64,000 nucleotides of DNA, from the NCBI GenBank assembly GCA_903861005.1, contig CAIOSP010000048.1, positions 1 through 64,000 of the forward strand, given 5' to 3'. This document shows, one piece after another, positions 1 to 64,000 of this stretch. The translations under genes were made by a program, and so were the position numbers. Below the pieces are notes generated by a model, which did no database searches, was not told where the DNA came from, and saw only the letters and a list, made by a program, of their open reading frames with translations. This DNA comes from an uncultured Pseudomonadota bacterium (GTDB lineage: Bacteria > Myxococcota_A > UBA796 > GCA-2862545). How positions within the stretch are numbered: the first letter of the stretch is position 1; the number at the start of each line of letters is the position of its first letter.

Positions 1-1
1 C

Positions 2-1099
2 TGCACCCAGGAGGCCCCGTACCAGGAGCTCTACGACCAGGGGATCGACCGCTACATGGGCGTCTTTCAGCCGACCGCCACCAGCGAGGCCGACGGCGTC
101 GTGCAGAACGACTTTGACCCGGCCCAGGAGGACGGCCCGTCGGCGCCCATGTGCTACGACGGCTCGCCGTTCCGGGTGATGACCCAAGACCGCGGCAGCG
201 ACAACGTCGTGATCTTCCTGCAGGGCGGCGGTCTGTGCACCAGCGAGCTGTGCCTGGCCATCCCCACGGCGCCCCCGGGGATCCCGCCGCTGGACATCAC
301 GGACCCGGACCTTCAGGCCAACCCGGTCCGCGACTGGAACGTGGTCTACGTGCCCTACTGCGACGGCTCGCTGTTCGCGGGCGACGCGGACATCGACGAC
401 GACGGCGACGGCGCGCCCGACCGCCAGCAGCACGGCCTGGCCAACCTGTCGGCGGCGCTGGACGTGGCGATCAACGCGTTCCCGCGCGCCACGCGCCTGC
501 TGTTCTCGGGCAGCAGCGGCGGCGGCTACGGCACCATCGTGGGCACGCCGCTGGTGCGCCGCGCGTGGCCCGACGCCGAGCTGTCCGTGATGAACGACTC
601 CGGCGTGGGCGTCGTGAAGGACGGCGACCCGGGCTTCCTCACCCGCCTGATCGACGAGCTGAACGCGGGCAGCGTGCTGCCGACGTCGTGCACGGACTGC
701 CTGACGGGCGGCCACCTGATGCCCGTCGTCGGCTGGCAGCTCGACCAGGACCCCACCCTGCGGGTCGGCATGTACAGCAGCTACGAAGACTTCGTGATCA
801 CGCAGATGTTCCTCGCCATCCCGCAGGCCGACTTCCGCGCGCCGCTCGTGCGCGAGACGGACAAGCTCCTCAAGGCCTTCCCCGACCGCTACGGCCGCTT
901 CCTGAACAACGGCGCGCAGCACGGGTCGCTGATCGGCGACATCTCGGGCGTGCTGGGCGACGTGCCTCCCGAGTTCGAGATGTTCTCGTCGTTCATCACC
1001 ATCGGCGGCCTGGAGGACACCAAGGCCGGCGACGTGACCATGGGCGCCTGGCTCGGCAGCTTCCTCGACGACAAGGACTGGCAGTCGGTCACCGAGTAA
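2..1099 (+). CDS. Pectinacetylesterase/Notum-like serine hydrolase, 5' end missing
   Basis: The reading frame is open from base 2, so the gene starts outside the window; a first in-frame ATG at 56 is probably internal. The protein has an alpha/beta-hydrolase layout. An oxyanion-type segment 'FLQGGGLC' is followed by the nucleophile elbow 'GSSGGGYGT', an acid-bearing 'NDSGVG' and a late 'GAQHGS' that would supply the histidine. This order fits the pectinacetylesterase/Notum family, whose members remove acyl groups from polysaccharides or proteins. The first visible residue is a cysteine (C-T-Q-E), which could be a lipoprotein cysteine, but the signal peptide lies outside the window. Substrate is unknown. 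Confidence 0.75.
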   Translation, partial: CTQEAPYQELYDQGIDRYMGVFQPTATSEADGVVQNDFDPAQEDGPSAPMCYDGSPFRVMTQDRGSDNVVIFLQGGGLCTSELCLAIPTAPPGIPPLDITDPDLQANPVRDWNVVYVPYCDGSLFAGDADIDDDGDGAPDRQQHGLANLSAALDVAINAFPRATRLLFSGSSGGGYGTIVGTPLVRRAWPDAELSVMNDSGVGVVKDGDPGFLTRLIDELNAGSVLPTSCTDCLTGGHLMPVVGWQLDQDPTLRVGMYSSYEDFVITQMFLAIPQADFRAPLVRETDKLLKAFPDRYGRFLNNGAQHGSLIGDISGVLGDVPPEFEMFSSFITIGGLEDTKAGDVTMGAWLGSFLDDKDWQSVTE

Positions 1100-1127
1100 G
1101 CCCGGACGGAGGCCGACCTTGGATTAT

Positions 1128-1176
1128 TGCACTGGTGCAGTAGTGACTTGCAAAGCCTATGCTTTCCGCTCAAAAT
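1128..1176 (+). promoter_or_regulatory. Putative promoter and small dyad upstream of the YceI-like gene
   Basis: TTGCAA at 1148-1153 and CAAAAT at 1171-1176 are separated by 17 bases and resemble a sigma-70 type -35/-10 pair, each matching consensus at four of six positions. Just upstream, TGCAC (1128-1132) and GTGCA (1135-1139) form a short dyad that could be an operator. This stretch is also AT-richer than its surroundings. The assignment is by eye only. Confidence 0.35.
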
Positions 1177-1227
1177 GGGGATGATTACAGAGGCGACGCG
1201 GTTGATTCCTGCCCGCCCCGGAGCCCA

Positions 1228-1806
1228 ATGCGTCCCCTGTTTGCCATGCTCGCGCTCGCTCTCTCGATGCCCGCCTTCGCCACCACCTACGAGGTGGACG
1301 GCGCGCACAGCCAGATCGGCTTCAGCGTCACCCACATGATGGTCTCCACCGTCCGCGGCACGTTCGGCACCGTGTCGGGCACCATCGAGTGGGACCCGAA
1401 GAATGTCGCGGCCACCAAGGTCAGCGGCAAGGTCGACATCACCAGCGTCGACACCAACAACGCCGACCGCGACACGCACCTCAAGGCGCCGGACTTCTTC
1501 GACGTCGCGCAGTTTCCGGAGATGACGCTCGTCTCCAAGTCCGTGAAGAACATCAAGGCCACCGGCTTTGACCTGGTCACCGACCTCACCCTGCACGGCA
1601 TCACCAAGGAGGTCGTGTTCCACGTGAACACGCTGTCCGGCGAGTTCAAGGACCCGTGGGGCAACATCAAGGCCGGCACCACCGCCACCGCCAAGATCAA
1701 CCGCCAGGACTTCGGCGTCAGCTGGAACAAGGGCCTGGACCAGGGCGGCTACGTGGTCGGTGACGAGGTCTCGATCGAGCTCGACCTCGAGCTGCTCAAG
1801 AAGTAA
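1228..1806 (+). CDS. YceI-like periplasmic lipid-binding protein
   Basis: The 192-residue protein starts at ATG 1228, because an 18-residue signal peptide (MRPLFAMLALALSMPAFA) begins exactly there; an earlier ATG at 1159 would add an untypical hydrophilic extension. The mature part opens with 'YEVDGAHSQIGFSVTHMM' and contains 'GTIEWDPKN', 'DTHLKAPDFFD' and 'DLTLHGITKEV', all hallmarks of the YceI family. YceI proteins are extended lipocalin-like barrels that bind a polyisoprenoid chain in the periplasm. The nearby polyprenyl-synthase/menaquinone operon on the other strand makes an isoprenoid ligand attractive, but this is inference. Confidence 0.9.
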   Translation: MRPLFAMLALALSMPAFATTYEVDGAHSQIGFSVTHMMVSTVRGTFGTVSGTIEWDPKNVAATKVSGKVDITSVDTNNADRDTHLKAPDFFDVAQFPEMTLVSKSVKNIKATGFDLVTDLTLHGITKEVVFHVNTLSGEFKDPWGNIKAGTTATAKINRQDFGVSWNKGLDQGGYVVGDEVSIELDLELLKK

Positions 1807-1836
1807 CGACCGAGCCGTCGTGCGCGGCGCCTCGGC

Positions 1837-1862
1837 GCGTCGCGGACGGCGCGACCGACGCG
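1837..1862. terminator. Possible hairpin between convergent genes
   Basis: CGCGTCG (1837-1843) and CGACGCG (1856-1862) are perfect inverted repeats with a 12-base loop. They lie in the 57-base gap between the convergent YceI-like and amidohydrolase genes. There is no T-run, so termination is only suggested by position. Confidence 0.3.
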
Positions 1863-1863
1863 A

Positions 1864-3018
1864 TCACGGCGCGACGATCCACCGTCGCGCCGGTGCCGCG
1901 CGCCCCAGGTCCTCCACGCGGCCCACGTCGAGCTGCAGCAGGCCCGGGCGCGCGCCCACCGCCACCTCGCCCACGCCCGTCGCGCGCAGCGCGGCCGCGC
2001 CCTCGTGCGTGACCATCGCCAGCCAGCGTGACACCGGCACGTCCGGGAACGCGGCGGCCAACACCGGGATCTCGCCCAGCACGTCCAGGTCCGGCGACGA
2101 CGCCAGGCTGTCGGTGCCGAGCGCGCAGCGCACGCCCGCGGTGAAGTAGCTGGGCACGTCCGGCAGCAGACCGCCCACGTGCAGGTTGCTGCGCGGGCAG
2201 AAGCAGACCGGCGCGTCGGCGAACGCGATCGACAAGACAGCGCGGTGGTCCAGCAGGACGCCGTGGACCAGCAGCAGGTCCGGCCCCAGCACACCAAGCC
2301 GCGACAGCACGTCGATCGGACCCACGCCCGGCGTCGGCCAGCCACGCCACTCGCGACCCAGCCGATCGAGCAGCTCAGCGTGCGGGCCGTCGCCCGACAT
2401 CAGGAAGCGCGCCTCGTCCTCCGCCTCACCGACGTGGATCGTCGACGGCACGCCCTTGGGGCCTGCGCGCACACACGCGACCACCAGCTCCGGCGCGGTC
2501 GAGAAGAGCGCGTGGGGTGCGGCGCGCACGACCACGCCCGGCGCGCCCGCGGGCTCGTTCACCAGCGACGCGATCGTCGCGGGCACGGTGCGCGCGTCAA
2601 AGCCCAAGCGCTCGTGCTGCACGACGCCGCGCAGGTGCGCGGACGCCAAGTCCGCCGCGGTGTCGCCCGCGTTCGACACGTCGACGACGTAGGCGGTGCC
2701 GTGATCGCGCAGCGACGCCGCCGCGGCCGCGCGCGCCTCAGCCTGCCCCGCCACCGCGCCCACCGCCCACAGCGCGTCCAGCCACGGCACAAAGCCGGGC
2801 GTCGCACCCTTCACCCTGCCCGCCACGTGCGACAGCTCGGTGTGGGTGTGGGCGTTGATCAGGCCTGGGACCACCAGTCCGTCGACCCGATCGCCGTCGC
2901 CTGCGCGCCACGGGCGGACCTCAGCGATCACCCCGTCGCGCAGCACGACCGTCGCGTCGGTCAGCAGACCCGAGGGCGTCCAGAGCGCCCGCGCCGCGAC
3001 GATCGTCGGCGCGTCCAC
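1864..3018 (-). CDS. Amidohydrolase, probable 6-amino-6-deoxyfutalosine deaminase
   Basis: The 384-residue protein belongs to the metal-dependent amidohydrolase (cytosine deaminase/SsnA-like) superfamily. It has the 'HTHTEL' metal motif near residue 58, 'IHVGEAEDE' with the HxxE pattern, 'LVHGVLL' with the next histidine, 'CPRSNLHVGG', and 'GTDSLASS' with the catalytic aspartate. It is the last gene of the menaquinone operon, 4 bases after the MqnA fusion. In futalosine-pathway organisms that use MqnE (which makes aminodeoxyfutalosine), a deaminase of this superfamily converts the product to futalosine. That role is assigned here from family plus context; other aminohydrolase substrates are possible. 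Confidence 0.8.
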   Translation of the reverse strand: MDAPTIVAARALWTPSGLLTDATVVLRDGVIAEVRPWRAGDGDRVDGLVVPGLINAHTHTELSHVAGRVKGATPGFVPWLDALWAVGAVAGQAEARAAAAASLRDHGTAYVVDVSNAGDTAADLASAHLRGVVQHERLGFDARTVPATIASLVNEPAGAPGVVVRAAPHALFSTAPELVVACVRAGPKGVPSTIHVGEAEDEARFLMSGDGPHAELLDRLGREWRGWPTPGVGPIDVLSRLGVLGPDLLLVHGVLLDHRAVLSIAFADAPVCFCPRSNLHVGGLLPDVPSYFTAGVRCALGTDSLASSPDLDVLGEIPVLAAAFPDVPVSRWLAMVTHEGAAALRATGVGEVAVGARPGLLQLDVGRVEDLGRAAPARRWIVAP

Positions 3019-3022
3019 GCGA

Positions 3023-4774
3023 TCAGTCCGCGCGCGCGCGCGACTCGACCGGGCGCACTCGCTTGAGCGAGGTCAGCGCGCCGCCCACCGAGTCGAACGA
3101 GGCGACGCGACGCACGACGCTGAAGCCCGCCACGCGCATCGCGCGCTCAGCCAGGTCGACGTCAACCGGGAAGTCGTGCACGTCGTCGTCGGTGGACCAG
3201 ACGCCGGTGGCGAGCACGCCCAGGTCGTCGGCGCCGCCGGCGAGTGCGGCCTGCGAAGCGTCAACGCCCTGCGTGCGCGGCGATCCGCTGATGTGCGGCA
3301 CCGCGCCGAGCAGCAGCCGCGCGAGCGCGACCGTGCGGAAGAACCAGGACGGCGTGGGGCGGCCCGGCTCGATCAGCGAACCCGACGGCAGCGCCAGGTG
3401 CACGGACGCGGTGGTGATGGCGCCGGTGGTCTCAGCGGCGCCGCGCAGCACGAGCAGGCGCGACACGATCTGCGCCTCGTCGCCGTCGGCGTCGATCCAC
3501 AGCTCGGCGTCGACCGGCAGGCCGGCGGCGCGCGCGGCGGCCAGCGCGGCGAGCGGCGGCGCCTGCGTCACACGCCACGACAGGCCCGCGAGGCCCGCGT
3601 CGCGCAGCGCGGGGAAGGTGGCGACGTCGACCTGATCCACGTCCACGCCGAGCGCGTCGAGGCCCGCCGCCTTCACGACCTCCAGCCGCGCGAGGCGCGT
3701 GTCCGCGTCGAGCAGGCCCAGGTCAGACAGCACGACGGTGCTGGCCTTGTCGCCGAGCGCGGACGTCACGGCGGCGCCAAACGGCGCGCCGCCCGCGGCG
3801 ACCAGCGCGGCGGGGAACGCGCGCGCGAGCAGGTAGCTGACCTCGCGCTCCGGGTGGAGCTCCAGGCGGCGCAGGTTGGCGGCGGCGAGCAGCTCAGCGC
3901 CCGGCGCGTCGCGCAGCAGCGTGAGCGCGTCGACCGCGTCCAGGCGCGCGCCGTCGAGCGCGGCGGCCAGCTTGGCGTCCACGTCGACCGCGCGCGGGCG
4001 GCTCGGCTCGGACGGCTCGTAGAAGCGCACGTCCGACGTGCCGATCAAGCCCGCGCGGAACGCGAGCGCGGCGTAGCGACGAAGGCCCATCAGCGCGGAC
4101 TCGTCGAACGTGTAGCGCAGGTTGTGCAGCAGGTAGTCGCGATCGGCGCCGGTGTAGCGCGTGGCGATGTCGGCCACGCCCGCGGCACCCGCGGCCCGCA
4201 GGTCGTCGCGCACGGACTGCGGCAGGTCGGCGCGGCCCGCCCACACGGCGAAGACAAACGGGCGGCCGGTCCACTGCTTCCACAGCTCGGCCAGGTCCCA
4301 CTTGCGCAGCGGCGCGGGCAGCGCGCGCGCGGGGTCGCCGATCACCACCGAGGCGACGGTGCCGCCAACGCGCTTGGGACCGTCGCCGGGCTCGGCGTCG
4401 GTGATGACGAGGTCCGCGCGGACGCGCTTGCTGAGCGGACCCTGCGAGAGGAGCAAGCGTGCGAGCGTGACGGACGTGCGGGACGATCCGTCGAGCACGA
4501 CCTCGGTCCAGGCCTCGGGATCGGTCTCCGCGGCGATCACGACGGACGCCACGGGGCCGTCGGCGCCGATGCACCAGCCGGGCAGGATGCGCCAGTCGCC
4601 GTCGGTGAGGGCGGCGGCCGCGGGCACGAGCGCGATGTCGACCTCACCGGTGCGCAGCGCGGTGGCGATGCCCCGCGGGTGGGCGGCGACGACCTCGTAC
4701 TTGTCGCGGTCGAGCAGGTTGGTGAGGGGTGCCGCGTTCAGGTAGCCGACGGTGCCGATGCGAAAGCGGGTCAT
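3023..4774 (-). CDS. mqnA: MqnA (chorismate dehydratase) fused to a degenerate MqnC-like domain
   Basis: Residues 1-255 of this 583-residue protein match MqnA, which dehydrates chorismate to 3-enolpyruvylbenzoate: 'GYLNAAPL' at the start, 'LDGSSRTSVTLARLLL' near 104, and 'TGRPFVFAVWAGR' near 169. MqnA alone is normally about 270-290 residues. Residues 265-583 follow the plan of the radical SAM enzymes MqnC/MqnE: a 'LLRDAPGAELLAAAN' head and a tail with 'FFRTVALARLLLGAVPHI', 'TQGVDASQAAL', 'GGADDLGV' and 'AGFSVVRRV'. The CxxxCxxC cluster motif is absent, and the only cysteine of the whole protein is residue 68. It lies 1 base after mqnE and 4 before the deaminase gene. The C-terminal half may be structural or regulatory. 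Confidence 0.85.
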   Translation of the reverse strand: MTRFRIGTVGYLNAAPLTNLLDRDKYEVVAAHPRGIATALRTGEVDIALVPAAAALTDGDWRILPGWCIGADGPVASVVIAAETDPEAWTEVVLDGSSRTSVTLARLLLSQGPLSKRVRADLVITDAEPGDGPKRVGGTVASVVIGDPARALPAPLRKWDLAELWKQWTGRPFVFAVWAGRADLPQSVRDDLRAAGAAGVADIATRYTGADRDYLLHNLRYTFDESALMGLRRYAALAFRAGLIGTSDVRFYEPSEPSRPRAVDVDAKLAAALDGARLDAVDALTLLRDAPGAELLAAANLRRLELHPEREVSYLLARAFPAALVAAGGAPFGAAVTSALGDKASTVVLSDLGLLDADTRLARLEVVKAAGLDALGVDVDQVDVATFPALRDAGLAGLSWRVTQAPPLAALAAARAAGLPVDAELWIDADGDEAQIVSRLLVLRGAAETTGAITTASVHLALPSGSLIEPGRPTPSWFFRTVALARLLLGAVPHISGSPRTQGVDASQAALAGGADDLGVLATGVWSTDDDVHDFPVDVDLAERAMRVAGFSVVRRVASFDSVGGALTSLKRVRPVESRARAD

Positions 4775-4775
4775 C

Positions 4776-5912
4776 TCAGGCCTCCGCGACCACGTGGTAC
4801 AGCGTGTCCCGCTCCACCGGCACGCGCCCCGCGCCGTGGATGAGGGCGATCAGGTCCGCGCGCGACAAGGCCTGCGGCGTCTTGGCTCCAGCCATGTGGT
4901 AGATGCGCTCCTCGCGCACGGTGCCGTCGACGTCGTCGGCACCCCACGAGAGCGCCGCCTGCGCCACCTGCACGCCGAGCATAGGCCAGTAGGCCTTGAG
5001 GTGGCTGATGTTGTCGAGCATGAGCCGCGCGACCGCGTAGGTGCGCAGGACCTCGACCGCGGTGGCCTCGTACAGGCCGGCGAGCCGGTTGTGCTCGTTG
5101 TGGAACTTGAGCGGGATGAAGGTCTGGAAGCCGCCCGTCTCGTCCTGCAGCGCGCGCAGGCGGAGCATGTGGTCCAGGCGATCGTCGGTGGTCTCGATCA
5201 TGCCGAACAGCATGGTGCAGTTGCTGCGCAGGCCCAGGCGGTGCGCCACGCGGTGCACCTCCAGCCAGCCGTCGGCGTCGACCTTGTCGTCGCAGATCTT
5301 GTGGCGCACGCGCGGCTCGAAGATCTCGGCGCCGCCGCCCGGCAGGCTGTCGAGACCCGCCGCCATGAACTCGCGCAGGATCTGCTCGTAGGTCATGTTG
5401 TACTTGTTCGCGTAGTAGTGAACCTCGACGGCGGTGAAGCCCTTGAGGTGCACGTCCGGACGCTCGGCCTTGAGCGCCCGCAGCAGGTCCGTGTAGTAGG
5501 CGAACGGAAGGTCCGGGTTCAGCCCGTTGACGATGTGGACCTCGGTCACCAGCGTGTCCGACAGCGCGCGCAGGCGCGACACGGCCTGCTCCAGCGTCAT
5601 GGTGTAGGACTCGGGGTCGCCGGTCTTGAGGCGCGAGAAGCTGCAGAACATACACGTCGCTTCGCACACGTTGGTGGCGTTGATGTGCTGGTTCCGGTTG
5701 AAGTAGGTCAGGTCGCCGTGCTTGCGCTCGCGCACCAGGTTGGCGAGCGCGCCCACCACCGCGACGTCGGGCGTGGCGAACAGGCGCTGGCCGTCTTCGA
5801 ACGTGAGGCGCTCGCCGGCCTCCACCTTGTCGGCGATGTCGGCGAGGCCTGCGGCGGCGGCCGCGCGGCGCGTCACGAGCGGCAGCGACGCGGGCTTGCG
5901 GAGGGTGTTCAC
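4776..5912 (-). CDS. mqnE: Aminodeoxyfutalosine synthase MqnE (radical SAM)
   Basis: MqnE joins the MqnA product to S-adenosylmethionine by radical chemistry to give 6-amino-6-deoxyfutalosine. The 378-residue protein has the radical SAM CxxxCxxC at C83, C87 and C90 ('NVCEATCMFC'), then 'EVHIVNGLNPDLPF', 'SLPGGGAEIF', 'MIETTDDRLDHM' and 'GRVPVERDTLYH'. The last motif and the HxxGGLxP-like segment favour MqnE over MqnC. The start is GTG 5912: it overlaps the ubiX stop as GTGA and has GGGAGG about 7 bases upstream. The longer frame above it is a shadow of ubiX. Confidence 0.93.
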   Translation of the reverse strand: MNTLRKPASLPLVTRRAAAAAGLADIADKVEAGERLTFEDGQRLFATPDVAVVGALANLVRERKHGDLTYFNRNQHINATNVCEATCMFCSFSRLKTGDPESYTMTLEQAVSRLRALSDTLVTEVHIVNGLNPDLPFAYYTDLLRALKAERPDVHLKGFTAVEVHYYANKYNMTYEQILREFMAAGLDSLPGGGAEIFEPRVRHKICDDKVDADGWLEVHRVAHRLGLRSNCTMLFGMIETTDDRLDHMLRLRALQDETGGFQTFIPLKFHNEHNRLAGLYEATAVEVLRTYAVARLMLDNISHLKAYWPMLGVQVAQAALSWGADDVDGTVREERIYHMAGAKTPQALSRADLIALIHGAGRVPVERDTLYHVVAEA

Positions 5913-6499
5913 GAGCGACCTCCCAGGAGCTGGCCCGACCAGCGCGCCATCAGCGCGTTGTCGAAGCCGAGGTGATCGAGGATGCGGGCCACCACGGTGT
6001 CGACCAGGGCGTCGACCGTCTGCGGGTGGCTGTAGAAGCTGGGGCTGGCGGGCATGATGGTGGCGCCCGCCTCGGTCACCGCCACCATGTTGCGGCAGTG
6101 GACCAGGCTGAACGGGGTCTCGCGCAGGACGAGCACCAGCGGGCGGCGCTCCTTGAGCATGACGTCCGCCGCGCGGCCGAGCAGGTCGGCGGACACGCCG
6201 TGCGCGATGCGGCCCATGGCGTTGGCCGAGCACGGCGCCACGACCATGGCGTCGAACAGCGCGGAGCCCGACGCGAACGGCGCGGTGAGGTCACCGGGGC
6301 TGTAGATCGGGAAGCCGTAGGCCGCGGGGTCCGTGCCGACCTCGTCGTTCCACACCAGGCGGCCGGTCTTGCTGAACACGACCGCGACCTCAGCCGCCTG
6401 CGTGGCGGCGAAGAAGTCGAGGAGGCGCCGCGCGTAGATCGACCCGCTGGCGCCGCTGACCCCAAGGACCAGGCGCGCCACAGGGCGGGCGGGACTCAT
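5909..6499 (-). CDS. ubiX: UbiX-like flavin prenyltransferase
   Basis: This 196-residue flavoprotein family attaches dimethylallyl to FMN, making the prenyl-FMN cofactor for UbiD-type decarboxylases. Family signatures are 'GVSGASGSIYARRLL' at the N-terminus, 'APCSANAMGRIAHG' in the middle, 'VLVLRETPFSLVHCRNM', and 'GATIMPASPSFY' near the end. In menaquinone clusters a UbiX/UbiD pair is thought to decarboxylate the 1,4-dihydroxy-6-naphthoate intermediate. No ubiD is visible in the window. The start codon overlaps the stop of the polyprenyl synthase gene (ATGA) and its own stop overlaps the mqnE start (GTGA), so the three are translationally coupled. Confidence 0.93.
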   Translation of the reverse strand: MSPARPVARLVLGVSGASGSIYARRLLDFFAATQAAEVAVVFSKTGRLVWNDEVGTDPAAYGFPIYSPGDLTAPFASGSALFDAMVVAPCSANAMGRIAHGVSADLLGRAADVMLKERRPLVLVLRETPFSLVHCRNMVAVTEAGATIMPASPSFYSHPQTVDALVDTVVARILDHLGFDNALMARWSGQLLGGRS

Positions 6500-7527
6500 A
6501 CGGTGCGCTCGACGAGCCAGGCCGCGAGCACTTCCAGCGCGTCGCGGGCGGGCGTGGGCGGCAGCTCCTGGAGCGCGGCCACGGCGTTGTCGGCCCAGCC
6601 GTGCGCGTCGGCCAGCGCCAGATCCAGCGCGCCAGAGTCACGCACCGCGTTGAACAGCCCGGGCAGCTCGTCCTCGGTCGGGGCGGCGCGGCGCAGGCGG
6701 TCCTTCAGGCCCGGCACACGACCGAGCGCGTGCAGGATGGGGAGCGTGATCTTGCGCTCGCGGAGGTCCGCACCCGCGCGCTTGCCGGTGCCCTCCGCAA
6801 AGTCGAGCACGTCGTCGGCGATCTGGAACGCGATGCCGACGCTGTGGCCGAACCGCGCGAGCGCGTCCGCGGAGCGCGTGTCTCCGATGGCGAGCGCGCC
6901 GACCGACGAGCACCACGCGACCAGCGACGCGGACTTGCGGGTGATGACCTCAAGGTAGGCTTCGACCGTGACGTCGAGGTTGCCGGCGCGCTGCAGCTGC
7001 AGCACCTCGCCCTCGCTCATCTCGCTGACGGTGCGGGCCAGACCGGCGCCCGCCGCGGCGCCGCCGTGCTCGATGGCGGCGAGCAGCGCGCGCGCCACGC
7101 AGTGGTCACCGGTGAGCACCGCGACGGCGTTGCCGTGCAGCATCTGTGCGCTCGGGCGACCGCGGCGCGTCTCGCCGTCGTCCACCACGTCGTCGTGCAG
7201 GAGCGAGCCCAGGTGGATCAGCTCACCGCAGCACATGAGGATGGGCGAGGGCGACTCGACCCCCACCGCGCGCGCGCCGAGCGCAGTCAGCGCGGGCCGC
7301 AGGCGCTTGCCGCCGCTGTCCGCCAGGTAGTGCGCGATCTGCGGGAGGGCGCGCACGTCGCTCTCCACGATGCGGCGCAGCTCGACCTCGGTCTGCGCGA
7401 GGTCGTCCGCCACCAAGGCCAGCGCCTGGGACGGGTCCACCGAGGGCGCGCGGAGCACGCCGCGGATCAAGCCTTGCGGGCTCGTCCTTCGTGCGCTTCC
7501 TCCGGCCAACATGGACACATTCGACAT
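6496..7527 (-). CDS. Long-chain polyprenyl diphosphate synthase
   Basis: This trans-prenyltransferase of 343 residues builds the isoprenoid side chain, here presumably for menaquinone. It has 'GGKRLRPAL' near 72, the first aspartate-rich motif 'DDVVDDGETRRG' at 112-123, a GNAxAVLxGD-like segment, and the second aspartate-rich motif 'QIADDVLDF'. The start is ATG 7527; an upstream extension of 63 codons in the same frame has no family features. It is the first gene of the minus-strand operon that continues through ubiX, mqnE, mqnA and the deaminase, so the operon promoter should lie in 7528-7745. Confidence 0.9.
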   Translation of the reverse strand: MSNVSMLAGGSARRTSPQGLIRGVLRAPSVDPSQALALVADDLAQTEVELRRIVESDVRALPQIAHYLADSGGKRLRPALTALGARAVGVESPSPILMCCGELIHLGSLLHDDVVDDGETRRGRPSAQMLHGNAVAVLTGDHCVARALLAAIEHGGAAAGAGLARTVSEMSEGEVLQLQRAGNLDVTVEAYLEVITRKSASLVAWCSSVGALAIGDTRSADALARFGHSVGIAFQIADDVLDFAEGTGKRAGADLRERKITLPILHALGRVPGLKDRLRRAAPTEDELPGLFNAVRDSGALDLALADAHGWADNAVAALQELPPTPARDALEVLAAWLVERTV

Positions 7528-7745
7528 GGTGGGCTCTCCGGCCACGTGGGCGGCGTCTATCCCGTCTCGGGTCGGATGCCCTGTCCCGGTCTTCGAGCGG
7601 ATACGAACCGACGTCGATGAATGCACGGGGGCTCCATTCAGGAAAAGGGGCCCCTCTACCCCCATTCCCGCGGTGTCCGACAAGTCGCCGCCGTTTGCTG
7701 CACAGGTGTGTTGCACAGCGTATGGGCCGATCCCCGGGAGTTCTC

Positions 7746-8015
7746 ATGACGCTCTATGATCCCACGCGACACCCCGACGTCGCGCCCGAAGACGCCCTGA
7801 TGGTCGTGCACCGCTTCATCCAGCGCTGCGACGGATGGGCCGAGAACCAGGAAATCCCCAAGCGTTTGGAGCGCGTCCGCGTCACGAATGATCCCAAGGA
7901 GGCCGCGTCGCTGCACGCCTGGGTGGCCTACCGGTCCTTCCTGGCCCACACGCTTCAGGAGCTGGAGTCGGGCAAGCTGGACCGCTGGTTCGTGGGGCCG
8001 GACGACGAGCCCTAG
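7746..8015 (+). CDS. Small conserved-type protein of unknown function
   Basis: This 89-residue soluble, mostly helical protein starts at ATG 7746 behind a GGGAG ribosome site. It contains 'VVHRFIQRCDGWAENQ' and ends 'WFVGPDDEP'; no catalytic motif, signal peptide or membrane segment is visible. The start region is shared with the divergent polyprenyl synthase gene 218 bases away. That intergenic region holds the direct repeat TGCACAG (two copies near 7692-7719) but no convincing promoter. It converges on the beta-propeller gene 10 bases downstream. No function is proposed. Confidence 0.6.
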   Translation: MTLYDPTRHPDVAPEDALMVVHRFIQRCDGWAENQEIPKRLERVRVTNDPKEAASLHAWVAYRSFLAHTLQELESGKLDRWFVGPDDEP

Positions 8016-8025
8016 GCGCGCCTGC

Positions 8026-8898
8026 CTACTCCCAGGACCACAGCGCCAGCGCGTCCGCACTGCTCGCCAGCACCGTGCCCTTGGGGTTCACCGCCACCGT
8101 GCGGATGGGGTGCTCGGTGACGTGCACGGTGGTGGGGGCGCGCCGGTCGGCCTCGTCGGTGAGGTCGATCACGGCGACGCCGCCGTGCGACGTGCCGACC
8201 GCGACAAAGCGGCCGTCCGGGGTGAGGCCCGCGGTGACGGCGTCGGGCAGGTTGACCTCGACCGCGCGGCCGCCCGTGTTCGGCCAGACCCGCACGCCCT
8301 TGGCGTCGATGCCGATCACGTGGTCGCCGGACGCCACCAGCTCGTGGTCGGTCTGGCGGACCTCGCGGAAGCGGGCGCCGTCGGCGAGCTTGATGACCTC
8401 GAGCCCCACGGGGCTGGACTGCGCCAGGCCGATGTTCTCGCCCAGGACAAACGCCACCGCGCGGTGCGGCAGGCGGATGCGGAACACCTTGCGGCCGCGC
8501 TCGTAGAAGAGGACCTGCTTCTCACCCTTGGTGGTGCCGGTCAGCAGCACGCGGTCGCCGCGGAAGGTGACGGTGACGGGGCCCTCGAAGGGGTGCGCGC
8601 CCACGACCACGCGGTTGCCGGCGGCGTCGAACGCGCCCCAGCGGCCGCCCTCCTCCACCACCACGAACTGGTCGCCGTCCACGCCCAGGCCGATGGCCGC
8701 GCCCAGGCCTTGCAGCACGTGGCTGGTGCCCATGGCGGGGTGCACGCGCTCGACCTTGCCGTCACGGGTGCCCACCAGGAGCGCGCCCTTGCGCTCCCAG
8801 GCCATCACCCGCCCGTGCTTGACGGGCGGCTTCACCAGCAGGGACAGGCCCCGCTTGCGGTGAAGGTAGTGCGCGTCGTCCGAATGGTCGTCGCTCAT
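8026..8898 (-). CDS. Beta-propeller-like (WD40/YVTN-type) repeat protein
   Basis: The 290-residue protein is built of short beta-strand units that repeat roughly every 40 residues, for example 'GALLVGTRDGKVERVH', 'GDQFVVVEEGGRWGAF', 'DGRFVAVGTSHGGVAVIDL' and 'KGTVLASSADALALWSW'. The closing 'LALWSW' is typical of the last WD40 blade. No signal peptide is visible, so it is probably cytoplasmic and acts as a binding scaffold. The partner is unknown. Confidence 0.65.
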   Translation of the reverse strand: MSDDHSDDAHYLHRKRGLSLLVKPPVKHGRVMAWERKGALLVGTRDGKVERVHPAMGTSHVLQGLGAAIGLGVDGDQFVVVEEGGRWGAFDAAGNRVVVGAHPFEGPVTVTFRGDRVLLTGTTKGEKQVLFYERGRKVFRIRLPHRAVAFVLGENIGLAQSSPVGLEVIKLADGARFREVRQTDHELVASGDHVIGIDAKGVRVWPNTGGRAVEVNLPDAVTAGLTPDGRFVAVGTSHGGVAVIDLTDEADRRAPTTVHVTEHPIRTVAVNPKGTVLASSADALALWSWE

Positions 8899-8925
8899 CG
8901 CCGTGGACTCCCCAGGGTCATGCCG

Positions 8926-9513
8926 TCACGCTTCGGAGAACCCGCCCGCCTCCAGGAGGCGCGCCAGGATGTGGGCTTGATACCACGCGTCGTAGTCGGC
9001 ACGATGCACGGAGTCTTCAACGACTTCCGGTAAAGTCAGCCGCTCAGCCAGGATCTCCTTGTTGGTGTCGAGCCAGTGGAGCTTGAGCACGCCCATGGAG
9101 AGGGCCTTGGTGTCCAGGGCCTTGTAGCCGAAAGGGTTCTTCCTATCGGCCACATGGTAGGCGTGGCTGACGAAGGACCAGTCGAACGGGGCGTTGTGGC
9201 CCACGAACACCGGCGTGGTGCGCGGCAGCAGGTGGGCGGCGACGAACGCGTCGAGCTGGGCCAGGGCGTCGGCCAGGGGCAGGCCGTCGCGGCGGAGCGC
9301 GTCGATGTCGAGCTTGTTCACCTTCATGGCGCCCGGATCCACGTGCGGCGCGGTCGGCCGGATCTCCACGTAGAACTTGGCGTCGACCACGCGATAGCGG
9401 CCGGGGCCGTCCGCGACCACGGGCACGCAGCCCAGGCTGATCATGTCGAACAAGCCGGGCACCGGACCCGAGCACTCGATGTCTACGCAGAAGTACGTCG
9501 CCGTGCGTCCCAT
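8926..9513 (-). CDS. DEDDh-family 3'-5' exonuclease
   Basis: The 195-residue protein carries the three exonuclease motifs of the DnaQ-like superfamily: 'FCVDIECSG' (DxE) near residue 8, 'VGHNAPFDWSFV' with its aspartate, and 'HRADYDAW' (HxAxxDA-like) near the C-terminus. These bind two metal ions for removal of 3' nucleotides from DNA or RNA. The start is ATG 9513, preceded by GGAGG; an upstream in-frame extension lacks support. Standalone proteins of this size act in repair or RNA trimming. The precise substrate cannot be told. Confidence 0.85.
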   Translation of the reverse strand: MGRTATYFCVDIECSGPVPGLFDMISLGCVPVVADGPGRYRVVDAKFYVEIRPTAPHVDPGAMKVNKLDIDALRRDGLPLADALAQLDAFVAAHLLPRTTPVFVGHNAPFDWSFVSHAYHVADRKNPFGYKALDTKALSMGVLKLHWLDTNKEILAERLTLPEVVEDSVHRADYDAWYQAHILARLLEAGGFSEA

Positions 9514-9580
9514 CGGGTGACCTCCGGTCGCGCCCGTAGCGCGCCGCCCGGCGTCGGGGCAAGTTGCCCACAGGAGGGAC

Positions 9581-10723
9581 ATGAGCTCCAGCCCCCGCGA
9601 TCCCGAACCGTTCGCCTACCCGCTGATCGCCGCGGGCCTGGGCCTGTCGGTGCTGGTGTGGTCGGCGGTGATCGGCCTGGCGGTGGCCCGCAAGGGCGGC
9701 GCCAACACCGTGGCGATGAGCGCGACGGCGCTTGTGTTCCTGCCGGTGCTGGCGGTCGCGTTCAGCGCCACCGAGCGCCGCCTGACCCGCGTGGGCGGCA
9801 TGATGGTGCTGTGGCCGCTGGCCCTGTTCGCGGGCATGCCCGTGTTCTTCCCCGGCGAGCGGCGCGAGGCGCTCAACACCGGCCTGTCCATGCTGACCGG
9901 CGACCTGGAGGGTGACGGCGTGGCCCGCACCGTGGCCGAGGCCTTCCCCGACGAGACCCAGGTGGCCGTGGTGCAGGTGCCGCCCGCGGAGCCCATCGTC
10001 GACAAGCCCGCGCCGCTGCCCCGCATGGCCTACGCCGACAACGCGATCGAGCTGCCGTTCGAGGGCGACGGCCGCCGCATCTCCATCCCCGTGGTGTTCG
10101 AGCAGGGCGGCCGCACGGTCGAGACCATGATGATGCTCGACACCGGCGCCACCTACACCACCCTGCCGAGCGACGTGCTGAGCACGCTCGGCGCTTCACC
10201 GGGGCGCGACGCGCCCACGCTGACGCTCAACACGGCCAACGGGAAGCGGTCTGCCCAGGTGGCGTTGATCGACAAGGTGTGGCTGGGCGACCTGGCGGTG
10301 GGGTCGGTGGCGGTCACCAGCTGCGAGGACTGCGCCAGCAGCATCGACGACGGCGGCAACAAGGGCCTGCTGGGCCTCAACGTCACGTCCGGCTTTGACT
10401 TCTCGATCGACCACGACCGCAGCGTGGTGGTGTTTACCGCCCGCCCCAAGTTCAACCGCCGCCTGGACGTGCAGCCGTTCTCGGACCTGCAGGCACGCTT
10501 TGAGCGGTTCCCCGGCGGCCGGGTGGAGGTCGAGCTCGACTTTGCGAACAAGGGCCTGCGCCCGATCGCGAGCGCGGCCGCCAAGGTGACGTGCAATGAC
10601 GCGTCCTGGCTGGTGCAGCTGGATCCGGCGGCCCCCCAGAGCACGCAGACGATCCGCCGTCGGCTGCCGCTCCACGAGCGCTGCGAGACCTACACGATCG
10701 TGCTCGACCAGGCGGACTGGTAG
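9581..10723 (+). CDS. Membrane-anchored retropepsin-like aspartic protease
   Basis: The 380-residue protein has three hydrophobic helices in the first 95 residues and then a soluble domain with 'MLDTGATYTTLP' near 188, the D-T-G-A active-site motif of the clan AA single-domain aspartic proteases. 'GLLGLNVTSGFDFSID' downstream matches the hydrophobic-Gly element of that fold. Such enzymes act as dimers, so the membrane helices may hold two copies together; the domain is probably periplasmic. A strong AGGAGGG ribosome site precedes ATG 9581. The C-terminal 110 residues form an additional beta-rich domain of unknown role. Confidence 0.8.
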   Translation: MSSSPRDPEPFAYPLIAAGLGLSVLVWSAVIGLAVARKGGANTVAMSATALVFLPVLAVAFSATERRLTRVGGMMVLWPLALFAGMPVFFPGERREALNTGLSMLTGDLEGDGVARTVAEAFPDETQVAVVQVPPAEPIVDKPAPLPRMAYADNAIELPFEGDGRRISIPVVFEQGGRTVETMMMLDTGATYTTLPSDVLSTLGASPGRDAPTLTLNTANGKRSAQVALIDKVWLGDLAVGSVAVTSCEDCASSIDDGGNKGLLGLNVTSGFDFSIDHDRSVVVFTARPKFNRRLDVQPFSDLQARFERFPGGRVEVELDFANKGLRPIASAAAKVTCNDASWLVQLDPAAPQSTQTIRRRLPLHERCETYTIVLDQADW

Positions 10724-10742
10724 GTCGGGGCTGGTTGAAGCG

Positions 10743-10770
10743 GGGTCCGGCCGGTTAACGGGCGGGACCC
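10743..10770 (+). terminator. GC-rich hairpin after the protease gene
   Basis: GGGTCC (10743-10748) pairs with GGACCC (10765-10770), with an inner CCG/CGG pairing around TTAA. It lies 20 bases after the protease stop and 28 before the next start. It could terminate or shape the leader of the next gene; no T-run follows. Confidence 0.35.
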
Positions 10771-10797
10771 AAGACTTCCCCCCTGCCCGCCGGAGCC

Positions 10798-11379
10798 ATG
10801 ATGCCCAACGCCCTGATCCCGCGCACCACGGTGCATGCCTGGTCCGAAGCTATCGGGAACTCCCCGATGGACCACAGCAGCTCCCTCACGCGCCTGTTGA
10901 AGGATCAGCGGCGTCTGACGCGCTTCATCGAGGAGAACTCCCAGGCCATGGGCGGCTCCACGTCGGGCATCTGCGTGTACATGACGGGCGTCATCGCGCG
11001 CATGTTCGAGATGGCCGGCGGCCGCCTGCGCAACGCCACCTGGGAGCAGGTCCGGGCCGCGGAGGCCCGCGTGGGCGCCAAGGTTGACCAGCTCCTGCCG
11101 CTCGACGTGGCCCTGGTCGACCGCCTGCACGCCATCTCCGACCGCGCCCAGGGGCACATCCTGGACGAGGCCGCCATGGTCCTCTTCCTGTCTCAGCGCG
11201 CCGAGGGCGAGGCCGAGACCGACCTGGCCGAGGCCCTGAAGGTGCTGCTGGTCAGCTGGGTCGTGATCGAGGTGCTCAACGACTGCTGGCAGCCGCCCAA
11301 GGACTTCTCGGGCGAGGCGTCCTACACCTACGTGCACATCGACCCGCCCAAGGCGACCGACAAGCCCGCCGAAGCGTGA
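10798..11379 (+). CDS. Hypothetical protein, predicted all-helical
   Basis: The 193-residue product is predicted to be largely alpha-helical, with amphipathic segments such as 'SLTRLLKDQRRLTRFIEE' and a late hydrophobic helix 'LAEALKVLLVSWVVIEVL'. No signal peptide and no catalytic motif are seen. ATG 10798 follows GGAG; a second ATG is adjacent and an internal Met at residue 24 is a possible alternative start. It is followed by a terminator-like hairpin, so it may be a single-gene unit. I do not recognise the family. Confidence 0.6.
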   Translation: MMPNALIPRTTVHAWSEAIGNSPMDHSSSLTRLLKDQRRLTRFIEENSQAMGGSTSGICVYMTGVIARMFEMAGGRLRNATWEQVRAAEARVGAKVDQLLPLDVALVDRLHAISDRAQGHILDEAAMVLFLSQRAEGEAETDLAEALKVLLVSWVVIEVLNDCWQPPKDFSGEASYTYVHIDPPKATDKPAEA

Positions 11380-11394
11380 GGAATGCCACACCGG

Positions 11395-11418
11395 CCTGAT
11401 CCGCGCTCGCGGATCGGG
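11395..11418 (+). terminator. Strong hairpin, probable terminator
   Basis: CCTGATCCGCG (11395-11405) and CGCGGATCGGG (11408-11418) form an 11-base stem, including one T-G pair, with a two-base minimal loop. It begins 15 bases after the helical-protein stop codon. There is no U-tract, which is common in very GC-rich genomes. Confidence 0.5.
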
Positions 11419-11458
11419 CGCGGATGAGGCAGGTTAGGGACCGACGACTGGAGGGATG

Positions 11459-12181
11459 ATGCGCTGGACCCCATGGATGATGACCGCGATCCTCGCGGCG
11501 GGATGCACGTCCGGCCCCTCCGACAAGGACACCGACGTCGCCACCGACTCGGATCCGGACACCGCCGTGCCCGCGGACACGGACGACACCGGCCTGATCG
11601 CGAACGACTCCGGCGCCAACGCCGACACGGACCCCGAGCCCGTCGACACCGACGTGGCCGACACGGACCCGAACGCCTGCGGACCCGGCGAGGTCCGCGA
11701 CTGCAACAACGAGTGCTTCTCGCAGATCATCATCGGCGACAACTTCTGCGACGACGGCCCCGCCCCCCAGGCCGACTTCAACTGCAGCACCTTCAACGAC
11801 GACGACGGCGACTGCGCCAACACCGGCGACACCGACGACACCGACGTGGTGGTGGTGGACACCGGCATCTCCGACGTCCCCTGCACCGCGCTGTACGACA
11901 TCCGCGACTGCAACGGCACCTGCTACCCGTCGACGTGGCTGGGCGACGCCCGCTGCGACCAGGGCGTCAGCTTCCCGTGGGGCAACCCGGACTTTGACTG
12001 CTTCAGCTACGACCACGACCACGGCGACTGCGTGACCGACACCGGCGTGTCCGACACCGACACCGGCATCATCTCGTTCGACACCTGGCCGCCCGCGCCT
12101 GACACGGCGGACACGGACCCTGTGGTCGACACGGACATCGTGCCCGTCGTCGACACCGACACGATCCCGCTGCCGCCCTAG
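11459..12181 (+). CDS. Lipoprotein with two LNR-like cysteine modules and DTD-rich linkers
   Basis: A short signal peptide ends in the lipobox 'ILAAGC', so the 240-residue protein is a lipoprotein. After the cysteine comes an Asp/Thr-rich linker (DTD, DTDV) and then two cysteine-rich modules, 'CGPGEVRDCNNECF' onward and 'CTALYDIRDCNGTCY' onward. Each ends in 'DGDC' or 'HGDC', which resembles the calcium-binding LNR (Notch) repeat. The C-terminus is again DTD-rich. Acidic linkers and LNR-like modules both suggest calcium binding at the cell surface. The start is the second of two adjacent ATGs because GGAGGG is too close to the first. Confidence 0.75.
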   Translation: MRWTPWMMTAILAAGCTSGPSDKDTDVATDSDPDTAVPADTDDTGLIANDSGANADTDPEPVDTDVADTDPNACGPGEVRDCNNECFSQIIIGDNFCDDGPAPQADFNCSTFNDDDGDCANTGDTDDTDVVVVDTGISDVPCTALYDIRDCNGTCYPSTWLGDARCDQGVSFPWGNPDFDCFSYDHDHGDCVTDTGVSDTDTGIISFDTWPPAPDTADTDPVVDTDIVPVVDTDTIPLPP

Positions 12182-12219
12182 GCTGCGCGGCGTCCGTCGC
12201 CCACGGGCTCAAGGCTCGT

Positions 12220-12430
12220 CTAGAGCGTGAAGGGGTTCAGAACGCGCACGCCCGCTCGTTCTACGTCCTTCACGTTCCGGGTCACCAGCACCAACTTGCT
12301 CGCTGCGACTGAGTGCGAATCCGATGCGCCAGCGTGAACGCGTCGTCATGGTTGGCCGGACGCCGGAATTGCCGCCCAACAAGACGTCGCATGACCGGCC
12401 GCGACAACCACAACCTATGCGGACGCGGGT
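12220..12430 (-). pseudogene. Remnant of a PIN-domain (VapC/FitB-like) toxin
   Basis: Read on the minus strand, one frame gives 'KLVLVTRNVKDVERAGVRVL', followed by NPFTL and a stop at 12220-12222; this is the typical C-terminus of a VapC-type PIN ribonuclease. The preceding part, 'RRPANHDDAFTLAHRI', continues the same domain in another frame, so a one-base shift lies near 12300-12320. The N-terminal two thirds, with the first catalytic aspartate, are missing. The fragment sits directly beside the ParE-type pair. Confidence 0.7.
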
Positions 12431-12469
12431 GACCTCGGCTATTATTCCCGCAGAGAGGAGGAGCCACCA

Positions 12470-12694
12470 GTGACCGTCGACGCCTTGATCAAGGAAGCGA
12501 AAAAGCTAAGCGCCTCCGAGTTGGATGCGCTCGTCGAGCAGCTCACCGAGCAGCTTGTTGACCAGGCGGACCCGGGCGTGACGGAGGCGTGGAATCGGGA
12601 GATTGTTCTGCGGTGGCAGAGGTTTGAGCGCGGCGAAGACGAGGCGATGGACTGGGACACCGCGCGCGCAGCCATGTTTGGCAAGCGCGGGTGA
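12470..12694 (+). CDS. Putative antitoxin of a ParE/RelE-type module
   Basis: The 74-residue protein resembles the short 'addiction module component' family found next to ParE/RelE toxins. It has an N-terminal helix 'LIKEAKKLSASELDALVEQL', 'TEAWNREIVLRWQRFERGE', and a C-terminal tail 'TARAAMFGKRG'. The start is GTG 12470, 7 bases after AGGAGGAG. An AT-rich TATTAT at 12440-12445 could be the -10 of its promoter, although no -35 is obvious. Its stop overlaps the toxin start (GTGA), as expected for coupled translation. It should neutralise the toxin and repress the pair. Confidence 0.8.
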   Translation: MTVDALIKEAKKLSASELDALVEQLTEQLVDQADPGVTEAWNREIVLRWQRFERGEDEAMDWDTARAAMFGKRG

Positions 12695-12993
12695 GTTTCC
12701 GTCTCAGAGTCCTCCCAGGCGCCGCGATGGACGGCGCTGCAGCGGCTGACTGGTACGGCATCCGAAGTGTCACCGCGGCTCTCGCGTTTGCGCAGGCACT
12801 CGAGCTCTGCATCCTGCGCGTCGCTGAAGCTCCGCTGTTGCACCCGCCGCGCTTCGGTCCGTTCCGTCAGTGCAAGGTACGCCGCTTTCCCTACCACGTC
12901 GTGTACCGGCTTCATGATGACGATGTAGTCGTTGTTGCCGTCAGCCACGCTAGTCGAGCCCCGGGCTGGTGGCTCGCGCGCGCCAAGCCGTAG
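12691..12993 (+). CDS. ParE/RelE-superfamily toxin
   Basis: The 100-residue basic protein has the plan of the RelE/ParE fold: an opening strand 'FRLRVLPGAAMDGAAAADWY', a helical middle, and then 'RRFPYHVVYRLHDDDVVVVA' leading to 'SHASRAPGWWLAR'. ParE toxins poison DNA gyrase and RelE relatives cleave mRNA on ribosomes; the target here cannot be decided. It starts at GTG 12691, overlapping the antitoxin stop. The pair looks intact, unlike its neighbours. Confidence 0.85.
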   Translation: MSFRLRVLPGAAMDGAAAADWYGIRSVTAALAFAQALELCILRVAEAPLLHPPRFGPFRQCKVRRFPYHVVYRLHDDDVVVVAVSHASRAPGWWLARAKP

Positions 12994-13181
12994 ACGCCTC
13001 CCGGCATCCACGAACCGCGAGCCTGACGAAGCCGCCGGAGCGCGGCCAACACGGCGCCCCGCTGCCCGGCGCCACCGTCGCGCGCCGCGCGCGTCAACGT
13101 GAACGTTGGACGGACAGCAGCTCTGCTCCCCGCCGCGGGCACGGGTGCTGCCGTGCTACCCACACATGCGGAGGTACGCGG

Positions 13182-13303
13182 TTGGACCTGTTGCACGTCG
13201 TCAGCGGCGCGCGTGCGCAGCGCGCGCTGCGCGAAGCCCTCCGCGACCTGGGCAGAGACCACGAGGTCGTCGCGCACTTCGCGCCGCTCGACGTGGGTCC
13301 GCT
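13182..13303 (+). pseudogene. Truncated head of a DUF1835-like gene
   Basis: A TTG at 13182 sits 7 bases after GGAGG (13170-13174). The frame reads 'LDLLHVVSGARAQRALREAL', then 'DLGRDHEVVAH' and 'LDVGPL', a good match to the conserved N-terminus of DUF1835 proteins (LHxVxGxSAAGxLRxAL...VVxxxDxLSxGPI). The similarity stops near 13300, and the frame then runs into sequence that makes sense only in another frame. I read this as the first 40 codons of a gene whose remainder was lost. Confidence 0.45.
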
Positions 13304-13708
13304 GTGGTCGAGGTGGTGGACGACACCGCGCGGAACGGCTGGTCGCCCGCCCACGTGGAGGACGCGCTGTCGATCGCCGCGCGGCCCAACGGCAGGCTGT
13401 GGATCAGCGTGTCGCTGGTGCAGGGCAACGCGCACATGTGCATGCTCGACGGGCTCGCGGACTACGCGGACGGCGAGATCGTGTACCGCTCCGACGACCC
13501 CGGGAACCAGGAGCAAGACTCGAACGCCGACCCCGAGGCGCCGTGTGAGCTGCGCGTGCGCGTCAGCGAGACCGACGGCCTGACGCTTTCCGTGCCGGAC
13601 GCCGCGCAAGAGGGCTGCCGCTGGTTTTGCGGCGCGCGCGCGAGCCTGGACGGCGCGGTGTTCCCGTGGCGCACCACGCCGGGCGCGCACATGCCCAAGG
13701 TGCCGTAG
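13304..13708 (+). pseudogene. C-terminal fragment of a cysteine-containing secreted-type protein
   Basis: In this frame codon content and residue pattern become protein-like at 13304 ('VVEVVDDTARNGW'). They continue with 'MCMLDGLADYADGEIVYR', 'CELRVRVSETDGLTL' and 'CRWFCGARASLDGAVFPW' to a TAG at 13706-13708. Spaced cysteines ending in CGxRASLDG are seen in small secreted domains related to lysozyme-inhibitor-like proteins; this link is tentative. No start codon with a ribosome site and no signal peptide is present. The upstream part of the frame is out-of-frame DUF1835-like sequence, so the 5' end is missing. Confidence 0.5.
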
Positions 13709-13717
13709 CGCGCGTCG

Positions 13718-16700
13718 CTACTGCCCCTCCGGCTTCTCCGGCACTGGCGTCGGCACAGGCTCCGGCACAGGCTCCGGCGCCGGCACCACCGCGGGCTCCA
13801 CGGCCTCGGGCGGCGCAGGCTCCTCCTTCGGCACCACCACCACCGACACCGGCGCGGTCGCGGGCGTCGGGACCTCCTGCGTGGGGTCCTCTGGCGTGCT
13901 GTGGCGACCGGGCTGACGCTTCTGCTTGCGCTCCTCGCGGTCGCGGCGCGGGCCGTCGAAGCGGACCTCCCAGAACAGGTTGCCCCACACCTTGCGGTCG
14001 CCGTAGGCGGCGGCCAGCACCAGGCGAGGCATGATGCTCCACTCGGCGAGCACGGTGACGTGGTTCTGGTCGAGCTTGGGCGCGGGCGTGACGGTCGTCT
14101 CCACGTAGACGGTGCGGTACACAGGCAGGCCCACGCGCACGGTGCCGTCGGCCTCTACCGACACGCTGCCCAGGTTCACGCCGCCGAGCACGTTGTTGAG
14201 GAGCAGGTCGCCCACAGCCTGCAGCGCCGCCTTGCCCTGCTGCGACGACAGCTCCTCGGGCGCCTGGCCGGTGAGCAGGATGGTGAACAGCTCGGCGTCG
14301 CTGCCGAACGAGTCGGACGACAGCACGAACGTGGGATCACTCGGCGTGCCGGTGAGGTGCAGGCGGACCTCGCCGCCGCCGACCACCATGGCGCCCGCGA
14401 TGTCGAGCTGCGGGTCGACGTAGTTGGAGCCGAAGAAGCTGATGTGGCTGCCGTCGACCAGATCGAAGCGGCTGGCGAGCACCTTCACGCGGCCTTCGAG
14501 CAGCTCCAGGTCGCCCTGGATCGACAGGTCCATGCCCTTGGCGCCGATCTCCAGCTGGCCGCCCATGCGCGCGTCGATGTCGGCGCGGGTGACGCTGGCG
14601 CCCAACGATCCGAGGTCGTCGAGGACGGGCACGCGGATCGCCGCGTTGGTGTTGCGGCCCAGGTCGAGCGCGACGCGACCGTGGATTCCGTCGTACCAGT
14701 GCGGGCCCGCGTCACCGGTGCTGCGCGACACGCCCGCGACACGGTGCACGGCGATCGACGGGTCGAGCTGCAGGTCGGCCGACGACCACAGCTCCGCGGT
14801 GTTGATCTCGAAGCGGCCCTGATCGACGCTCAACTTGCCGTCGACGAGCAGGTCGGGCCACGTGCCGTCGGTGGTGATCTGACCCGTCGCGCGCAGCCCG
14901 CTGGTGTCGGTGGCGACGAGCCACGCGTTGTTCAGATCGACGCGCGCGCGCACGCCGTCTGGCTTCCAGCCCTTGAGTGAGAGCGCGCCCGACGCCTCGA
15001 CGCGCGACGCGCCGAGCTGCGCGATGCGGTCGAGCGACGTGGACGTGGGGCGTGTGTCGGCGTGCAGCGACTCGAGCGTCACGAGCACCGCGCCCGCGCC
15101 GGTGCCCGCGCGGTCGGGCCCCACCGACACCGCCACGGCCAGGTCCTTCACGTCGATGCCGAACGGCCGGTAGCGCAGCGCCGCGCCGTCCACCGTGGCG
15201 CGCACGTCCGGGCGCGGGTCGGCGAGCGTGCCGCCCATGCGGCCGTCGATCAGCAGCACGCCGCGCTGCACCTCAAGCTCGGGCACCACGGCGCGCGCGA
15301 CGTCGAGCGGCACGCCGCTGCCGCCGAACGCCAGGTCGAACGTGGACGCGCCCCACTCGCCCCACGGCTTGGTCAGGTCGACCGCGATCGGCACGCGACC
15401 GGCGGCGGTCACCCACTGCGCGCTGCCCTCACCCATGGTGAAGTCGAGGTCGTAGCCGAGCGCCGCGGGCGCCAGCCCCACGTGCACGTCCGCGGGCGTG
15501 CCGCCGGCGAACAGCTGCGCGTCCACGTTCACGTCGAGCGTGGGTGTGCGCGGGCTGCCTCGCACGCCGACGTGCCCGTCCAGGTCGCCGCTGATGTCGA
15601 GGTCCACCCCGGCGAGCGCGCGCACGGTCTGCACGGGGATGTGGTCCAGCCACGACGACACGTCCAGGTCGGACGCGAACAGCGACAGGTCGGTGAAGTC
15701 GGGCTTGGGCGCGCCCGCGAGCAGCCAGTCCATCACCTCGCCCAGGCGCGTCTTGGCGGTGCCGTCCGCCTCGACCAGCGTGTCGTAGCCGTCGAACAGG
15801 TCGACCTGCGCGTCGAGCAGGCCGGCCTGCCGGTGCAGGTCGAACTCGGCGCGGCCTCGGTGCTGCAGGCCCGCGACGGCGGCCTCCACCACACCCTGCG
15901 CGTCCAGGTCGGGGTCGTGGATGTCGCCGCGCACGCGCAGCACGCCCGACGCGTCGCCCGCGGGCACGCTCGGCAGGCCGGGCAGCGCGTTGGTGAAGCG
16001 CTTGAGGTCGCCGGGCTCCACGCGCAGGCCCAGATCGATCGGGCCGGTCTGCGCCACGCCCGGGGCCGACAGGTCAGAGCGAACGGGCAGCGTGCCCTTG
16101 AGCTTGAGCCACGGCGCGCCCGCCACGTCCGCGTCCAGCGCGAGCGTCGCCACGTCGGACACCACGTCGACGTCGCCGTGTACGCCCAGCCAGCGGACCA
16201 AGCCCTCGTCGAAGATGTCGTCCGCGTCGATGCGCGCGTGGATCGTGGGGCGCGCCGCGTCGCCGCGCATGGTGACGTCGGCGGTGAGCATGCCGTCCAG
16301 GCCGGGGAGCGCATCGGGGAACAGCTCGGACAGCGCGCTGAGCTGAAGCTGGCCCACGCTGACCACGCCGTTGAGCGGTCCGCGGGTGCCCACCGCGCCC
16401 TTCACGTGGATGGCGCCCAGCTCGCTCGACAGGCTGATCGCCGCGTCGGCCACGCCGCCGTCGACCAGGCGGAACGTGACGGGCGCGTCGTTGGTCCACG
16501 TCTGGCGCCAGGTCGGGTGGAAGAAGAGGCGATCGAAGGAGACCACCATCGCCGTGGTGTCGATGCGCAGGTCGGGCAGCTCCAGCAGCGCCTGCCCGCC
16601 GCTGTGCAGGGTGGTGTCGACCACCGCGATGTCGTCGACCATGTGGAAGAGCGCGATCGCGTCGTCGGTCGGCACGCCCAGCAGGTGGCCGTCGCTGCCG

Positions 16701-18559
16701 AACACGTTCACGTCCACCGTGCGCGACCCGACGAACGGCACGCGCACGTGGAACTCGCCGACCGCGCTGTTGAGGTCCAGGTAGTTCGCGTAGCGCACCG
16801 CGGGCGCGTTCATCTTGCCGTCGACCGTCACCACATCGCCGTCGACGTGCACGTGCAGGTCGGCGACGTCGGCGTGGTCGGTGGTGGTGCCGTAGGCGGC
16901 CACGCCGTCGCCCGCGATCGTCGCGTCCACGTCGGTGATGCCGTTGAAGACGCGCGCGTGGAATTCACCGTGCGCGCGCTGCACGACCACGCCGTCCTTG
17001 GCCCAGGTGACCGGCGACATGTCGAGCGTGCCGTGAATGTCGATGGGTACGCCGGTGGTGTAGATGCCGCCGGTGAGCGTGGCGTTGTAGCTGCCGGTGC
17101 CACCCAGATCGGTGACGCCAAAGTCCGACAGCATGGCGGGGTCGAGCGGGCCGTGCAGCTGCAGGGCTAGGTTGCCGTCCTTGAAGTCGAGCGTGCCCTG
17201 CCCGAGCACGCTGCCCGCCACGCCCGACAGGTTGAGCCCGTCCATCTCCAGCACGCCGTGGTGCAGGCCCAGGCGCGCGTGCAGCGACCGCACGCGCACG
17301 CCGTAGGCGTCCAGTTCCTCGCCGTCCCAGCGGCCCTCGTCCACCCACAGACCGTCTGGCCACGACGTGCCGCCGCCGCGCGCGACGAGCGCGCCCTCCA
17401 GGCGCAGCGGACCCTTGGCCGACGGCACCAGGTCCTCCACCTGGAAGCTGTCGATGAGCAGGTTCGCCTTCCAGCGCAGCGGCGTGTCCGGCGTGACCAC
17501 CGGCACCTTCTCGGGCGCGGGGTCGCCGGGGCGGATCGGACCCGCGCACGCGTCCTCCGCGTCCAAGCCGCGGCCGGGCAGGCAGACCATCGACCCAGGC
17601 CCGAACGTCAGGCCGCCGCGTGTGCCGTTGGTGCCGCCGAGCGTGCCGTCTAAGGTGAGCGCGGCGAGCGTGCCGCCCGCGTGCAGCCTGCCCTCGTAGG
17701 TGCCCTGGAGCGGCGCGTGGAACAGCACATCGAGCGCGCGGAAGTCGATCGGCGAGAGCGTGACGGTGGCGTCCACGTCGCCGTCGCCGGAGAGGTCGTG
17801 CACGTGCCCTTCGACGCCGATCTGCGCGCCCTGCAGCTGCGCCGCCACGCCTGCGAGCGTCAGGCCGTCGCCGGTCCACGACACGTCGCCCTTCAGCGAC
17901 AGACCCGACGGACCCGGCCGCAGCAGCACGCCTGCCAGGTCCAGCCCCTTCACCGTCACCGCGCGTGAGCGGCGCGGCAGGGTGACGCCGCCACGCAGCG
18001 ACAGCACCTTGGCCGCGAAGCCCGGCGGGTTGGCGTCGGGCGCGGGCACGCCCCACGACGACACCATCGCGTCGCGCAGGCCCAGGTCGTCGACGACGAG
18101 CGTGAACGGCAGGCCGCCCCACGGCGCCGTGTTCGGATCGACCGGCGACGGGCCGCCGAACGCGCGCGACAGGTTCATCACGCCGTCGGCGTCGGTCTGC
18201 ATCGCGACGATCACGCCGTCGGCGCGCGCGGACGTGACGTGCACCGTGGAGTGCAGGAGCGAGCGCAGGTCGAGCTTGAGGTCGAGCCGGTTCACGCCGA
18301 TCGCCGTGGCGCCGCTGGGGTCGCGGAAGCGCACGCCGCCCAGCGTCACCTGCCCGTCGAAGGTCCAGGCGACGGTGGGCACGTCGAACACCCAGCCGTC
18401 CGCGAGCAGGCCCTGCACCGCGACCTGCGCGCGGTTGGCGGTCCACAGGCAGCCACGCGGCGTCTGCAGCCACACGAGCGCCGCACCCAGCACGCCCACG
18501 CCGACGCCCAGCGCGGCGAGCGCGCGCCGACAGCGATGGCGCGGGCGCGGCGTGTCCAT
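13718..18559 (-). CDS. tamB: TamB-like translocation/lipid-transport protein
   Basis: This 1613-residue protein has one N-terminal membrane anchor ('ALAALGVGVGVLGAALVWL', residues about 13-31). A very long series of beta-rich repeats of AsmA/TamB type follows, and the C-terminal TamB domain near 1380-1540 includes 'LFTILLTGQAPEELSSQQGK' and 'YVETTVTPAPKLDQN'. TamB-class proteins span the periplasm as a hydrophobic groove and work with the Omp85 protein TamA in outer-membrane biogenesis. The last 90 residues are a Pro/Glu/Val-rich tail. The start overlaps the tamA stop by one base (TGATG), so the two are one operon. Confidence 0.92.
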   Translation of the reverse strand: MDTPRPRHRCRRALAALGVGVGVLGAALVWLQTPRGCLWTANRAQVAVQGLLADGWVFDVPTVAWTFDGQVTLGGVRFRDPSGATAIGVNRLDLKLDLRSLLHSTVHVTSARADGVIVAMQTDADGVMNLSRAFGGPSPVDPNTAPWGGLPFTLVVDDLGLRDAMVSSWGVPAPDANPPGFAAKVLSLRGGVTLPRRSRAVTVKGLDLAGVLLRPGPSGLSLKGDVSWTGDGLTLAGVAAQLQGAQIGVEGHVHDLSGDGDVDATVTLSPIDFRALDVLFHAPLQGTYEGRLHAGGTLAALTLDGTLGGTNGTRGGLTFGPGSMVCLPGRGLDAEDACAGPIRPGDPAPEKVPVVTPDTPLRWKANLLIDSFQVEDLVPSAKGPLRLEGALVARGGGTSWPDGLWVDEGRWDGEELDAYGVRVRSLHARLGLHHGVLEMDGLNLSGVAGSVLGQGTLDFKDGNLALQLHGPLDPAMLSDFGVTDLGGTGSYNATLTGGIYTTGVPIDIHGTLDMSPVTWAKDGVVVQRAHGEFHARVFNGITDVDATIAGDGVAAYGTTTDHADVADLHVHVDGDVVTVDGKMNAPAVRYANYLDLNSAVGEFHVRVPFVGSRTVDVNVFGSDGHLLGVPTDDAIALFHMVDDIAVVDTTLHSGGQALLELPDLRIDTTAMVVSFDRLFFHPTWRQTWTNDAPVTFRLVDGGVADAAISLSSELGAIHVKGAVGTRGPLNGVVSVGQLQLSALSELFPDALPGLDGMLTADVTMRGDAARPTIHARIDADDIFDEGLVRWLGVHGDVDVVSDVATLALDADVAGAPWLKLKGTLPVRSDLSAPGVAQTGPIDLGLRVEPGDLKRFTNALPGLPSVPAGDASGVLRVRGDIHDPDLDAQGVVEAAVAGLQHRGRAEFDLHRQAGLLDAQVDLFDGYDTLVEADGTAKTRLGEVMDWLLAGAPKPDFTDLSLFASDLDVSSWLDHIPVQTVRALAGVDLDISGDLDGHVGVRGSPRTPTLDVNVDAQLFAGGTPADVHVGLAPAALGYDLDFTMGEGSAQWVTAAGRVPIAVDLTKPWGEWGASTFDLAFGGSGVPLDVARAVVPELEVQRGVLLIDGRMGGTLADPRPDVRATVDGAALRYRPFGIDVKDLAVAVSVGPDRAGTGAGAVLVTLESLHADTRPTSTSLDRIAQLGASRVEASGALSLKGWKPDGVRARVDLNNAWLVATDTSGLRATGQITTDGTWPDLLVDGKLSVDQGRFEINTAELWSSADLQLDPSIAVHRVAGVSRSTGDAGPHWYDGIHGRVALDLGRNTNAAIRVPVLDDLGSLGASVTRADIDARMGGQLEIGAKGMDLSIQGDLELLEGRVKVLASRFDLVDGSHISFFGSNYVDPQLDIAGAMVVGGGEVRLHLTGTPSDPTFVLSSDSFGSDAELFTILLTGQAPEELSSQQGKAALQAVGDLLLNNVLGGVNLGSVSVEADGTVRVGLPVYRTVYVETTVTPAPKLDQNHVTVLAEWSIMPRLVLAAAYGDRKVWGNLFWEVRFDGPRRDREERKQKRQPGRHSTPEDPTQEVPTPATAPVSVVVVPKEEPAPPEAVEPAVVPAPEPVPEPVPTPVPEKPEGQ

Positions 18560-20751
18560 CAGAAGGCCTGCCCAATGGCGATGAACAGGTTGAGCGCCAT
18601 GGGGAAGCTGCGCTCGCCAAGGCCCTCACGCACGCGACGGCCGGACGTCAGCACGTCGTAGCCGCGCGGCAGGCGGTCGAGCGGGTTGCAGCCGATGTAG
18701 CTCGCGGCGGCCTTGTCCTCGTCGTAGACGGGCCGGAAGCCCACGTCCAAGCGCACCGGCCCCACCGGCGACATGTACCGCACGCCCACGCCGCCGCTGC
18801 CGCGGATGGACGACAGCTTGATGTCCGACCAGTTGCGCGCGAGCAAGCCGACGTCGCCGAACATGGCGAAGCTGATGTTGTAGGCCCAGTCGTAGCGGAT
18901 CTCGGCCTCGGCCTCGATCGCGAACGCGCCGCCGCGCGGCAGGTAGGTGCGGGTGACGTCGTAGGCCTGACCGTTGTTGCTCTGCGGGTTCGGTCGTCCG
19001 CTCTTGTAGGAGCAGATGCAGTCGTACGGGCCCACCTGATTGGAGCGAAAGCCCCGCAGGCTGTTGGGCCCGCCCAAGAAGGCGAGCTCCGGGTACGGCA
19101 GCGCGGCGTCCTTGGCCCACGGCACCACCGCCGTGCCGTGCGCGCGGCCGGCCAGCACAAATGGGAAGTTGGACTGCCGACGCATCAGCTTGATCGGCCA
19201 GAACGCCTTCACCTCGGCCTCGACCTTGGTGTAGAGGAAGCCCGGGTCCGGCGTGCCAGAGTTGGGGGCCGGGCCGATCGGCGGGATGGGCAGCGACTGT
19301 CGCGCGCCCAGGCGCCAGTAGGACCCGCGCCGCGTGGTGATCGGGTCGTCGCGGTAGTCCACGGCGATGGCCGCGTCCAAGCTCAGCAGCCGGTAGGTGG
19401 TGCCGTTGAAGTCGCCGCCGAACTGCAGCCGGGCCGCCTCGATCGTGGCGTCGCTGGGCTGCAGGTAGCGGAAGTACTGGAAGCGCGGGCCGCCGGTGAA
19501 CGTGGTGTAGCGGCTGAACTTGTACCGGAGCCCAAAGTCCGCGTCGATCGACCAGAAGGGCAGCGTGCCGAACTGCACGTCCTGGTTGAAGGTGGCGCCC
19601 GTCTCCAGCCCGAGCTTGCTGCCGGCCAGCCAGGGGTCTTCCAAGCGCAACGAGCCCAGGCCGGTGACCAGCACGTTGGACCCTGCGCCGTCGCCGTCCT
19701 GCACCACGCCGATGATCGCGCCGGCGCCGGCCTTGGCTTCCAACTGCAGGTCGCTCCCGAACAGGCGCAGGTCGCGGAATTCGAGGTTCGCGCGAGGGCC
19801 GACCGTGTAGTAGTCGAACACCACGCCCGCGCCGGCGCGGAGGCGGCGGAAGCGCGCCTCGGTGACGTTGATGTCGATCGGCACGTCGGCGCGCGTCGGG
19901 TCCGACAGGTCGGGCTTCACGTCGACCAGGCTGAACAGCTTGGTCTCGAACAGGCGCTGCTGACTGGCGCGCAGGACGCTGATCCGGAACGCGTCGCCGG
20001 AGTGGAAGGACAGCGCGCCGCGGACGACGGCCTCGTCCACGCGGGTGAGGCCGTGGATTCGGACCTCGCCAAAGCGAGCGGAGATGCCCGGGATCACGTC
20101 GAGCGTGATGTCGACGACGTTCTCGTCGGGGTAGGCGTCGACCGTCAGGTCGGTCTGGGCGTACGCGAAGGTGTTGTCCTCCAGCTCGTCGACGACGATG
20201 GCCTGGGTCTCGTGCACGGTGTCGAGGTCGAACGGCGTGTCGGCCTTGAGCGGGGCGCGGTGCATGGCGGCGCCGATCACCGTGTTCGAGCTCTGCTTGC
20301 CGTGGCCGCGCACCTCCACCTTGCGAATGAGCGACAGCGGCCCGGTCGCCACATGCCCGATCACGTCGACCACACCTGCGCGACCGTCGTAGCGCTTGCG
20401 GACGCGGCGCAGCTCCCAGCCCTGCACCTTGGCGTCGAACCAGCCGTGCTCGGCGTACCAGACCTCCAGGCGGCGCGCGTCGGTGTGCAGCGAGTCGAGC
20501 GAGAGCGGCGCGGGCGCCGTCAGGTACATGAACGGCCACGTGAAGGTCAGCGGCGGGCTCTGCTTCTGCTCCATGGGGGTGCGGAGCTGAAGATCGTTCT
20601 GCCCGGACAACAAGCCGCCGTTGCCCTCAAAGCGCAGGCGCCGGACGATGTCCGTCTGGACTTCCTTGCGGGCAGGGGTGCACGCCGCGAGGATCGCCAA
20701 GAACACGAACAGGACGCGCCGCAGCCACGTGCTAGAAGGGTCGTCAGCCAC
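18559..20751 (-). CDS. tamA: TamA/BamA-like Omp85 outer-membrane protein with a lipobox
   Basis: The 730-residue protein has POTRA-type segments in its first 330 residues (for example 'VRGHGKQSSNTVIGAAMH', 'GEVRIHGLTRVDEAVV'). A C-terminal Omp85 barrel follows, with 'LGGPNSLRGFR' for the lid-lock motif (RGF), 'GGVGVRYMSPVGPVRLDVGF' and a terminal Phe. The start is taken as GTG 20751, since the frame above is a shadow of the neighbouring gene; no strong ribosome site is seen. The signal region 'VLFVFLAILAAC' ends in a lipobox with Cys24, unusual for an Omp85 protein. It is coupled to tamB. Confidence 0.9.
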   Translation of the reverse strand: MADDPSSTWLRRVLFVFLAILAACTPARKEVQTDIVRRLRFEGNGGLLSGQNDLQLRTPMEQKQSPPLTFTWPFMYLTAPAPLSLDSLHTDARRLEVWYAEHGWFDAKVQGWELRRVRKRYDGRAGVVDVIGHVATGPLSLIRKVEVRGHGKQSSNTVIGAAMHRAPLKADTPFDLDTVHETQAIVVDELEDNTFAYAQTDLTVDAYPDENVVDITLDVIPGISARFGEVRIHGLTRVDEAVVRGALSFHSGDAFRISVLRASQQRLFETKLFSLVDVKPDLSDPTRADVPIDINVTEARFRRLRAGAGVVFDYYTVGPRANLEFRDLRLFGSDLQLEAKAGAGAIIGVVQDGDGAGSNVLVTGLGSLRLEDPWLAGSKLGLETGATFNQDVQFGTLPFWSIDADFGLRYKFSRYTTFTGGPRFQYFRYLQPSDATIEAARLQFGGDFNGTTYRLLSLDAAIAVDYRDDPITTRRGSYWRLGARQSLPIPPIGPAPNSGTPDPGFLYTKVEAEVKAFWPIKLMRRQSNFPFVLAGRAHGTAVVPWAKDAALPYPELAFLGGPNSLRGFRSNQVGPYDCICSYKSGRPNPQSNNGQAYDVTRTYLPRGGAFAIEAEAEIRYDWAYNISFAMFGDVGLLARNWSDIKLSSIRGSGGVGVRYMSPVGPVRLDVGFRPVYDEDKAAASYIGCNPLDRLPRGYDVLTSGRRVREGLGERSFPMALNLFIAIGQAF

Positions 20752-20808
20752 CGGCCGCCCCGGGTCGGAGATCCCGTGTTGCACGGGCCATAGCAGGTTG
20801 GAGGCTCG

Positions 20809-22629
20809 ATGGCCGGTCTGATGGGCGTCGTCCAGGACACCGACGGACCCCTGTCCGATGCGGTGCTGGCAAAGATGCGCGCCCGCGCGGTCCACCGTGG
20901 CGTGGCCGATGGCCTGTGGCGGGAAGGCGGCGCGACGCTCGCTTGGTCTGGCCCAGCACCCTGCACGGCGATCGACGATGACTTCTTCGTCCTGTTGGAC
21001 GGGTGGGTATCGTTCCCCGGCGCCGACCCCAAAGATCCGCTGGCCCGCCTGCACGACGCCGCCACGTTCGCCGCCGGGTGGCGCAAGTGGGGCGTGGACT
21101 TGCTCCGCCAGCTGGAGGGCGAGTTCGCCGCCGCCGTGGTCGAGCGCAAGTCGGGCGTGGTCCACCTGGTCCGCGACCCCTGCGGCACCCGCCCGCTCTA
21201 CTGGGCGCGCACCCACAAGCGGCTGGCCTTCTCGTCGGACCTGGCGCCGCTGCTGGAGCTGGACTGGGTGAGCCGCGAGCTCGCCCGCGAAAACCTGGCC
21301 GAGTACCTTTCCTTCCGCGTGGTGCACCCGCCTCGGACCCTGCTGCGCGACGTGTTCTCCCTGCCCGCCGGTCACCGGCTGCGCAGCGGCGCGGACGCGG
21401 TGCGCGTGGTGCGCTGGTTCTCCCCCACCTACGCGGCCCCCGGCACCGCCACGCCGCGGCCCCAGGACGTGGTGCCCGAGCTGACCGCCGCGGTGGAGTC
21501 CGCCGTGCGTCGGCGCCTGCGCGGCGACGCGAACGTGGGCGTGTACTTGTCGGGCGGCGTGGGGTCGACGTCGATCCTGGCGGCGGCGCGCGCCGCGTCA
21601 CGCAAGCTCCAGACGTTCACGGTCGCGTTCGCCGACGAGCCCAGCCCCGAGTCGCCCTTCGCCGGTCGCATCGCGCAGCTGCTCGGCATGGACCACCACA
21701 CGGTGCTGGTGGGCACCAAGGAGGTGGCCGACGGGTTTGACGACGCGGTGGACGCGCTCGGGCACCCCATCGGCAACATCTCGGCCGTGCTGCAGCTGCA
21801 CTTGGCACGGGCCACGGTGGGCAAGGTGTCGACCATCCTCACCGGCGACGGCACCGACGAGCTGTTCGGCGGGCGCATGCTGGAGGGCCCGGCGGCCTCG
21901 CTCGCCCGGTCGGCGGCCTTCCACCGCCTGCCCAACGCGCTGCGCGCCCCGCTCGACAAGGCCCTGGCGGCGATCGGCCGCGGCGACAGCGTGCGCGAGG
22001 GCCCCGAGACCTGGGCCCTGTCGCACGGCGTCGGCGGACTGAACGTCTACGACAGCCGCGCGCGCCGCTCGCTGCTGCTCGACGACCTGCACGTCCGCCC
22101 GAACGTGCGCCAGGAGGTGCTGCGCCCGTTCTACGACGCGGTGGACACCGACCCGCTCAACGCGGTGCTGGAGGCCTTCTTCCAGTCGTCGCTGGTGGCG
22201 GACACGCTGCCTCGCGTCGAGGGTACGGCGGCGTCCGTGGGCCTGGACGTGGGCTACCCGCTGCTCGACCGCGAGGTGCGCCGCATCGCGCAGGTGCTGC
22301 CCGGCGCGTTCAAGGTGGGCGGCGTCGGTCGCACCGATCTGCCCACGCGCTGGCTGCTGCGCGCAGCCCTCCAGGGCGCCGTCCCGGCCGCGCTGGTCAA
22401 CCGACCGGACCGCGAGCTGCCGCGTCCGCTCGACGCCTGGCTCACCGGCCCCGGCCGCCTATTCCTGGAGGAGCGGTTCGCCGACCTGCGCCGGGATCCG
22501 CTCGAGCTGTTCCACACCACCGCGCTGGAGGCGCTCAAGCGCGGCCTGTCCAAGACGCCGGGCGCGGCGCAGCGGATGTGGTCGCTGCTGATCTTGGACA
22601 CGTGGATGCGCCGGACCGGCGTGACCTAG
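20809..22629 (+). CDS. Asparagine-synthetase-like protein lacking key catalytic residues
   Basis: The 606-residue protein has the two-domain plan of class B asparagine synthetases: an N-terminal glutaminase-like domain (to about 200) and a C-terminal synthetase domain with 'TGDGTDELFGG'. The N-terminus is M-A-G-L, so the Cys2 nucleophile of the glutaminase is Ala. The ATP pyrophosphatase loop reads S-G-G-V-G-S at 248-253, where SGGxDS is normal, so the conserved Asp is Gly. ATG 20809 follows GGAGG. The gene diverges from tamA and converges with the lipoxygenase-like gene. It may be ammonia-dependent, use another substrate (as beta-lactam synthetase does), or be inactive. Confidence 0.85.
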   Translation: MAGLMGVVQDTDGPLSDAVLAKMRARAVHRGVADGLWREGGATLAWSGPAPCTAIDDDFFVLLDGWVSFPGADPKDPLARLHDAATFAAGWRKWGVDLLRQLEGEFAAAVVERKSGVVHLVRDPCGTRPLYWARTHKRLAFSSDLAPLLELDWVSRELARENLAEYLSFRVVHPPRTLLRDVFSLPAGHRLRSGADAVRVVRWFSPTYAAPGTATPRPQDVVPELTAAVESAVRRRLRGDANVGVYLSGGVGSTSILAAARAASRKLQTFTVAFADEPSPESPFAGRIAQLLGMDHHTVLVGTKEVADGFDDAVDALGHPIGNISAVLQLHLARATVGKVSTILTGDGTDELFGGRMLEGPAASLARSAAFHRLPNALRAPLDKALAAIGRGDSVREGPETWALSHGVGGLNVYDSRARRSLLLDDLHVRPNVRQEVLRPFYDAVDTDPLNAVLEAFFQSSLVADTLPRVEGTAASVGLDVGYPLLDREVRRIAQVLPGAFKVGGVGRTDLPTRWLLRAALQGAVPAALVNRPDRELPRPLDAWLTGPGRLFLEERFADLRRDPLELFHTTALEALKRGLSKTPGAAQRMWSLLILDTWMRRTGVT

Positions 22630-22636
22630 CGGGCCG

Positions 22637-24772
22637 TCAGCGGTTGGTGCGCGTGAGCTGCATCGCGCACACGTCCGACCACTTGTCGTGCACGCCCTGG
22701 GTCATCCGCGTGTGGATGAGCGGGGTGAGCGCGTGGAAGCGCGCGGCGAGCGAGCGCTCTCCAGTCATCGGGTCGCGCGCGACGCCTTGCGCGGTCTCGC
22801 CGTACAGCTCCTTCTCGAAGTTGTCGACGTCCACGTGGGTGAGCACGTCGCCGACGCACAGTTGGTAGAGGTTGTCGCACGCGGGCATGTCGGCGCGGGC
22901 GTGCCAGGCGCTGTCGTCATCCGGGTTGCGCGGCGGCAGGTCGTCGAGCTGGGCGCGCAGGCCGAAGGTCGCGAAGGTGGTGTCGCCGCCGGCCATGATC
23001 TGGCGCACGTTCGCCCAAGAGTGGCCCAAGGTGGAGAGGTAGACCGACACGCGGCAGAGCTGCGCGACGTCGTCGGCGGTGAAGACGCCGTGCACGTCGT
23101 GGGCGAACTCGGACGCGTCGAGCCAGGCGCTGGCGGGCGTCACACCATCCCACGGCGCCCAGGTGGGCCAGTTGGCATCCAGCTGGGCGAACACCCGCCG
23201 CAGCTCCTCGGTCCAGCGACGGGCCGGCGTGTCGTGCTCCCACCAGGACTGGATGCCGCCGCCGAGCGAGTCGAGGCCGTCGCGCACGTAGGGCGTCACC
23301 GCCTGGGTCCAGTACAGGTCGTGCACCAAGGGCGCGTAGTGTGACGGCGCGATCGACGCGCGGCGCGGGCGGAAGCTGCGCCAGTGGATCGCCGCCACCC
23401 GCCGACGGAAGCGGCGGCGCAGCGCCGTGGAGGTGAGCGAGCTGCACACGCTCAGCAGCCCCGCGTCGCCCCAGATCACCGCGTCCGCGCCGCGGTTGAC
23501 GATCGTGACCTCGGCCAGGCGCGTGGTGAGCAGCTGGCGGACCGGGTGGTCGTCCGACAGGCGGCCGGTCTCGATGGCCACCGCGATCACCTCGGGCACC
23601 AGGTGGCCCAGCGAGACGTGCAGGTCGATCTGACCGTGCAGCAGCGACGCCGAGCACACGATCCGACGCGCGCGCTCCTTACGCCAGTCGGGCTCGGCCG
23701 GGTCGCGCATGGCGACCGTGGACCAGGGCCCGTACGACGCCTCGCCGCCGTACTGGTAGTCGGTCGCGGGCACGCCTTCGACGCGGCGGTAGCGAATGCG
23801 GAGGGTGTCGACCTCGACCAGACCCTGCGCGCGCACGAAGCGCACGACGATCTCGGGCAGGCGGTAGGTGTCGTACGCGCGGCCGATCTCGTCGCCAAAC
23901 AGGTCGTCGACGCACGTGTAGTGCAGCTCGAACGCGTCCGGCTCGCCGTCGACCACGCGCAGGTGCGCCGGGGCCATGCCGTTGAGCAGGTGGTGGACCA
24001 TCCAGGACCCGCGCCGCGCCTCGGGCGTCATGGAGGCGGTCGGGCTCTCCTCGAACTTGCCCAGGCGCTTCCACTCCGCCAAGCGCTCGGGCGCCACGCC
24101 CGGGCAGTCGCCGTGCTGACGCTGGAATTGCGCGCCGATCAGCGGCTCGATCAGGGTTCGCAGCACGTCGTTCCCGATGGTGTCCACCACCAGCCGCTCT
24201 GGGATGGACACCGCCGTGGCGCCGCCGTGCTTGAGCACGCTGTCGCGCATCTGCGCCAGCTGCCAGTCGTCGTTCATGCCCGCGGAGAACAGGGCGTTCG
24301 GCGGCGCAGTGAAGGCCCGGCGAGGCGGGCCCTCGGGCTCATCCGTGCGCCATGCCCACCCTGCCTGAGGCTTGAAGAGACCACGAAACACGGATCGAAG
24401 GATCTTTGCGCCCACCTCATCCGTGTGGAGCTGCACGGGAGTAGCGCTGTTCCACACGGTCGACGCGGCGTTTGAAGCCTTCTCCACGTCGTCCTGAAGC
24501 TCGCTCACCTCACGAACCGCGTCATGCAGCAGCTCGCTCAATTCCGCGCTCAGGTTCAGCCGAGACACTGCGCCGAGGTGGTCCGTCACCTCAAACGTGG
24601 GGACCTTGCGCAGCCAAAGGGGCGCCGCCCGTCCGCCACCAAGCGCGCGGTGCACGGTCAGGATCGTCTTGCGGACAAGGCCCAGAACACCAGGATCATT
24701 TCGGTTGACTTGCAGCACACGGGGCGAGGTCACGAGGGTCGGTGAGGTCAAGGAAAGCTCCCGCGCCAGCAT
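22637..24772 (-). CDS. Lipoxygenase-like protein
   Basis: The 711-residue product shows the core of the lipoxygenase fold. 'HHLLNGMAPAHLRVV' matches the G-x-N-P-x-x-I element, and His379, His385 and His390 form an HxxxxxHxxxxH cluster within 'LHGQIDLHVSLGHLVPEVIA'. 'DDHPVRQLL' is the second signature, and His584-S-W-A-Asn588 reproduces the HxxxN iron ligands. Lipoxygenases insert dioxygen into polyunsaturated fatty acids using mononuclear iron. Two deviations: the first two histidines are 6 rather than 5 apart, and the C-terminal Ile ligand is missing (the end reads TRTNR). ATG 24772 lies 5 bases after the kinase gene; an ATG at 24814 would overlap it. Confidence 0.7.
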   Translation of the reverse strand: MLARELSLTSPTLVTSPRVLQVNRNDPGVLGLVRKTILTVHRALGGGRAAPLWLRKVPTFEVTDHLGAVSRLNLSAELSELLHDAVREVSELQDDVEKASNAASTVWNSATPVQLHTDEVGAKILRSVFRGLFKPQAGWAWRTDEPEGPPRRAFTAPPNALFSAGMNDDWQLAQMRDSVLKHGGATAVSIPERLVVDTIGNDVLRTLIEPLIGAQFQRQHGDCPGVAPERLAEWKRLGKFEESPTASMTPEARRGSWMVHHLLNGMAPAHLRVVDGEPDAFELHYTCVDDLFGDEIGRAYDTYRLPEIVVRFVRAQGLVEVDTLRIRYRRVEGVPATDYQYGGEASYGPWSTVAMRDPAEPDWRKERARRIVCSASLLHGQIDLHVSLGHLVPEVIAVAIETGRLSDDHPVRQLLTTRLAEVTIVNRGADAVIWGDAGLLSVCSSLTSTALRRRFRRRVAAIHWRSFRPRRASIAPSHYAPLVHDLYWTQAVTPYVRDGLDSLGGGIQSWWEHDTPARRWTEELRRVFAQLDANWPTWAPWDGVTPASAWLDASEFAHDVHGVFTADDVAQLCRVSVYLSTLGHSWANVRQIMAGGDTTFATFGLRAQLDDLPPRNPDDDSAWHARADMPACDNLYQLCVGDVLTHVDVDNFEKELYGETAQGVARDPMTGERSLAARFHALTPLIHTRMTQGVHDKWSDVCAMQLTRTNR

Positions 24773-24777
24773 AGATG

Positions 24778-27700
24778 CTAGAGCGGAGGACCGGGCACCA
24801 CCGCTCTGGACCATGAAGGTAGACTACGAATGCCGCGCTGCTGCAATCGGCCTCGTAGCTCAAGCTCTGAAGTCTGGTTCCCGTCAAGGACTGAATCGTA
24901 CAGCAAGACGAGATCGCGATGTGCGTGCATACCGATCGCGTCGTAATTTATTGCGGCTCTTCGGTACGCATTTCTTGCGCCCTCCACGTCGCCATCGACC
25001 CACGCGGCGGCGCCCCGCAAGGCGGCCCCTACGGCCTGCGCCCAGCGGTGCGGCTGGCGCTCGAAGTGGCGCGCGTCGGCGCGGGCGCGGGCCATGGCCT
25101 TTCGGTCACGCCGGGCGGCGCCGACCAGCGCGGCGCCCATGCGGGACTCGATGCGGACGTGCAACGCGGACTGGAGGAACCACGCGTGCGCGCGGAGCGC
25201 CTCGACCGCGGCGGCGGCGGCGTCCAGATCGTTTCGGACCAGCGCGATCGACACCCGAGCGTGCAGCTGCAGGTACTTCGTGCCGAACGGAACGCTGAGG
25301 TCTTCGCCGGGGCGGCGCAGGTCGATCACCTGATCGGCGCGGTCGGGATCATCGTCGACCAGGGCGAGGCACGCGACCAACCCGACGCGGATCTGCTCCT
25401 CCTGGACCCGGTTGCCGTTCGCGATCGCGTTGGACAGCTCGCGGTCGACGAACTCGCGGAGCCCTGCGTAGTCGCCGCGGTAGCGCAGCGTCCAGCCCAG
25501 GTGACGCTCGGCGTGGGCGCGCTCCCACCCTTCGGCCACCATGGACCGCCACGACTCGAGCGCCGAGGTCAGGTGCGCGTGCGCGTCGTCGATCTCACCG
25601 CGGATGAACGCGCCGTAGCCGAGCCCCCAGTGCATGAGCGCCCGCTGCTCGACGTCGTCGGTCTGCGCCAGAGCCGCGAGCGCCCGATCGACGAGCGCGC
25701 GGGTGCTCGAGCTCACCTTCGCGGACGTCAGGCCGTAGGCCAGCTCATGCACCAGCCCCTGCGCCTGCTGGCGCGCGTCGCCCCAGCGGGCGGCCTCGTA
25801 GGCGTGCGACACCTGGAACGGCGCGCCGCGCTCAAAGTCCACGCTGCCGAGCGCGCCCGCAAGCACCCAGCCGACGTCGATGCGCTCCGAGCGTCGGGCG
25901 TCGGGCGTGCCCCGGGGTGCGCCGCGCAGACGCCAGATCGCCGTGACCGCCTGCCACCAGAAGGCCTGCGCCACCGTCTCCACCAGGTTGCGTGACCAAC
26001 GCAGCCCCAGCCGCGACATCATCGGGTCGAGCCGCTCACGGCCCAGGTCGAAGCGGCCCGCGCCGAACGCGATCTCCGCCGCGCGGATGCGGGCGCGGGA
26101 CGCCCGCTCGCCGTTGAGGTGCTCGCTCGCCTCGATCCACGCGCGCGACGCGGCCTCGATCACGCCCGTTCGGGTGACCGCCTCGGCGCGCCGCAGGAAG
26201 GCGTGCGCGGGGTCGGCCGCGTGCTCGCCGACGTAGGCGTAGAAGTGCGCGGCGTCCGCCCAGGCGTACTTGGCGAAGGCCTCGTCGGCGGCATTGCGCG
26301 CGTAGGTGAGCGCCCGGTCGGCACGTCCCGCGGCCAAGTTGTGGTGGAAGAGCACGCTGGGGGGTGCGGCGTCACGGGCCTCAAGCGCGTCGGCGAGGCG
26401 CGCGTGGATGGCCGGGACCTGATCGGCGGCGACGCGCTGCTGCTCCCAGACGCGCCAGCGGTCGTGCGCCGGCTGGAACGCGGTGCGACCCGTGTGCGCG
26501 ACCCGCGCGATCATCCCCCGGCGGCCGAGGTCCTGAAGCGCGGCCGGCGGCACCTTGGCCCCCACCACCGCGTCGAGCGAAGCCAGATCGAGCGGCCCCA
26601 CCGAGAAGGCGAGCGCCTGACTGACCGAACGGGCGACCTCGTCCAGGCGCGCGTGAGCTTGCTCCATGGCGGCGGCCGGGTCGGCCGAGCGCGACGGGTC
26701 CGCGCTGAGCACGGTCATGAGCAAGAACGGGTTGCCTGCCGTCGAGTGGAGCAGCGCGTCCACGCCCGTCGGGTCCAGGTCCCGGTGCAGACGGGCCGCC
26801 CACTCGACCACCGCGTCGGCGCCCAGACCCGAAAGCTCCAGGTCGACCGAGGCGCCGCCCGCGTCCGCCGCCGCCCAGGCCGGGCGCGTGCGCGCGGTGA
26901 GCAGCAGCGTCACCCCGGCGGGGCCGTGCAGCCGCAGCGCCTTGAGGAAGGGCAGCGAGTCTTCGTCGGCCCACTGGGCGTCGTCCAGCCACAGACGGAG
27001 CGGGCCATCCTGCGCCACGCGACCGACCAGCGACACGAAGGCGCGCGCGGCCTCGACCACCGCGCGGTCGGGCTCCACGGTCGCCGGGGCGACGCCGAGC
27101 ACGTCGAGGCGCTGGAAGAGCGGCAGCAACACCGCCACCGCGTCGCGCGTGGCCGCCTCGCGCTCCTGGGCGCGCGACACCTGGCACCAGGCCAGCAGGT
27201 CGTCGATCCACCCGTCGACCGCCGGGTACGGGATGGAGCAGTCCGGGTAGCAGCGGCTGCGCCAGGTCGACCCGGGTCGCGTGCGGCCAACCTCAGTCAG
27301 GAGGGCCTCGACCAGGACGGTCTTGCCGACGCCCGAGGGCCCAAGGACCGTGGCGACCACCAGCCCTTCGGAGGCCGCGGCGTCGGCCTGGACCAGCGCC
27401 GCCAGCTCGTCCGTGCGACCGAGGAACACCCGACGAACCCGGTCGCCCTCGGACAGGCCGCGCTCCGACAGCAGGTCGACGAGCTCGTCGGCGGTGGGCC
27501 GGGCGCACGGCTCGGGCGCCAACATGCGCGCCACGAGCGACGCGAGATTCGGCGGGGCGTCGACGGCCTGCATCGGGGGCGCGTCGCCCATGCGGGTGGC
27601 GAGAAGTGTCTGGTCGGGGTCGCCGTGGAAGGGCGGGTGTCCGTGCAAGATCTCGTAGACGATCGCGCCCAGCGACCAGACGTCTGAGGTGGGGCCGCTG

Positions 27701-28248
27701 GTGGCGCCCTGGAGCAGCTCGGGCGCGAGGTAGCCCTGGGTGCCCGAGCCCCCCTCCAGGTCCTCGCTGCGCGAGCCCATGGAGCGGAAGCGGCCGGACA
27801 CGTCGAAGTCGATCAGCACGACGGTGTCGGGCGCCGTGCAGATCAGGTGCTCCGGCTTGAGGTCGCCGTGGGCGAGGCCGGCGTCATGCAGCGCGAGCAG
27901 CGCGTCGGCGGCCTGGCGCAGCAGCCGGGTCAGCGCGGGCCAGCGCGCGTCGGGCGGGGCGGCGACCATCGCCGCGGAGAGCGTGGGGCCCTCCACCCAG
28001 TCCATGACCAGGCCCATCTGCCCGTCGCGCTCGACCAGCTCGAGCATGCTGACCAGGCCTGGGTGCAGCACCTGCTCGCGCAGGCGGTACTCGCGCCGCA
28101 GGTTGGTCGGGCCGCCCACCACGCCGTCGATCGCAAACTTGAGCGCGACCTGACGGGCGAGCTGGCGGTCCCAGGCGCGGTGGACCACGCCCGAGGCTCC
28201 GCGCCCGGAGACCTCCATGACCTCGAACCGGTCGGCATAGACGGACAA
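24778..28248 (-). CDS. Ser/Thr kinase with AAA-type ATPase and TPR-like region
   Basis: Domains in order: an N-terminal protein kinase (to about 270) with 'GRGASGVVHRAWD', 'VALKF', 'HGDLKPEHLI' (HRD has become HGD), 'DFDVSG' in place of DFG, and 'GYLAPELL'; a P-loop ATPase with Walker A 'GPSGVGKT' and Walker B 'LRLWLDDAQW'; then roughly 550 residues of helical repeats. This is the PknB-AAA-TPR type of large signalling protein common in Myxococcota. The start is uncertain: TTG 28248, with GGGAG 9 bases upstream, begins just before the kinase domain, but the frame is open to 28392. It is followed closely by the lipoxygenase-like gene, probably co-transcribed. Confidence 0.85.
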   Translation of the reverse strand: MSVYADRFEVMEVSGRGASGVVHRAWDRQLARQVALKFAIDGVVGGPTNLRREYRLREQVLHPGLVSMLELVERDGQMGLVMDWVEGPTLSAAMVAAPPDARWPALTRLLRQAADALLALHDAGLAHGDLKPEHLICTAPDTVVLIDFDVSGRFRSMGSRSEDLEGGSGTQGYLAPELLQGATSGPTSDVWSLGAIVYEILHGHPPFHGDPDQTLLATRMGDAPPMQAVDAPPNLASLVARMLAPEPCARPTADELVDLLSERGLSEGDRVRRVFLGRTDELAALVQADAAASEGLVVATVLGPSGVGKTVLVEALLTEVGRTRPGSTWRSRCYPDCSIPYPAVDGWIDDLLAWCQVSRAQEREAATRDAVAVLLPLFQRLDVLGVAPATVEPDRAVVEAARAFVSLVGRVAQDGPLRLWLDDAQWADEDSLPFLKALRLHGPAGVTLLLTARTRPAWAAADAGGASVDLELSGLGADAVVEWAARLHRDLDPTGVDALLHSTAGNPFLLMTVLSADPSRSADPAAAMEQAHARLDEVARSVSQALAFSVGPLDLASLDAVVGAKVPPAALQDLGRRGMIARVAHTGRTAFQPAHDRWRVWEQQRVAADQVPAIHARLADALEARDAAPPSVLFHHNLAAGRADRALTYARNAADEAFAKYAWADAAHFYAYVGEHAADPAHAFLRRAEAVTRTGVIEAASRAWIEASEHLNGERASRARIRAAEIAFGAGRFDLGRERLDPMMSRLGLRWSRNLVETVAQAFWWQAVTAIWRLRGAPRGTPDARRSERIDVGWVLAGALGSVDFERGAPFQVSHAYEAARWGDARQQAQGLVHELAYGLTSAKVSSSTRALVDRALAALAQTDDVEQRALMHWGLGYGAFIRGEIDDAHAHLTSALESWRSMVAEGWERAHAERHLGWTLRYRGDYAGLREFVDRELSNAIANGNRVQEEQIRVGLVACLALVDDDPDRADQVIDLRRPGEDLSVPFGTKYLQLHARVSIALVRNDLDAAAAAVEALRAHAWFLQSALHVRIESRMGAALVGAARRDRKAMARARADARHFERQPHRWAQAVGAALRGAAAWVDGDVEGARNAYRRAAINYDAIGMHAHRDLVLLYDSVLDGNQTSELELRGRLQQRGIRSLPSWSRAVVPGPPL

Positions 28249-28429
28249 GGGCGGTCGCTCCCATAGCCGGTTCCCAAGGCCACTCCGGCCCCCACCACAC
28301 CCCGACCACCGACCCCATATCGGATCAGGCGGGTGGCGCGGGAGGGCGAAGGGGAAGCGGACACCGAATCGTCTCGGAGCTTGCCTCCACACCCCGCCCG
28401 CCCTAGGCTCGCCGGTGCGGAGTCCGCCC

Positions 28430-30100
28430 TTGTCCTACCTCGCGATCGCCCGGAAATATCGCCCCGCCAACTTTGAAGAGATGGTCGGGCAGGACCACGT
28501 CACGCGCATCCTGTCGGCGGCGATCGCCCGCGGTCGCGTTCACCACGCGTTCTTGTTCTGCGGGGCGCGCGGCGTGGGCAAGACCACGGCGGCGCGCGCG
28601 CTGGCCAAGGCGCTGAACTGCGCCAAGGGCCCCACCGCCACCCCGTGCGGGGTGTGTACGTCGTGCGTGGAGATCGCCGCGGGCAACAGCCCGGACCTGA
28701 TCGAGATCGACGGCGCGTCGAACAACTCGGTCGACGACGTCCGCGAGCTGCGCGAGACCATCCAGTACGCGCCGACGCTCGGCAAGTACAAGATCTACCT
28801 GATCGACGAGGTCCACATGCTGTCGGGCGCCGCGTTCAACGCGCTGCTCAAGACGCTGGAGGAGCCGCCGCCGAGCGCGCTGTTCATCTTCGCCACGACG
28901 GAGGCGTCGAAGATCCCCGACACCATCCTGTCGCGCGTGCAGCGCTTCGACTTCAAGCGCATCCCGGTCGCGGTGGTGTCGCAGCGCTTGGCCGAGATCG
29001 CCGAGAAAGAGGGCGTCTCGATCGGCGAGGCGGGCCTGAAGATGATCGCGCGGGCCGGTGAAGGCTCCATGCGCGACGCGCAGTCGCTGCTCGACAAGAT
29101 CATGAGCTTCAGCGGCAAGGAGGTCAGCGACGCCGAGGTGGCCGAGACGCTCGGCCTGATCGACCGCGACATCCTGTTTCGTATGCTCGACGCGCTCATC
29201 CACGGCGACGCCTCCACCTGCCTGGACGTGATCGGCCACGTCTACAACTACGGCTACGACATGGCCGAGTTCACGGAGGAGATGCTGGAGATGCTGCGCA
29301 ACGCCACGTTCGTCCGGCTGTCGGACGAAGCGCGCAAGCACGTGGACCTGGCGGGCGACGAGATCGAGCGCCTGCTGGCGATCACGTCTGACGTGGACGT
29401 GGAGACCCTGCCCCGCCTGTTTGCGGCGCTGCTGGAGACGCACGACCAGGTGTCGCGCGCGGCCCGCCCGCGCATCGTGCTGGAGATGGCGATCGCCCGG
29501 TTGGCGAGCACGCGCCCGGTGGTGCCGGTGTCGGCTCTGCTCACCCGCCTGGAGGACCTGGACCGCAAGCTGCGCCAGGGCGGCGGCGGCGGCGGTGGCG
29601 GTGGCGGTGGCGGCGGCGGACCTCGTGGCGACCAGCACCGCGCAGGCCCCGGTCGCGCGCAGCACCACAGCGCGCCGACGCAGCCCACGCAGCGCTCCCG
29701 CGGACACCGCACCCGCTCGTCGGCCCTGCCGTCCAGCGCCACCGACGACGATCGCTTCGCGGCCCTCAAGGAGGACCTGCTCGCGCTCGACCCGCCGGCC
29801 ACCGCGCTGGCTGAGGGCATGTTCCGCCGCAGCGGTCCGGCGATCGTGGTGACGGTGGCGTCGGGTCGCCCGTTCGCCGCGGCGCAGCGTCTGGCCGAGC
29901 GTGAAGAGGTCAAGGAGATCGTCGCGCAGTGCTACGGCCCGTCCGTCAGCCTGTCGATCGAGGCGTCGCTGGCGTCGCGCCGCGCGGACATCACGCCGGA
30001 GATGGAGCTGCTGGTGCGCAACGACCCGGGCGTGCAGCGGCTGCTGCGCGTGCTGGGCGCGCGCCTGGAGGGCGCCAAGCCGCCCGAGGGTGAGGCGTGA
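28430..30100 (+). CDS. dnaX: DNA polymerase III gamma/tau subunit
   Basis: DnaX is the motor of the clamp loader. The 556-residue protein begins 'MSYLAIARKYRP', matching the family when TTG 28430 is used (GGAG 7 bases upstream). It then has Walker A 'GARGVGKT' (45-52), four zinc-binding cysteines (C64, C73, C76, C79), Walker B 'LIDEVH' (124-129), sensor 'FATTE' and 'SRVQRFDF'. After the AAA domains a run of 13 glycines leads into a basic, low-complexity linker and a short C-terminal domain. It heads dnaX-ybaB-recR-rluA, all overlapping by 4 bases. Confidence 0.95.
   Translation: MSYLAIARKYRPANFEEMVGQDHVTRILSAAIARGRVHHAFLFCGARGVGKTTAARALAKALNCAKGPTATPCGVCTSCVEIAAGNSPDLIEIDGASNNSVDDVRELRETIQYAPTLGKYKIYLIDEVHMLSGAAFNALLKTLEEPPPSALFIFATTEASKIPDTILSRVQRFDFKRIPVAVVSQRLAEIAEKEGVSIGEAGLKMIARAGEGSMRDAQSLLDKIMSFSGKEVSDAEVAETLGLIDRDILFRMLDALIHGDASTCLDVIGHVYNYGYDMAEFTEEMLEMLRNATFVRLSDEARKHVDLAGDEIERLLAITSDVDVETLPRLFAALLETHDQVSRAARPRIVLEMAIARLASTRPVVPVSALLTRLEDLDRKLRQGGGGGGGGGGGGGGPRGDQHRAGPGRAQHHSAPTQPTQRSRGHRTRSSALPSSATDDDRFAALKEDLLALDPPATALAEGMFRRSGPAIVVTVASGRPFAAAQRLAEREEVKEIVAQCYGPSVSLSIEASLASRRADITPEMELLVRNDPGVQRLLRVLGARLEGAKPPEGEA
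29579..29617 (+). repeat. GGC/GGT triplet tract coding for 13 glycines in dnaX
   Basis: Thirteen consecutive glycine codons (mostly GGC, three GGT, last GGA) lie between the AAA/collar part and the C-terminal part of DnaX. The tract is perfectly in frame. It is a likely site of replication slippage and a flexible hinge. Confidence 0.9.
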
Positions 30101-30384
30101 GCGATCCGCACCTGGTCGACCTTCTGACGGGCTTCTTCGACCGGCTCGGGGCTGCGCGCACGGACGCGATGGCCGCGCGTCACACCGGCACGTCGTCCGA
30201 CGGCCTGGTGGTGGTGGTCGCCACCGCTGAGCCCGCGATCGTGGACGTGAAGATCGACCCGTCGGCCACGGGTGACGCGTTGACGCGCGGGCTGATCGAG
30301 GCGACGAACGACGCGCTGCGGCGCGCCACCACGGCGGCGGCAGTGAAGCTGGCCGCGGCAGCGGACGGAGGGAGCGGCACATGA
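30097..30384 (+). CDS. ybaB: YbaB/EbfC-family nucleoid-associated protein
   Basis: The 95-residue protein has the YbaB arrangement: an N-terminal helix, 'GLVVVVATAEPAIVDVKIDP' as the central beta-hairpin, then 'LTRGLIEATNDALRRA' as the C-terminal helix. YbaB proteins are dimers that bind DNA without strong sequence preference. The start GTG 30097 overlaps the dnaX stop and its stop overlaps the recR start. The dnaX-ybaB-recR order is conserved across bacteria, which supports the call despite weak sequence conservation. Confidence 0.88.
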   Translation: MSDPHLVDLLTGFFDRLGAARTDAMAARHTGTSSDGLVVVVATAEPAIVDVKIDPSATGDALTRGLIEATNDALRRATTAAAVKLAAAADGGSGT

Positions 30385-30983
30385 GCGACGGCGATCCGAT
30401 CAAGGACGCGGTGAAGCAGCTTCGCCGGCTCCCGGGCATTGGCGAGAAGAGCGCGACGCGGCTGGTCTACTGGCTGCTGCGCGCGCCGCCTGAGACCATC
30501 CCGAACATCTCGGAGGCGCTCGGCCGCTTGGTCACCGAGGTCCGCACCTGCGCGGTCTGCGGCAACCTGGGCGCGGTCGACCCCTGCCCCATCTGCGCCG
30601 ACCCGCGGCGCGACCCGGCCATGATCTGCGTGGTCGAGCACCCCCAGGACGTCATGGCGTTTGAGCGAAGCAACGAGTTCCGCGGCCGGTACCACGTGCT
30701 GCACGGCGCCATCTCCCCGCTCGACGGCGTGGGCCCCGGCGACCTCAACCTGCGCCCGCTGCTGGGCCGCCTGCGCGACGGCACCGTGAAGGAGGTCATC
30801 GTGGCGACCGACCCGGACGTCGAAGGCGACGCGACCGCGCTCTACCTGGTGCGCCTGCTGCAAGACGTCGGCATCACCGTGTCGCGCCTGGCGCACGGCA
30901 TCAGCGTCGGCACCGAGATCGAGTACGCCGACGCGGTCAGCTTGGGCCGCGCGCTCCTCAACCGCCAGCGGATCTCGGGATGA
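30381..30983 (+). CDS. recR: Recombination mediator RecR
   Basis: RecR works with RecO to load RecA on gapped DNA. The 200-residue protein has the helix-hairpin-helix 'LRRLPGIGEKSATRLVYWLL', the four-cysteine zinc finger (C-A-V-C, then C-P-I-C), and a TOPRIM domain with 'MICVVEHPQDVMAFER' and 'EVIVATDPDVEGDATALYL'. It ends with the expected 'LAHGISVGTEIEYAD'. It is coupled to ybaB (ATGA) and to the downstream pseudouridine synthase gene (ATGA). Confidence 0.97.
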   Translation: MSDGDPIKDAVKQLRRLPGIGEKSATRLVYWLLRAPPETIPNISEALGRLVTEVRTCAVCGNLGAVDPCPICADPRRDPAMICVVEHPQDVMAFERSNEFRGRYHVLHGAISPLDGVGPGDLNLRPLLGRLRDGTVKEVIVATDPDVEGDATALYLVRLLQDVGITVSRLAHGISVGTEIEYADAVSLGRALLNRQRISG

Positions 30984-31606
30984 GGGCGGTCTTTCGGGAC
31001 AAGTGGCTGTTGGTGATCGACAAGCCGTCCGGCCTGGCCTCGCAGCCGGACGAGGACGGCAGCGGCCAGGACATGTTCACCCGGCTGTCGCGCAAGGAAC
31101 GCTACGTCGGCCTGCACCACCGGCTGGACCAGCCGGCGTCGGGCTTGATCGTGGTGGCGCTCGACCCCAAGATCAACGCCGCACTCGCGGGCGCCTTCTT
31201 CAACCACGAGGTCGAGCGCACCTACCTGGCCGTGCTCGCGGGCGACGCGCTCCAGGCCGGGCAGCGTCTGACCTGGGACAAGCCGCTCGACGGCGTGCCT
31301 GCGGTGACCGACGTGGAGGTGCTGGGCACCGGCGGTGGTTTGATCGCCGCGCGCTTCACGCTGCAGACCGGTCGGACCCACCAGATCCGCCAGCACGCGG
31401 CCATGGCCGGGACGCCCATCATCGGCGATCGACGCTACGGCGGCGACGCGGGGACCTGGCTGGAGCGGCTCGCGCTCCACGCCGCGCGCTTGAAGCTCAA
31501 GCACCCGGCGACCGGCGCGATGATGACGTGGACCGCGCCGCTGCCGTCGCCGCTCGACGACGCGTGGACCGCCGCCGGCGGACCGGCCGACGCCCTCAAG
31601 GGCTGA
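30980..31606 (+). CDS. RluA-family pseudouridine synthase
   Basis: The 208-residue protein has the RluA catalytic motif 'HHRLDQPASGLIVVA' with the catalytic Asp near residue 49, then 'ERTYLAVLAG', 'TGRTHQIRQHAA' and 'GDRRYGG'. It lacks an S4 domain and is compact, like the single-domain RluA/TruC type that acts on rRNA or tRNA. It is the last gene of the dnaX operon, overlapping recR by 4 bases. Confidence 0.9.
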   Translation: MRAVFRDKWLLVIDKPSGLASQPDEDGSGQDMFTRLSRKERYVGLHHRLDQPASGLIVVALDPKINAALAGAFFNHEVERTYLAVLAGDALQAGQRLTWDKPLDGVPAVTDVEVLGTGGGLIAARFTLQTGRTHQIRQHAAMAGTPIIGDRRYGGDAGTWLERLALHAARLKLKHPATGAMMTWTAPLPSPLDDAWTAAGGPADALKG

Positions 31607-31656
31607 CCGACCCACGCCGCGGCGACCCGACCGCGGTGGCGGACGGGAAGACGACG

Positions 31657-31786
31657 GACGTGCCGCACAGGTGAGGACCGGGCGACCCAGGACCCCGGCG
31701 CTTGCGCTACCGTTGCTTCCTCTCGGATCTGGCGGGGTTCACGGGCGACGGTCCCTAGGACCCGGCCCTCACCTGTACGGCATGTC
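31657..31786 (-). ncRNA. ffs: Signal recognition particle RNA (small bacterial type, 4.5S)
   Basis: On the minus strand, a 26-base terminal helix with a few mismatches is formed by 31761-31786 and 31657-31682. It encloses the SRP core: 'GCCAGATCC', the GAGA tetraloop, 'GGAAGCAACGG', preceded by 'GTGAACCCC'. This matches the conserved helix 8 domain that binds Ffh, with GAGA in place of the common GGAA loop. The RNA lies directly downstream of tadA and two tRNA-Ser genes on the same strand, a neighbourhood shared with many bacteria. Exact ends are estimated from the helix. Confidence 0.9.
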
Positions 31787-31847
31787 AACGATTCGAATCT
31801 AAACACCGCGGAGCCGGCGTCACCCGACCAAGCCACGTTGCTGGAAA

Positions 31848-31937
31848 TGGCGGAGAGAAGGGGATTCGAACCCCTGGTACCTTTTACAGTACACACGCTT
31901 TCCAGGCGTGCACCTTCAACCACTCGGTCACCTCTCC
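31848..31937 (-). tRNA. tRNA-Ser (anticodon GGA)
   Basis: The 90-base gene has a 7-bp acceptor stem starting GGAGAGG, a long variable arm, the T-loop GGTTCGAATCC and an encoded CCA. The anticodon stem 'CACGCCT-GGA-AAGCGTG' gives anticodon GGA for UCC/UCU. The discriminator is G, as expected for serine tRNAs. Confidence 0.95.
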
Positions 31938-31972
31938 GGGGAAACACTGCGGGATCAAGCGTCTGCGCGTCG

Positions 31973-32062
31973 TGGCGGAGGGGGGGGGATTCGAACCCCC
32001 GTTACCCTCGCGGGCAAACCGGATTTCGAATCCGGCGCATTCAACCGCTCTGCCACCCCTCC
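31973..32062 (-). tRNA. tRNA-Ser (anticodon CGA)
   Basis: The 90-base gene has the acceptor stem GGAGGGG/CCCCTCC, discriminator G, an encoded CCA, and a long variable arm. The anticodon loop in 'GCCGGAT-TCGAAAT-CCGG' gives CGA, reading UCG. Its first base is immediately next to the tadA stop codon, with no spacer. Confidence 0.95.
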
Positions 32063-32530
32063 TCAACGACGTCGCAACGCTTGGAAGAACTCCCGCAGGA
32101 GCCTGCTGCACTCGTCTCCTCGCACCCCCCGGGTGACCTCGAACTCGTGGTTCAAGGCCGGGACGTGGCTTAGATCACCGAGTGTACCGAGGTAGCCGCC
32201 TTTTGGGTCAGCCGCTCCGAACACACAGCGATCTACCCGACTCAAGACCAGGGCACCCGCGCACATCGGGCAGGGCTCGAGGGTGACGTACACGGTGCAA
32301 CCCGTGAGGCGCCAAGACCCAAGCACCCGCGCGGCGTCGCGCATGGCCAGGAACTCCGCGTGCGCCGCGAAGTCCTGGTCGGTCTCACGGCGGTTGTACC
32401 CGCGCGCGATGACCAAACCGTCCTTCACGACGACCGCGCCGACCGGGACTTCACCCAGAGAAGCCGCATGCGCCGCGAGGCGTAGGGCTTCGTCCATATG
32501 GACCTGATCGGAATCGGTAGTAGACGACAT
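32063..32530 (-). CDS. tadA: tRNA adenosine(34) deaminase
   Basis: TadA deaminates A34 to inosine in tRNA-Arg(ACG). The 155-residue protein has the zinc and catalytic motifs 'AAHAEFLAM' (HAE) and 'LEPCPMCAGAL' (PCxxC), with 'GEVPVGAVVV' near the N-terminus and 'CVFGAADPKGG'. The start is taken as the Met at 32530; the Met at 32497 directly before 'DEALRLAAHAA' is an alternative with AGG 5-7 bases ahead. It is first in the minus-strand series tadA, tRNA-Ser, tRNA-Ser, ffs. Confidence 0.95.
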   Translation of the reverse strand: MSSTTDSDQVHMDEALRLAAHAASLGEVPVGAVVVKDGLVIARGYNRRETDQDFAAHAEFLAMRDAARVLGSWRLTGCTVYVTLEPCPMCAGALVLSRVDRCVFGAADPKGGYLGTLGDLSHVPALNHEFEVTRGVRGDECSRLLREFFQALRRR

Positions 32531-32703
32531 GCGGCACATCAAAGAACACCGCGAGCCGATGCCGGTTGGCAGGACCGCGAAAGCCCACGCCCACTAAAGC
32601 ACGCCCACGACGGTGTCAACCCACCTACGTGACCGGATCCGACGAGCCTTCGACACGAAGCGCCCACCGGGCCCGTTACAAGGGTAAACGAGTTGAGGAA
32701 ATC

Positions 32704-33453
32704 ATGCGACGCCTAGCCCTGCTGACCTTGCTCCTCCCGTCCCTCGCCCTGGCCAAGCCGGTCGCCCTGACCAGCAAGGACGGCACCAGCCTGCACGCCG
32801 AGGTGTCCGGTGCGGGCACGCGCGGCGTGATCCTGCTGCACGGCGAGGGATCGAACGCAGCCACCTGGAACTCGGTCCGGGAGCAGCTCGCCACCCACGG
32901 CTACCAGGTGCTGGCGCTTGACCTGCGCGGCTGCGGCACCAGCAAGGGCACGGCCGACGAGGCCGGCTGGGCGCACAGCCCGGAGGACGTGGCGGCGGCG
33001 CTGGCCTGGCTCAAGGCGCACGGCTCCACCAAGGTGGCGCTGCTCGGCTCGGAAGGCGGCGGCGTGGTCGCGCTGCAGTCGGCGGTCGGCCAGCCCATGG
33101 TCGACAGCGTGATCGTGCTCTCCCCTCGCCTGTCGGCGCCCGGCCTGAAGGTGTCCGCGGCGATCGAGGCCTACGGCGCCCACCCCCTGCTGATCGTGAC
33201 CGGGTCGACCGACACCACCGGCGTGCGCGCCGCGGCGGCCCTGGAGCCCCGGGCGCTCGGCCTCAAGCGCGTCGAGCTGATCGAGAACGGCGGCATCGGC
33301 GCGGTGCTGTTCAACCAGTCGTCCACGCTGGAGGGCACGGTGGTGCAGTGGCTGGCGGACGGAGGCCCCACGCCGGAGGACCACAAGGCCGAGTCGCTGC
33401 GGACCGCGGCGCCGGACGACCTGGAGACCACCGGGACGCGGTACGGGCAGTGA
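32704..33453 (+). CDS. Secreted alpha/beta-hydrolase-fold protein without a visible catalytic triad
   Basis: ATG 32704 has GAGG upstream and starts a signal peptide (MRRLALLTLLLPSLALA). The mature 230 residues have an alpha/beta-hydrolase pattern: 'GVILLHGEGSNAATW', 'VLALDLRGCGTS', 'KVALLGSEGGGVVALQSA', 'LLIVTGSTDTTG'. At the nucleophile elbow, where GxSxG is normal, it reads G-S-E-G-G with Glu117 in the nucleophile position. The region that normally holds the catalytic His reads 'ENGGIGAVLF' with none. It may be a non-enzymatic binding protein. Its stop overlaps the start of the CCA-adding enzyme (GTGA). Confidence 0.7.
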   Translation: MRRLALLTLLLPSLALAKPVALTSKDGTSLHAEVSGAGTRGVILLHGEGSNAATWNSVREQLATHGYQVLALDLRGCGTSKGTADEAGWAHSPEDVAAALAWLKAHGSTKVALLGSEGGGVVALQSAVGQPMVDSVIVLSPRLSAPGLKVSAAIEAYGAHPLLIVTGSTDTTGVRAAAALEPRALGLKRVELIENGGIGAVLFNQSSTLEGTVVQWLADGGPTPEDHKAESLRTAAPDDLETTGTRYGQ

Positions 33454-34676
33454 CCGCGCTCGACATCCCGCCGGTGGTGCGCGCGGTGGCCGACGCGGCC
33501 GCCGCCGTGGGAGGTCGCACGTTCCTGGTGGGCGGCAGCGTGCGCGACCACCACATGGGCAAGCCGATCAAGGACTGGGACCTCGAAGTCCACGGCGTCG
33601 AGGCCGACGACCTGGAGCGCCTGCTGCGCAAGATCGGGCGCATCGACACGGTGGGCAAGTCGTTCGCGGTGTTCAAGCTGCACCAGCGCGGCCTGGAGCT
33701 GGACGTGTCCATCCCCCGCCGCGACAGCAAGGCAGGCCCCGGCCACAAGGGCATCGTCGCTGAGGGTGACCCGCACCTGGGCGTGGTCGAGGCCACCCGC
33801 CGCCGCGACCTCACCGTCAACGCGCTCCTGATGGACGTGCGCACCGGCGAGATCCTCGACCCCTGGCATGGCCTGGACGACCTGCGCGACCACATCCTGC
33901 GCCCCGTCGACCGCGAGACCTTCCTGGAGGACCCGCTGCGCGCCGTGCGCGCCGTGCAGTTTGCCGCCCGCCTGGAGTTCGCCCCCAGCGACTCGCTCCT
34001 GGCCCAGTGCCGCGAGGCCGCCTTGAACGAGCTGCCGCCCGAGCGGGTGCTCGCGGAGTGGGCCAAGCTCTTGCTGCGCGGTGGTCGACCTTCGCTCGGC
34101 ATGGCGCTCGCTCGCGACACCGACATCCTCGCCCGCCTGTTCCCCCAGCACCCGTGCCCGGTCGCACAGGACGCCGCCCTGGACCGCGCCGTCGCGTTCC
34201 GCGCCCACATGGGGCCGGAGGGTCGCGCCCTCGCCCTGATGGTCGCCGTGTGGCTGGCGGGGCTGCCGTTGGCCGCCGCGACCGCCACCCTCGACCGCCT
34301 CAAGCTGTTCCGGTGGGTCGGCTTCCCGGCCCGTGAGGTCGCCCTGGCCGCCGCCGGGCAGGTGGACGCGCCGATCGCCACCGACGCCGACCTGCGCTGG
34401 CTCTCGACGCGCGCTGAGGTCGAGCTGACCCTGTTCGCGCGCTCAGCCCTACGTGACGAGGATCTGACGCCCGTTATGGCCCGCGCGGCCGCCCTCGGCG
34501 TGATGTGGGAGAAGCCGGTCCCGCTGGTCGCCGGCCGCGACCTGGAGACGCTGGGCATGCGCCCCGGTCGCGCGATGGGTCAGCTGCTCCAGGAGCTCTA
34601 CGCGCTGCAGCTCGACGGCGAGCTGAACTCCACCGAGGACGCGCTCAACCTGGCCCGCATCAAGCTCGCGGTCTGA
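33450..34676 (+). CDS. cca: CCA-adding enzyme / tRNA nucleotidyltransferase
   Basis: The 408-residue class II nucleotidyltransferase has 'LVGGSVRDHHMG' (GGxVRD), 'DWDLEVHG' (DxD metal site), 'RRRDLTVNAL', 'DPWHGLDDLR' and 'FLEDPLRAVRAVQFAARL', in the order typical of Cca/PcnB-family proteins. It adds or repairs the 3' CCA of tRNA. Both tRNA genes here already encode CCA, so repair would be its role on them. GTG 33450 is chosen because it overlaps the upstream stop and just precedes the conserved domain. No clear HD domain is seen. Confidence 0.92.
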   Translation: MTALDIPPVVRAVADAAAAVGGRTFLVGGSVRDHHMGKPIKDWDLEVHGVEADDLERLLRKIGRIDTVGKSFAVFKLHQRGLELDVSIPRRDSKAGPGHKGIVAEGDPHLGVVEATRRRDLTVNALLMDVRTGEILDPWHGLDDLRDHILRPVDRETFLEDPLRAVRAVQFAARLEFAPSDSLLAQCREAALNELPPERVLAEWAKLLLRGGRPSLGMALARDTDILARLFPQHPCPVAQDAALDRAVAFRAHMGPEGRALALMVAVWLAGLPLAAATATLDRLKLFRWVGFPAREVALAAAGQVDAPIATDADLRWLSTRAEVELTLFARSALRDEDLTPVMARAAALGVMWEKPVPLVAGRDLETLGMRPGRAMGQLLQELYALQLDGELNSTEDALNLARIKLAV

Positions 34677-34757
34677 CGCGCCGGTCGGCGGGCGCCACGC
34701 GACGCACACGGGCTTGGGCCGCGCGAGTCGATTGAGGTGCGGGCGGGACAGGACGCA

Positions 34758-34795
34758 GGGCGCGCGTCGCGGCGGTCGTGCCGCAGCGCGCGCCC
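34758..34795. terminator. Strong bidirectional hairpin between convergent genes
   Basis: GGGCGCGCG (34758-34766) pairs with CGCGCGCCC (34787-34795). An inner GCGGC/GCCGC pairing (34769-34773 with 34780-34784) leaves a 6-base loop. It lies between the cca stop and the stop of the convergent lipoprotein gene, 8 bases from the latter. Confidence 0.6.
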
Positions 34796-34802
34796 GAGCG
34801 CT

Positions 34803-35816
34803 CTACAGGTCCGCGCCGGCCGTGGGGTTGTCGGTGACGTCGCCGCAGTAGCAGCGGGTGCCGCCCGTGCCGGGCTCCGCTTCCCACGAGCAGTCCGCGA
34901 TGTTCTTGCGCTCGTCCTTGCAGAAGGTGTCGAGGTCGCTGGCGCAGAAGGAGGCCTCGAAGTCGCGCGAGCGATCCCAGGACGGGACCTCGTCGCCAAC
35001 CCAGGTGGGCGACGGCAGGTCGGCCTTGGCGGCGCGCTTGCCCTGGTCGCTGCCAGGCTGGATCGACTCACCGGTGATGACACACTCGGCGGCCACGTCG
35101 GAGTCCGCGCCGAACAGGCCGGAGAGCGTGGCCGAGCCGCCGCCGATGCTGCCGCCCGAGCAGGGGCCCATCGCCAGGATCAGGCCGTAGCCGAGCCGGT
35201 CGTCGTCCAACGGGAGCGAGAACGAGTCGAGCACGACGGTGTAGTTCACGCCCTCGATGGTGTTCGAGAGGGTGCAGTACTCGGGCGCGCCGCGGCCCGC
35301 GTGGCCCTCTGCGCCGGGGTTCGTGATGGACTCGGTGTGGCAGTCGTTGAAGCTGACGTACACCGGGTTGCCGAGCTGATCGTTGTAGCGGATCTTGAAG
35401 TCGTCGATGCGCTCGCCGGGGGTGCCCGTGTAGTACGCGGTGTTGCCCGCGCGGACGTCCAGGTCGCCGTCGTCGAAGACGTTGTCCGGCTGCCGGTAGT
35501 TGGGCTGCGGACGCGACGGCGAGATCGACTGGTTCCAGAAGACGGACTCCGGGTCCACCCACACGCAGACCGAGCCGTTCACGCCGTTGAAGTTGAACGT
35601 CAGGCCGCCCACGGTGGCCGCGCCGGTCGGGCCGAGCTCGCCGTAGATGGTCGCGTCGCGCGCCTGCTGGATGTTCTGGATGACGGCCGGCTTGAGCGTG
35701 CCGAGATCCTGCACGCCAGGGACGCCTTCCACGGGGTCGGGGAACAGGAACTGCTGGTTGATGTCGCAGCCGGTGACCGACGCGAACAGCACAGCCCAGA
35801 CAAGACGAGAGGTCAT
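34803..35816 (-). CDS. Lipoprotein of unknown function, third gene of a TonB-receptor operon
   Basis: The 337-residue protein has a signal peptide ending 'ASVTGC', so it is a lipoprotein. ATG 35816 is used because AGGA lies 6 bases ahead. The mature part is beta-rich and acidic, with segments such as 'GLTFNFNGVNGSVCVWV' and 'YTVVLDSFSLPLDDD'. Six cysteines in the last 70 residues ('CASDLDTFC', 'CSWEAEPGTGGTRCYC') suggest a disulfide-bonded tail. It follows another lipoprotein and a TonB-dependent receptor, and may be a surface partner of that receptor. No known family is recognised. Confidence 0.7.
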   Translation of the reverse strand: MTSRLVWAVLFASVTGCDINQQFLFPDPVEGVPGVQDLGTLKPAVIQNIQQARDATIYGELGPTGAATVGGLTFNFNGVNGSVCVWVDPESVFWNQSISPSRPQPNYRQPDNVFDDGDLDVRAGNTAYYTGTPGERIDDFKIRYNDQLGNPVYVSFNDCHTESITNPGAEGHAGRGAPEYCTLSNTIEGVNYTVVLDSFSLPLDDDRLGYGLILAMGPCSGGSIGGGSATLSGLFGADSDVAAECVITGESIQPGSDQGKRAAKADLPSPTWVGDEVPSWDRSRDFEASFCASDLDTFCKDERKNIADCSWEAEPGTGGTRCYCGDVTDNPTAGADL

Positions 35817-35824
35817 GGCGTTCC

Positions 35825-36760
35825 TCACTGGACACTTCCCGGCGCGGCGATGGGCAGGTCGATAACCACGTTGCCGGGCTGCTCGGGGTCATCCCAGGTG
35901 AACGGCTGGGACGTGACCCAGTCGTCGCGCTGGATGTAGAAGGTCGGGTTGTTCAGGATGTCCTTGAACTGGGTGCCCGCGTAGAAGTCCTGGTTGTACT
36001 CGTTCTCGAGGAAGCCGTTGCTGGCGTCGCACGTGGAGTACTTGAAGCTCGCAGGGTCCGGCGAGTCCATGAACGACCACAGCTGGAAGCCCTTGAAGAA
36101 CTCCTGCTGCCAGATGGTAAACGGGGCCTCGTAGTCGCCGTCGGCGTTCTTCACGAAGTCCAGGTCCAGGCCGTCGATGTTGCCGTCGTCGTTGCGGTCT
36201 TCGGTCGCCGTGACGCGCACTTCGGCGTCGGAGGTGACGGACAGCAGCGTGTAGCAGGTCGAGCGGAGGTACTCCCCGTTGGTGACCTCATTGCCGGCCG
36301 CGTCCTTGATCGGCTTGCCGACGGTGTCGCGGTACCAGTCGACGATCCCCTGCCAGTCGACAAAGCGACCGGACACGATCTGGCACTGGAGCGACTCAAG
36401 GCAGGCGAACCGGAAGTCGCCGATGGTCGTGCCGCCGTAGGGCAGCGCGTACTTGTCGGCGAGCTTGGGGGGCGCCGGGTAGACCTCGGCGTCCGTGGTC
36501 ACCGACGGGTACAGGCCAAGGTAGACCGGGCCGATCAGGCGGGGGTCATCCACGGTCTGCGTGGTGAAGGTCGGGGCGCCCGTGCCGTCAAGCACCGGGG
36601 TGCCGTCGTCGTTGAGCACGGCACGAGAGATCTCGCGAGTCGCGGCCTCCTTCGGCACGATGACGGTGCCGGTGAGGTCGTGGATGTTGAGACCTTCGTC
36701 ATAGCAGCCCGACGCGAGCGCGAGGACAAGCACGAAGGGGGCGGGCAAATGCTGGCGCAT
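35825..36760 (-). CDS. Lipoprotein of unknown function, second gene of a TonB-receptor operon
   Basis: The 311-residue protein starts at ATG 36760 with signal peptide 'MRQHLPAPFVLVLALASGC', a clear lipobox. It opens with 'DEGLNIHDLTGTVIVP', a start seen in surface lipoproteins of similar operons. It later holds a calcium-loop-like 'DRNDDGNIDGLDLDF' and an aromatic-rich 'TIWQQEFFKGFQLWSFMD'. It is 11 bases downstream of the TonB-dependent receptor gene and 8 bases upstream of the next lipoprotein gene. Its role is inferred only from this context. Confidence 0.7.
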   Translation of the reverse strand: MRQHLPAPFVLVLALASGCYDEGLNIHDLTGTVIVPKEAATREISRAVLNDDGTPVLDGTGAPTFTTQTVDDPRLIGPVYLGLYPSVTTDAEVYPAPPKLADKYALPYGGTTIGDFRFACLESLQCQIVSGRFVDWQGIVDWYRDTVGKPIKDAAGNEVTNGEYLRSTCYTLLSVTSDAEVRVTATEDRNDDGNIDGLDLDFVKNADGDYEAPFTIWQQEFFKGFQLWSFMDSPDPASFKYSTCDASNGFLENEYNQDFYAGTQFKDILNNPTFYIQRDDWVTSQPFTWDDPEQPGNVVIDLPIAAPGSVQ

Positions 36761-36771
36761 GATGGCTTCCC

Positions 36772-39567
36772 CTAGAACTGGTACTGCAGGCCGAGCTGCA
36801 TGCGGAGAGGACTCTGGCGGGAGACCGCCATGATCCGGTTCTTCGTGTAGAGGATCGAGGAGAGCCCGCTCGGCGCCTGGAAGTTGAACACGTTGGCGAC
36901 CTCGAGGTCGATGTTCAGCTTGCCCTTGCGGACGTCCAGGGCCTGACGCAGGCGGATGCCCACGTCCCACTCGTCGTTGAAGTGGTAGTAGAAGCCGCGG
37001 TTCTCGATGCGCAGGTTGTAGCCGGCGTTCGCGTCCGACCAGTAGGCGCGCTCCAGAGGGACGCCGCTGTCGTAGCTGACGGCCAGACCGATCGACAGGT
37101 CCCAGGGATCCGTCGGGACGTTGTAGTAGGCCTGGGCGCGGACCGAGTGCTCCGAGCCGTTGGCCAGACGCCCGTAGGTGTACTGGGTCTGCGGGTCGTT
37201 GGTGAACGTGCCCTCGAGCGACTCGTTGTTCGTGCCGTTCATGAACGTGTACGAGTACGTGCCCTGGGCGAACCAGCGCTTGGCCTCACGCTTGATCAGC
37301 GAGAAGTCGAAGCGGTAGTAGTTGCGGCGGGCGGCGCGAGGGGTGCGCAAGCGCAGGTAGTTGTTGAGGATGTCGCCGGTGCGGGCGCCGATGACCTGGC
37401 TGCCGTCCTCGTCGTAGATGATGTTCGTCTCGTCGGCGTCGTACAGGTTGCGCGTGAAGCGGCCCTGGAAGTTGAAGCCGATCGACAGGTCCGACACGAT
37501 CTCGCGCTGGAAGATGACGTTGAACTCGTCGACGCCCGGCAGCTTGAGGTTCTTGTTGGCCGTGTTCAGGTTCTCGCGCGGGCTCAGGTCGTACATGAGC
37601 GTGGAGCTGTTGAGGAAGCCACGGCCCTTGTTGTCGTTGAAGAGCTCGCCGAAGAACAGCTTGCTGCCGAAGCCAGCCTCGCTGGTGAACGACGCGAGCG
37701 ACTGCGTGCCCGTCTCGTTGAAGCGACCGTAGCCGCCGGCCAGCTTGGTCTTCTGGTCCCCGAAGGGGTCCCAGGAGACGAACAGGCGCGGGCTGAAGAT
37801 GCTGCCGCGGATGACCGGCTCGCCGATGTCGTTGCGCAGGACGGTGTTGTCGAAGCGCAGGCCGTAGCGGATGGTGAAGTTCGAGACCGGCTTGTACGCG
37901 TCCTGGGCGAAGACCGACCAGGTGGAGCCGATGTCGCGCTCGATGATCGGCGCGGAGGTCTCGAGCCAGTAGTAGTTGGTCAGCGTGTTCGGGTCAGAGC
38001 CGGACTGGTTGATGTCGACGTAGCGCAGGTTGCCCGAGTAGCCCGTGACCGAGTTGTTCACGAACTGGGCGGTCTCCACGCCGAACTTCAGGTCGTGGCT
38101 GCCGCCAACCTTGTCCTTCAGCCCGGTCAGCGAGTACTTGCTGCTGGCCGAGAAGCGCCAGCGGTCGTCGAACACGTACGTGCCCCAGTTGACCGAGTCG
38201 AAGGCGCCGAACAGGCCGATTCGGCCGGGCGTCTCGAAGTCGACGAGGCCTTCCTGCTCCGTGGGCTTGCACTTGTTGCTGTCGCTGTTCTGGTTGTGCG
38301 TGCAGGGCACCGCGTACTGCTCGATCGAGATCTTCTGCAGGCCGATGCGGGTGTCGAGGTTGGAGTTCTCGGTCAGGAACCACTGCCAGCGGACCTGGCC
38401 GACGAAGCCCGACTGGGCCTGACGACCCTGGGACTCCGCCTTCTGGAAGGGGTTGCCCTGGGAAATGTTGTCGATGACCGTGGGGTCAGCCTGGAACAGC
38501 AGGCTCACGCGGTGCGCGTTGTTCGGCTGGATGGTCAGCTTGCCCAGCAGGTAGTTGCCGTCGTAGTCGCGCTTCTGGGGCATGCCCGTGGAGGCGATGA
38601 GCGAGCGGTCGTGCTGGTAGGAGAAGACGAACCAGGCCTTGTCCTGAACCAGCGGACCCGACACCTTGGCGCCGATCTGCAGGGTCTGGAAGGCGGAGTC
38701 GAACTGGGTGGCGGCGAGGTCGTAGCCGTCAGACGTGTAGCGGGCGTCCTTCTTGGGGGACCAGCCGCCGTTCTGGTAGTAGACCGACGTGTCGAACTCG
38801 AGGTTGTTCGTCCCGTTGTCCGTCACGATGTTGATGATGCCGCCGAGGCTGATGCCGTACTCGGCGTCAAAACCACCGAGGAGGACTTCAATCTGCTGGA
38901 TGGCGTCGAAGTTGAAGTTCTGGCCGAAGGTGCCGGTGACCGGGTCGGTGACCGTGGCGCCGTCGAGCAGGAAGGTGTTCTCAGACGTGCCGCCGCCCGC
39001 CATGTTCGGGTTGCCGCCGCTGCCCTTGGACACGCCAGCCGACAGCTGGACCGCGTCCTGGTAGCTGCGACCCGACGGGACGCGCTGCAGGAACTCCTGC
39101 GTCAGGACCTGACCGACCGTGGTGCTCTCCGTGTCCACGATGGGACCGGAGTTGCCCTCGACGATGATGGTCGTGGTGGAGCCTTCCTTGAGCTGCACGT
39201 CGACCGTCACCTGACGGTTGATCTGCACCAGCACGTTCTGGCGCTGCTCGGCCGGGAAGCCTTCAGCGACGACCGTGACCGAGTACGCGCCCGGGAGGAG
39301 GTCCGTGAACTTGTAGAAGCCGTCGGCGTCCGTCGAGCGGACCTGCTGGCCGCCGATCATCTGAGGCGACGCCACGGTGACAGAGGCGTCGGGGTACCCG
39401 ATGCCGTCCGTGTCCGTGACAGTGCCCTGGATGGTCCCGGTGGTCTGCGCGTACGCGGCCGGTCCGAGGAGGACGAAAGTGGCCAGGGCTACGGCGAGAA
39501 AACGCCAGAGCTGGTCCTTCGTGAGTCGGAGAGCGATGGTCAGCACGCTTGCCTTCCGTGAAAGCAT
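36772..39567 (-). CDS. TonB-dependent receptor with N-terminal carboxypeptidase-regulatory-like domain
   Basis: The 931-residue protein starts at ATG 39567 with a signal peptide ending 'LLGPAAYA'. Residues about 40-130 form a CarboxypepD-regulatory-like beta sandwich ('GTIQGTVTDTDGIGYPDASV', 'LLPGAYSVTVVAEGF'). Then come a TonB plug ('GRSYQDAVQLSAGV', 'NTFLLDGATVTDPVTG', 'GGIINIVTDNG') and a large barrel ending 'RMQLGLQYQF' with the terminal Phe of outer-membrane proteins. This layout is that of Oar/SusC-like receptors of Myxococcota and Bacteroidota. The substrate is unknown; two lipoprotein genes follow in the operon. Confidence 0.9.
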   Translation of the reverse strand: MLSRKASVLTIALRLTKDQLWRFLAVALATFVLLGPAAYAQTTGTIQGTVTDTDGIGYPDASVTVASPQMIGGQQVRSTDADGFYKFTDLLPGAYSVTVVAEGFPAEQRQNVLVQINRQVTVDVQLKEGSTTTIIVEGNSGPIVDTESTTVGQVLTQEFLQRVPSGRSYQDAVQLSAGVSKGSGGNPNMAGGGTSENTFLLDGATVTDPVTGTFGQNFNFDAIQQIEVLLGGFDAEYGISLGGIINIVTDNGTNNLEFDTSVYYQNGGWSPKKDARYTSDGYDLAATQFDSAFQTLQIGAKVSGPLVQDKAWFVFSYQHDRSLIASTGMPQKRDYDGNYLLGKLTIQPNNAHRVSLLFQADPTVIDNISQGNPFQKAESQGRQAQSGFVGQVRWQWFLTENSNLDTRIGLQKISIEQYAVPCTHNQNSDSNKCKPTEQEGLVDFETPGRIGLFGAFDSVNWGTYVFDDRWRFSASSKYSLTGLKDKVGGSHDLKFGVETAQFVNNSVTGYSGNLRYVDINQSGSDPNTLTNYYWLETSAPIIERDIGSTWSVFAQDAYKPVSNFTIRYGLRFDNTVLRNDIGEPVIRGSIFSPRLFVSWDPFGDQKTKLAGGYGRFNETGTQSLASFTSEAGFGSKLFFGELFNDNKGRGFLNSSTLMYDLSPRENLNTANKNLKLPGVDEFNVIFQREIVSDLSIGFNFQGRFTRNLYDADETNIIYDEDGSQVIGARTGDILNNYLRLRTPRAARRNYYRFDFSLIKREAKRWFAQGTYSYTFMNGTNNESLEGTFTNDPQTQYTYGRLANGSEHSVRAQAYYNVPTDPWDLSIGLAVSYDSGVPLERAYWSDANAGYNLRIENRGFYYHFNDEWDVGIRLRQALDVRKGKLNIDLEVANVFNFQAPSGLSSILYTKNRIMAVSRQSPLRMQLGLQYQF

Positions 39568-39630
39568 ACGTTCGAGCCCGGTTTTGAGGCTTGAACGCCC
39601 CCGGACGATCACGTCGGGGAAACCAGCGTA

Positions 39631-39659
39631 CGGTTACAAGCGCAAGGGCGTCTCGTCAA
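39631..39659 (-). promoter_or_regulatory. Putative promoter of the TonB-receptor operon
   Basis: On the minus strand TTGACG (39654-39659) is followed after 17 bases by TAACCG (39631-39636). The -35 matches consensus at five of six positions but the -10 is weak. This would give a leader of roughly 55-60 bases before ATG 39567. The rest of the 295-base divergent gap (39568-39862) shows nothing else recognisable. Confidence 0.4.
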
Positions 39660-39862
39660 CCAGGACGCGCACAATCGCGGGGTGACTTCACCGAATCCGC
39701 ACCTGGAGGCCCGTTTCGGCCCGATCCAAAAAGCGGCCGTGAGGGTGTGCACCGGTCGGATCCACCCGGAAAGTCGCCTGACGGGCCTCGGACGGCGCTC
39801 GTCGGACCTTCGGATCTCGCGGGCGCGTGCTAGACAGGCCCCCGCTGATGGCCGGAGTGCCG

Positions 39863-42430
39863 ATGTCGTCCACGCGCAAGATCGCCGCCGCCGCCCTGGC
39901 CGCCGCCGCCCTCCTCGCCGGAGCGGGTTGGTGGCTTCGCCGGGATCCGGGGGCCAAGCCCACGGTCGCCAATGACCTGGCCCAGACCCTGTCGCTCGCC
40001 GCGGACCTGCCGTTCGCGGAGCTGACGGTGCCGGACAACAGCCGCGCGCACACGCCGGTGGCCCCCGATCAGATCCCGCTGACCCGCTGGCACAAGCGCG
40101 GCGACGTCTGGGTGGCCCCCCTCCCCGTCCGGATGCGCACGTTCTACTTCACCAAGCCGCTCGCCGGCATGCGCGTCATCCAGGCGGACGGGACGGAGCT
40201 GCCGCACAGCTTCCTCACCTCCAACGACAAGCCCAGCTGGACCTACGACGAGAAGACGATCCAGCTCCACGGGATCAGCGAGACCCCCACCGACACCAGC
40301 TTCACATTCGAGTACCCGTCGGCGACCGCCCGCGAGCGCGCGCTGAACTACGCGTCGTCCGGGGCCAAGGCCTACAAGGACTTCGTCCGGTCCACCGCCC
40401 AGGGCGGCGACGCCACGTCCGGCTACGACTCCCGCACCGGCCTGCTCCTGCCCGCACCGGCCACCGCGAGCTGGGACCTGACCATCCCGCCCGCTGCCGA
40501 GCTGCGCTTCACGCCCGAGCTGGAGCGCCCTGAGGTTCTGGACGGACAGCCCTCGGACGGCGCCTCGATCGTCGTCACGCTGGAGATCGCAGGCCAGAAG
40601 CACGAGCTGTGGACCGGCCAGGTGTCCGCCGACCAGGGCGACATGGTCCGCGTCGACCTGGACGCGTGGGCGGGCCAGCAGGGCCGCCTGACCATCCACA
40701 CCGACCCCGGCGCCGACGCCCAGTTCGACTACGTCTTCCTGGCCGACCCGGTCGTCTCGTCGCGCAAGGAGAGCCCACGGCACATCGTGCTGGTGTTCGT
40801 CGACACGCTGCGTCCGGACCACCTGAGCGCCTACGGCTACGAGCGCGACACCACCCCCGCCCTCAAGCAGATCGCCGCGGAGGGCGTGCGCTTTGACCAG
40901 GCGCGCAGCATCGCCCCCTGGACCCTCCCCTCCGCCCGCACCATGATGACCGGGCGCGACCCCGAGGCCTTCTTCTCCGGAGGCACGCTACCGGGCGCGC
41001 TGGGCCGCGCGGGCTGGGCCACCGCCATGCTCGCCGGCAACCTGTACCTGGGGCCCAACTTCGGCCTGAACCGCGACTGGGGCACCCACTTCGTCGAGCT
41101 GCTGCCGCACGCCGAGACGCAGATCGACCGCGCGCTGGCCTGGCTGGACGCGCAGTCTGGCCGCGACGCGTTCGTGCTGGTCCACCTGATGGACAGCCAC
41201 CTGCCCTACCACGAACCCGCCGACTACCAGACCATGTGGGCCAAGGACCGCCCGGCGTCGCTGCGCCAGGGCGAGTTCTTCCGGGCCGAGGCCGCGGCGC
41301 TCAAGACCAAGCCGGACCGCCAGTACATCCGCGACCGCTACGACTCGAGCATCCGCTACGCCGACGACCAGCTCGCCCGCCTCTACGCGCGCCTGGGCCC
41401 CGACGACGCCGTCATGTTCCTGTCCGACCACGGCGAGGAGTTCTGGGAGCACGGCGGCTACGAGCACGGCCACGCGCTGTGGGACGAGCTGCTCCACATC
41501 CCCATGATCCTGCGCGCCCCCGGCCTGCCCGCCGGCACCACGCTCGACGCCCCCGTGTCGATGCTCGACGTAGCCCCCACGATCGCCGCGATCGCCGGCG
41601 TCCCCCTGCCCGACGCCAAGGGCGTCAGCCTGCTCGACGCCGCCAAGGGCACCACCAGCGCCGTCGACGGCCTGCGCGCCCGCGACCAGGCCTTCGGCCG
41701 CCCGCTCTACGGCGCCGAGCGCTGGGGCGTGCTGCACCAGGGCGAAAAGTACCAGACCGCGGCGGGCCGCGAGCTGCTGTTCAACCTGGAGAAGGACCCG
41801 GTCGAGAAGGAGAACCTGCTCGACGAGGACCGCTCGCTGCGCGAGCCGATGCGTGGCTACCTGGGCCAGGCCCTGGGCCGCGAGGTCGTCGTCGCCTACC
41901 GCCTGAGCAACGCGGGCCAGCGCCGCGCCCCGCCGGACGCGCTCGACGTCGTCCTGCACGTCCCCGGCGGCGTCCGCGCCGCCTGGGTGGCCGACGAGCC
42001 CACCGAGGCGTCGGACGCCTGCATCCAGTGGGAGCCCGGCTCCGACACGGTCGAGGCCCGCTGGACCGCCGGCTGGCGCGGCGACCGCGTGGTCTGGGTG
42101 GTCCCGAACAACCCGATGGCCGAGGTCACCCCCGGCCTGACCGTCGACGCCTCCTCCGGCGACGTCCGGAAGAAGTACACGATCCCCGCCGGCGCCCCCG
42201 TGGAGCTGAGCGCCCCGCCCGTGCCCCTGCTCGACGAGCGGACCGGCGAGCGAAGCTGGAACCTTGGCTTTGGCGTGACGCCCATCCCGCTGGACGGCGG
42301 CGTCAACCTGTCCGGCTACGACGAGGAGACCGCCGGTCTGGCGGCCATGGGCTACGTCGTGGGCGACGAGCAGGCCCGCGTGAAGAGCGAGTGCGGCGCC
42401 AAGAAGCCCGCCCCGTCCGCCCCAAAGTAG
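39863..42430 (+). CDS. Membrane-anchored sulfatase/phosphatase-superfamily hydrolase
   Basis: The 855-residue protein starts at ATG 39863 (GGAG 6 bases upstream) with an N-terminal hydrophobic anchor. Residues about 45-300 are beta-rich and unassigned. The alkaline-phosphatase-superfamily domain then begins 'IVLVFVDTLRPDHLSAYGY', continues with 'APWTLPSARTMMTG' and has 'FLSDHGEEFWEHGGYEHGH' for metal binding. At the sulfatase C/S-x-P-S-R position the residue is Thr (about 354, W-T-L-P-S-A-R), so formylglycine formation is not expected. Threonine nucleophiles occur in phospho-transfer members such as LTA synthase. The last 150 residues are an extra beta-rich domain. Confidence 0.8.
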   Translation: MSSTRKIAAAALAAAALLAGAGWWLRRDPGAKPTVANDLAQTLSLAADLPFAELTVPDNSRAHTPVAPDQIPLTRWHKRGDVWVAPLPVRMRTFYFTKPLAGMRVIQADGTELPHSFLTSNDKPSWTYDEKTIQLHGISETPTDTSFTFEYPSATARERALNYASSGAKAYKDFVRSTAQGGDATSGYDSRTGLLLPAPATASWDLTIPPAAELRFTPELERPEVLDGQPSDGASIVVTLEIAGQKHELWTGQVSADQGDMVRVDLDAWAGQQGRLTIHTDPGADAQFDYVFLADPVVSSRKESPRHIVLVFVDTLRPDHLSAYGYERDTTPALKQIAAEGVRFDQARSIAPWTLPSARTMMTGRDPEAFFSGGTLPGALGRAGWATAMLAGNLYLGPNFGLNRDWGTHFVELLPHAETQIDRALAWLDAQSGRDAFVLVHLMDSHLPYHEPADYQTMWAKDRPASLRQGEFFRAEAAALKTKPDRQYIRDRYDSSIRYADDQLARLYARLGPDDAVMFLSDHGEEFWEHGGYEHGHALWDELLHIPMILRAPGLPAGTTLDAPVSMLDVAPTIAAIAGVPLPDAKGVSLLDAAKGTTSAVDGLRARDQAFGRPLYGAERWGVLHQGEKYQTAAGRELLFNLEKDPVEKENLLDEDRSLREPMRGYLGQALGREVVVAYRLSNAGQRRAPPDALDVVLHVPGGVRAAWVADEPTEASDACIQWEPGSDTVEARWTAGWRGDRVVWVVPNNPMAEVTPGLTVDASSGDVRKKYTIPAGAPVELSAPPVPLLDERTGERSWNLGFGVTPIPLDGGVNLSGYDEETAGLAAMGYVVGDEQARVKSECGAKKPAPSAPK

Positions 42431-42474
42431 CGCGACCGCCGGCCGCGCCCTCCGTCAGCCGTCAGCCTCAGCCG

Positions 42475-43968
42475 TCAGCGGATCGCGACGATCACCAGCG
42501 TGACGTTGTCCTTGCCGCCGCCCTGGTGGGACGCCCGGACCAGCTCGCGCGCGGCGATGCGGGGGTCGGAGTAGGTCGACAGGATCGACGCCATGTCGGC
42601 GTCCTGGACCTCGCCCCACAGGCCGTCCGTGCAGAGCAGGATGCGGTCGCCGGGCTGCACGTCCACGCGGAACAGGTCGATCTCGACGTCACGCTCGGTG
42701 CCGACGGTGCGCAGCAGTACGTTGGACTGCGGGTGGTTGCGGGCCTCCTCCTTGGTGATTCGACCCTTCTCAACCAGCTTCTGCACAAAGCTGTGGTCGA
42801 CCGAGATCTGGTGGAGGGTGCGGTCGCGGAACAGGTAGGCGCGGCTGTCGCCCACGTTGGCCACGAAGGCCTGACGGCTGTTGTGCAGGAGCAGGGCGAC
42901 GAGCGTGGTGCCCATGTCGTTGCCCTTGCGGTCCGCGTCAGCCTTGATGGTGTTGTTGGCGGCCTGGAAGGCCTCGTTGAGCGTGCCCTCGATGGCGTCC
43001 AGGCCCTTGGAGAGCAGGTCGGACCGGTCACGGGCGATGCGGCACATCGTCTCGACCGCCAGCGCGGACGCGACCTCACCGCCGTCGTGGCCGCCCATGC
43101 CGTCGGCCACCACGTACAGCTCGGCCTTGCGGTCGAGCGCGGTCCAACCCCACGAGTCTTCGTTGAGCTGACGGGCCAGACCCACGTCGGTCATGGCGCC
43201 CATGGTGGGCGGGAAGGCGAGCGCCGCGTAGGCGTCGAAGCGGGTCTCGATGGCCCGACCCATGTCGCGGGGTGAAGGGAAGTCCCCGCTCACCGCGAGG
43301 TCCAGGAAGTCGACCAGCGGCAGGGCGCGGACGTGGCAGTAGCGCCGCATGAGCAGCGCCACCTCGCGCAGCACCGGGGCCAACGCCGCCGGGGTCAACG
43401 GATCCGCCTGCACCGAGTCGATGTCGAGGTCGTACAGGCGGATCGAACCGTCCGGCGACAGCAGGATGTTCGACCGCTTGACCGGCCCAGTCAAGATGCC
43501 GTTCTGGGCCAGGAAGGCCAGCGCGCCCACCACCCGCTGGGCGATGTGCAAGATGCGCTGGTTCGACAAGGGCGCGGCCTCGTCCACCATCAGGCCCTCG
43601 CCGCCGTAGGGGACGACAGACAGGAGCTGATCGTCCAGGCGGACCCAGTCCACCGGCTTGGCCAGACCCGGGTGATCCAGGCGGCGCGCGGCAAAGGTCT
43701 GGAAGGCCTCGAACCGGTCGACCTCCCAGCGGGCCGACATCAGGTAGCGCCTGGGCGTGAGCGCCGCGCCGCACTTGTGGCAGATGCGCGCCGTACGGGG
43801 GCTGCCCGGGAATGCGCAGGTTGCGCAACGACGCGTGTCCCTGTCGGGGCGATCGTCGTTGACCAGGTAGAACATCCGACCTTCCGCAAGACGGACCAAG
43901 CCCTCCACGGTGTAGTGGTCGCCTACATAGGTTCCTGGCGGAAAATGCGAGGGTCGGACTTCGTTCAT
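42475..43968 (-). CDS. PP2C-type phosphatase fused to a zinc-ribbon-containing pseudokinase
   Basis: Residues 255-497 are a PP2C Ser/Thr phosphatase with 'DVGLARQLNEDSWG', 'ADGMGGHDGGEVAS', 'VGDSRAYLFR', 'LLCTDGLWGEV' and 'GGKDNVTLVIV'; the metal-binding aspartates are present. Residues about 15-245 have a protein-kinase outline, but the catalytic loop reads 'ILTGPVKRSNILLS' instead of HRDLKxxN and the DFG position reads 'YDLDID', so it should be inactive. A four-cysteine zinc ribbon (C48, C51, C63, C66) is inserted in the N-lobe. It probably senses a ligand or binds kinases and dephosphorylates partners in the cytoplasm. Confidence 0.85.
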   Translation of the reverse strand: MNEVRPSHFPPGTYVGDHYTVEGLVRLAEGRMFYLVNDDRPDRDTRRCATCAFPGSPRTARICHKCGAALTPRRYLMSARWEVDRFEAFQTFAARRLDHPGLAKPVDWVRLDDQLLSVVPYGGEGLMVDEAAPLSNQRILHIAQRVVGALAFLAQNGILTGPVKRSNILLSPDGSIRLYDLDIDSVQADPLTPAALAPVLREVALLMRRYCHVRALPLVDFLDLAVSGDFPSPRDMGRAIETRFDAYAALAFPPTMGAMTDVGLARQLNEDSWGWTALDRKAELYVVADGMGGHDGGEVASALAVETMCRIARDRSDLLSKGLDAIEGTLNEAFQAANNTIKADADRKGNDMGTTLVALLLHNSRQAFVANVGDSRAYLFRDRTLHQISVDHSFVQKLVEKGRITKEEARNHPQSNVLLRTVGTERDVEIDLFRVDVQPGDRILLCTDGLWGEVQDADMASILSTYSDPRIAARELVRASHQGGGKDNVTLVIVAIR

Positions 43969-44168
43969 GCGTGTGCTTGGATCATCCCTTCAGGGGGTGA
44001 TGAGGAGAAGTCCGTGGCCATTGCACCGACTGGTCGTCTACGGTAGCCCGTAGGACGTTGTTTCCCCTCGGGCCACCCGTCCGCTATCCTCATCGTGTGC
44101 GTAACACCCATCGTCCGCCTTTCGGAACGATGCGACTCCAATCTTAGACAACCCTCATCGGAGAGTCC

Positions 44169-45866
44169 ATGTCCTACCGTCGAACGCTCGTGTGGTCGCT
44201 GACCGCCCTCGCCCTGGTCGGCTGCACCAACGGCCCCGGGTCTGACAAGGACACCGATGCCGCCGACACCGACGTGACCGAAACCGACCCCGACGTGATC
44301 GTGGACACCGACGACACCGACATCGCCGTCGACACCGAGGACACCGACGCCGACACCGACGTGGCGGACACCGACGTGGTCGACACCGACACCGGCGTGG
44401 CCGTCGCCACCGACACCACCATCCACGTGATCCGGCAGGGGACCGGCGGGTTCGGCTTCGGCGACCTGCTCCACATCAACGCCGTCACCGTGGTCGAGGT
44501 CCGCTCCGGCGCCAACGGCCCCCGCGGCTTCACCACACAGGAGGCCGGCACGGACAACGCCGCCCTGTGGGTTGACGTCGCCGCGCCCTACATCCTGCCC
44601 GCTGAAGGCGTCAGCGTCGGCGTGGTCGGCGTGTACCGCGAGCTTGGCTCGGGGCCGACCGGCTCGGGCACCCAGACTCAGCTCCAGATCAGCGGCGCGC
44701 TGCCGGGCACGGAGTGGATCCAGCTCGGCCCGTCCACCCGCCCGACCCCGGTGCTCCTGACCCCCACCGACTTCCACGCCAACCCCGAGCCCTACGAGAG
44801 CATGCGCGTGGTGCTCAGCGACTCGCCGCGCCTGTTCGTGTCGGACGGCCCATTCAGCGACGACTCGTTCGTGCTGACCCCGGACGCCGCCCTGTTCGAC
44901 ATCAGCGTGCTGCCGCTGTTCTACAACCTCCACGGGAGCCCCCCCGGCGCCCTGCCCAACCTGGGCGTCGGCGACTCGTTCAGCGCCATGGCCGGCACCG
45001 TCTGGTACGACAACAACGGCTACGCGCTCGCGCCCACGGCCCTCGCCGACGGCCTGACCTACGTGGCCTACGTCCCGCCCACCGACACCGACGTCGTCGT
45101 CGACACCGACGTGATCCCCGGCGACACCGACACCGACACGATCATCACTCCGCCCGACACGTCCGTGGACACCGACGTCGGCCCCCTGATCGCGGACGTC
45201 GAGAAGCTGCGCGCCGGCATCTACTTCGTCGGCACCATCGGCATGCCGAACTACCTGACCTTCTCCGGCGGCGTGGTCACCGCGGTGCGCTACCGCAGCA
45301 CCCCGCCCGCCACCAACGCCGTGGCCTTGCAGTGGTCGACGTTGAACGGCGACAAGGGCGGCCTCTACGTCTGGCTCAGCAACGCCCAGACGCTGCCCGC
45401 CATCGGCGACGTGATCGGCTTCACCGGCAACTACGTGGAGGACCCCACCGGCGGGTCTGTCCCGAACGGCACGCTGGCCACCATCCGCATTGAGCCGAGC
45501 AACGCGAACGCGAACTGGGCGGTCACCGGGACGGCCACCGTGCCGACGCCGGTCGACCTGACCATCGGGGACCTGCTGCTCGCCACCACCGCCGAGCCCT
45601 ACGAGTCCATGCTGGTGCGCATCACCGACCCGGCTGGCCTCAACGTCACCACCAACCCCAACTCCAACCACGAGTTCCGCGTGCAGGTGGGCGGCGCGGG
45701 CGCCGAGATCATCGTCGACGACCACTACTTCGACCTGACCGGCGTCCACGGCGTCAACATCAACGACACCATGACGTCGCTGACCGGCGTCGTGCACTTT
45801 GAGAGCGGCGCCTACAAGCTCGGCCCCACCACCGCGTCCGACGCGCCGGGCTGGGTCGACAACTAG
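44169..45866 (+). CDS. DTD-rich lipoprotein with two OB-fold-like repeats
   Basis: The 565-residue lipoprotein has the signal peptide 'LTALALVGC' and then about 60 residues dominated by DTD units. Two related domains of about 200 residues follow, separated by another DTD linker near 310-335. Each repeat holds 'YESMRVVLSD' or 'YESMLVRITD' and ends with a hydrophobic strand and 'YALAPTALAD' or 'YKLGPTTASD'. This pattern resembles the OB-fold-like modules of secreted nucleases such as YhcR and ExeM, but no nuclease domain is present. It diverges from the PP2C gene across 200 bases in which no clear promoter is seen. Confidence 0.75.
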   Translation: MSYRRTLVWSLTALALVGCTNGPGSDKDTDAADTDVTETDPDVIVDTDDTDIAVDTEDTDADTDVADTDVVDTDTGVAVATDTTIHVIRQGTGGFGFGDLLHINAVTVVEVRSGANGPRGFTTQEAGTDNAALWVDVAAPYILPAEGVSVGVVGVYRELGSGPTGSGTQTQLQISGALPGTEWIQLGPSTRPTPVLLTPTDFHANPEPYESMRVVLSDSPRLFVSDGPFSDDSFVLTPDAALFDISVLPLFYNLHGSPPGALPNLGVGDSFSAMAGTVWYDNNGYALAPTALADGLTYVAYVPPTDTDVVVDTDVIPGDTDTDTIITPPDTSVDTDVGPLIADVEKLRAGIYFVGTIGMPNYLTFSGGVVTAVRYRSTPPATNAVALQWSTLNGDKGGLYVWLSNAQTLPAIGDVIGFTGNYVEDPTGGSVPNGTLATIRIEPSNANANWAVTGTATVPTPVDLTIGDLLLATTAEPYESMLVRITDPAGLNVTTNPNSNHEFRVQVGGAGAEIIVDDHYFDLTGVHGVNINDTMTSLTGVVHFESGAYKLGPTTASDAPGWVDN

Positions 45867-45877
45867 CCTAGCGTGCG

Positions 45878-45908
45878 CGCCGCCTGCCCCACGTGTGGGC
45901 GGGCGGCG
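45878..45908. terminator. Strong hairpin between convergent genes
   Basis: A GC-rich stem of about 13 base pairs, with one bulge, runs from CGCCTG (45878 onward) through CCCAC/GTGGG at the loop to the matching arm ending at 45908. It lies between the convergent DTD lipoprotein and metallophosphoesterase genes and probably serves both directions. Confidence 0.55.
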
Positions 45909-45930
45909 GCGCCCTTGGTCCCCGCGGCGC

Positions 45931-47193
45931 CTACCCGGCGGCCGCGATCTGGAACCGGTAGACCTCGGCGCCGTCCGAGGCGTGCAGGCGGCGCACGACC
46001 ATCGACCCATCGGGCGCCACGTCCACCGTGGTGCAGCCGAACTCGGCCTCGGCGAACTTGCGGGCGGCGACCACGTCCGGCCGCGCGACGGTGGCGTCGG
46101 GCAGCTTGAAGTCGACGTTGTAGAGCAGCGCGCCGGCGGCCCCGTCGACCACCCAGTCCATGCCGTAGAGCTGGAAGTGCTCGTAGCTGTGCGAGTGTCC
46201 GCCTAGGATCAGCCGGACCTTGTGCCCGAGCAGGTGCGGCAGCATCACGTCCTCGTCGACGCGGTCGGGGTGGTAGTGCTCGCTGAAGGTGAACAGCGGG
46301 CGGTGCCAGCCTAGGATGACGGCCTTGACCGTGTCGTCGGCGTCGGCGGCCGCCAGCTGGGCGTCCAGCCACGCGTACTGCTCGCTCGTGTCGTCCGACA
46401 GGGAGAAGGTCTCGCTGTCGAGCATGAGGACGAGCGCGCTGCCCGCGCGGAACGCGTGCGTGTAGCCGGGGCCCGAGTCGCCCTGCTCGCCGAAGAGGCG
46501 ATCGAACATCTCCAGCAGCTCGGTCTCCTTCTCCAGCTCGTGGTTGCCGATCGCCACCTGGAGCGGGGCCAGGGACGTGACCGGGACCAGCGACGCAAAG
46601 AAGCCCGACCAGGTGTCGGACGGGTTGGAGCTGTACTGCAGGTCGCCGCCGTGCATCACGACGTCCGGCGACTGCGCCGACAGCACCGCGAGCGTGGCGT
46701 CGGTGTTCGGCCACATCGAGTCGGCCATCCAGCCCAGGCGAACGGGCGCGTCTGAGGCGGGCGGGCAGCGGAACGCGCCCTCGTGGGTCTCAGACAGGGT
46801 GGGCACCCGCCAAGCGTAGGTCTCGCCGGGCACCAGCCCGTCCAGGATGACCTCGTGGCGCACATGCTGGCCGGGGACGTCGGCGGGGATGGCGTCGGAG
46901 AGCGTGGGGTTCTCGTAGACCAGCTCGGCGGCGTCGCGGGTGGGGGTGAACGCGCGGGCCTTGCCATCCGGACCGCTCAGCCAGACCCCAACCTCCACGT
47001 CGGCCATGGTCTCGAACCGCAGGCGCATCGACGTGGGGGACACGATCGTCACCCAGGGCTTCTTGTCGAGCGAGACGTCGGGCAGCGCCAGGTCGGTGTC
47101 TTCACCGTCACCCGAGGCCGCGGGTGTGCCGCAGCCGGCGAGCGCCGCACCACCTAAGATTCCACGCAGCACGTCACGACGGGAGATCGACAT
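45931..47193 (-). CDS. Tat-exported metallophosphoesterase lipoprotein (purple acid phosphatase-like)
   Basis: The N-terminus 'SRRDVLRGILGGAALAGC' combines a twin-arginine motif with a lipobox, so the 420-residue protein is probably exported folded and lipid-anchored. A short DTD stretch follows, then a fibronectin-like domain (about 45-145). The calcineurin-like phosphoesterase domain carries 'LGWMADSMW', 'VMHGGDLQYSS', 'AIGNHELEK', 'ILGWHRPLF' and 'LILGGHSHSYEHF'. The first aspartate motif is unusual (ADS). The domain order matches purple acid phosphatases and PhoD-like enzymes; the substrate is a phosphomonoester or diester. Confidence 0.85.
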   Translation of the reverse strand: MSISRRDVLRGILGGAALAGCGTPAASGDGEDTDLALPDVSLDKKPWVTIVSPTSMRLRFETMADVEVGVWLSGPDGKARAFTPTRDAAELVYENPTLSDAIPADVPGQHVRHEVILDGLVPGETYAWRVPTLSETHEGAFRCPPASDAPVRLGWMADSMWPNTDATLAVLSAQSPDVVMHGGDLQYSSNPSDTWSGFFASLVPVTSLAPLQVAIGNHELEKETELLEMFDRLFGEQGDSGPGYTHAFRAGSALVLMLDSETFSLSDDTSEQYAWLDAQLAAADADDTVKAVILGWHRPLFTFSEHYHPDRVDEDVMLPHLLGHKVRLILGGHSHSYEHFQLYGMDWVVDGAAGALLYNVDFKLPDATVARPDVVAARKFAEAEFGCTTVDVAPDGSMVVRRLHASDGAEVYRFQIAAAG

Positions 47194-47244
47194 CAGCCCT
47201 CCAGCGGAGCCAATGTCACCGGTTCGTCACGTCAAAGCCACCGC

Positions 47245-48663
47245 TCAGCGTCCGACCGCCGCCGCCACCCGCAGCCCGCCCACCGCCACCGCGTAGGTGC
47301 TCTGGCCGGGGAAGACTGAGTCGCCGACCAGCCACAGGCCGCGCTCCACCTCGACCGGGCCCAGCTGCCGGTAGGACGACAGGCCCACACGCCGCGGCAC
47401 GCCGCCCACCGCGCCGTCCGCGCGGCGCAGGAAGCGCTGGAAGGTGCGCGGCGACGCGGGCAGCTCAAGCGCCACGTCGTCATGCTCCGGCGCAAGCGCC
47501 GCGAGGGTGGCGCGCATCCGGTCCTGGATGTCGTGGACCACGCGCGCCGGATCTTCGGACCGAAGGCGCGACAGGGCGACGTGCGTCGACGCGGTCAGCG
47601 TGCGCTCGCCGCCCGCTCCGTCGCCCGACACCGACACGTAGACGTGGTTCCCCTCCACCAGGGGTCGGGTCGGGTCGGCCGTCAGGTCCAGGTGGACCGC
47701 GGGGCCCGGCGCCCCCCGCACCGCCCGGTACAAGATCACCGCGCCCCAGCCATCCGCGATGGGCGCGTGGCGACGGGTGAGCCCCGCGTGCCCGCCCAGC
47801 AGCGCCGCCAGATCCGCGGGGAGCACGTTCGCGACCACCTTGTCGACCCGGAGCACGCCGTCGCGGGTGGTGACCTCCCACCGACCGTCGACCGGGCGCA
47901 GTCCCTTCACCCGGTTGGCCAGGCGCACCGTGCCGCCCGCCTGCCCGATCGCGTCGACCAGACCCGTCGCAAGCCGCCCGATGCCCCCTTCGATCTGCCC
48001 CGTCCCCCGCCACAGGAAGTCCATCGACGCCAGGGCGTAGGGCGCCTCGGCCACGTCGGGCTCGCACTGGACGGTGATCTGGCACTGTCCGCCGAGCCAG
48101 GTGCGGATCGGCGCCCAGGTCGCCAGCCCGTGCTGGGCCAGGACCGACTCGAGCGACTGCCCGAACACGCGCAGCACCGGCAGGTAGCGATGCCCCCGCG
48201 CCGCGTGCCGCGCGAGGGTGGCCGGGGTGAGCGGCGGCAGCAAGGTCGGGTCCTCGAACAGCGACCACAGCACGTCGGCCACCGCGCCCTGCTCGGCGAA
48301 GAAGCGACGCAGCCCATCGATCGGCGCGTCCGGGAGCGCGCACAGCGACTCGAGGAAGCGCGCCTTGTCGGCGAGCAGCGGCAAGGCCAAGCCGGGGGCC
48401 CGCGCCTCGCCCAGGCTGTCGTGGAAGACCGGCCGCGCGTCCAGGTTGTACTTGGCGATCCAGCGACCGAACAGCTGGTCGGGGGCCAGCCCGCAGAACA
48501 GCGTCGCGCCCGACTCGAACCGCCGACCGGCGCGGGTAAACGTGGAGGCGCAGCCGCCCGGGTAGGCCAACGCCTCGCAGACGGTCACGTTCGCGCCCTG
48601 CTCGGCGAGCGAGAGCGCGGCCGCCAGCCCGCCAAAGCCGGCCCCAATCACCAGCACGTCCAT
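47245..48663 (-). CDS. FAD-dependent oxidoreductase of the carotenoid desaturase/isomerase (CrtI/CrtD) type
   Basis: The 472-residue protein starts at ATG 48663 with a Rossmann motif 'VLVIGAGFGGLAAALSLAEQ', followed by 'YPGGCASTFTRAGRRFESGA'. It ends with the FAD-binding 'GLWLVGDSVFPGQSTYAVAV'. This start and end are characteristic of carotenoid desaturases and isomerases such as CrtI, CrtD and CrtISO. No phytoene synthase or other carotenoid gene is nearby, so the substrate is uncertain. It lies 17 bases after the peptidase gene on the same strand. Confidence 0.8.
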   Translation of the reverse strand: MDVLVIGAGFGGLAAALSLAEQGANVTVCEALAYPGGCASTFTRAGRRFESGATLFCGLAPDQLFGRWIAKYNLDARPVFHDSLGEARAPGLALPLLADKARFLESLCALPDAPIDGLRRFFAEQGAVADVLWSLFEDPTLLPPLTPATLARHAARGHRYLPVLRVFGQSLESVLAQHGLATWAPIRTWLGGQCQITVQCEPDVAEAPYALASMDFLWRGTGQIEGGIGRLATGLVDAIGQAGGTVRLANRVKGLRPVDGRWEVTTRDGVLRVDKVVANVLPADLAALLGGHAGLTRRHAPIADGWGAVILYRAVRGAPGPAVHLDLTADPTRPLVEGNHVYVSVSGDGAGGERTLTASTHVALSRLRSEDPARVVHDIQDRMRATLAALAPEHDDVALELPASPRTFQRFLRRADGAVGGVPRRVGLSSYRQLGPVEVERGLWLVGDSVFPGQSTYAVAVGGLRVAAAVGR

Positions 48664-48680
48664 GGGTCGCGCGCTCCGGT

Positions 48681-50075
48681 TCACGGCGGGGTCAGGGGGA
48701 ACTCGTCGTCGGTGAAACACGCCGGGTACACCACATCGGACGGGTTGGTCAGGAACCGGCCCACCGCCTGCCCCGCGCACTCGGTCCGCAGCACGCCGTG
48801 ACCGACGGACGCGTCGTTGAACATCACGCCGTCGCGGACGGACTGCAGCGTCAGCTCGCCCCACACCGGCCCGCCCAGCGGGTCGAGGCGGCCCACCAGG
48901 AGCAGCGTCGGAACGTCGATCTGCGGCATCTGGTGGGACGTCGGGTCGGACGGCGTGACGGCCAGCGCGGCGCACACCGCGCGCTCGGGCGGCAGCGGGT
49001 CAACCAGCCCGGGCAGCCGCGGATCGGGCGGACGAGACGGCGTCGCGGGCGCGAACGGCAGCTCATCCGCGCAGGTGATCACATGGTAGAGCAGCGGCAC
49101 GACGCCCTGCGGCGGCGTGTGGTCCGACAGGCGCGCCAGCGCGCTCAGGTCCCCGCCGGCCAGATCGCGCAGGGTCCAGGGCAGCGCGTGCATCGGCGGG
49201 CCCTGCTTGGCGCCCTCCTGGATGCGCTGGACCAGCCCGGCGCCGTCCAGGCGGGACCCGTCCGGCGCGCGCACCGGCGCGTCGTCCCAGTTGGCGATCA
49301 GGGCCTCAAGCGTCGCCCACGGGTCGGGCACGTCCTCGGCGCAGCGCTCGTCGCGCGCGCAGGCTTCGAACACCTGGGTGAGCACGTCGCCCAGGCGCGA
49401 CTGGCCCAGGTCCAGGTAGGACGCGGTCGGCGGCGCGGGCGAGCCCAGCACCAAGCTCGCGACCTTGTCGGGGTGCGCTGCCACCAGCGCGAGCGCCCAA
49501 CGCGTGCCGTAGCTCCCGCCCACCACGTGCAGCTTGCCGCCGGGCACGGAGTCCGCGAGCACGGCGACGTCGTCAACCAGGCGCGCGGTGCGGAAGGCGT
49601 CCAGATCCAGGCCGCGCTTGCGCAGCCAGGCCGCGTCGCGGGCGATCGCGACCACCGGGTCGTGCGCGCGCGTCCGGTGCTCGCGGAACAGGCTGGGCAC
49701 AGCGGCCCCGCCCCCGCGCGGGTCGAGCACGATCAGGTCGCGCGCGGTCCGCCAGGGGCGCGTGACCTCCTCCACCTTGTCGAGCTGGTAGAGCAGCACT
49801 TGGCCCGGGCCGCCGGGCAGCAGCACCGCGGGGACGTCGTCGGTGGCGCGCCCGGTGGCGGGCAGGCGGACGAACGGGACCGTCACCAGGCAGGCGTCGG
49901 CGTCACCCGGCGTGGCGGCGTTGAAGATCAAGCCGCAGGTCGCGCCCTCGGGCATGGGCGTGAACCCGCACCGCACCACGTCGACGTGCGGCGTGAAGTC
50001 CGGCCCCACCGGCTCGCACAGCGGCCGCGCGTGCGCCGCGCTCGGGAGCGTCGCGAGCGCCAGCCCACACGCCAA
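48681..50075 (-). CDS. Exported S33-family (TAP-like) peptidase or hydrolase
   Basis: The 464-residue alpha/beta hydrolase has the oxyanion segment 'AVLLPGGPGQ', 'VLDPRGGG', the nucleophile elbow 'VVGGSYGTRWAL', and a C-terminal Asp in 'LLLVGRLDPLGG' and His in 'ASVGHGVLRTEC'. This order is that of proline iminopeptidase and tripeptidyl-aminopeptidase relatives (S33 with a TAP-like C-terminus). The N-terminus has a hydrophobic stretch ending 'SAAHA', a likely signal peptide. The marked start is TTG 50075, which gives an unusually short n-region, so the true start may be a few codons upstream, near or overlapping the esterase stop. Confidence 0.8.
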   Translation of the reverse strand: MACGLALATLPSAAHARPLCEPVGPDFTPHVDVVRCGFTPMPEGATCGLIFNAATPGDADACLVTVPFVRLPATGRATDDVPAVLLPGGPGQVLLYQLDKVEEVTRPWRTARDLIVLDPRGGGAAVPSLFREHRTRAHDPVVAIARDAAWLRKRGLDLDAFRTARLVDDVAVLADSVPGGKLHVVGGSYGTRWALALVAAHPDKVASLVLGSPAPPTASYLDLGQSRLGDVLTQVFEACARDERCAEDVPDPWATLEALIANWDDAPVRAPDGSRLDGAGLVQRIQEGAKQGPPMHALPWTLRDLAGGDLSALARLSDHTPPQGVVPLLYHVITCADELPFAPATPSRPPDPRLPGLVDPLPPERAVCAALAVTPSDPTSHQMPQIDVPTLLLVGRLDPLGGPVWGELTLQSVRDGVMFNDASVGHGVLRTECAGQAVGRFLTNPSDVVYPACFTDDEFPLTPP

Positions 50076-50092
50076 GCTCAGCGCCCGGGAGG

Positions 50093-51022
50093 TCAGGGGG
50101 AGACCGGCGCGTCGGTGTCGGTCACGAGCTCAGGCGACTCCGACAGCATGTCCAGCAGCGCGGTCACCTCGGCCTCGCCGTCGAAGCCGTCGGGCGGGTT
50201 GGCGCCGCCGGCCCACTCGTGGCCCCAGTCGGCGATCACGCAGGAGCGGGTGGGCACGGCGCAGTCCCAGGTGGAGCAGGTGGCCTGACCGCTCTTGGTG
50301 ACGGTGGGCTCGCCCACGCACTGGTTGCGCTCCAGGAACGGCGCGATCGTCTCGTCGTTGGACGGCCACTCGAAGCCGTGCTGGTCGGCCGTGCCCACGC
50401 CGCCCTCGATCGGCACGCGCGGGTCGTCCAGGCCGTGCTCGAAGGTGATGGGGATGGGCGTGCCGTCCGCGCAGCTGTCGACCAGCGTGGCGCCCGACGA
50501 CGAGTAGACCGCGTCGACGCCGTGGCCTTCACAGGCCCAGCGGATCGCCATCATCCCGCCGTTGCTGTGGCCGGCGCCCACCACCCGGTCCACGCACACG
50601 CGCTTCTTGAGGTTGTCGGAGATGGCGTCGAGGAAGGCCACGTCGGTGGCCTCGACCAGCTTGGCAGGCCCGCAGCAGGTCCCGGCGTTCCAGCTCAGCG
50701 TGCTGGGCGTGCCAGACCCGGTGGGGAAGACCGCCACGAACTGGCCGTCCTCGGCCATGTTCAGCAAGCGGGTGGTGCCGTGCATCATCTTGTCGGCGCT
50801 GCCGCCGGCGCCGTGCATCATCACCACGGCGGGGCGGGGCCCCTTGGTGGCGGGCACGTAGATGTAGGGCATGCGATCGAACCCATCCATCGTCATCTTG
50901 TACAGGCCTGGCTCAGGCCAGGTGACGCAGGGGTCGTCGACCACCGGCAGCTCGGGCGTGCACGCCGTGAGCATGAGGAACCCGACGCCGACAAGCCCGA
51001 CCTGGAAACACGCGGAGCGCAT
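50093..51022 (-). CDS. PHB-depolymerase-like lipoprotein esterase
   Basis: The 309-residue protein starts at ATG 51022 behind an excellent GGAGGTGA and has the lipobox 'GFLMLTAC'. The hydrolase domain shows 'PAVVMMHGAGGSADKM', 'WNAGTCCGPA', the nucleophile elbow 'GAGHSNGGMMA', 'FEHGLDDPRVP' with the Asp, and 'DWGHEWAGG' with the His. These are the signatures of the esterase PHB depolymerase/feruloyl esterase (LpqC-type) family. The C-terminus ends with a short DTD tail (VTDTDAPVSP). It probably cleaves ester-linked polymers or aromatics at the cell surface. Confidence 0.85.
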   Translation of the reverse strand: MRSACFQVGLVGVGFLMLTACTPELPVVDDPCVTWPEPGLYKMTMDGFDRMPYIYVPATKGPRPAVVMMHGAGGSADKMMHGTTRLLNMAEDGQFVAVFPTGSGTPSTLSWNAGTCCGPAKLVEATDVAFLDAISDNLKKRVCVDRVVGAGHSNGGMMAIRWACEGHGVDAVYSSSGATLVDSCADGTPIPITFEHGLDDPRVPIEGGVGTADQHGFEWPSNDETIAPFLERNQCVGEPTVTKSGQATCSTWDCAVPTRSCVIADWGHEWAGGANPPDGFDGEAEVTALLDMLSESPELVTDTDAPVSP

Positions 51023-51150
51023 GTCACCTCCCCGCCCAGCGTTATCCCGCGTCGCCTTGGCTGACGCGGAACAGCACACAGCCAGACAGTGGGGGCGTCG
51101 CGCGGAGGCGTTCGAGGTGCTACCTCCGCGGGTCTGACCGGGCCCACTTC

Positions 51151-52563
51151 ATGATCCAGCCGATCTCCGATCCGAGCATCCTCGAGGGCTACCTCACCGA
51201 CGCGTCCAACCTGCGCGGCCACGCCGACGGCCTGCTCCGTCCTCGCACCACCGAGGAGGTCGCGGAGATCGTCCGCCACTGCCAGCGCTTGGCCATCCCG
51301 TTGACCATCACCGCGGCGCGCACCTCCACCACCGGCAGCCCCGTCCCGTTCGGCGGCCTGCTGCTGTCGACTGAGCTGCTCCACGAGATCGGCCCCATCA
51401 CCCACGACACGGCGACCGCCGGCGCGGGCGTGATCCTGGGCCAGCTCCAGGACGCCATCGAGGCCACCGGCCGCTTCTTCCCGCCCGACCCCACCTCCCG
51501 CTACGACTGCACGCTAGGCGCCGCGATCGCGTGCAACGCGTCCGGCGCGCGCACCTTCAAGTACGGCCCGACCCGCCCGTGGATCGACGCGCTTGAGGTG
51601 GTTCTGCCCACCGGCGAGATCCTGTACGTCCGCAAGGGCGACCCGATCCCGTCCGACTGGCCCATCCCCACTTGGTCCGAGCCCGACGTGAAGACCGCCG
51701 CCGGCTACGCGCCGCCCCAGGACCTGCTCGACGTGTTCATCGGCCAGGAGGGCACGCTGGGCGTGGTCACCCGCGCCGTGGTCCGGCTGACGGCGCTGCC
51801 CCATGACGTGATCGGCCTGCTCGCCTTCTTCCCCGACCGCGCCACGGCGATCGCCATGGTGTCGACCCTGCGCGACGCCTCGCGGGCCGCCCCGGACGGA
51901 GGCCTGTCGCCCCGCTGCATCGAGTATTTCGATCACCAGTGCCTGGCGCTGGCCCGCAAGCGCATCGAGGGTGTGCCCGACGCCGCCGCCTGCGCGCTGT
52001 TCTGTGAGCAGGAGGTCGCCACGGCCGACGCGCAGGACGGCCACCTGTCCGCGTGGTGGGAGGCACTGGAGGCCGGCGGCGCGCTCGCGTCCGACACGGT
52101 GATCGCCACGGACGACACGTCGCGCAAGCAGCTGCACGCGCTGCGCCACGCCATCCCCGCGGGCATCAACGAGGAGGTCGTGCGCAACGGCATGCCCAAG
52201 CTGGGCACGGACCTCTCGGTGCCGGACTCGGCGCTGACCACCATGATGGAGGCCTACGACAAGGCGCCCATCCGGCACGTGCTGTTTGGCCACATCGGCA
52301 ACAACCACCTGCACCTGAACCTGCTGCCCAAGACCCCCGACGAGCTCGCCACCGCCAAGGCGTTCTACGACGACCTGTCGCGGCTCGCGATCTCCTTGGG
52401 TGGATCGGTCAGCGGCGAGCACGGGATCGGCAAGGCCAAGGTCAAGCAGCTCGGCTGGATGGTCGGAGACGCCACGCTGGCCGCCTTCGCGGACCTCAAG
52501 CGCGCGCTCGACCCGCACTGGATCCTGGGCCGCGGCACGATGATCGCCACACCCACGGCCTGA
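51151..52563 (+). CDS. FAD-linked oxidase of the GlcD / D-lactate dehydrogenase type
   Basis: The 470-residue flavoprotein has an FAD_binding_4 domain, with 'LRPRTTEEVAEIVRHC' and 'GAAIACNASGARTFKYGPTR' (typical PCMH/VAO FAD fold). The C-terminal cap domain includes 'FGHIGNNHLHLNLLP' with its metal-binding histidines, 'GGSVSGEHGIGKAK' and 'LKRALDPHWILGRGTM'. Enzymes of this family oxidise D-2-hydroxyacids such as D-lactate, glycolate or D-2-hydroxyglutarate and pass electrons to the respiratory chain. ATG 51151 lies 128 bases from the divergent esterase. The exact substrate cannot be read from sequence. Confidence 0.88.
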   Translation: MIQPISDPSILEGYLTDASNLRGHADGLLRPRTTEEVAEIVRHCQRLAIPLTITAARTSTTGSPVPFGGLLLSTELLHEIGPITHDTATAGAGVILGQLQDAIEATGRFFPPDPTSRYDCTLGAAIACNASGARTFKYGPTRPWIDALEVVLPTGEILYVRKGDPIPSDWPIPTWSEPDVKTAAGYAPPQDLLDVFIGQEGTLGVVTRAVVRLTALPHDVIGLLAFFPDRATAIAMVSTLRDASRAAPDGGLSPRCIEYFDHQCLALARKRIEGVPDAAACALFCEQEVATADAQDGHLSAWWEALEAGGALASDTVIATDDTSRKQLHALRHAIPAGINEEVVRNGMPKLGTDLSVPDSALTTMMEAYDKAPIRHVLFGHIGNNHLHLNLLPKTPDELATAKAFYDDLSRLAISLGGSVSGEHGIGKAKVKQLGWMVGDATLAAFADLKRALDPHWILGRGTMIATPTA

Positions 52564-52599
52564 TCCCAAAACGAGCAATTTCCTGCCGGAATTGGCGTG

Positions 52600-52617
52600 G
52601 CAGCCCGCCGAGGCTGC
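52600..52617 (+). terminator. Small hairpin in the gap before the PKD/vWA lipoprotein
   Basis: GCAGCC (52600-52605) and GGCTGC (52612-52617) are perfect inverted repeats with a 6-base loop, 37 bases after the oxidase stop. It may be a weak terminator or a leader element of the next gene. Confidence 0.3.
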
Positions 52618-52652
52618 GCTACCATAGCGGCCACCTTTCTTGGGGAAATGCC

Positions 52653-55076
52653 ATGCGTCCTGTACCGATGCTCGCCCTGGTCCTCGCGGCCTGCAATTCT
52701 GGGAACGTGAAGATCAACGACGGCGACTCCGACGTCTACGACGCGAACGACCACAAGGACAACGTCGCGCCCGGCCAGCCCGAGGTGAACATCACCCCGT
52801 CCGGCGCCGACACGCGCGACGATATCATCGCGGAGATCCTGTTCCCCGCGGACGACGCCGACGGCGACTTCCTCACCTACGACTACGTGTGGCTGCTCAA
52901 CGGCGACGCCCGCTCCGACATCCACGGCGACACCGTGACCAAGGATCTGACCGAGCGCGACCAGCGCTGGGAGGTCCGCGTCCGCGCGTTCGACGGCCGC
53001 GAGTATGGCCCCACCGCCACCGATCAGCAGGACATCGGCAACGCGCCGCCCACCCTGCAGCTGCGCTGGAAGAACGCCACGCCGGGCACGAACGACCCGC
53101 TGGTGGTCCGCACCAACACCGACGACCCCGACGGCGACCTCGTCGATCTCTCGTTCGTGTGGACGGTGGACGGCAACGTCACGCCCTACGCGAACGACAC
53201 CGTCCCGGCCAACGCCACGTCCGGCGGTGAGGCCTGGAAGGTCGAGGTCACCGCCACCGACGAGGAGGGCGACGACACCACCGAGAGCCTCGACGTCCAG
53301 ATCGCCAACCTCGATCCGACCATCACCGACCTGCAGATCACGCCGAACCCGGCGCCGCCCAGCGCCAACCTGACCGCGTCGGCCACCCTCGCCGACCCTG
53401 ACGGCGACGCGTTCGTCACCACCTACACGTGGACCAAGGACGGCGCCGCCACCGCGTTCGCGGGCGTGCAGGTCCCGGCGTCGGCCACGGAGGACGGGCA
53501 GACCTGGGAGGTCACCGTCGTCGTCGACGACCAGCACGGCGGCACCGCCACCTCCAGCGCGTCGGTCGACGTGATCAACCATCCGCCCGTCATCACGGCG
53601 ATCGCCATCGACCCGTCGCCCCCCGGCGACAGCGACTACCTGTACGTCGACACGTCGGGCGTCACCGACGCCGACGCCGACACGCTCACCTACACCTACG
53701 TCTGGTACCGCAACGGCTCGGTGTACGGCGGCAACACCTACTTCATCGACCCGTCCTTCACGGCGGTCGGCGAAACCTGGCAGGTGTCCGTCACCGTCAG
53801 CGACGGCTCCGCCACCGCGGGCCCCGTGCTCAGCCCCATCGAGACGATCCAGAACCGGCCGCCCGTCTCGCCGGTGATCGAGCTCTTCCCGGCCGTCCCC
53901 ACCACCTGCGTCAACCTGCAGTGCGTGATCTCGGTCGACTCGTATGATCCGGACGGCACCGCCGTGGTCCAGACCCTCACCTGGAAGCGGAACGGCGCGA
54001 ACTACAACGGCACGCGCCTCACCACCACGCTCACCAACGACACCATCCCGGTGGCCACCCTGGTCCCGGGCGACGCATGGACCTGCCACGTCACCACGAC
54101 CTCGGGCGGCCAGTCCGGCCTGCCTGCGGACGTCACCGGCACCGTGCAGGGCTCCACCGCGACGGAGAGCTTCACCGTCGCCGCCCGCACCCAGGCCGAC
54201 GTCCTGCTCATGGTCGACAACTCGGGCTCGATGTCAGACCCGCAGACCGCGTTCGCGACCGCGGCCAGCACGCTGATCACCACGCTCGACGGGTTCGGGC
54301 TGAACTACCACATCGGCGTGGTCACCTCGGACATGGACGATCTCACGCAGGCCGGCCGCATGATCCCCGGGAGCCTCGGCGCCGTGTACGTCACGAACAC
54401 GCTCGCGACGCGCCAGACTGAGCTGGCCGGCATGATCGCCGTGGGCATCAACGGCAGCGGCTACGAGAAGCCGCTCGCCGCCACCTACGCCGCGCTCCGC
54501 CCGCCGCTGAGCACGTCCACCAACGCGGGCTTCCTCCGCGCCACCGGCGGCGTCGGCATCCTCTTCCTCACCGACGAGGACGACCAGTCCGTGACGCCGA
54601 CGGCCTCGACTTGGTCGTCCTGGCTGCGCGGCATCCGCTCCAACGCCGACATCACCACCTGGGGCATCATCGGCGACCCGGTCACCGGCTGCACCAACCT
54701 GTCGACCTTCACACCTGGCTACGCCGGCGACCTGTACGCGTCGGTCCTGCGCGACACGCACGGGTCGTGGTCGTCGATCTGCGACCTGTCCTACACCAAC
54801 TCGGTGCGCGACTTTGCCAACGCGGTCGCCGGCCTGCCGCGCCGCTTCTCGCTCACCCAGGCGGCGGACCCGGCCACGCTGACGGTCGTGAAGATCGCGG
54901 CCGGCTCGGGCACGCGCACCACGCTGGCCTACGGCACCAACTACACGTACGACACCGTCACGCACGCGGTTCTGCTCACGGCCACGCCGGTGAACGGCAC
55001 CACGTACGAGATCAGCTACGACGCGAGCTGCACCGCGCGCGTGGCCGCCCCCGGCACGTTCGACACGGGCCTGTGA
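52653..55076 (+). CDS. Lipoprotein with PKD/Ig-like repeats and a von Willebrand factor A domain
   Basis: The 807-residue protein starts at ATG 52653 with the lipobox 'LALVLAAC'; a long in-frame extension upstream is a shadow of the oxidase gene. Residues about 40-510 hold five or so related beta-sandwich units of 90-100 residues. Their recurring elements are 'DPDGD', 'YxWTKDG' or 'YVWYRNG', and 'GETWQVSVTVSDG', as in PKD/cadherin-like domains. A vWA domain follows with the MIDAS 'DVLLMVDNSGSMSD'. The last 90 residues are another beta domain with 'TLTVVKIAAGSGT'. It is probably a surface adhesion or ligand-binding protein. Confidence 0.8.
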   Translation: MRPVPMLALVLAACNSGNVKINDGDSDVYDANDHKDNVAPGQPEVNITPSGADTRDDIIAEILFPADDADGDFLTYDYVWLLNGDARSDIHGDTVTKDLTERDQRWEVRVRAFDGREYGPTATDQQDIGNAPPTLQLRWKNATPGTNDPLVVRTNTDDPDGDLVDLSFVWTVDGNVTPYANDTVPANATSGGEAWKVEVTATDEEGDDTTESLDVQIANLDPTITDLQITPNPAPPSANLTASATLADPDGDAFVTTYTWTKDGAATAFAGVQVPASATEDGQTWEVTVVVDDQHGGTATSSASVDVINHPPVITAIAIDPSPPGDSDYLYVDTSGVTDADADTLTYTYVWYRNGSVYGGNTYFIDPSFTAVGETWQVSVTVSDGSATAGPVLSPIETIQNRPPVSPVIELFPAVPTTCVNLQCVISVDSYDPDGTAVVQTLTWKRNGANYNGTRLTTTLTNDTIPVATLVPGDAWTCHVTTTSGGQSGLPADVTGTVQGSTATESFTVAARTQADVLLMVDNSGSMSDPQTAFATAASTLITTLDGFGLNYHIGVVTSDMDDLTQAGRMIPGSLGAVYVTNTLATRQTELAGMIAVGINGSGYEKPLAATYAALRPPLSTSTNAGFLRATGGVGILFLTDEDDQSVTPTASTWSSWLRGIRSNADITTWGIIGDPVTGCTNLSTFTPGYAGDLYASVLRDTHGSWSSICDLSYTNSVRDFANAVAGLPRRFSLTQAADPATLTVVKIAAGSGTRTTLAYGTNYTYDTVTHAVLLTATPVNGTTYEISYDASCTARVAAPGTFDTGL

Positions 55077-55108
55077 GCCCCGCACCTCGGCCATTCGTCC
55101 GGCTGCGG

Positions 55109-55136
55109 TGAAAGATCGCTGGCAGGCCTCCGTTTC
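55109..55136 (+). promoter_or_regulatory. Candidate ECF-type promoter and overlapping dyad
   Basis: TGAAAG (55109-55114) and CGTTTC (55131-55136) are 16 bases apart and resemble an ECF sigma promoter. AGGCCTC (55124-55130) and its inverted copy GAGGCCT (55155-55161) flank the presumed start. This would fit autoregulation by the sigma factor directly downstream. It is a by-eye guess. Confidence 0.25.
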
Positions 55137-55202
55137 AGGGTCCACCCCTGCCGCGAGGCCTCCCTGCACGCTACCCTGCGACGACTAGCCCCGGAGTTCC
55201 GG

Positions 55203-55802
55203 TTGCCGGAGTCCGTACCGGACATCGACCGTGGAACGCCCGTCGTCCCCCTGGACGAAGAGCGTGCGGTCGTCGAGCGCATGAAGCGTGGCGATCGCGC
55301 CGCGTTCGCCGTGCTCTACCGTTGGTACGGCGACGCGATCTTCCGGGCGATCGTGGCGCGCGTGGGTCAGCACGAAGCCGCCGAGGACTGCCTGCGCGAC
55401 ACGTTCCGGCAGGCGCTCGAGAAGATCGAGTCGTTCACCTACGACCGTCAGAGCATCTACTGGTGGCTGCGCCGGATCGCCGTGAACAAGGCGATGGACG
55501 TGCACCGCGACCGCAAGCGCGACCGCAACCTGGCTGAGCGCGCCGAGGCCGAGCCCGCCGCGTCGCCGATGCCACAGGCCGCGCCCCGCCCCGACCGCGG
55601 CGTCGAGATCGAAGAGACCTCACGTGACGTGGAGATCTCCCTGTCGCGCATGAACGTCCGCTACGCTCAGGCCCTGCGCCTGCGGCTCATCGAGGACCGC
55701 ACCCGCGAGGAGTGCGCCGCCTCTCTAGGCGTCACCGTCGGCAACTTCGACGTCATCCTTCACCGCGCCTCCAAGGCGTTCAAGGAGGTCTGGCCCCCAT
55801 GA
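55203..55802 (+). CDS. ECF-type RNA polymerase sigma factor
   Basis: The 199-residue protein has sigma region 2 ('GDRAAFAVLYRWYGDAIFR', then 'QALEKIESFTYDRQSIYWWL') and region 4 ('RYAQALRLRLIEDRTREECA', 'ASLGVTVGNFDVILHRASKA'). The 55-residue linker between them is acidic and Pro-rich. The start is TTG 55203 with GGAG about 7 bases upstream. Its stop overlaps the start of the next gene (ATGA), a membrane protein that is its likely partner. Confidence 0.9.
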   Translation: MPESVPDIDRGTPVVPLDEERAVVERMKRGDRAAFAVLYRWYGDAIFRAIVARVGQHEAAEDCLRDTFRQALEKIESFTYDRQSIYWWLRRIAVNKAMDVHRDRKRDRNLAERAEAEPAASPMPQAAPRPDRGVEIEETSRDVEISLSRMNVRYAQALRLRLIEDRTREECAASLGVTVGNFDVILHRASKAFKEVWPP

Positions 55803-57025
55803 ACGAACGACACCAGACAGACCTCCTCGCGCGCTGGCTGGCCAGCGGCGCCCGCGGTGAACCCCCGGCCGGCCTCGACCCGGACACGGTGGCCTCCCTC
55901 TACGCGCTGCGTCCTGACCTGGCGCCTGCGCCTCGCCTGACCGTGGACGACATCCTCGACGGCATCACGACCGGCCCGTTCGCCGAGCCCGAGGCCGACG
56001 CCGAGCCCGAGGCCGGCGGCGAGGTGGTGCCGTTCCCGGTGCCCGCGTCGCGCCCCACCGTGGTGCCGCCCAAGTCGGAGCGCGCCGCTCAGGCCACGCG
56101 CCGCTCCGACCGCACGCGGTGGATCGGCGGCGGCATTGGGCTGCTGGCGGCGGTCGCGGCGGCGCTACTCACGCTGTCGCCGTCGGGTTCGCCCGGGCCG
56201 AACATGGCCAAGGTCGCCGATCGAACGGAGCACGAGCAGGCCATGCCCGCGGATGCCCCGTCGCCGGCGCCGGCGGCCGCCCCCATCGCCGAGGTCGCGT
56301 CGGGGCAGATCGCGCCAGACGCCGCGGCGCCCGCTGTGGTCGGTAACGTGCCGCAGGGTGGGCTCGCGGGCAGCCTGATCGGCGGCGGCGGCGCGGCCCC
56401 CGGAGCAAGCCGGGACTTGGCCAACGACGCCAACACACGCGGCCCGTCGGCGAGCGGCTACGCCGTCGCCCCGGTCACGGCCGCGCCCGCCGCGGACGCG
56501 GTCGCCCAGCTCGATGACGGCGACGTGGCGCAGACGGGCGCGCCGGGCCCGTGGGGTGGCGCGTCGAACACCGCCACCGCGGTCGCCGACGAGAAGGAGG
56601 AGACGCGCGCCGAGCCGAAGATGGCCGCGCGGGCCGCCGCCGCTGCCGCACCCCCGCCCATGGCACAGGCCGAGTCGCTGGCCGCGCCCAAGCCGTCGGC
56701 GGACGCCGCGCCCGCGTTCGACGCCAACGTCGTGATCGCCGCCGCCTCCAAGGTGGCCGCGAACGACCCGCTGTCGGCCGCGCGTCAGCTCGAGCCGTTC
56801 ATCCGGCAGGGCACGGCCGTGGACGGGCAGCGGATCGCCCTGGCCGCGGCGCGCTACGCCCGCGACGCCGGTGACCTGGACAAAGCCGAGTCGCTCGCCC
56901 GCGCCGGCCTCGCGCGCGGTGGCGCCGGGCCGGACTCCGCCCGCCTGACGTCGCTCATCTCGGCGATCGCGCAGACCCGCGCCGCCGATCAGGCCGCCCC
57001 CAGCACCACGGGCGCTGGGAACTAG
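55799..57025 (+). CDS. Single-pass membrane protein, possible anti-sigma factor
   Basis: The 408-residue protein is encoded directly behind, and coupled to, the ECF sigma gene. The N-terminal 105 residues are cytoplasmic in type, with an initial helical part ('RHQTDLLARWLASGARG') that could bind sigma. A membrane helix 'WIGGGIGLLAAVAAALLTL' follows (about 107-125). The remainder is a long Ala/Pro-rich periplasmic-type linker ending in an amphipathic region ('LSAARQLEPFIRQG', 'DKAESLARAGLARGG') reminiscent of TPR helices. No zinc-finger HxxxCxxC motif is seen, so the anti-sigma role rests on gene order and topology. Confidence 0.6.
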   Translation: MNERHQTDLLARWLASGARGEPPAGLDPDTVASLYALRPDLAPAPRLTVDDILDGITTGPFAEPEADAEPEAGGEVVPFPVPASRPTVVPPKSERAAQATRRSDRTRWIGGGIGLLAAVAAALLTLSPSGSPGPNMAKVADRTEHEQAMPADAPSPAPAAAPIAEVASGQIAPDAAAPAVVGNVPQGGLAGSLIGGGGAAPGASRDLANDANTRGPSASGYAVAPVTAAPAADAVAQLDDGDVAQTGAPGPWGGASNTATAVADEKEETRAEPKMAARAAAAAAPPPMAQAESLAAPKPSADAAPAFDANVVIAAASKVAANDPLSAARQLEPFIRQGTAVDGQRIALAAARYARDAGDLDKAESLARAGLARGGAGPDSARLTSLISAIAQTRAADQAAPSTTGAGN

Positions 57026-57073
57026 CACGCAGCGCTGCGGGAGTTGGGCGATCCACCCCCGACCCAGCTATGC

Positions 57074-57946
57074 ATGCACTCCCTGGGGTCTGACGTGCCA
57101 TTTCCCCCCTCTGTGGCTCGCGCGCTCACGCGCATGATGGGACGAAGCGACGCGCTCGATCGCGCGCGCAGGCTCGCGTTCGCGGACGCAGGCCACGGGT
57201 TCGACCCGTTCGGCATGCACCCGGACTTCATGGCCTTCGGCGACGCGCTCGCCAGCTGGGTCCACGACGTCTACTTCCGTGTGCAGTCCTACGACGCGCA
57301 CCACATCCCCTCGACCGGCCCCGCCATCCTGGCCGCCAACCACTCGGGCACGCTCCCGATGGACGGCATGATGCTGTGGATCGACGTGCTGCGGAACACC
57401 GACCCGCCGCGCGCCCCGCGCCCCGTCGCCGACTACTTCGTGTCGTCGCTGCCGTGGATCGGCACGCTGTTCGCCCGCGCGGGCGTGGTCAGCGGCAGCC
57501 GCGGCAACGTGCGCCGCCTGCTGGAGCAGGGCGAGCTGATGATGCTGTTCCCGGAGGGCGTGCCCGGCGTCTCCAAGCCGTTCGCCGACCGCTACCAGCT
57601 CCAGAACTGGCGCGTCGGCCACTGCGAGATGGCCATCCGCTACCAGGCGCCGGTCGTCCCGGTCGGCATCGTCGGCGCGGAAGAGCAGATGCCGCAGCTC
57701 GGGCGCATCCCGGTCCAGCGCCTGTTCGGCATGGGGATCCCGCACATCCCCATCCCCGCGACGCCCATCCCGCTGCCGGTCCGCTACCACATCCTCTACG
57801 GCGAGCCGCTGCGCTTCGACCGCGAGTTCAAGCCCGATGACGCGGACGATCCCGAGATCTTGGCCGCGTGCGCCAAGCGCGTCCACGACGCCGTCGAGGC
57901 GTTGATCCACCGAGGGCTGCGCGAGCGGCAGGGGATCTTCGCGTGA
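57074..57946 (+). CDS. Lysophospholipid acyltransferase-like (PlsC-family) protein
   Basis: The protein of about 290 residues has the acyltransferase NHxxxxD motif in 'AANHSGTLPMDGMM', 'GSRGNVRRLLEQGELMMLFP' with the FPEG block ('FPEGVPG'), and 'APVVPVGIVGAEE'. It probably transfers an acyl chain to a lipid or other acceptor at the inner membrane. The start is unsure: ATG 57074 lacks a clear ribosome site, a TTG at 57044 would lengthen it by 10 residues, and an internal Met at 57134 is also possible. It is translationally coupled to the SDR-like gene that follows (GTGA). Confidence 0.8.
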   Translation: MHSLGSDVPFPPSVARALTRMMGRSDALDRARRLAFADAGHGFDPFGMHPDFMAFGDALASWVHDVYFRVQSYDAHHIPSTGPAILAANHSGTLPMDGMMLWIDVLRNTDPPRAPRPVADYFVSSLPWIGTLFARAGVVSGSRGNVRRLLEQGELMMLFPEGVPGVSKPFADRYQLQNWRVGHCEMAIRYQAPVVPVGIVGAEEQMPQLGRIPVQRLFGMGIPHIPIPATPIPLPVRYHILYGEPLRFDREFKPDDADDPEILAACAKRVHDAVEALIHRGLRERQGIFA

Positions 57947-58923
57947 GGGCCGTCCTGGTCACAGGCGCTGCGGCGCCGATGGGTCAGCGGCTGGTCCGCA
58001 GCCTCCTCGCGGACACGCGCGTCAGCCACGTGCTCGCGGTGGATGACGTGCCCGCCGATCACGCGCTGCCGTTCAGCCACGCGGGTCGCCTCACCTACCT
58101 GGCCATGGACATCCGCAAGGCGCGCAAGGTGCGCGAGCTGCTGTTCGGCCCGGCGCGTGATCTGAACGTACAGGTCGTCGTGCACCTGTCGGAGCACATC
58201 AACAGCTACAACACCGGCCGCGGTGTGCACGAGCAGAACGTCGAGGCGCTGCGCTCCATCTTGGAGCTGTCCGACATGCACCCGACCATCTTCCGCCTGG
58301 TCGTGAAGTCGCACGCGGTCGTGTACCGCGTGGGTCTGGATCTGCCGGTGCAGGTCACCGAAGAGCACCCGCTCAACCTCGCCGCCGACGCGCCCCAGTA
58401 CGTGCGCGACCGCGTGGAGGCCGACCTCACCGCCTGCGCCCGCATGGGCCTGATCGACTGCGAGGTCGTCGTGCTGCGCTGCGCGGAGGCCCTCGCGCCC
58501 GGCATCGGCAGCCAGCTGCACGACTGGCTCGACGCGCCGTTCGCGCTGCGCACCATGGGCTTTGACCCGATGGTGAACGTCGCCAGCCCTGAGGACATCG
58601 TCCACGCCATCGAGCTGGCCACCCACGGCAGCGGCGAGGGCGTGTTCAACATCCCCGGGTACGACACCCTCCCGCTGTCGGAGGCGGCCCACAAGTGGGG
58701 CACGCGCCTCATCCCCATGCCGGCCAGCCTGATCCGCCCGATCTACGGCTTTCGCCATTGGGCCACCGGCTCGCAGTTCCGCTACGGCATCAACCGCGCG
58801 CAGATGCACCTGGGCCTAGTCCTCGACGGCACCCGCGCGCGTCAGGTGCTTGGATACGTTCCTCGCCATCCTGTGCAGTGGCCCGCGGGCGGATCGCTTG
58901 ACGAACCTATCCCCGCCGGGTGA
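57943..58923 (+). CDS. NAD-dependent epimerase/dehydratase-like (extended SDR) protein
   Basis: The 326-residue protein has an N-terminal Rossmann motif 'VLVTGAAAPMGQRLVRSL', an aspartate ending strand 2 ('VLAVDD'), and 'VVHLSEHINSYNTGRG' where VVHLA is usual. The active-site YxxxK region reads 'YVRDRVEADL', with Arg replacing Lys. It starts at GTG 57943, overlapping the acyltransferase stop. The acyltransferase-plus-SDR pairing suggests that both act on one lipid or surface polymer. The Lys-to-Arg change makes classic epimerase chemistry uncertain. Confidence 0.75.
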   Translation: MRAVLVTGAAAPMGQRLVRSLLADTRVSHVLAVDDVPADHALPFSHAGRLTYLAMDIRKARKVRELLFGPARDLNVQVVVHLSEHINSYNTGRGVHEQNVEALRSILELSDMHPTIFRLVVKSHAVVYRVGLDLPVQVTEEHPLNLAADAPQYVRDRVEADLTACARMGLIDCEVVVLRCAEALAPGIGSQLHDWLDAPFALRTMGFDPMVNVASPEDIVHAIELATHGSGEGVFNIPGYDTLPLSEAAHKWGTRLIPMPASLIRPIYGFRHWATGSQFRYGINRAQMHLGLVLDGTRARQVLGYVPRHPVQWPAGGSLDEPIPAG

Positions 58924-58951
58924 ACCGGTCGGCCACGCCTGGGAGTGATCC

Positions 58952-59359
58952 ATGTCGACCGAAGGTCCGCGCATCCGCGTCGTCAGCGCCGAGATCGAAC
59001 GTTCGGGTCACTATCTGATCACGCAGCGTCGCCCGGACGCCGTGCTGCCGCTGCTCTGGGAGTTCCCCGGCGGCCGCGTGCGTGAAGGCGAGGACGACGC
59101 CGCGGCGCTGGTCCGCACGCTCCAGAGCCGCGTCGGCCTGGACGTGGTGGTGGGCGAGCAGACCATGGAGGTCGTGCACGTGTACGAGGGCTACTCGCTC
59201 ACGCTCGCCGTGTACCGCTGCACCAGTGACGAGTCGCAGGAGCCCGAGGCCCGCTACGTCCACGCGGTCGCCTGGGTTCGACCGGAGCAGTTCGGGAGCT
59301 ACACGTTCCCCGGCGCCGACCAGCAGACCGTCGACTCGCTCCTGGCGGGCGTGGAGTAG
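58952..59359 (+). CDS. Nudix-fold protein with a degenerate Nudix box
   Basis: The 135-residue protein follows the MutT-like plan: 'YLITQRRPDAVLPLLWEFPG', then 'GRVREGEDDAAALVRTLQSR', then 'VGL'. The canonical box Gx5Ex7REUxEExGU is kept at Gly41, Glu47 and Arg55, but the three catalytic and metal-binding glutamates at positions 56, 59 and 60 are Thr, Ser and Arg. It is therefore unlikely to hydrolyse nucleoside diphosphate compounds and may bind a nucleotide ligand. It is not overlapped with its neighbours; the upstream gap is 28 bases. Confidence 0.75.
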   Translation: MSTEGPRIRVVSAEIERSGHYLITQRRPDAVLPLLWEFPGGRVREGEDDAAALVRTLQSRVGLDVVVGEQTMEVVHVYEGYSLTLAVYRCTSDESQEPEARYVHAVAWVRPEQFGSYTFPGADQQTVDSLLAGVE

Positions 59360-59421
59360 GTCACGCGTCTAAGGCTTGAGCCCCGCGCGCGGCGCGCCGT
59401 CGGTCGGCCGCGCCAGACCCG

Positions 59422-60165
59422 CTACCAGTACTTCTCGATGTGGATCTCGCCCTCAGGCCGCTTGGGCGTCTTGAGGCCCATGTCGCGCAGCTTGTAAAGC
59501 TCGAGCATGCCCTTCACCATCTCCGGGTTGCCGCAGATCATGATGTGGTGCTTGTGCGGTCCGGCCACGGCGCCCGCGGCCTCTTCCAGCGCGCCCGACG
59601 ACAGCAGGTCCGGGATGCGACCGCGCAGCGCGCCCGGCGCGTCCTCGCGGGTGAGCGCGGGAATGTAGGTGACGGCCTGCTCCTTGGCGATCTGCTCAAA
59701 CTCGGCGCGGTAGCCGAGCTGTGCCGCCGTGCGCGCGCCGTGGACCACCACCACCCGCCTGTGGTTCCAATAGGGTGCCCCCGACCGCAGCATGCTGAGG
59801 TAGGGCGCCATGCCCGTGCCCGTGCCGATCAGCCACAGCACGTCCGACCCGTGGTCGTCCGACAGGGTGAAGCCGCCCGCGATCTTGTGCCACAGCAAGA
59901 CAGTGTCACCCGGCTTGAGCGCCGACAGCCGCGGGGTGAGCGCGCCGTTCTCCACGCGCTGGATGTAGAACTCCAGCGGGTCGCGGGGGCGGGAGGCGAT
60001 GGAGTACGCGCGCTTGATGATCTCGTCGTCACGCTCGAGCGCGAGGGTGGCGAACTGACCGGGCACGAACTCGGGCTCCGAGTCGAGCTGCATCGTGAAG
60101 AGGCCGTCGTCCCACTCTTTTTGGCCAGTCACGGTGGCGGTGTGCCACTTCGCAGGGTCGTGCAT
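59422..60165 (-). CDS. fpr: Ferredoxin/flavodoxin-NADP reductase
   Basis: The 247-residue FAD enzyme has the FAD motif 'IKRAYSIASRP', the nucleotide-binding 'LIGTGTGMAPYLSML', 'VVVVHGARTAAQLGY', 'HIMICGNPEMVKGML' and the C-terminal 'EIHIEKYW'. The closing aromatic residue (Trp) after EKY is typical of bacterial Fpr-type reductases. It transfers electrons between NADPH and ferredoxin or flavodoxin. The gene stands alone on minus, convergent with the Nudix-fold gene. Confidence 0.92.
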   Translation of the reverse strand: MHDPAKWHTATVTGQKEWDDGLFTMQLDSEPEFVPGQFATLALERDDEIIKRAYSIASRPRDPLEFYIQRVENGALTPRLSALKPGDTVLLWHKIAGGFTLSDDHGSDVLWLIGTGTGMAPYLSMLRSGAPYWNHRRVVVVHGARTAAQLGYRAEFEQIAKEQAVTYIPALTREDAPGALRGRIPDLLSSGALEEAAGAVAGPHKHHIMICGNPEMVKGMLELYKLRDMGLKTPKRPEGEIHIEKYW

Positions 60166-60224
60166 CGGGGGGTCCTCCCGCGCCTACCCTAGCGACCCTG
60201 AAGGAGAGTCGCCCGCGCCGCGCG

Positions 60225-62582
60225 CTAAAGGCGTAGCGCGGCCACCGTGTACGCGTCACCACCCTGCTCGGCGCTCGCGACCTTCCAGGCGCCAACTTCT
60301 CGACAAGTGGGCAACCAACGCCGAACGGCCTGCTTCATGGCGCCGGTCCCGTGCCCGTGCAGGAAGAAGACGACGTTGTGGTCGCTTGAGATCGCGCGGC
60401 CGAGGAACTTCTCGATCTCCTCGATGCCGTCGTCCACGCGCATGCCGCGCAGGTCGAGCGTGTTGCTCTCCGTGCGGAGCGCCTGCTCCAGGGACGGCGC
60501 CGATGCCTTGGGCGCCTTGGGCGCGGGCGGCTTGGGGAGCGGGGCTTCGAAGCGGGCGCCCAGGCGCTCCAGCTCGGCGGGCGCGGCGCGGACGGTCAGG
60601 CCGCGCTGAGTGCGCACGGTGATCTGCCGACCCACCTCCATGACCTCGCCCACGTCGCCACCGCGACGAAAGCGCGCGCGATCGCCGACCGACCACGACT
60701 GTGGCGCGGGCTCCGGCTCGGGCGCGGGGCCCAGCCCCTTGAGCGCCTCGACCACCGCTCGGGTGGCGTTCGCCTTGTCGTGGCTGGGCGCGCGCTGCAG
60801 GTCGGCGACCACGGCAGCGACGGTCTTCTCGGCCTCGGCCAGCCGCTCCAGGAAGCCGGCGGCGCGGTCCTGCTCGATGCGCCGCGCGCGGGCGTCCAGC
60901 TCCTGCTCCCGCTTGGTCAGCCGCTGGTGCTGATCGGCCAGATCGGCGCGGATCTTGGCCGCCTCGCGCGCGGCCTCCGCCGCGTTGCCGCGCTCGCGAT
61001 CCAGCGCCGCCAGCGCGTCCGACAGGTTGCGCTCGCCCTGCTCCAGCAGCGCCTCGGCGCGGTGCACGATCGTCGGGTCGATGCCGATGCGCAGCGCGAC
61101 GTCGAGCGCATGGCTCTCGCCGCTGGCGCCCGGCACCAGCCGGTAGGTCGGCCGTCCGCCCGCGAATTCCATGCCGGCCGTGGCGATGCGCGCGTCGGTC
61201 GCGCCCAGCGTCTTGAGGCGCTGGAAGTGCGTGGTGAGCACGGCGCGCACGCCCACCTCCAGCCAGCGCTCCACCACCGCGATCGCGAGCGCCGCGCCCT
61301 GGTGAGGGTCGGTGCCCGACGCGATCTCGTCGATCAGGAACAGCGCGCCGGGTGCTGAGCGCCGAAGCATGGCGTCCAGCGAGGCCAGGTGCGCGGAGAA
61401 GCTGGAGTGATCGCCGAGCACGCTCTGGTGGTCGCCGATCAACGCGACGATGTCGGGGAACACGTCGACGCGGCTGCCCTCGGCCGCGGGCACGAAGCAG
61501 CCCAGCCGCACCAGCCACGCCGCCAGGCCCACCGTCTTGAGCGCGATGGTCTTGCCGCCGGTGTTCGGACCTGAGACGATGAGGATCGGCGTGCGCGCGT
61601 CGAGCGACAGGTCGTTGGGCACCACCTCCAGCCCGCGCAGCGCCAGCACCGGGTGACGCGCCGCCGCCATGCGGAGCACGCCGTCTGTCCGAACGGTGGG
61701 GCGGTGCGCGTCCAGCCGATCCGCGAGCGCGGCGCGCGCGCAGGCCATGTCGATCTCCGTCGCGGCGTCGAGCGCGTCGAGCGTGGGCTCCGCCATGCGA
61801 CCCAGCGCGTGCGACAGCTCAGCCAGGATGCGACGCTCCTCGGCGTCCAGCTCGCCCTCGGCGATCTTGAGGTCGTTGTTCAGCTCGACCACGGCATGCG
61901 GCTCGATGAACGCGGTCTGTCCGGTGGACGACACGCCGTGCACGATGCCCAGCTCGCGCCGCTTGAAGTTGATCTTGACCGGCACCACGTACCGATCGCC
62001 GCGCTGCGTCACGAAGCGATCCTGGAGGATGTCGCCCATGGTGTCGCGCTTCACGATGTCCTCGAGCGTGCGCCGGATCGACTGGTGGAGCCCCGCCACG
62101 CGAGACCGCAGGTCTGCCAGGAACGGGTAGGTCGACTCGGACAGCTCGCCCGCCGCGTCGAACGCGTCGCGCAGCATCTCCACGACCATGGTGTCGAGCC
62201 GGAGCCGCGGCCCCAGCGTGGCGAGCACCGGCGCCTCTCCGCCCACCGACTGGATCCAGCCACCCAGCGCGTCAAGCAGCGCGAGCGAAACGCCGCAGCC
62301 ACGCAGCTCGGGCTTGTCGAGCACCGCGCCCTTTCCCGCGCGGCTCACCAGGGCCGCGATGTCGGCGATCCCGCCGACCGGGACGAACCCGCCGTCGCGC
62401 TCCAGCGCCCGGACCTCGTCCACCTGATCGTGCGCGCGTCGGATCCACGCCAAGTCATCCGACGGTCGAACCACCCTTGCGAGCCGACGGCCGCGCTCGG
62501 TCCGCGCACCCTCGGACAGCGCCGCAAGCACCGCGCCCACGTCAAGCGCCGCCTCGGTCTGCACGTCCAGCTCACGATCCAT
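60225..62582 (-). CDS. mutS2: MutS2-family ATPase/endonuclease
   Basis: The 785-residue protein begins 'MDRELDVQTEAALDVG'; an open frame continues upstream to 63434 but has no homology-like content. It has the MutS core and clamp regions, Walker A 'GPNTGGKT' (338-345), 'LIDEIASGTDPHQGAALA' as Walker B, and 'LTTHFQRLK'. A coiled-coil region follows (about 500-580), then a linker with 'SVGDRARFRRGGDVGEVMEV' (KOW-like). The C-terminal Smr nuclease domain has 'LDLRGMRVDDGIEEIEKFL' and 'FLHGHGTGAMKQAVRRWL'. MutS2 acts on branched DNA and, in some species, on collided ribosomes. Confidence 0.93.
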   Translation of the reverse strand: MDRELDVQTEAALDVGAVLAALSEGARTERGRRLARVVRPSDDLAWIRRAHDQVDEVRALERDGGFVPVGGIADIAALVSRAGKGAVLDKPELRGCGVSLALLDALGGWIQSVGGEAPVLATLGPRLRLDTMVVEMLRDAFDAAGELSESTYPFLADLRSRVAGLHQSIRRTLEDIVKRDTMGDILQDRFVTQRGDRYVVPVKINFKRRELGIVHGVSSTGQTAFIEPHAVVELNNDLKIAEGELDAEERRILAELSHALGRMAEPTLDALDAATEIDMACARAALADRLDAHRPTVRTDGVLRMAAARHPVLALRGLEVVPNDLSLDARTPILIVSGPNTGGKTIALKTVGLAAWLVRLGCFVPAAEGSRVDVFPDIVALIGDHQSVLGDHSSFSAHLASLDAMLRRSAPGALFLIDEIASGTDPHQGAALAIAVVERWLEVGVRAVLTTHFQRLKTLGATDARIATAGMEFAGGRPTYRLVPGASGESHALDVALRIGIDPTIVHRAEALLEQGERNLSDALAALDRERGNAAEAAREAAKIRADLADQHQRLTKREQELDARARRIEQDRAAGFLERLAEAEKTVAAVVADLQRAPSHDKANATRAVVEALKGLGPAPEPEPAPQSWSVGDRARFRRGGDVGEVMEVGRQITVRTQRGLTVRAAPAELERLGARFEAPLPKPPAPKAPKASAPSLEQALRTESNTLDLRGMRVDDGIEEIEKFLGRAISSDHNVVFFLHGHGTGAMKQAVRRWLPTCREVGAWKVASAEQGGDAYTVAALRL

Positions 62583-62672
62583 CACCACACCCCGGTACCG
62601 GCCGGACCTAGCGCGGAACGGCTCCGATGGCCCCGGTCTGCGGTCGTTCGCAGTTCGGGTGCTCGCACGGGG

Positions 62673-62701
62673 TTTTCGATCCGATGACAACGCGGTACGG
62701 T
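62673..62701 (+). promoter_or_regulatory. Possible promoter of the last gene
   Basis: TTTTCG (62673-62678) and TACGGT (62696-62701) are 17 bases apart in the 134-base divergent gap between mutS2 and the last gene. Only the TA...T core of the -10 matches well. Confidence 0.25.
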
Positions 62702-62716
62702 AGAGATGCAGGGTCC

Positions 62717-64000
62717 ATGGGCACAGAAAACGACACCAAATCACCCCCTTGGTCGGACGAATCGCGGCGCGAAAGCGCCCGCGCAGCGCCCGCGTGGGTG
62801 CAGGTCCGTGCCAGCGCCTGGCCGCCTGAGCCCATTGACGACCACGATGACCCTGTCGACGACGAGGGCGACTCGCCCACCACCGTGTCCTGGGGCTTCC
62901 CTGGCAACCCGGTGATCGCGCCGACCACCGCGCCGGCCGTCGCCGCGTTCGCGGCGCGCGCTGAGCCCAAGGCGTCCGTTCGCCCGCCCCCGCCTGCCCC
63001 GCACGACGACGAGCCCGTTGGCGTCGCACCCGTGGCTCGCCGTCAGAGCAAGCGCAGCTCGATGGGCACGCCCGACTTCCTGGACCGCGCCGCGCCGCGC
63101 ACGCCGGCCGACCGGACCCCGTCGCCGCGCGCCTACTACTCCAACCCCGCCGCGCGTCCGGCCGCAGAGGAGCCACGTTCCAACATGACCCCTCCCCGAG
63201 ACACACGCGGTGGACGTCGTTCGGAAGAGCCGTCCAAGGAGCGTCGGGTGGCCGAGGCCACCGGACCGCAGGCGGGCCGTCGCGGACCCGGCGAGCGGGA
63301 CTACGAGAGCAAAGGCACGGACGTGGGCTTCGGCGGCATGCGCGCCGCGCCGCCCGCGCGTGGTGCCCAGCCCATGCCTGCGCCTTCTTCCAGCCGGATG
63401 TTCGACGACGATGACCCCGACAAGAGCGATGCATGGTCCAGCTACTCGCCCCCCAAGCCCAAGCGCCCCCGCGGCAACGCCGCGCCGCCCCTGGTCACCC
63501 CGGCGAGGCAGCCCGTGACGGCCGGCGGCGTGAACTTCTCCTTCCTCGCGCGCGTCGTGCTCGGGATCGGCCTGCTGATGGGCGCCGGCGCCCTGGCGAT
63601 CACCCTCATGCCGCGAAGCTCCAACACCCAGGTGGCGAGCGGCGAGGCCCCGATGCTCCCGGTGGTCGGCGGCGCCATCCCCGCCGCAGATCCGCCTCCG
63701 CCCTTTGACGTGCAGGCCCCCGCGGCGTTCCGCCCGCAGCTGCTCGACGGCAAGGACGTCAGCGTCGAGATGATCCCCGAGGCGCTCGCCCAGGCGCGCG
63801 CCGACGGCAAGCTCGACCTGGCCGCCGCCTACGCCGACAAGCTCGCCCGCACCGCGTCCGACCCGGCGACCTTCTTCCCCCTCGGCGAGCTCCTCGCTCA
63901 GAACGGCCAGACTGACGCCGCGTTCTACTGGCTCGTCCGCGGCGTGCACGAATTCGGGGCCCGCCCCGAGCGCTTCGTCGAGCGCCAGGCGTTCGCCTCG
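62717..64000 (+). CDS. Single-pass membrane protein with a disordered N-terminus, 3' end beyond the window
   Basis: The frame is open from ATG 62717 (AGGG upstream) to the window end, giving at least 428 residues. The first 270 or so are hydrophilic, Pro/Arg/Asp-rich and probably disordered and cytoplasmic. A membrane helix 'FLARVVLGIGLLMGAGALAI' follows near residue 280. Beyond it are TPR-like helices: 'MIPEALAQARADGKLDLAAA', then 'AFYWLVRGVHEFG', similar to Sel1/TPR units. No enzymatic motif is seen. Adaptors of this topology are common in Myxococcota, but no function is proposed. Confidence 0.75.
   Translation, partial: MGTENDTKSPPWSDESRRESARAAPAWVQVRASAWPPEPIDDHDDPVDDEGDSPTTVSWGFPGNPVIAPTTAPAVAAFAARAEPKASVRPPPPAPHDDEPVGVAPVARRQSKRSSMGTPDFLDRAAPRTPADRTPSPRAYYSNPAARPAAEEPRSNMTPPRDTRGGRRSEEPSKERRVAEATGPQAGRRGPGERDYESKGTDVGFGGMRAAPPARGAQPMPAPSSSRMFDDDDPDKSDAWSSYSPPKPKRPRGNAAPPLVTPARQPVTAGGVNFSFLARVVLGIGLLMGAGALAITLMPRSSNTQVASGEAPMLPVVGGAIPAADPPPPFDVQAPAAFRPQLLDGKDVSVEMIPEALAQARADGKLDLAAAYADKLARTASDPATFFPLGELLAQNGQTDAAFYWLVRGVHEFGARPERFVERQAFAS

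Follow-up and report, generated by a model that had tools for sequence, protein, structure and literature searches.

The window, a stretch of 64,000 nucleotides on contig C48 of a draft genome of 223 contigs (5.81 Mb in all), contains six kinds of gene, tadA, tRNA-Ser, ffs, dnaX, ybaB, and recR, within positions 28430 to 32542 (Table 1). The genes dnaX, ybaB, and recR lie on one strand in this order and overlap, which is the layout of an operon, and they are followed by a gene predicted to encode an RluA-family pseudouridine synthase (rlu). Each neighboring pair among these four genes overlaps by 4 bases (30097-30100 for dnaX and ybaB, 30381-30384 for ybaB and recR). This plus-strand group is tail to tail with a minus-strand group comprised of ffs, two tRNA-Ser genes, and tadA, with 66 bases between the stop codon of rlu and the ffs match. 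It had been predicted from the sequence that tadA, two tRNA-Ser genes, and ffs on the minus strand face a dnaX operon on the plus strand, and searches with ARAGORN, Rfam, NCBIfam, and Pfam confirmed this layout. All of the parts named in the original prediction are present, but it overlooked rlu, the distal gene of the flipped operon, located between recR and ffs. Being convergent, the locus departs from an arrangement in which all parts share a single strand with ffs upstream of dnaX.

Table 1. Genes and RNA features of the locus and its flanks in the window.
Feature	Position	Strand	Evidence
asnB, asparagine-synthase-like	20809-22629	+	PF00733, 193.7 bits
Gene between asnB and dnaX	22637-24814	-	No Pfam match
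Ser/Thr protein kinase with AAA ATPase domain	24778-28392	-	PF00069, PF13191
dnaX, DNA polymerase III gamma/tau	28430-30100	+	TIGR02397 (dnaX_nterm), 439.4 bits (cut-off 250)
ybaB/ebfC	30097-30384	+	PF02575, 43.2 bits (cut-off 25.5)
recR	30381-30983	+	TIGR00615, 245.7 bits (cut-off 162.55)
rlu, RluA-family pseudouridine synthase	30980-31606	+	PF00849, 78.9 bits
ffs, small SRP RNA	31673-31767	-	RF00169, 48.1 bits (gathering score 40)
tRNA-Ser(GGA)	31848-31937	-	ARAGORN; RF00005
tRNA-Ser(CGA)	31973-32062	-	ARAGORN; RF00005
tadA, tRNA-A34 deaminase	32063-32542	-	NF008113, 159.9 bits (equivalog cut-off 150)
Alpha/beta hydrolase	32701-33453	+	PF12146/PF12697

The start of dnaX at 28430 is the TTG of LSYLAIARKYRP, and a longer open reading frame begins at 28415. 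This gene is the lead gene of the flipped operon. The ybaB product scored 28.9 bits in NCBIfam, which is under the threshold of 49.45. When the rlu product was compared with the named RluA, RluC, RluD, and TruC models of NCBIfam, the best match was to TIGR00005 at 131.4 bits, under the cut-off of 192.7. The ffs match spans the full RF00169 model (1-97 of 97) and is the sole SRP RNA copy found in this genome. Upstream of dnaX is a gene similar to asparagine synthase, an enzyme with a catalytic Cys2. According to gene maps of related genomes, the kinase gene and the gene without a Pfam match occupy their position between asnB and dnaX only in the genus of the window. At the other end, the hydrolase gene, divergent from tadA, forms the flank that was not flipped.

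We searched 140 phylum genomes, 21 family genomes, and 63 order genomes with RF00169 and TIGR00615. A recR match was found in 20 of the 21 family genomes; the remaining one (G148) was left out of both this count of 20 and the tree, which has 20 family tips. Sixteen of the 20 carry recR and ffs on one contig, and in all 16 the two are convergent. The distance between them is at most 1.2 kb in 15 of these genomes and 5.5 kb in G024, where three predicted open reading frames are present between rlu and ffs. In the other four (G068, G014, G096, and G034) ffs was either not matched or is on a different contig from recR, which makes them uninformative. The two halves are therefore adjacent in most of the family, and their separation in close relatives was what the original prediction had given as a sign of chance juxtaposition. 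An assembly artefact was rejected as the source of this arrangement, which is identical in 16 assemblies and lies in one of them on a 610 kb contig.

Outside the family the direction is different. Among the 39 genomes from the rest of the order that contain recR, 24 carry ffs on that contig too. Without exception these 24 are co-directional, and ffs precedes recR by 1.8-2.9 kb. The other 15 are uninformative, as ffs is on a separate contig from recR or was not found. Outside the order, 109 phylum genomes contain recR. In this count we left out a recR fragment below the cut-off (G055) and second recR rows from seven genomes (G112, G039, G083, G056, G007, G102, and G123). In 57 of the 109, recR and ffs lie within 20 kb of each other and are always co-directional. 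None of the 109 is convergent, and the remainder comprises 44 with the two on separate contigs, 5 without an ffs match, and 3 with the two more than 20 kb apart. We also scanned nine named loci with Rfam, picked from 80 and consisting of one family record and eight outgroup loci. In the family record (JARACJ010000002.1, Proteobacteria bacterium DTSAM18) ffs and both tRNAs are opposite to recR. Four of the eight outgroup loci (Anaeromyxobacter sp. RBG_16_69_14, Desulfofundulus australicus, Lacticigenium naphthae, and Longirhabdus pacifica) have an SRP RNA upstream of recR and on its strand, and no SRP RNA was found by Rfam in the scanned stretches of the other four. We take the last three of the loci with an SRP RNA to be Bacillota-type, and they were compared for SRP RNA-recR orientation only. 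Together, these results support the existence of an ancient same-direction cluster, as had been proposed.

The original prediction had suggested that gene order be compared with that of relatives and that a local inversion came later. A placement of the window in the Myxococcota, as that prediction implied, is plausible in view of the neighbors. In a FastTree phylogeny of concatenated DnaX, RecR, and TadA matches from 74 genomes, the family formed a clade with a support of 1.0, as did the order, and the family was sister to the remaining order with a support of 0.912. Fitch parsimony gave the convergent state at the base of the family and four changes, one from the co-directional state and three later separations of the two halves (G014 with G068, G096, and G034). 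With the convergent state reconstructed at the base of the family, the flip is placed on the family stem, after the split from the other families of the order. Thus, an old one-way cluster had one half turned, and this happened once, in the ancestor of the family. The later inversion stands and is limited to this one family; the original prediction was silent on which half had flipped, here the dnaX half, and on two further changes of polarity.

To compare neighborhoods we used 114 loci (L062-L175), each containing the surroundings of recR, ffs, rlu, or asnB to a length of at most 20 kb, and annotated them by tblastn and ARAGORN together with a simple gene caller. This caller gave wrong-strand open reading frames (for example, 21429-21959 in the window), and unnamed open reading frames in the maps are weak evidence. 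One set of maps often missed ybaB because it is short and divergent. Most outgroups in the order have a divergent hydrolase gene followed, all in one direction, by tadA, tRNA-Ser(CGA), tRNA-Ser(GGA), ffs, dnaX, ybaB, and recR. Several more distant members of the phylum have tRNA-Ser(TGA), tRNA-Ser(GCT), and tRNA-Arg(ACG) added before tadA, and four members of one outgroup genus (L091, L094, L102, and L153) keep ffs next to dnaX with the tadA/tRNA part not adjoining. Read in the direction of tadA, the family has tadA, two tRNAs, and ffs, followed by the reversed set of rlu, thiS (present in many members), recR, ybaB, dnaX, and asnB. Beyond asnB are a small gene that matched nothing in Pfam and TamA- and TamB-like genes that point outward. 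A neighboring gene considered as thiG was rejected as such, its Pfam match (T2SSE) being that of a PilT-type ATPase.

The new neighbors of the dnaX operon are consistent within the family. The gene next after recR, or after recR and thiS, is rlu in 18 of the 20 family genomes with recR. Upstream of dnaX and on the same strand is asnB in all 16 family genomes whose fetched locus contains both genes, with a gap of 27-101 bp in 13 of them; the exceptions are G048 and the two members of the genus of the window. If the block was inverted in place, the gene formerly downstream of recR should now be beside ffs, and the one beyond it beside dnaX; both are seen. The join of ffs and rlu fits this because in a genome from another family of the order (G077) rlu follows recR on the same strand at a distance of about 3.3 kb. 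The join of asnB and dnaX fits because asnB is downstream of recR, past thiS and pilT, in five outgroup genomes (G136, G156, G157, G158, and G159).

Based on these observations, we propose that the dnaX-ybaB-recR-(thiS)-rlu block was probably inverted in place on the stem of the family. The ancestral cluster of the order would have run one way, with a divergent hydrolase gene, tadA, tRNA-Ser(CGA), tRNA-Ser(GGA), ffs, dnaX, ybaB, and recR, and with thiS, pilT, rlu, and an asnB-like gene in the region beyond recR. The inversion on the family stem would have had one breakpoint between ffs and dnaX and the other beyond rlu, leaving rlu tail to tail with ffs, and dnaX beside asnB. Later, in the genus of the window, the kinase gene and the gene without a Pfam match would have entered between asnB and dnaX. 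One inversion is not sufficient, since asnB and thiS changed polarity as well, requiring two extra small events: asnB, which has the direction of ffs in the five outgroup genomes, has the opposite direction in family members, and thiS, co-directional with recR in the family, is convergent with it in most of the outgroups where it occurs at that place. Small flips do occur here, as pilT and thiS are already reversed as a pair in one outgroup (G153). One inversion from dnaX to rlu with two small polarity changes is the shortest course that we found by hand, and we infer a single event in place instead of several steps. Counting against this reading is the patchy neighborhood of recR in outgroups. 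Outside the family rlu is near recR only in G077, and five loci from two other families, fetched for the close coordinates of the two genes, have rlu and asnB close together and away from recR.

The need for extra polarity changes of thiS and asnB would also be consistent with the dnaX operon having left the locus and been re-inserted in reverse next to ffs, or with two larger overlapping inversions. The operon is mobile within the family, as it is not beside ffs on the available contigs in the four genomes with separated halves, and in three of these four rlu is still attached to it. However, the separated members are nested and scattered inside the family, and both joins made by an inversion in place involve genes that are already near recR in outgroups. 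We therefore regard this alternative as unlikely. Relative orientation by itself does not tell which half moved, and the tadA-tRNA-ffs half could have been inverted instead. This is very improbable, since a flip of that half in place would set tadA and dnaX head to head, not give the tail-to-tail genes observed, which points to the dnaX half. In addition, the tadA flank is unchanged: from by-eye counts of the maps, the hydrolase gene remains beside tadA in 18 of the 20 tadA loci mapped in the family and in 25 of 32 from other families of the order. Chance juxtaposition of two unrelated pieces, for which one could cite the four of 20 family genomes where the two parts are unlinked, is extremely improbable because the arrangement is found in every family genome with recR and ffs on one contig, and every outgroup genome that links these parts within 20 kb also has them side by side, in the other orientation.

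An inversion of the dnaX block in place would also alter what is transcribed next to dnaX. In nearly all mapped outgroup cases the dnaX match begins 2-225 bases after the end of the ffs match, so that transcription of the tRNA/ffs unit could continue into dnaX. In most family members ffs instead faces the 3' end of rlu at a distance of 20-108 bases. Judged from gene positions, the flip is likely to have exchanged the transcriptional neighbor of dnaX, from the tRNA/ffs unit to an upstream protein-coding gene, asnB. In the genus of the window, where the kinase gene and the second gene stand between asnB and dnaX, the latter is presumably transcribed from a promoter of its own. A scan of the region for sigma-70-type promoters found no site (0.2 expected by chance). 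We also considered an intrinsic terminator conserved in the gap between rlu and ffs but rejected it, as a consensus scan covering 28000-33000 of the window gave no terminator-like site there.

The end helix of ffs in the window extends past the Rfam ends, with 31 predicted pairs within 45-base flanks. A special SRP RNA tied to the flip was rejected, since most outgroups also have an extended end helix; one row (L167), with ffs coordinates outside its locus, was excluded from this comparison. The flip might have been retained for a change in regulation, with dnaX, ybaB, and recR moved from a stable-RNA unit to a place after an asnB-like gene and freed from tRNA and SRP RNA output, and with read-through from rlu tuning ffs, an idea that we consider quite unlikely. 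In such read-through, the rlu transcript would run antisense into ffs. Nothing points to a new activity; all of the parts are ordinary housekeeping genes and only their context changes.

Thus, the locus is a clear, well-supported, and datable rearrangement of a known cluster, with no new system or mechanism. Our literature search, over titles and the openings of abstracts in one limited collection, found no description of an inversion of the dnaX operon. Because direction is uniform in the linked phylum outgroups and in the Bacillota-type loci that we checked, a fixed reversal is a useful rare-change character. As a mark of the family, it serves the phylogeny of that family, and the family is a natural experiment on whether the co-orientation of ffs and dnaX matters.

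In the Bacillus-type cluster, tRNA-Ser, tadA, scr, dnaX, yaaK, and recR lie together in one direction. The gene set of the window is alike, but direction is uniform in the Bacillus type, and in the taxonomic order to which the window belongs the two tRNA-Ser genes are between tadA and ffs. A report on E. coli (PMC9610160) describes a dnaX-ybaB-recR operon; in comparison with that description, the three genes, their order, and their strand are the same in the window, including the overlap of ybaB and recR (30381-30384), with the RluA-type gene added after them and, in the family, an asnB-like gene before them. As given in published tables for Sinorhizobium meliloti (PMC2573895) and Candidatus Pelagibacter ubique (PMC2704228), ffs is directly upstream of dnaX on the same strand. 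In those two species ffs and dnaX are co-directional neighbors with ffs first, whereas ffs in the window meets the opposite end of the operon, tail to tail.

The hairpin of ffs, the small SRP RNA gene, is lengthened in the window by about 20 additional base pairs that run past the ends of the Rfam model, and an extension of a similar kind is predicted in most of the outgroup genomes. In one member of the window's own family (G143, locus L067), a predicted ORF of 1270 aa separates tRNA-Ser(GGA) from ffs. Another genome, from the same class as the window (G112, loci L107 and L108), contains two SRP RNA genes, each followed downstream by its own copy of dnaX and recR. In the window's dnaX we also observed a glycine tract, encoded by GGN repeats, between the ATPase part of the protein and its tail. 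Among the window's relatives is a RecR match of 49% identity (L211) from a MAG record titled Klebsiella pneumoniae, a title that may be wrong.

Locus maps showed that two genes separate asnB, the asparagine-synthase-like gene, from dnaX only in the window's genus.

Features of the window, with position, strand and basis
Feature	Position	Strand	Basis
asnB	20809-22629	+	
Ser/Thr kinase with AAA ATPase domain, between asnB and dnaX	within 22637-28392	-	Pfam
725-aa protein without Pfam match, between asnB and dnaX	within 22637-28392	-	Pfam search
Glycine-codon run in dnaX	29579-29619	+	
Extended ffs hairpin	31650-31790	-	

The asnB protein begins with MAGLMG in the window and with MGG, MAA or MSG in family relatives. 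Enzymes of this type that use glutamine are expected to have an N-terminal cysteine. Comparison of the sequence starts showed that this residue is absent from the window's protein and those of its family relatives, suggesting that the asnB protein may use another nitrogen source or catalyze another reaction.

Follow-up and report, generated by a model that had tools for sequence, protein, structure and literature searches.

How PP2C phosphatases choose among dozens of bacterial kinases and substrates is largely open. In the Stp1/PstP/PrpC type (NF033484; structures include tPphA, 2y09, and PstP, 1txo), the closest solved relatives of the protein described here consist of the PP2C catalytic domain and have no pseudokinase. 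In the serine/threonine phosphatases of the PRK14559 type (NF011149), the PP2C domain forms the C-terminal end of a longer chain whose N-terminus has zinc ribbons. A four-Cys ribbon also adjoins a Hanks kinase domain in the cyanobacterial 4-Cys-prefix kinases (NF045510), where it precedes the kinase, in agreement with the name of the model. Fusions of a kinase and a PP2C domain in one chain have been reported in Pseudomonas; in these proteins the PP2C domain is N-terminal and its partner is described as a kinase (PMC1262709). A 2025 survey annotates PP2C proteins with zf-ribbon, DZR, and Pkinase domains, and the portion of that survey considered here describes neither a pseudokinase nor a ribbon inside one (PMC12088040).

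Few bacterial pseudokinases have been described. A 2025 review recognizes seven families (ActPs1-3, GLW, CP1, DYD, and DLHK), all with a Hanks fold that has lost motifs, and a term search of its text returned no PP2C partner and no zinc (PMC12599244). In the DYD family, the β3 Lys is replaced by an Arg that forms a pair with the final Asp of the motif, an acidic residue two positions after the DFG Asp, POMK uses DLD, and DLHK/ULK4 have cleft arginines with proposed ATP binding. DYD, POMK, and DLHK are considered possible unusual ATP binders, and ActPs1 members often have no helix G (PMC12599244).

Here we describe a gene in a 64,000-nucleotide stretch of DNA (the window) whose product is a soluble Stp1/PstP-type PP2C with a dedicated pseudokinase as its N-terminal half. 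In a search of openly licensed papers, we found no published description of a fusion of this kind. The pseudokinase would add a family to the few that are known from bacteria.

A PP2C phosphatase with an N-terminal extension

The 497-amino acid ORF lies where the preliminary description had placed it (42475..43968, minus strand) and begins with ATG. Its orthologues start at the same Met or an adjoining one and have the sequence RPxHFPPGT in common at their N-termini, and the start codon is therefore right. Pfam, NCBIfam, structure comparison, and alignment all assign residues ~256-497 (42478..43203, minus strand) to a PP2C domain of the PPM, Stp1 type. The Pfam models PP2C_2 and PP2C match at 5.5e-21 and 4.3e-16, and the NCBIfam model for Stp1 (NF033484) scores 250.1 bits against a cut-off of 230; all 52 homologues in our alignment also match this model. 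The closest solved PP2C relatives are 39% identical with a Z of 35 over 233 residues, and the window protein has the catalytic domain, fold, and metal ligands in common with the Stp1/PstP/PrpC type. The metal ligands noted in the preliminary description are indeed all present, as D271, D289, G290, D448, and D487, and are conserved in 51-52 of the 52 homologues, the exception being a paralogue discussed below. The domain is likely to be an active Mg/Mn-dependent phosphatase.

As in PRK14559, the PP2C domain forms the C-terminal part of a larger protein, but the window protein scores 113.9 bits against the cut-off of 374 for NF011149, with the PP2C part alone matching. Of 14 control genomes, one had a match over the cut-off of this model. 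We suspect that the middle region of PRK14559 is a cryptic kinase-like domain, and the two proteins may have an N-terminal fold in common. Searched with a fragment of approximate cyanobacterial PRK14559 sequence, plasmids gave no match and viruses a single spurious locus.

The N-terminal half is predicted to adopt a kinase fold

In the N-terminal half, Pfam gave only a weak, sub-cutoff Pkinase match (1.5e-5, residues 95-183), and profile methods were firm. An hmmsearch profile built from 25 homologous N-terminal domains matched protein kinases of the PDB at E 6.5e-8, and a profile-profile comparison with hhalign aligned residues 11-189 to nine Hanks kinases of related genomes with E 6.7e-15 and a probability of 98.4. 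The sole large gap of the kinases in the latter alignment falls inside residues 50-73, the site of the zinc ribbon. AlphaFold2 run on the single sequence reached a pLDDT of 37; this model was superseded by one computed from an alignment of 52 homologues, which has a mean pLDDT of 94.3, a pTM of 0.91, and kinase topology over residues 19-248 (43225..43914, minus strand).

In this model, strands β1 and β2 (residues 19-28 and 31-37) are followed by the ribbon, β3 (74-80), helix αC (83-94), β4 and β5 (107-111 and 114-120), αE (136-155), β6-9 (158-160, 168-170, 176-178, and 183-186), and three helices (193-208, 216-226, and 233-248). The activation loop, the APE motif, and αG are absent from the predicted secondary structure, and the predicted order of elements corresponds to a kinase whose C-lobe is shortened. 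When the whole model was compared with viral predictions using Foldseek, many Ser/Thr kinases appeared below the PP2C matches, so that AlphaFold2, hhalign, and these viral matches all point to a protein kinase fold. Foldseek and VIA-align searches of the whole model against structures returned PP2C chains alone among the matches listed, which says nothing against the kinase fold because the PP2C domain fills the list. A kinase-like fold had been anticipated for residues 70-245; the fold itself is predicted, but its onset is near residue 19 rather than 70.

Kinase motifs that are lost and retained

Motif conservation was counted in the 52-homologue alignment, and the register was taken from the hhalign alignment to the nine kinases. 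In the β1/β2 hairpin (residues 19-37; 43858..43914, minus strand), the glycine loop is degenerate and reads R-x-[A/S]-E-G-R, with R26 and R31 at the Gly1 and Gly3 positions of GxGxxG in all 52 homologues. Strand β3 lacks a Lys and instead has conserved arginines, R74 and R80 (the latter in 50 of 52), although the exact register is uncertain. At the catalytic loop (TGPVKRSN, residues 160-167; 43468..43491, minus strand), TGP takes the place of HRD, and across the homologues neither Asp nor any other residue is conserved at the position of the catalytic base, whereas the loop Asn (Asn167) is kept in 44 of 52. The preliminary description had both HRD and DFG lost. This is correct for HRD, but the metal-binding DFG Asp (D180) is found in 52/52 homologues and only the Phe and Gly have changed, giving D-[L/P]-[D/E] in the family and D-L-D in the window protein (residues 180-182; 43423..43431, minus strand). 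Other conserved positions are E124 (49/52), D/E182 (48/52), and an invariant P133, and 33 of the 52 homologues have a proline near the usual hinge hydrogen-bond position.

Loss of at least one of the VAIK Lys, the HRD Asp, and the DFG Asp marks a pseudokinase, and here the HRD Asp and the β3 Lys are gone. The domain probably cannot transfer phosphate. It resembles the seven reviewed families in being a Hanks fold with lost motifs, but differs from them in losing the HRD Asp, keeping the DFG Asp, and containing an inserted ribbon (PMC12599244). Like DYD it has Arg and no Lys in β3, within the uncertainty of the register noted above, and an acidic residue two positions after the DFG Asp, but D-[L/P]-[D/E] stands in place of D-Y-D. 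As is often the case in ActPs1, αG is absent from the model. DLHK retains the HRD Asp and has a degraded DFG, the reverse of what is seen here.

A zinc ribbon between strands β2 and β3

The four cysteines noted in the preliminary description are arranged as C48-x2-C51-x11-C63-x2-C66 in a segment of residues 41-70 (43759..43848, minus strand) that alignment, AlphaFold2, and hhalign place exactly between β2 and β3 as a true insertion. They form two CxxC knuckles, which presumably bind zinc, and are present in all of the 51 homologues (out of 52) that have the segment; Pfam ribbon matches stay below cut-off. In the cyanobacterial 4-Cys-prefix kinases, the ribbon precedes the kinase rather than interrupting it, and the corresponding model (4Cys_prefix_kin) scores 11.7 bits against 24 at the N-terminus of the window protein.

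The whole ribbon is absent from both sampled genomes of one genus (g12), in which the rest of the pseudokinase is kept. In one of these (L025:1354-2790, genome G015) the ribbon is deleted and a short linker takes its place; the flanking strands are kept and the PP2C domain is intact. In the other (L026:3-551, genome G016) a Gly/Ala-rich linker replaces the ribbon, and the contig ends before the PP2C domain. The fold thus tolerates loss of the inserted ribbon, a point against zinc as the general switch. Four-Cys ribbons are usually structural, and we consider that this one probably stabilizes the domain or adds surface. Taken with the domain and profile searches, the AlphaFold2 model bears out the proposed chain of a pseudokinase with an inserted ribbon followed by an intact PP2C domain.

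Distribution and paralogues

Profile searches detected the architecture in 60 of 63 genomes and in all 34 sampled genera of the order, and in one further genome of the class (G063), which has two copies. Among 379 genomes drawn from the phylum no other full-length match was found, the weak remaining matches covering the ordinary kinase core alone, and searches of plasmids and phages returned no relative of the whole N-terminal domain. Between the window genome and a congener, the N-terminal domain has dN 0.0036 and dS 0.145 (dN/dS ~0.025) and the C-terminal domain dN 0.0018 and dS 0.092 (dN/dS ~0.020); hence both halves are under strong purifying selection. The order-wide conservation, the predicted fold, the profile homology, and the invariant substitutions together support the earlier proposal that an inactive kinase fold has been joined to the opposing phosphatase.

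Some genomes of the window's family contain a second, more divergent paralogue (~35% identity). A paralogue (L033:184-1605, genome G008), the ligand exception mentioned above, keeps the pseudokinase and has lost the PP2C active-site motifs, such that both halves look dead. Retention of the pseudokinase next to a degenerate PP2C domain suggests that it has worth apart from phosphatase activity.

In genome G063, one copy (L089) is a pseudokinase-PP2C fusion and the other is a 1293-amino acid protein (L130:1721-5602, plus strand) composed of an N-terminal kinase, a long acidic linker, and a C-terminal ribbon-pseudokinase, with no PP2C domain. Its kinase matches Pkinase at E 7e-28 and by eye retains AVK, the HGD Asp, DLG, and APE; its ribbon-pseudokinase was matched at E 1e-23 before being included in any profile. 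The modules of L089 and L130 are 22% identical. The observation, from a single genome, is a lead that the ribbon-pseudokinase is a portable module for targeting or sensing that can be attached to more than one enzyme.

A possible role in steering the phosphatase

We favor, with a probability of roughly 60%, a role for the pseudokinase as a non-catalytic module that steers the PP2C domain by recruitment or sensing. The N-terminal half would bring the phosphatase to a kinase, a kinase complex, or a phosphoprotein, and ligand binding in the remodelled cleft may modulate that recruitment. A selectivity module would be sensible because the window genome encodes ~37 kinases that pass the Pkinase cut-off, against only ~7 PP2C proteins; such a genome has joined one phosphatase permanently to a presumably dead kinase. 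If this domain recruits or senses, it would offer a direct and testable answer to the question of PP2C selectivity. The occurrence of a kinase-fused copy beside the PP2C form in G063 is as expected of a targeting module. More tentatively, the domain may represent an unrecognized pseudokinase family, defined by the β2-β3 ribbon and R-x-[A/S]-E-G-R, that acts as a portable adaptor on a phosphatase and, in one lineage, on a kinase, with both enzymes addressable to the same target or ligand.

A ligand-gated switch, in which a nucleotide or other anion in an arginine-rich cleft causes a conformational change that turns the PP2C domain of the same chain on or off, is a possible but less probable reading. 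By homology, R26, R31, R80, E124, D180, and D/E182 would line the cleft, and they recall the arginine and acidic ATP-site features of DYD, POMK (DLD), and DLHK/ULK4 (PMC12599244); by this analogy with unusual ATP binders the pseudokinase may bind nucleotide. The same charged residues may, however, merely pair with one another and close the cleft, and the proline near the hinge position also speaks against a bound nucleotide or other ligand as the trigger. A phosphatase-specific switch leaves the module on a kinase unexplained, and the presence of this module on a separate kinase makes docking at least as likely as ligand switching. Both the kinase-fused form and the paralogue with a degenerate PP2C domain tilt the balance toward recruitment. 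On the other side, the pTM of 0.91 would suit a compact, rigid two-domain unit and with it intramolecular allostery, the kinase-fused form is known from one genome, and no kinase gene is linked to the fusion gene.

The suggestion that zinc controls the switch is not favored. Single exposed zinc ribbons are able to respond to redox state or zinc, and the four cysteines are conserved wherever the ribbon exists, which would fit control of the phosphatase by metal binding or cysteine oxidation; strict CxxC...CxxC conservation is, however, typical of structural zinc, and both g12 genomes keep the pseudokinase without the ribbon, one of them with an intact PP2C domain as well. We regard such a switch as improbable. 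Least probable of all is that the protein is a relic of a former kinase-phosphatase fusion whose dead kinase now serves as a passive folding partner. Kinase-PP2C fusions do exist in Pseudomonas (PMC1262709), but R26, R31, and P133 are invariant non-kinase residues in the 52 homologues, and together with the order-wide conservation and a dN/dS of ~0.025 they imply a selected function. Recruitment or sensing by the pseudokinase remains our preferred reading.

Genomic neighborhood

Neighborhoods were analyzed with codon-position scoring of ORFs. The gene is divergent from an adjoining tgt in most sampled families except that of the window, where what follows it is often a sulfatase and a TonB-receptor/lipoprotein cluster. 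No conserved kinase gene adjoins the fusion gene, and its neighbors (tgt, the TonB-receptor cluster, and the sulfatase) vary by family. In the window, the cluster (34806-39612, minus strand) encodes a TonB-type outer-membrane receptor, which contains a carboxypeptidase-regulatory domain, together with two proteins that match no Pfam model; roughly half of the sampled genomes conserve this cluster near the fusion gene. Divergent from the fusion gene (44169-45866, plus strand) is a gene for a putative lipoprotein of 565 amino acids that has an Asp/Thr-rich region of DTD repeats and no Pfam match. The gene after L130:1721-5602 encodes a predicted retropepsin-like aspartyl protease. Elsewhere in the window (26500-28290, minus strand), one long ORF combines a kinase domain with a following AAA_16 ATPase domain, an arrangement that recalls kinase-ATPase (COG3899-type) signalling proteins.
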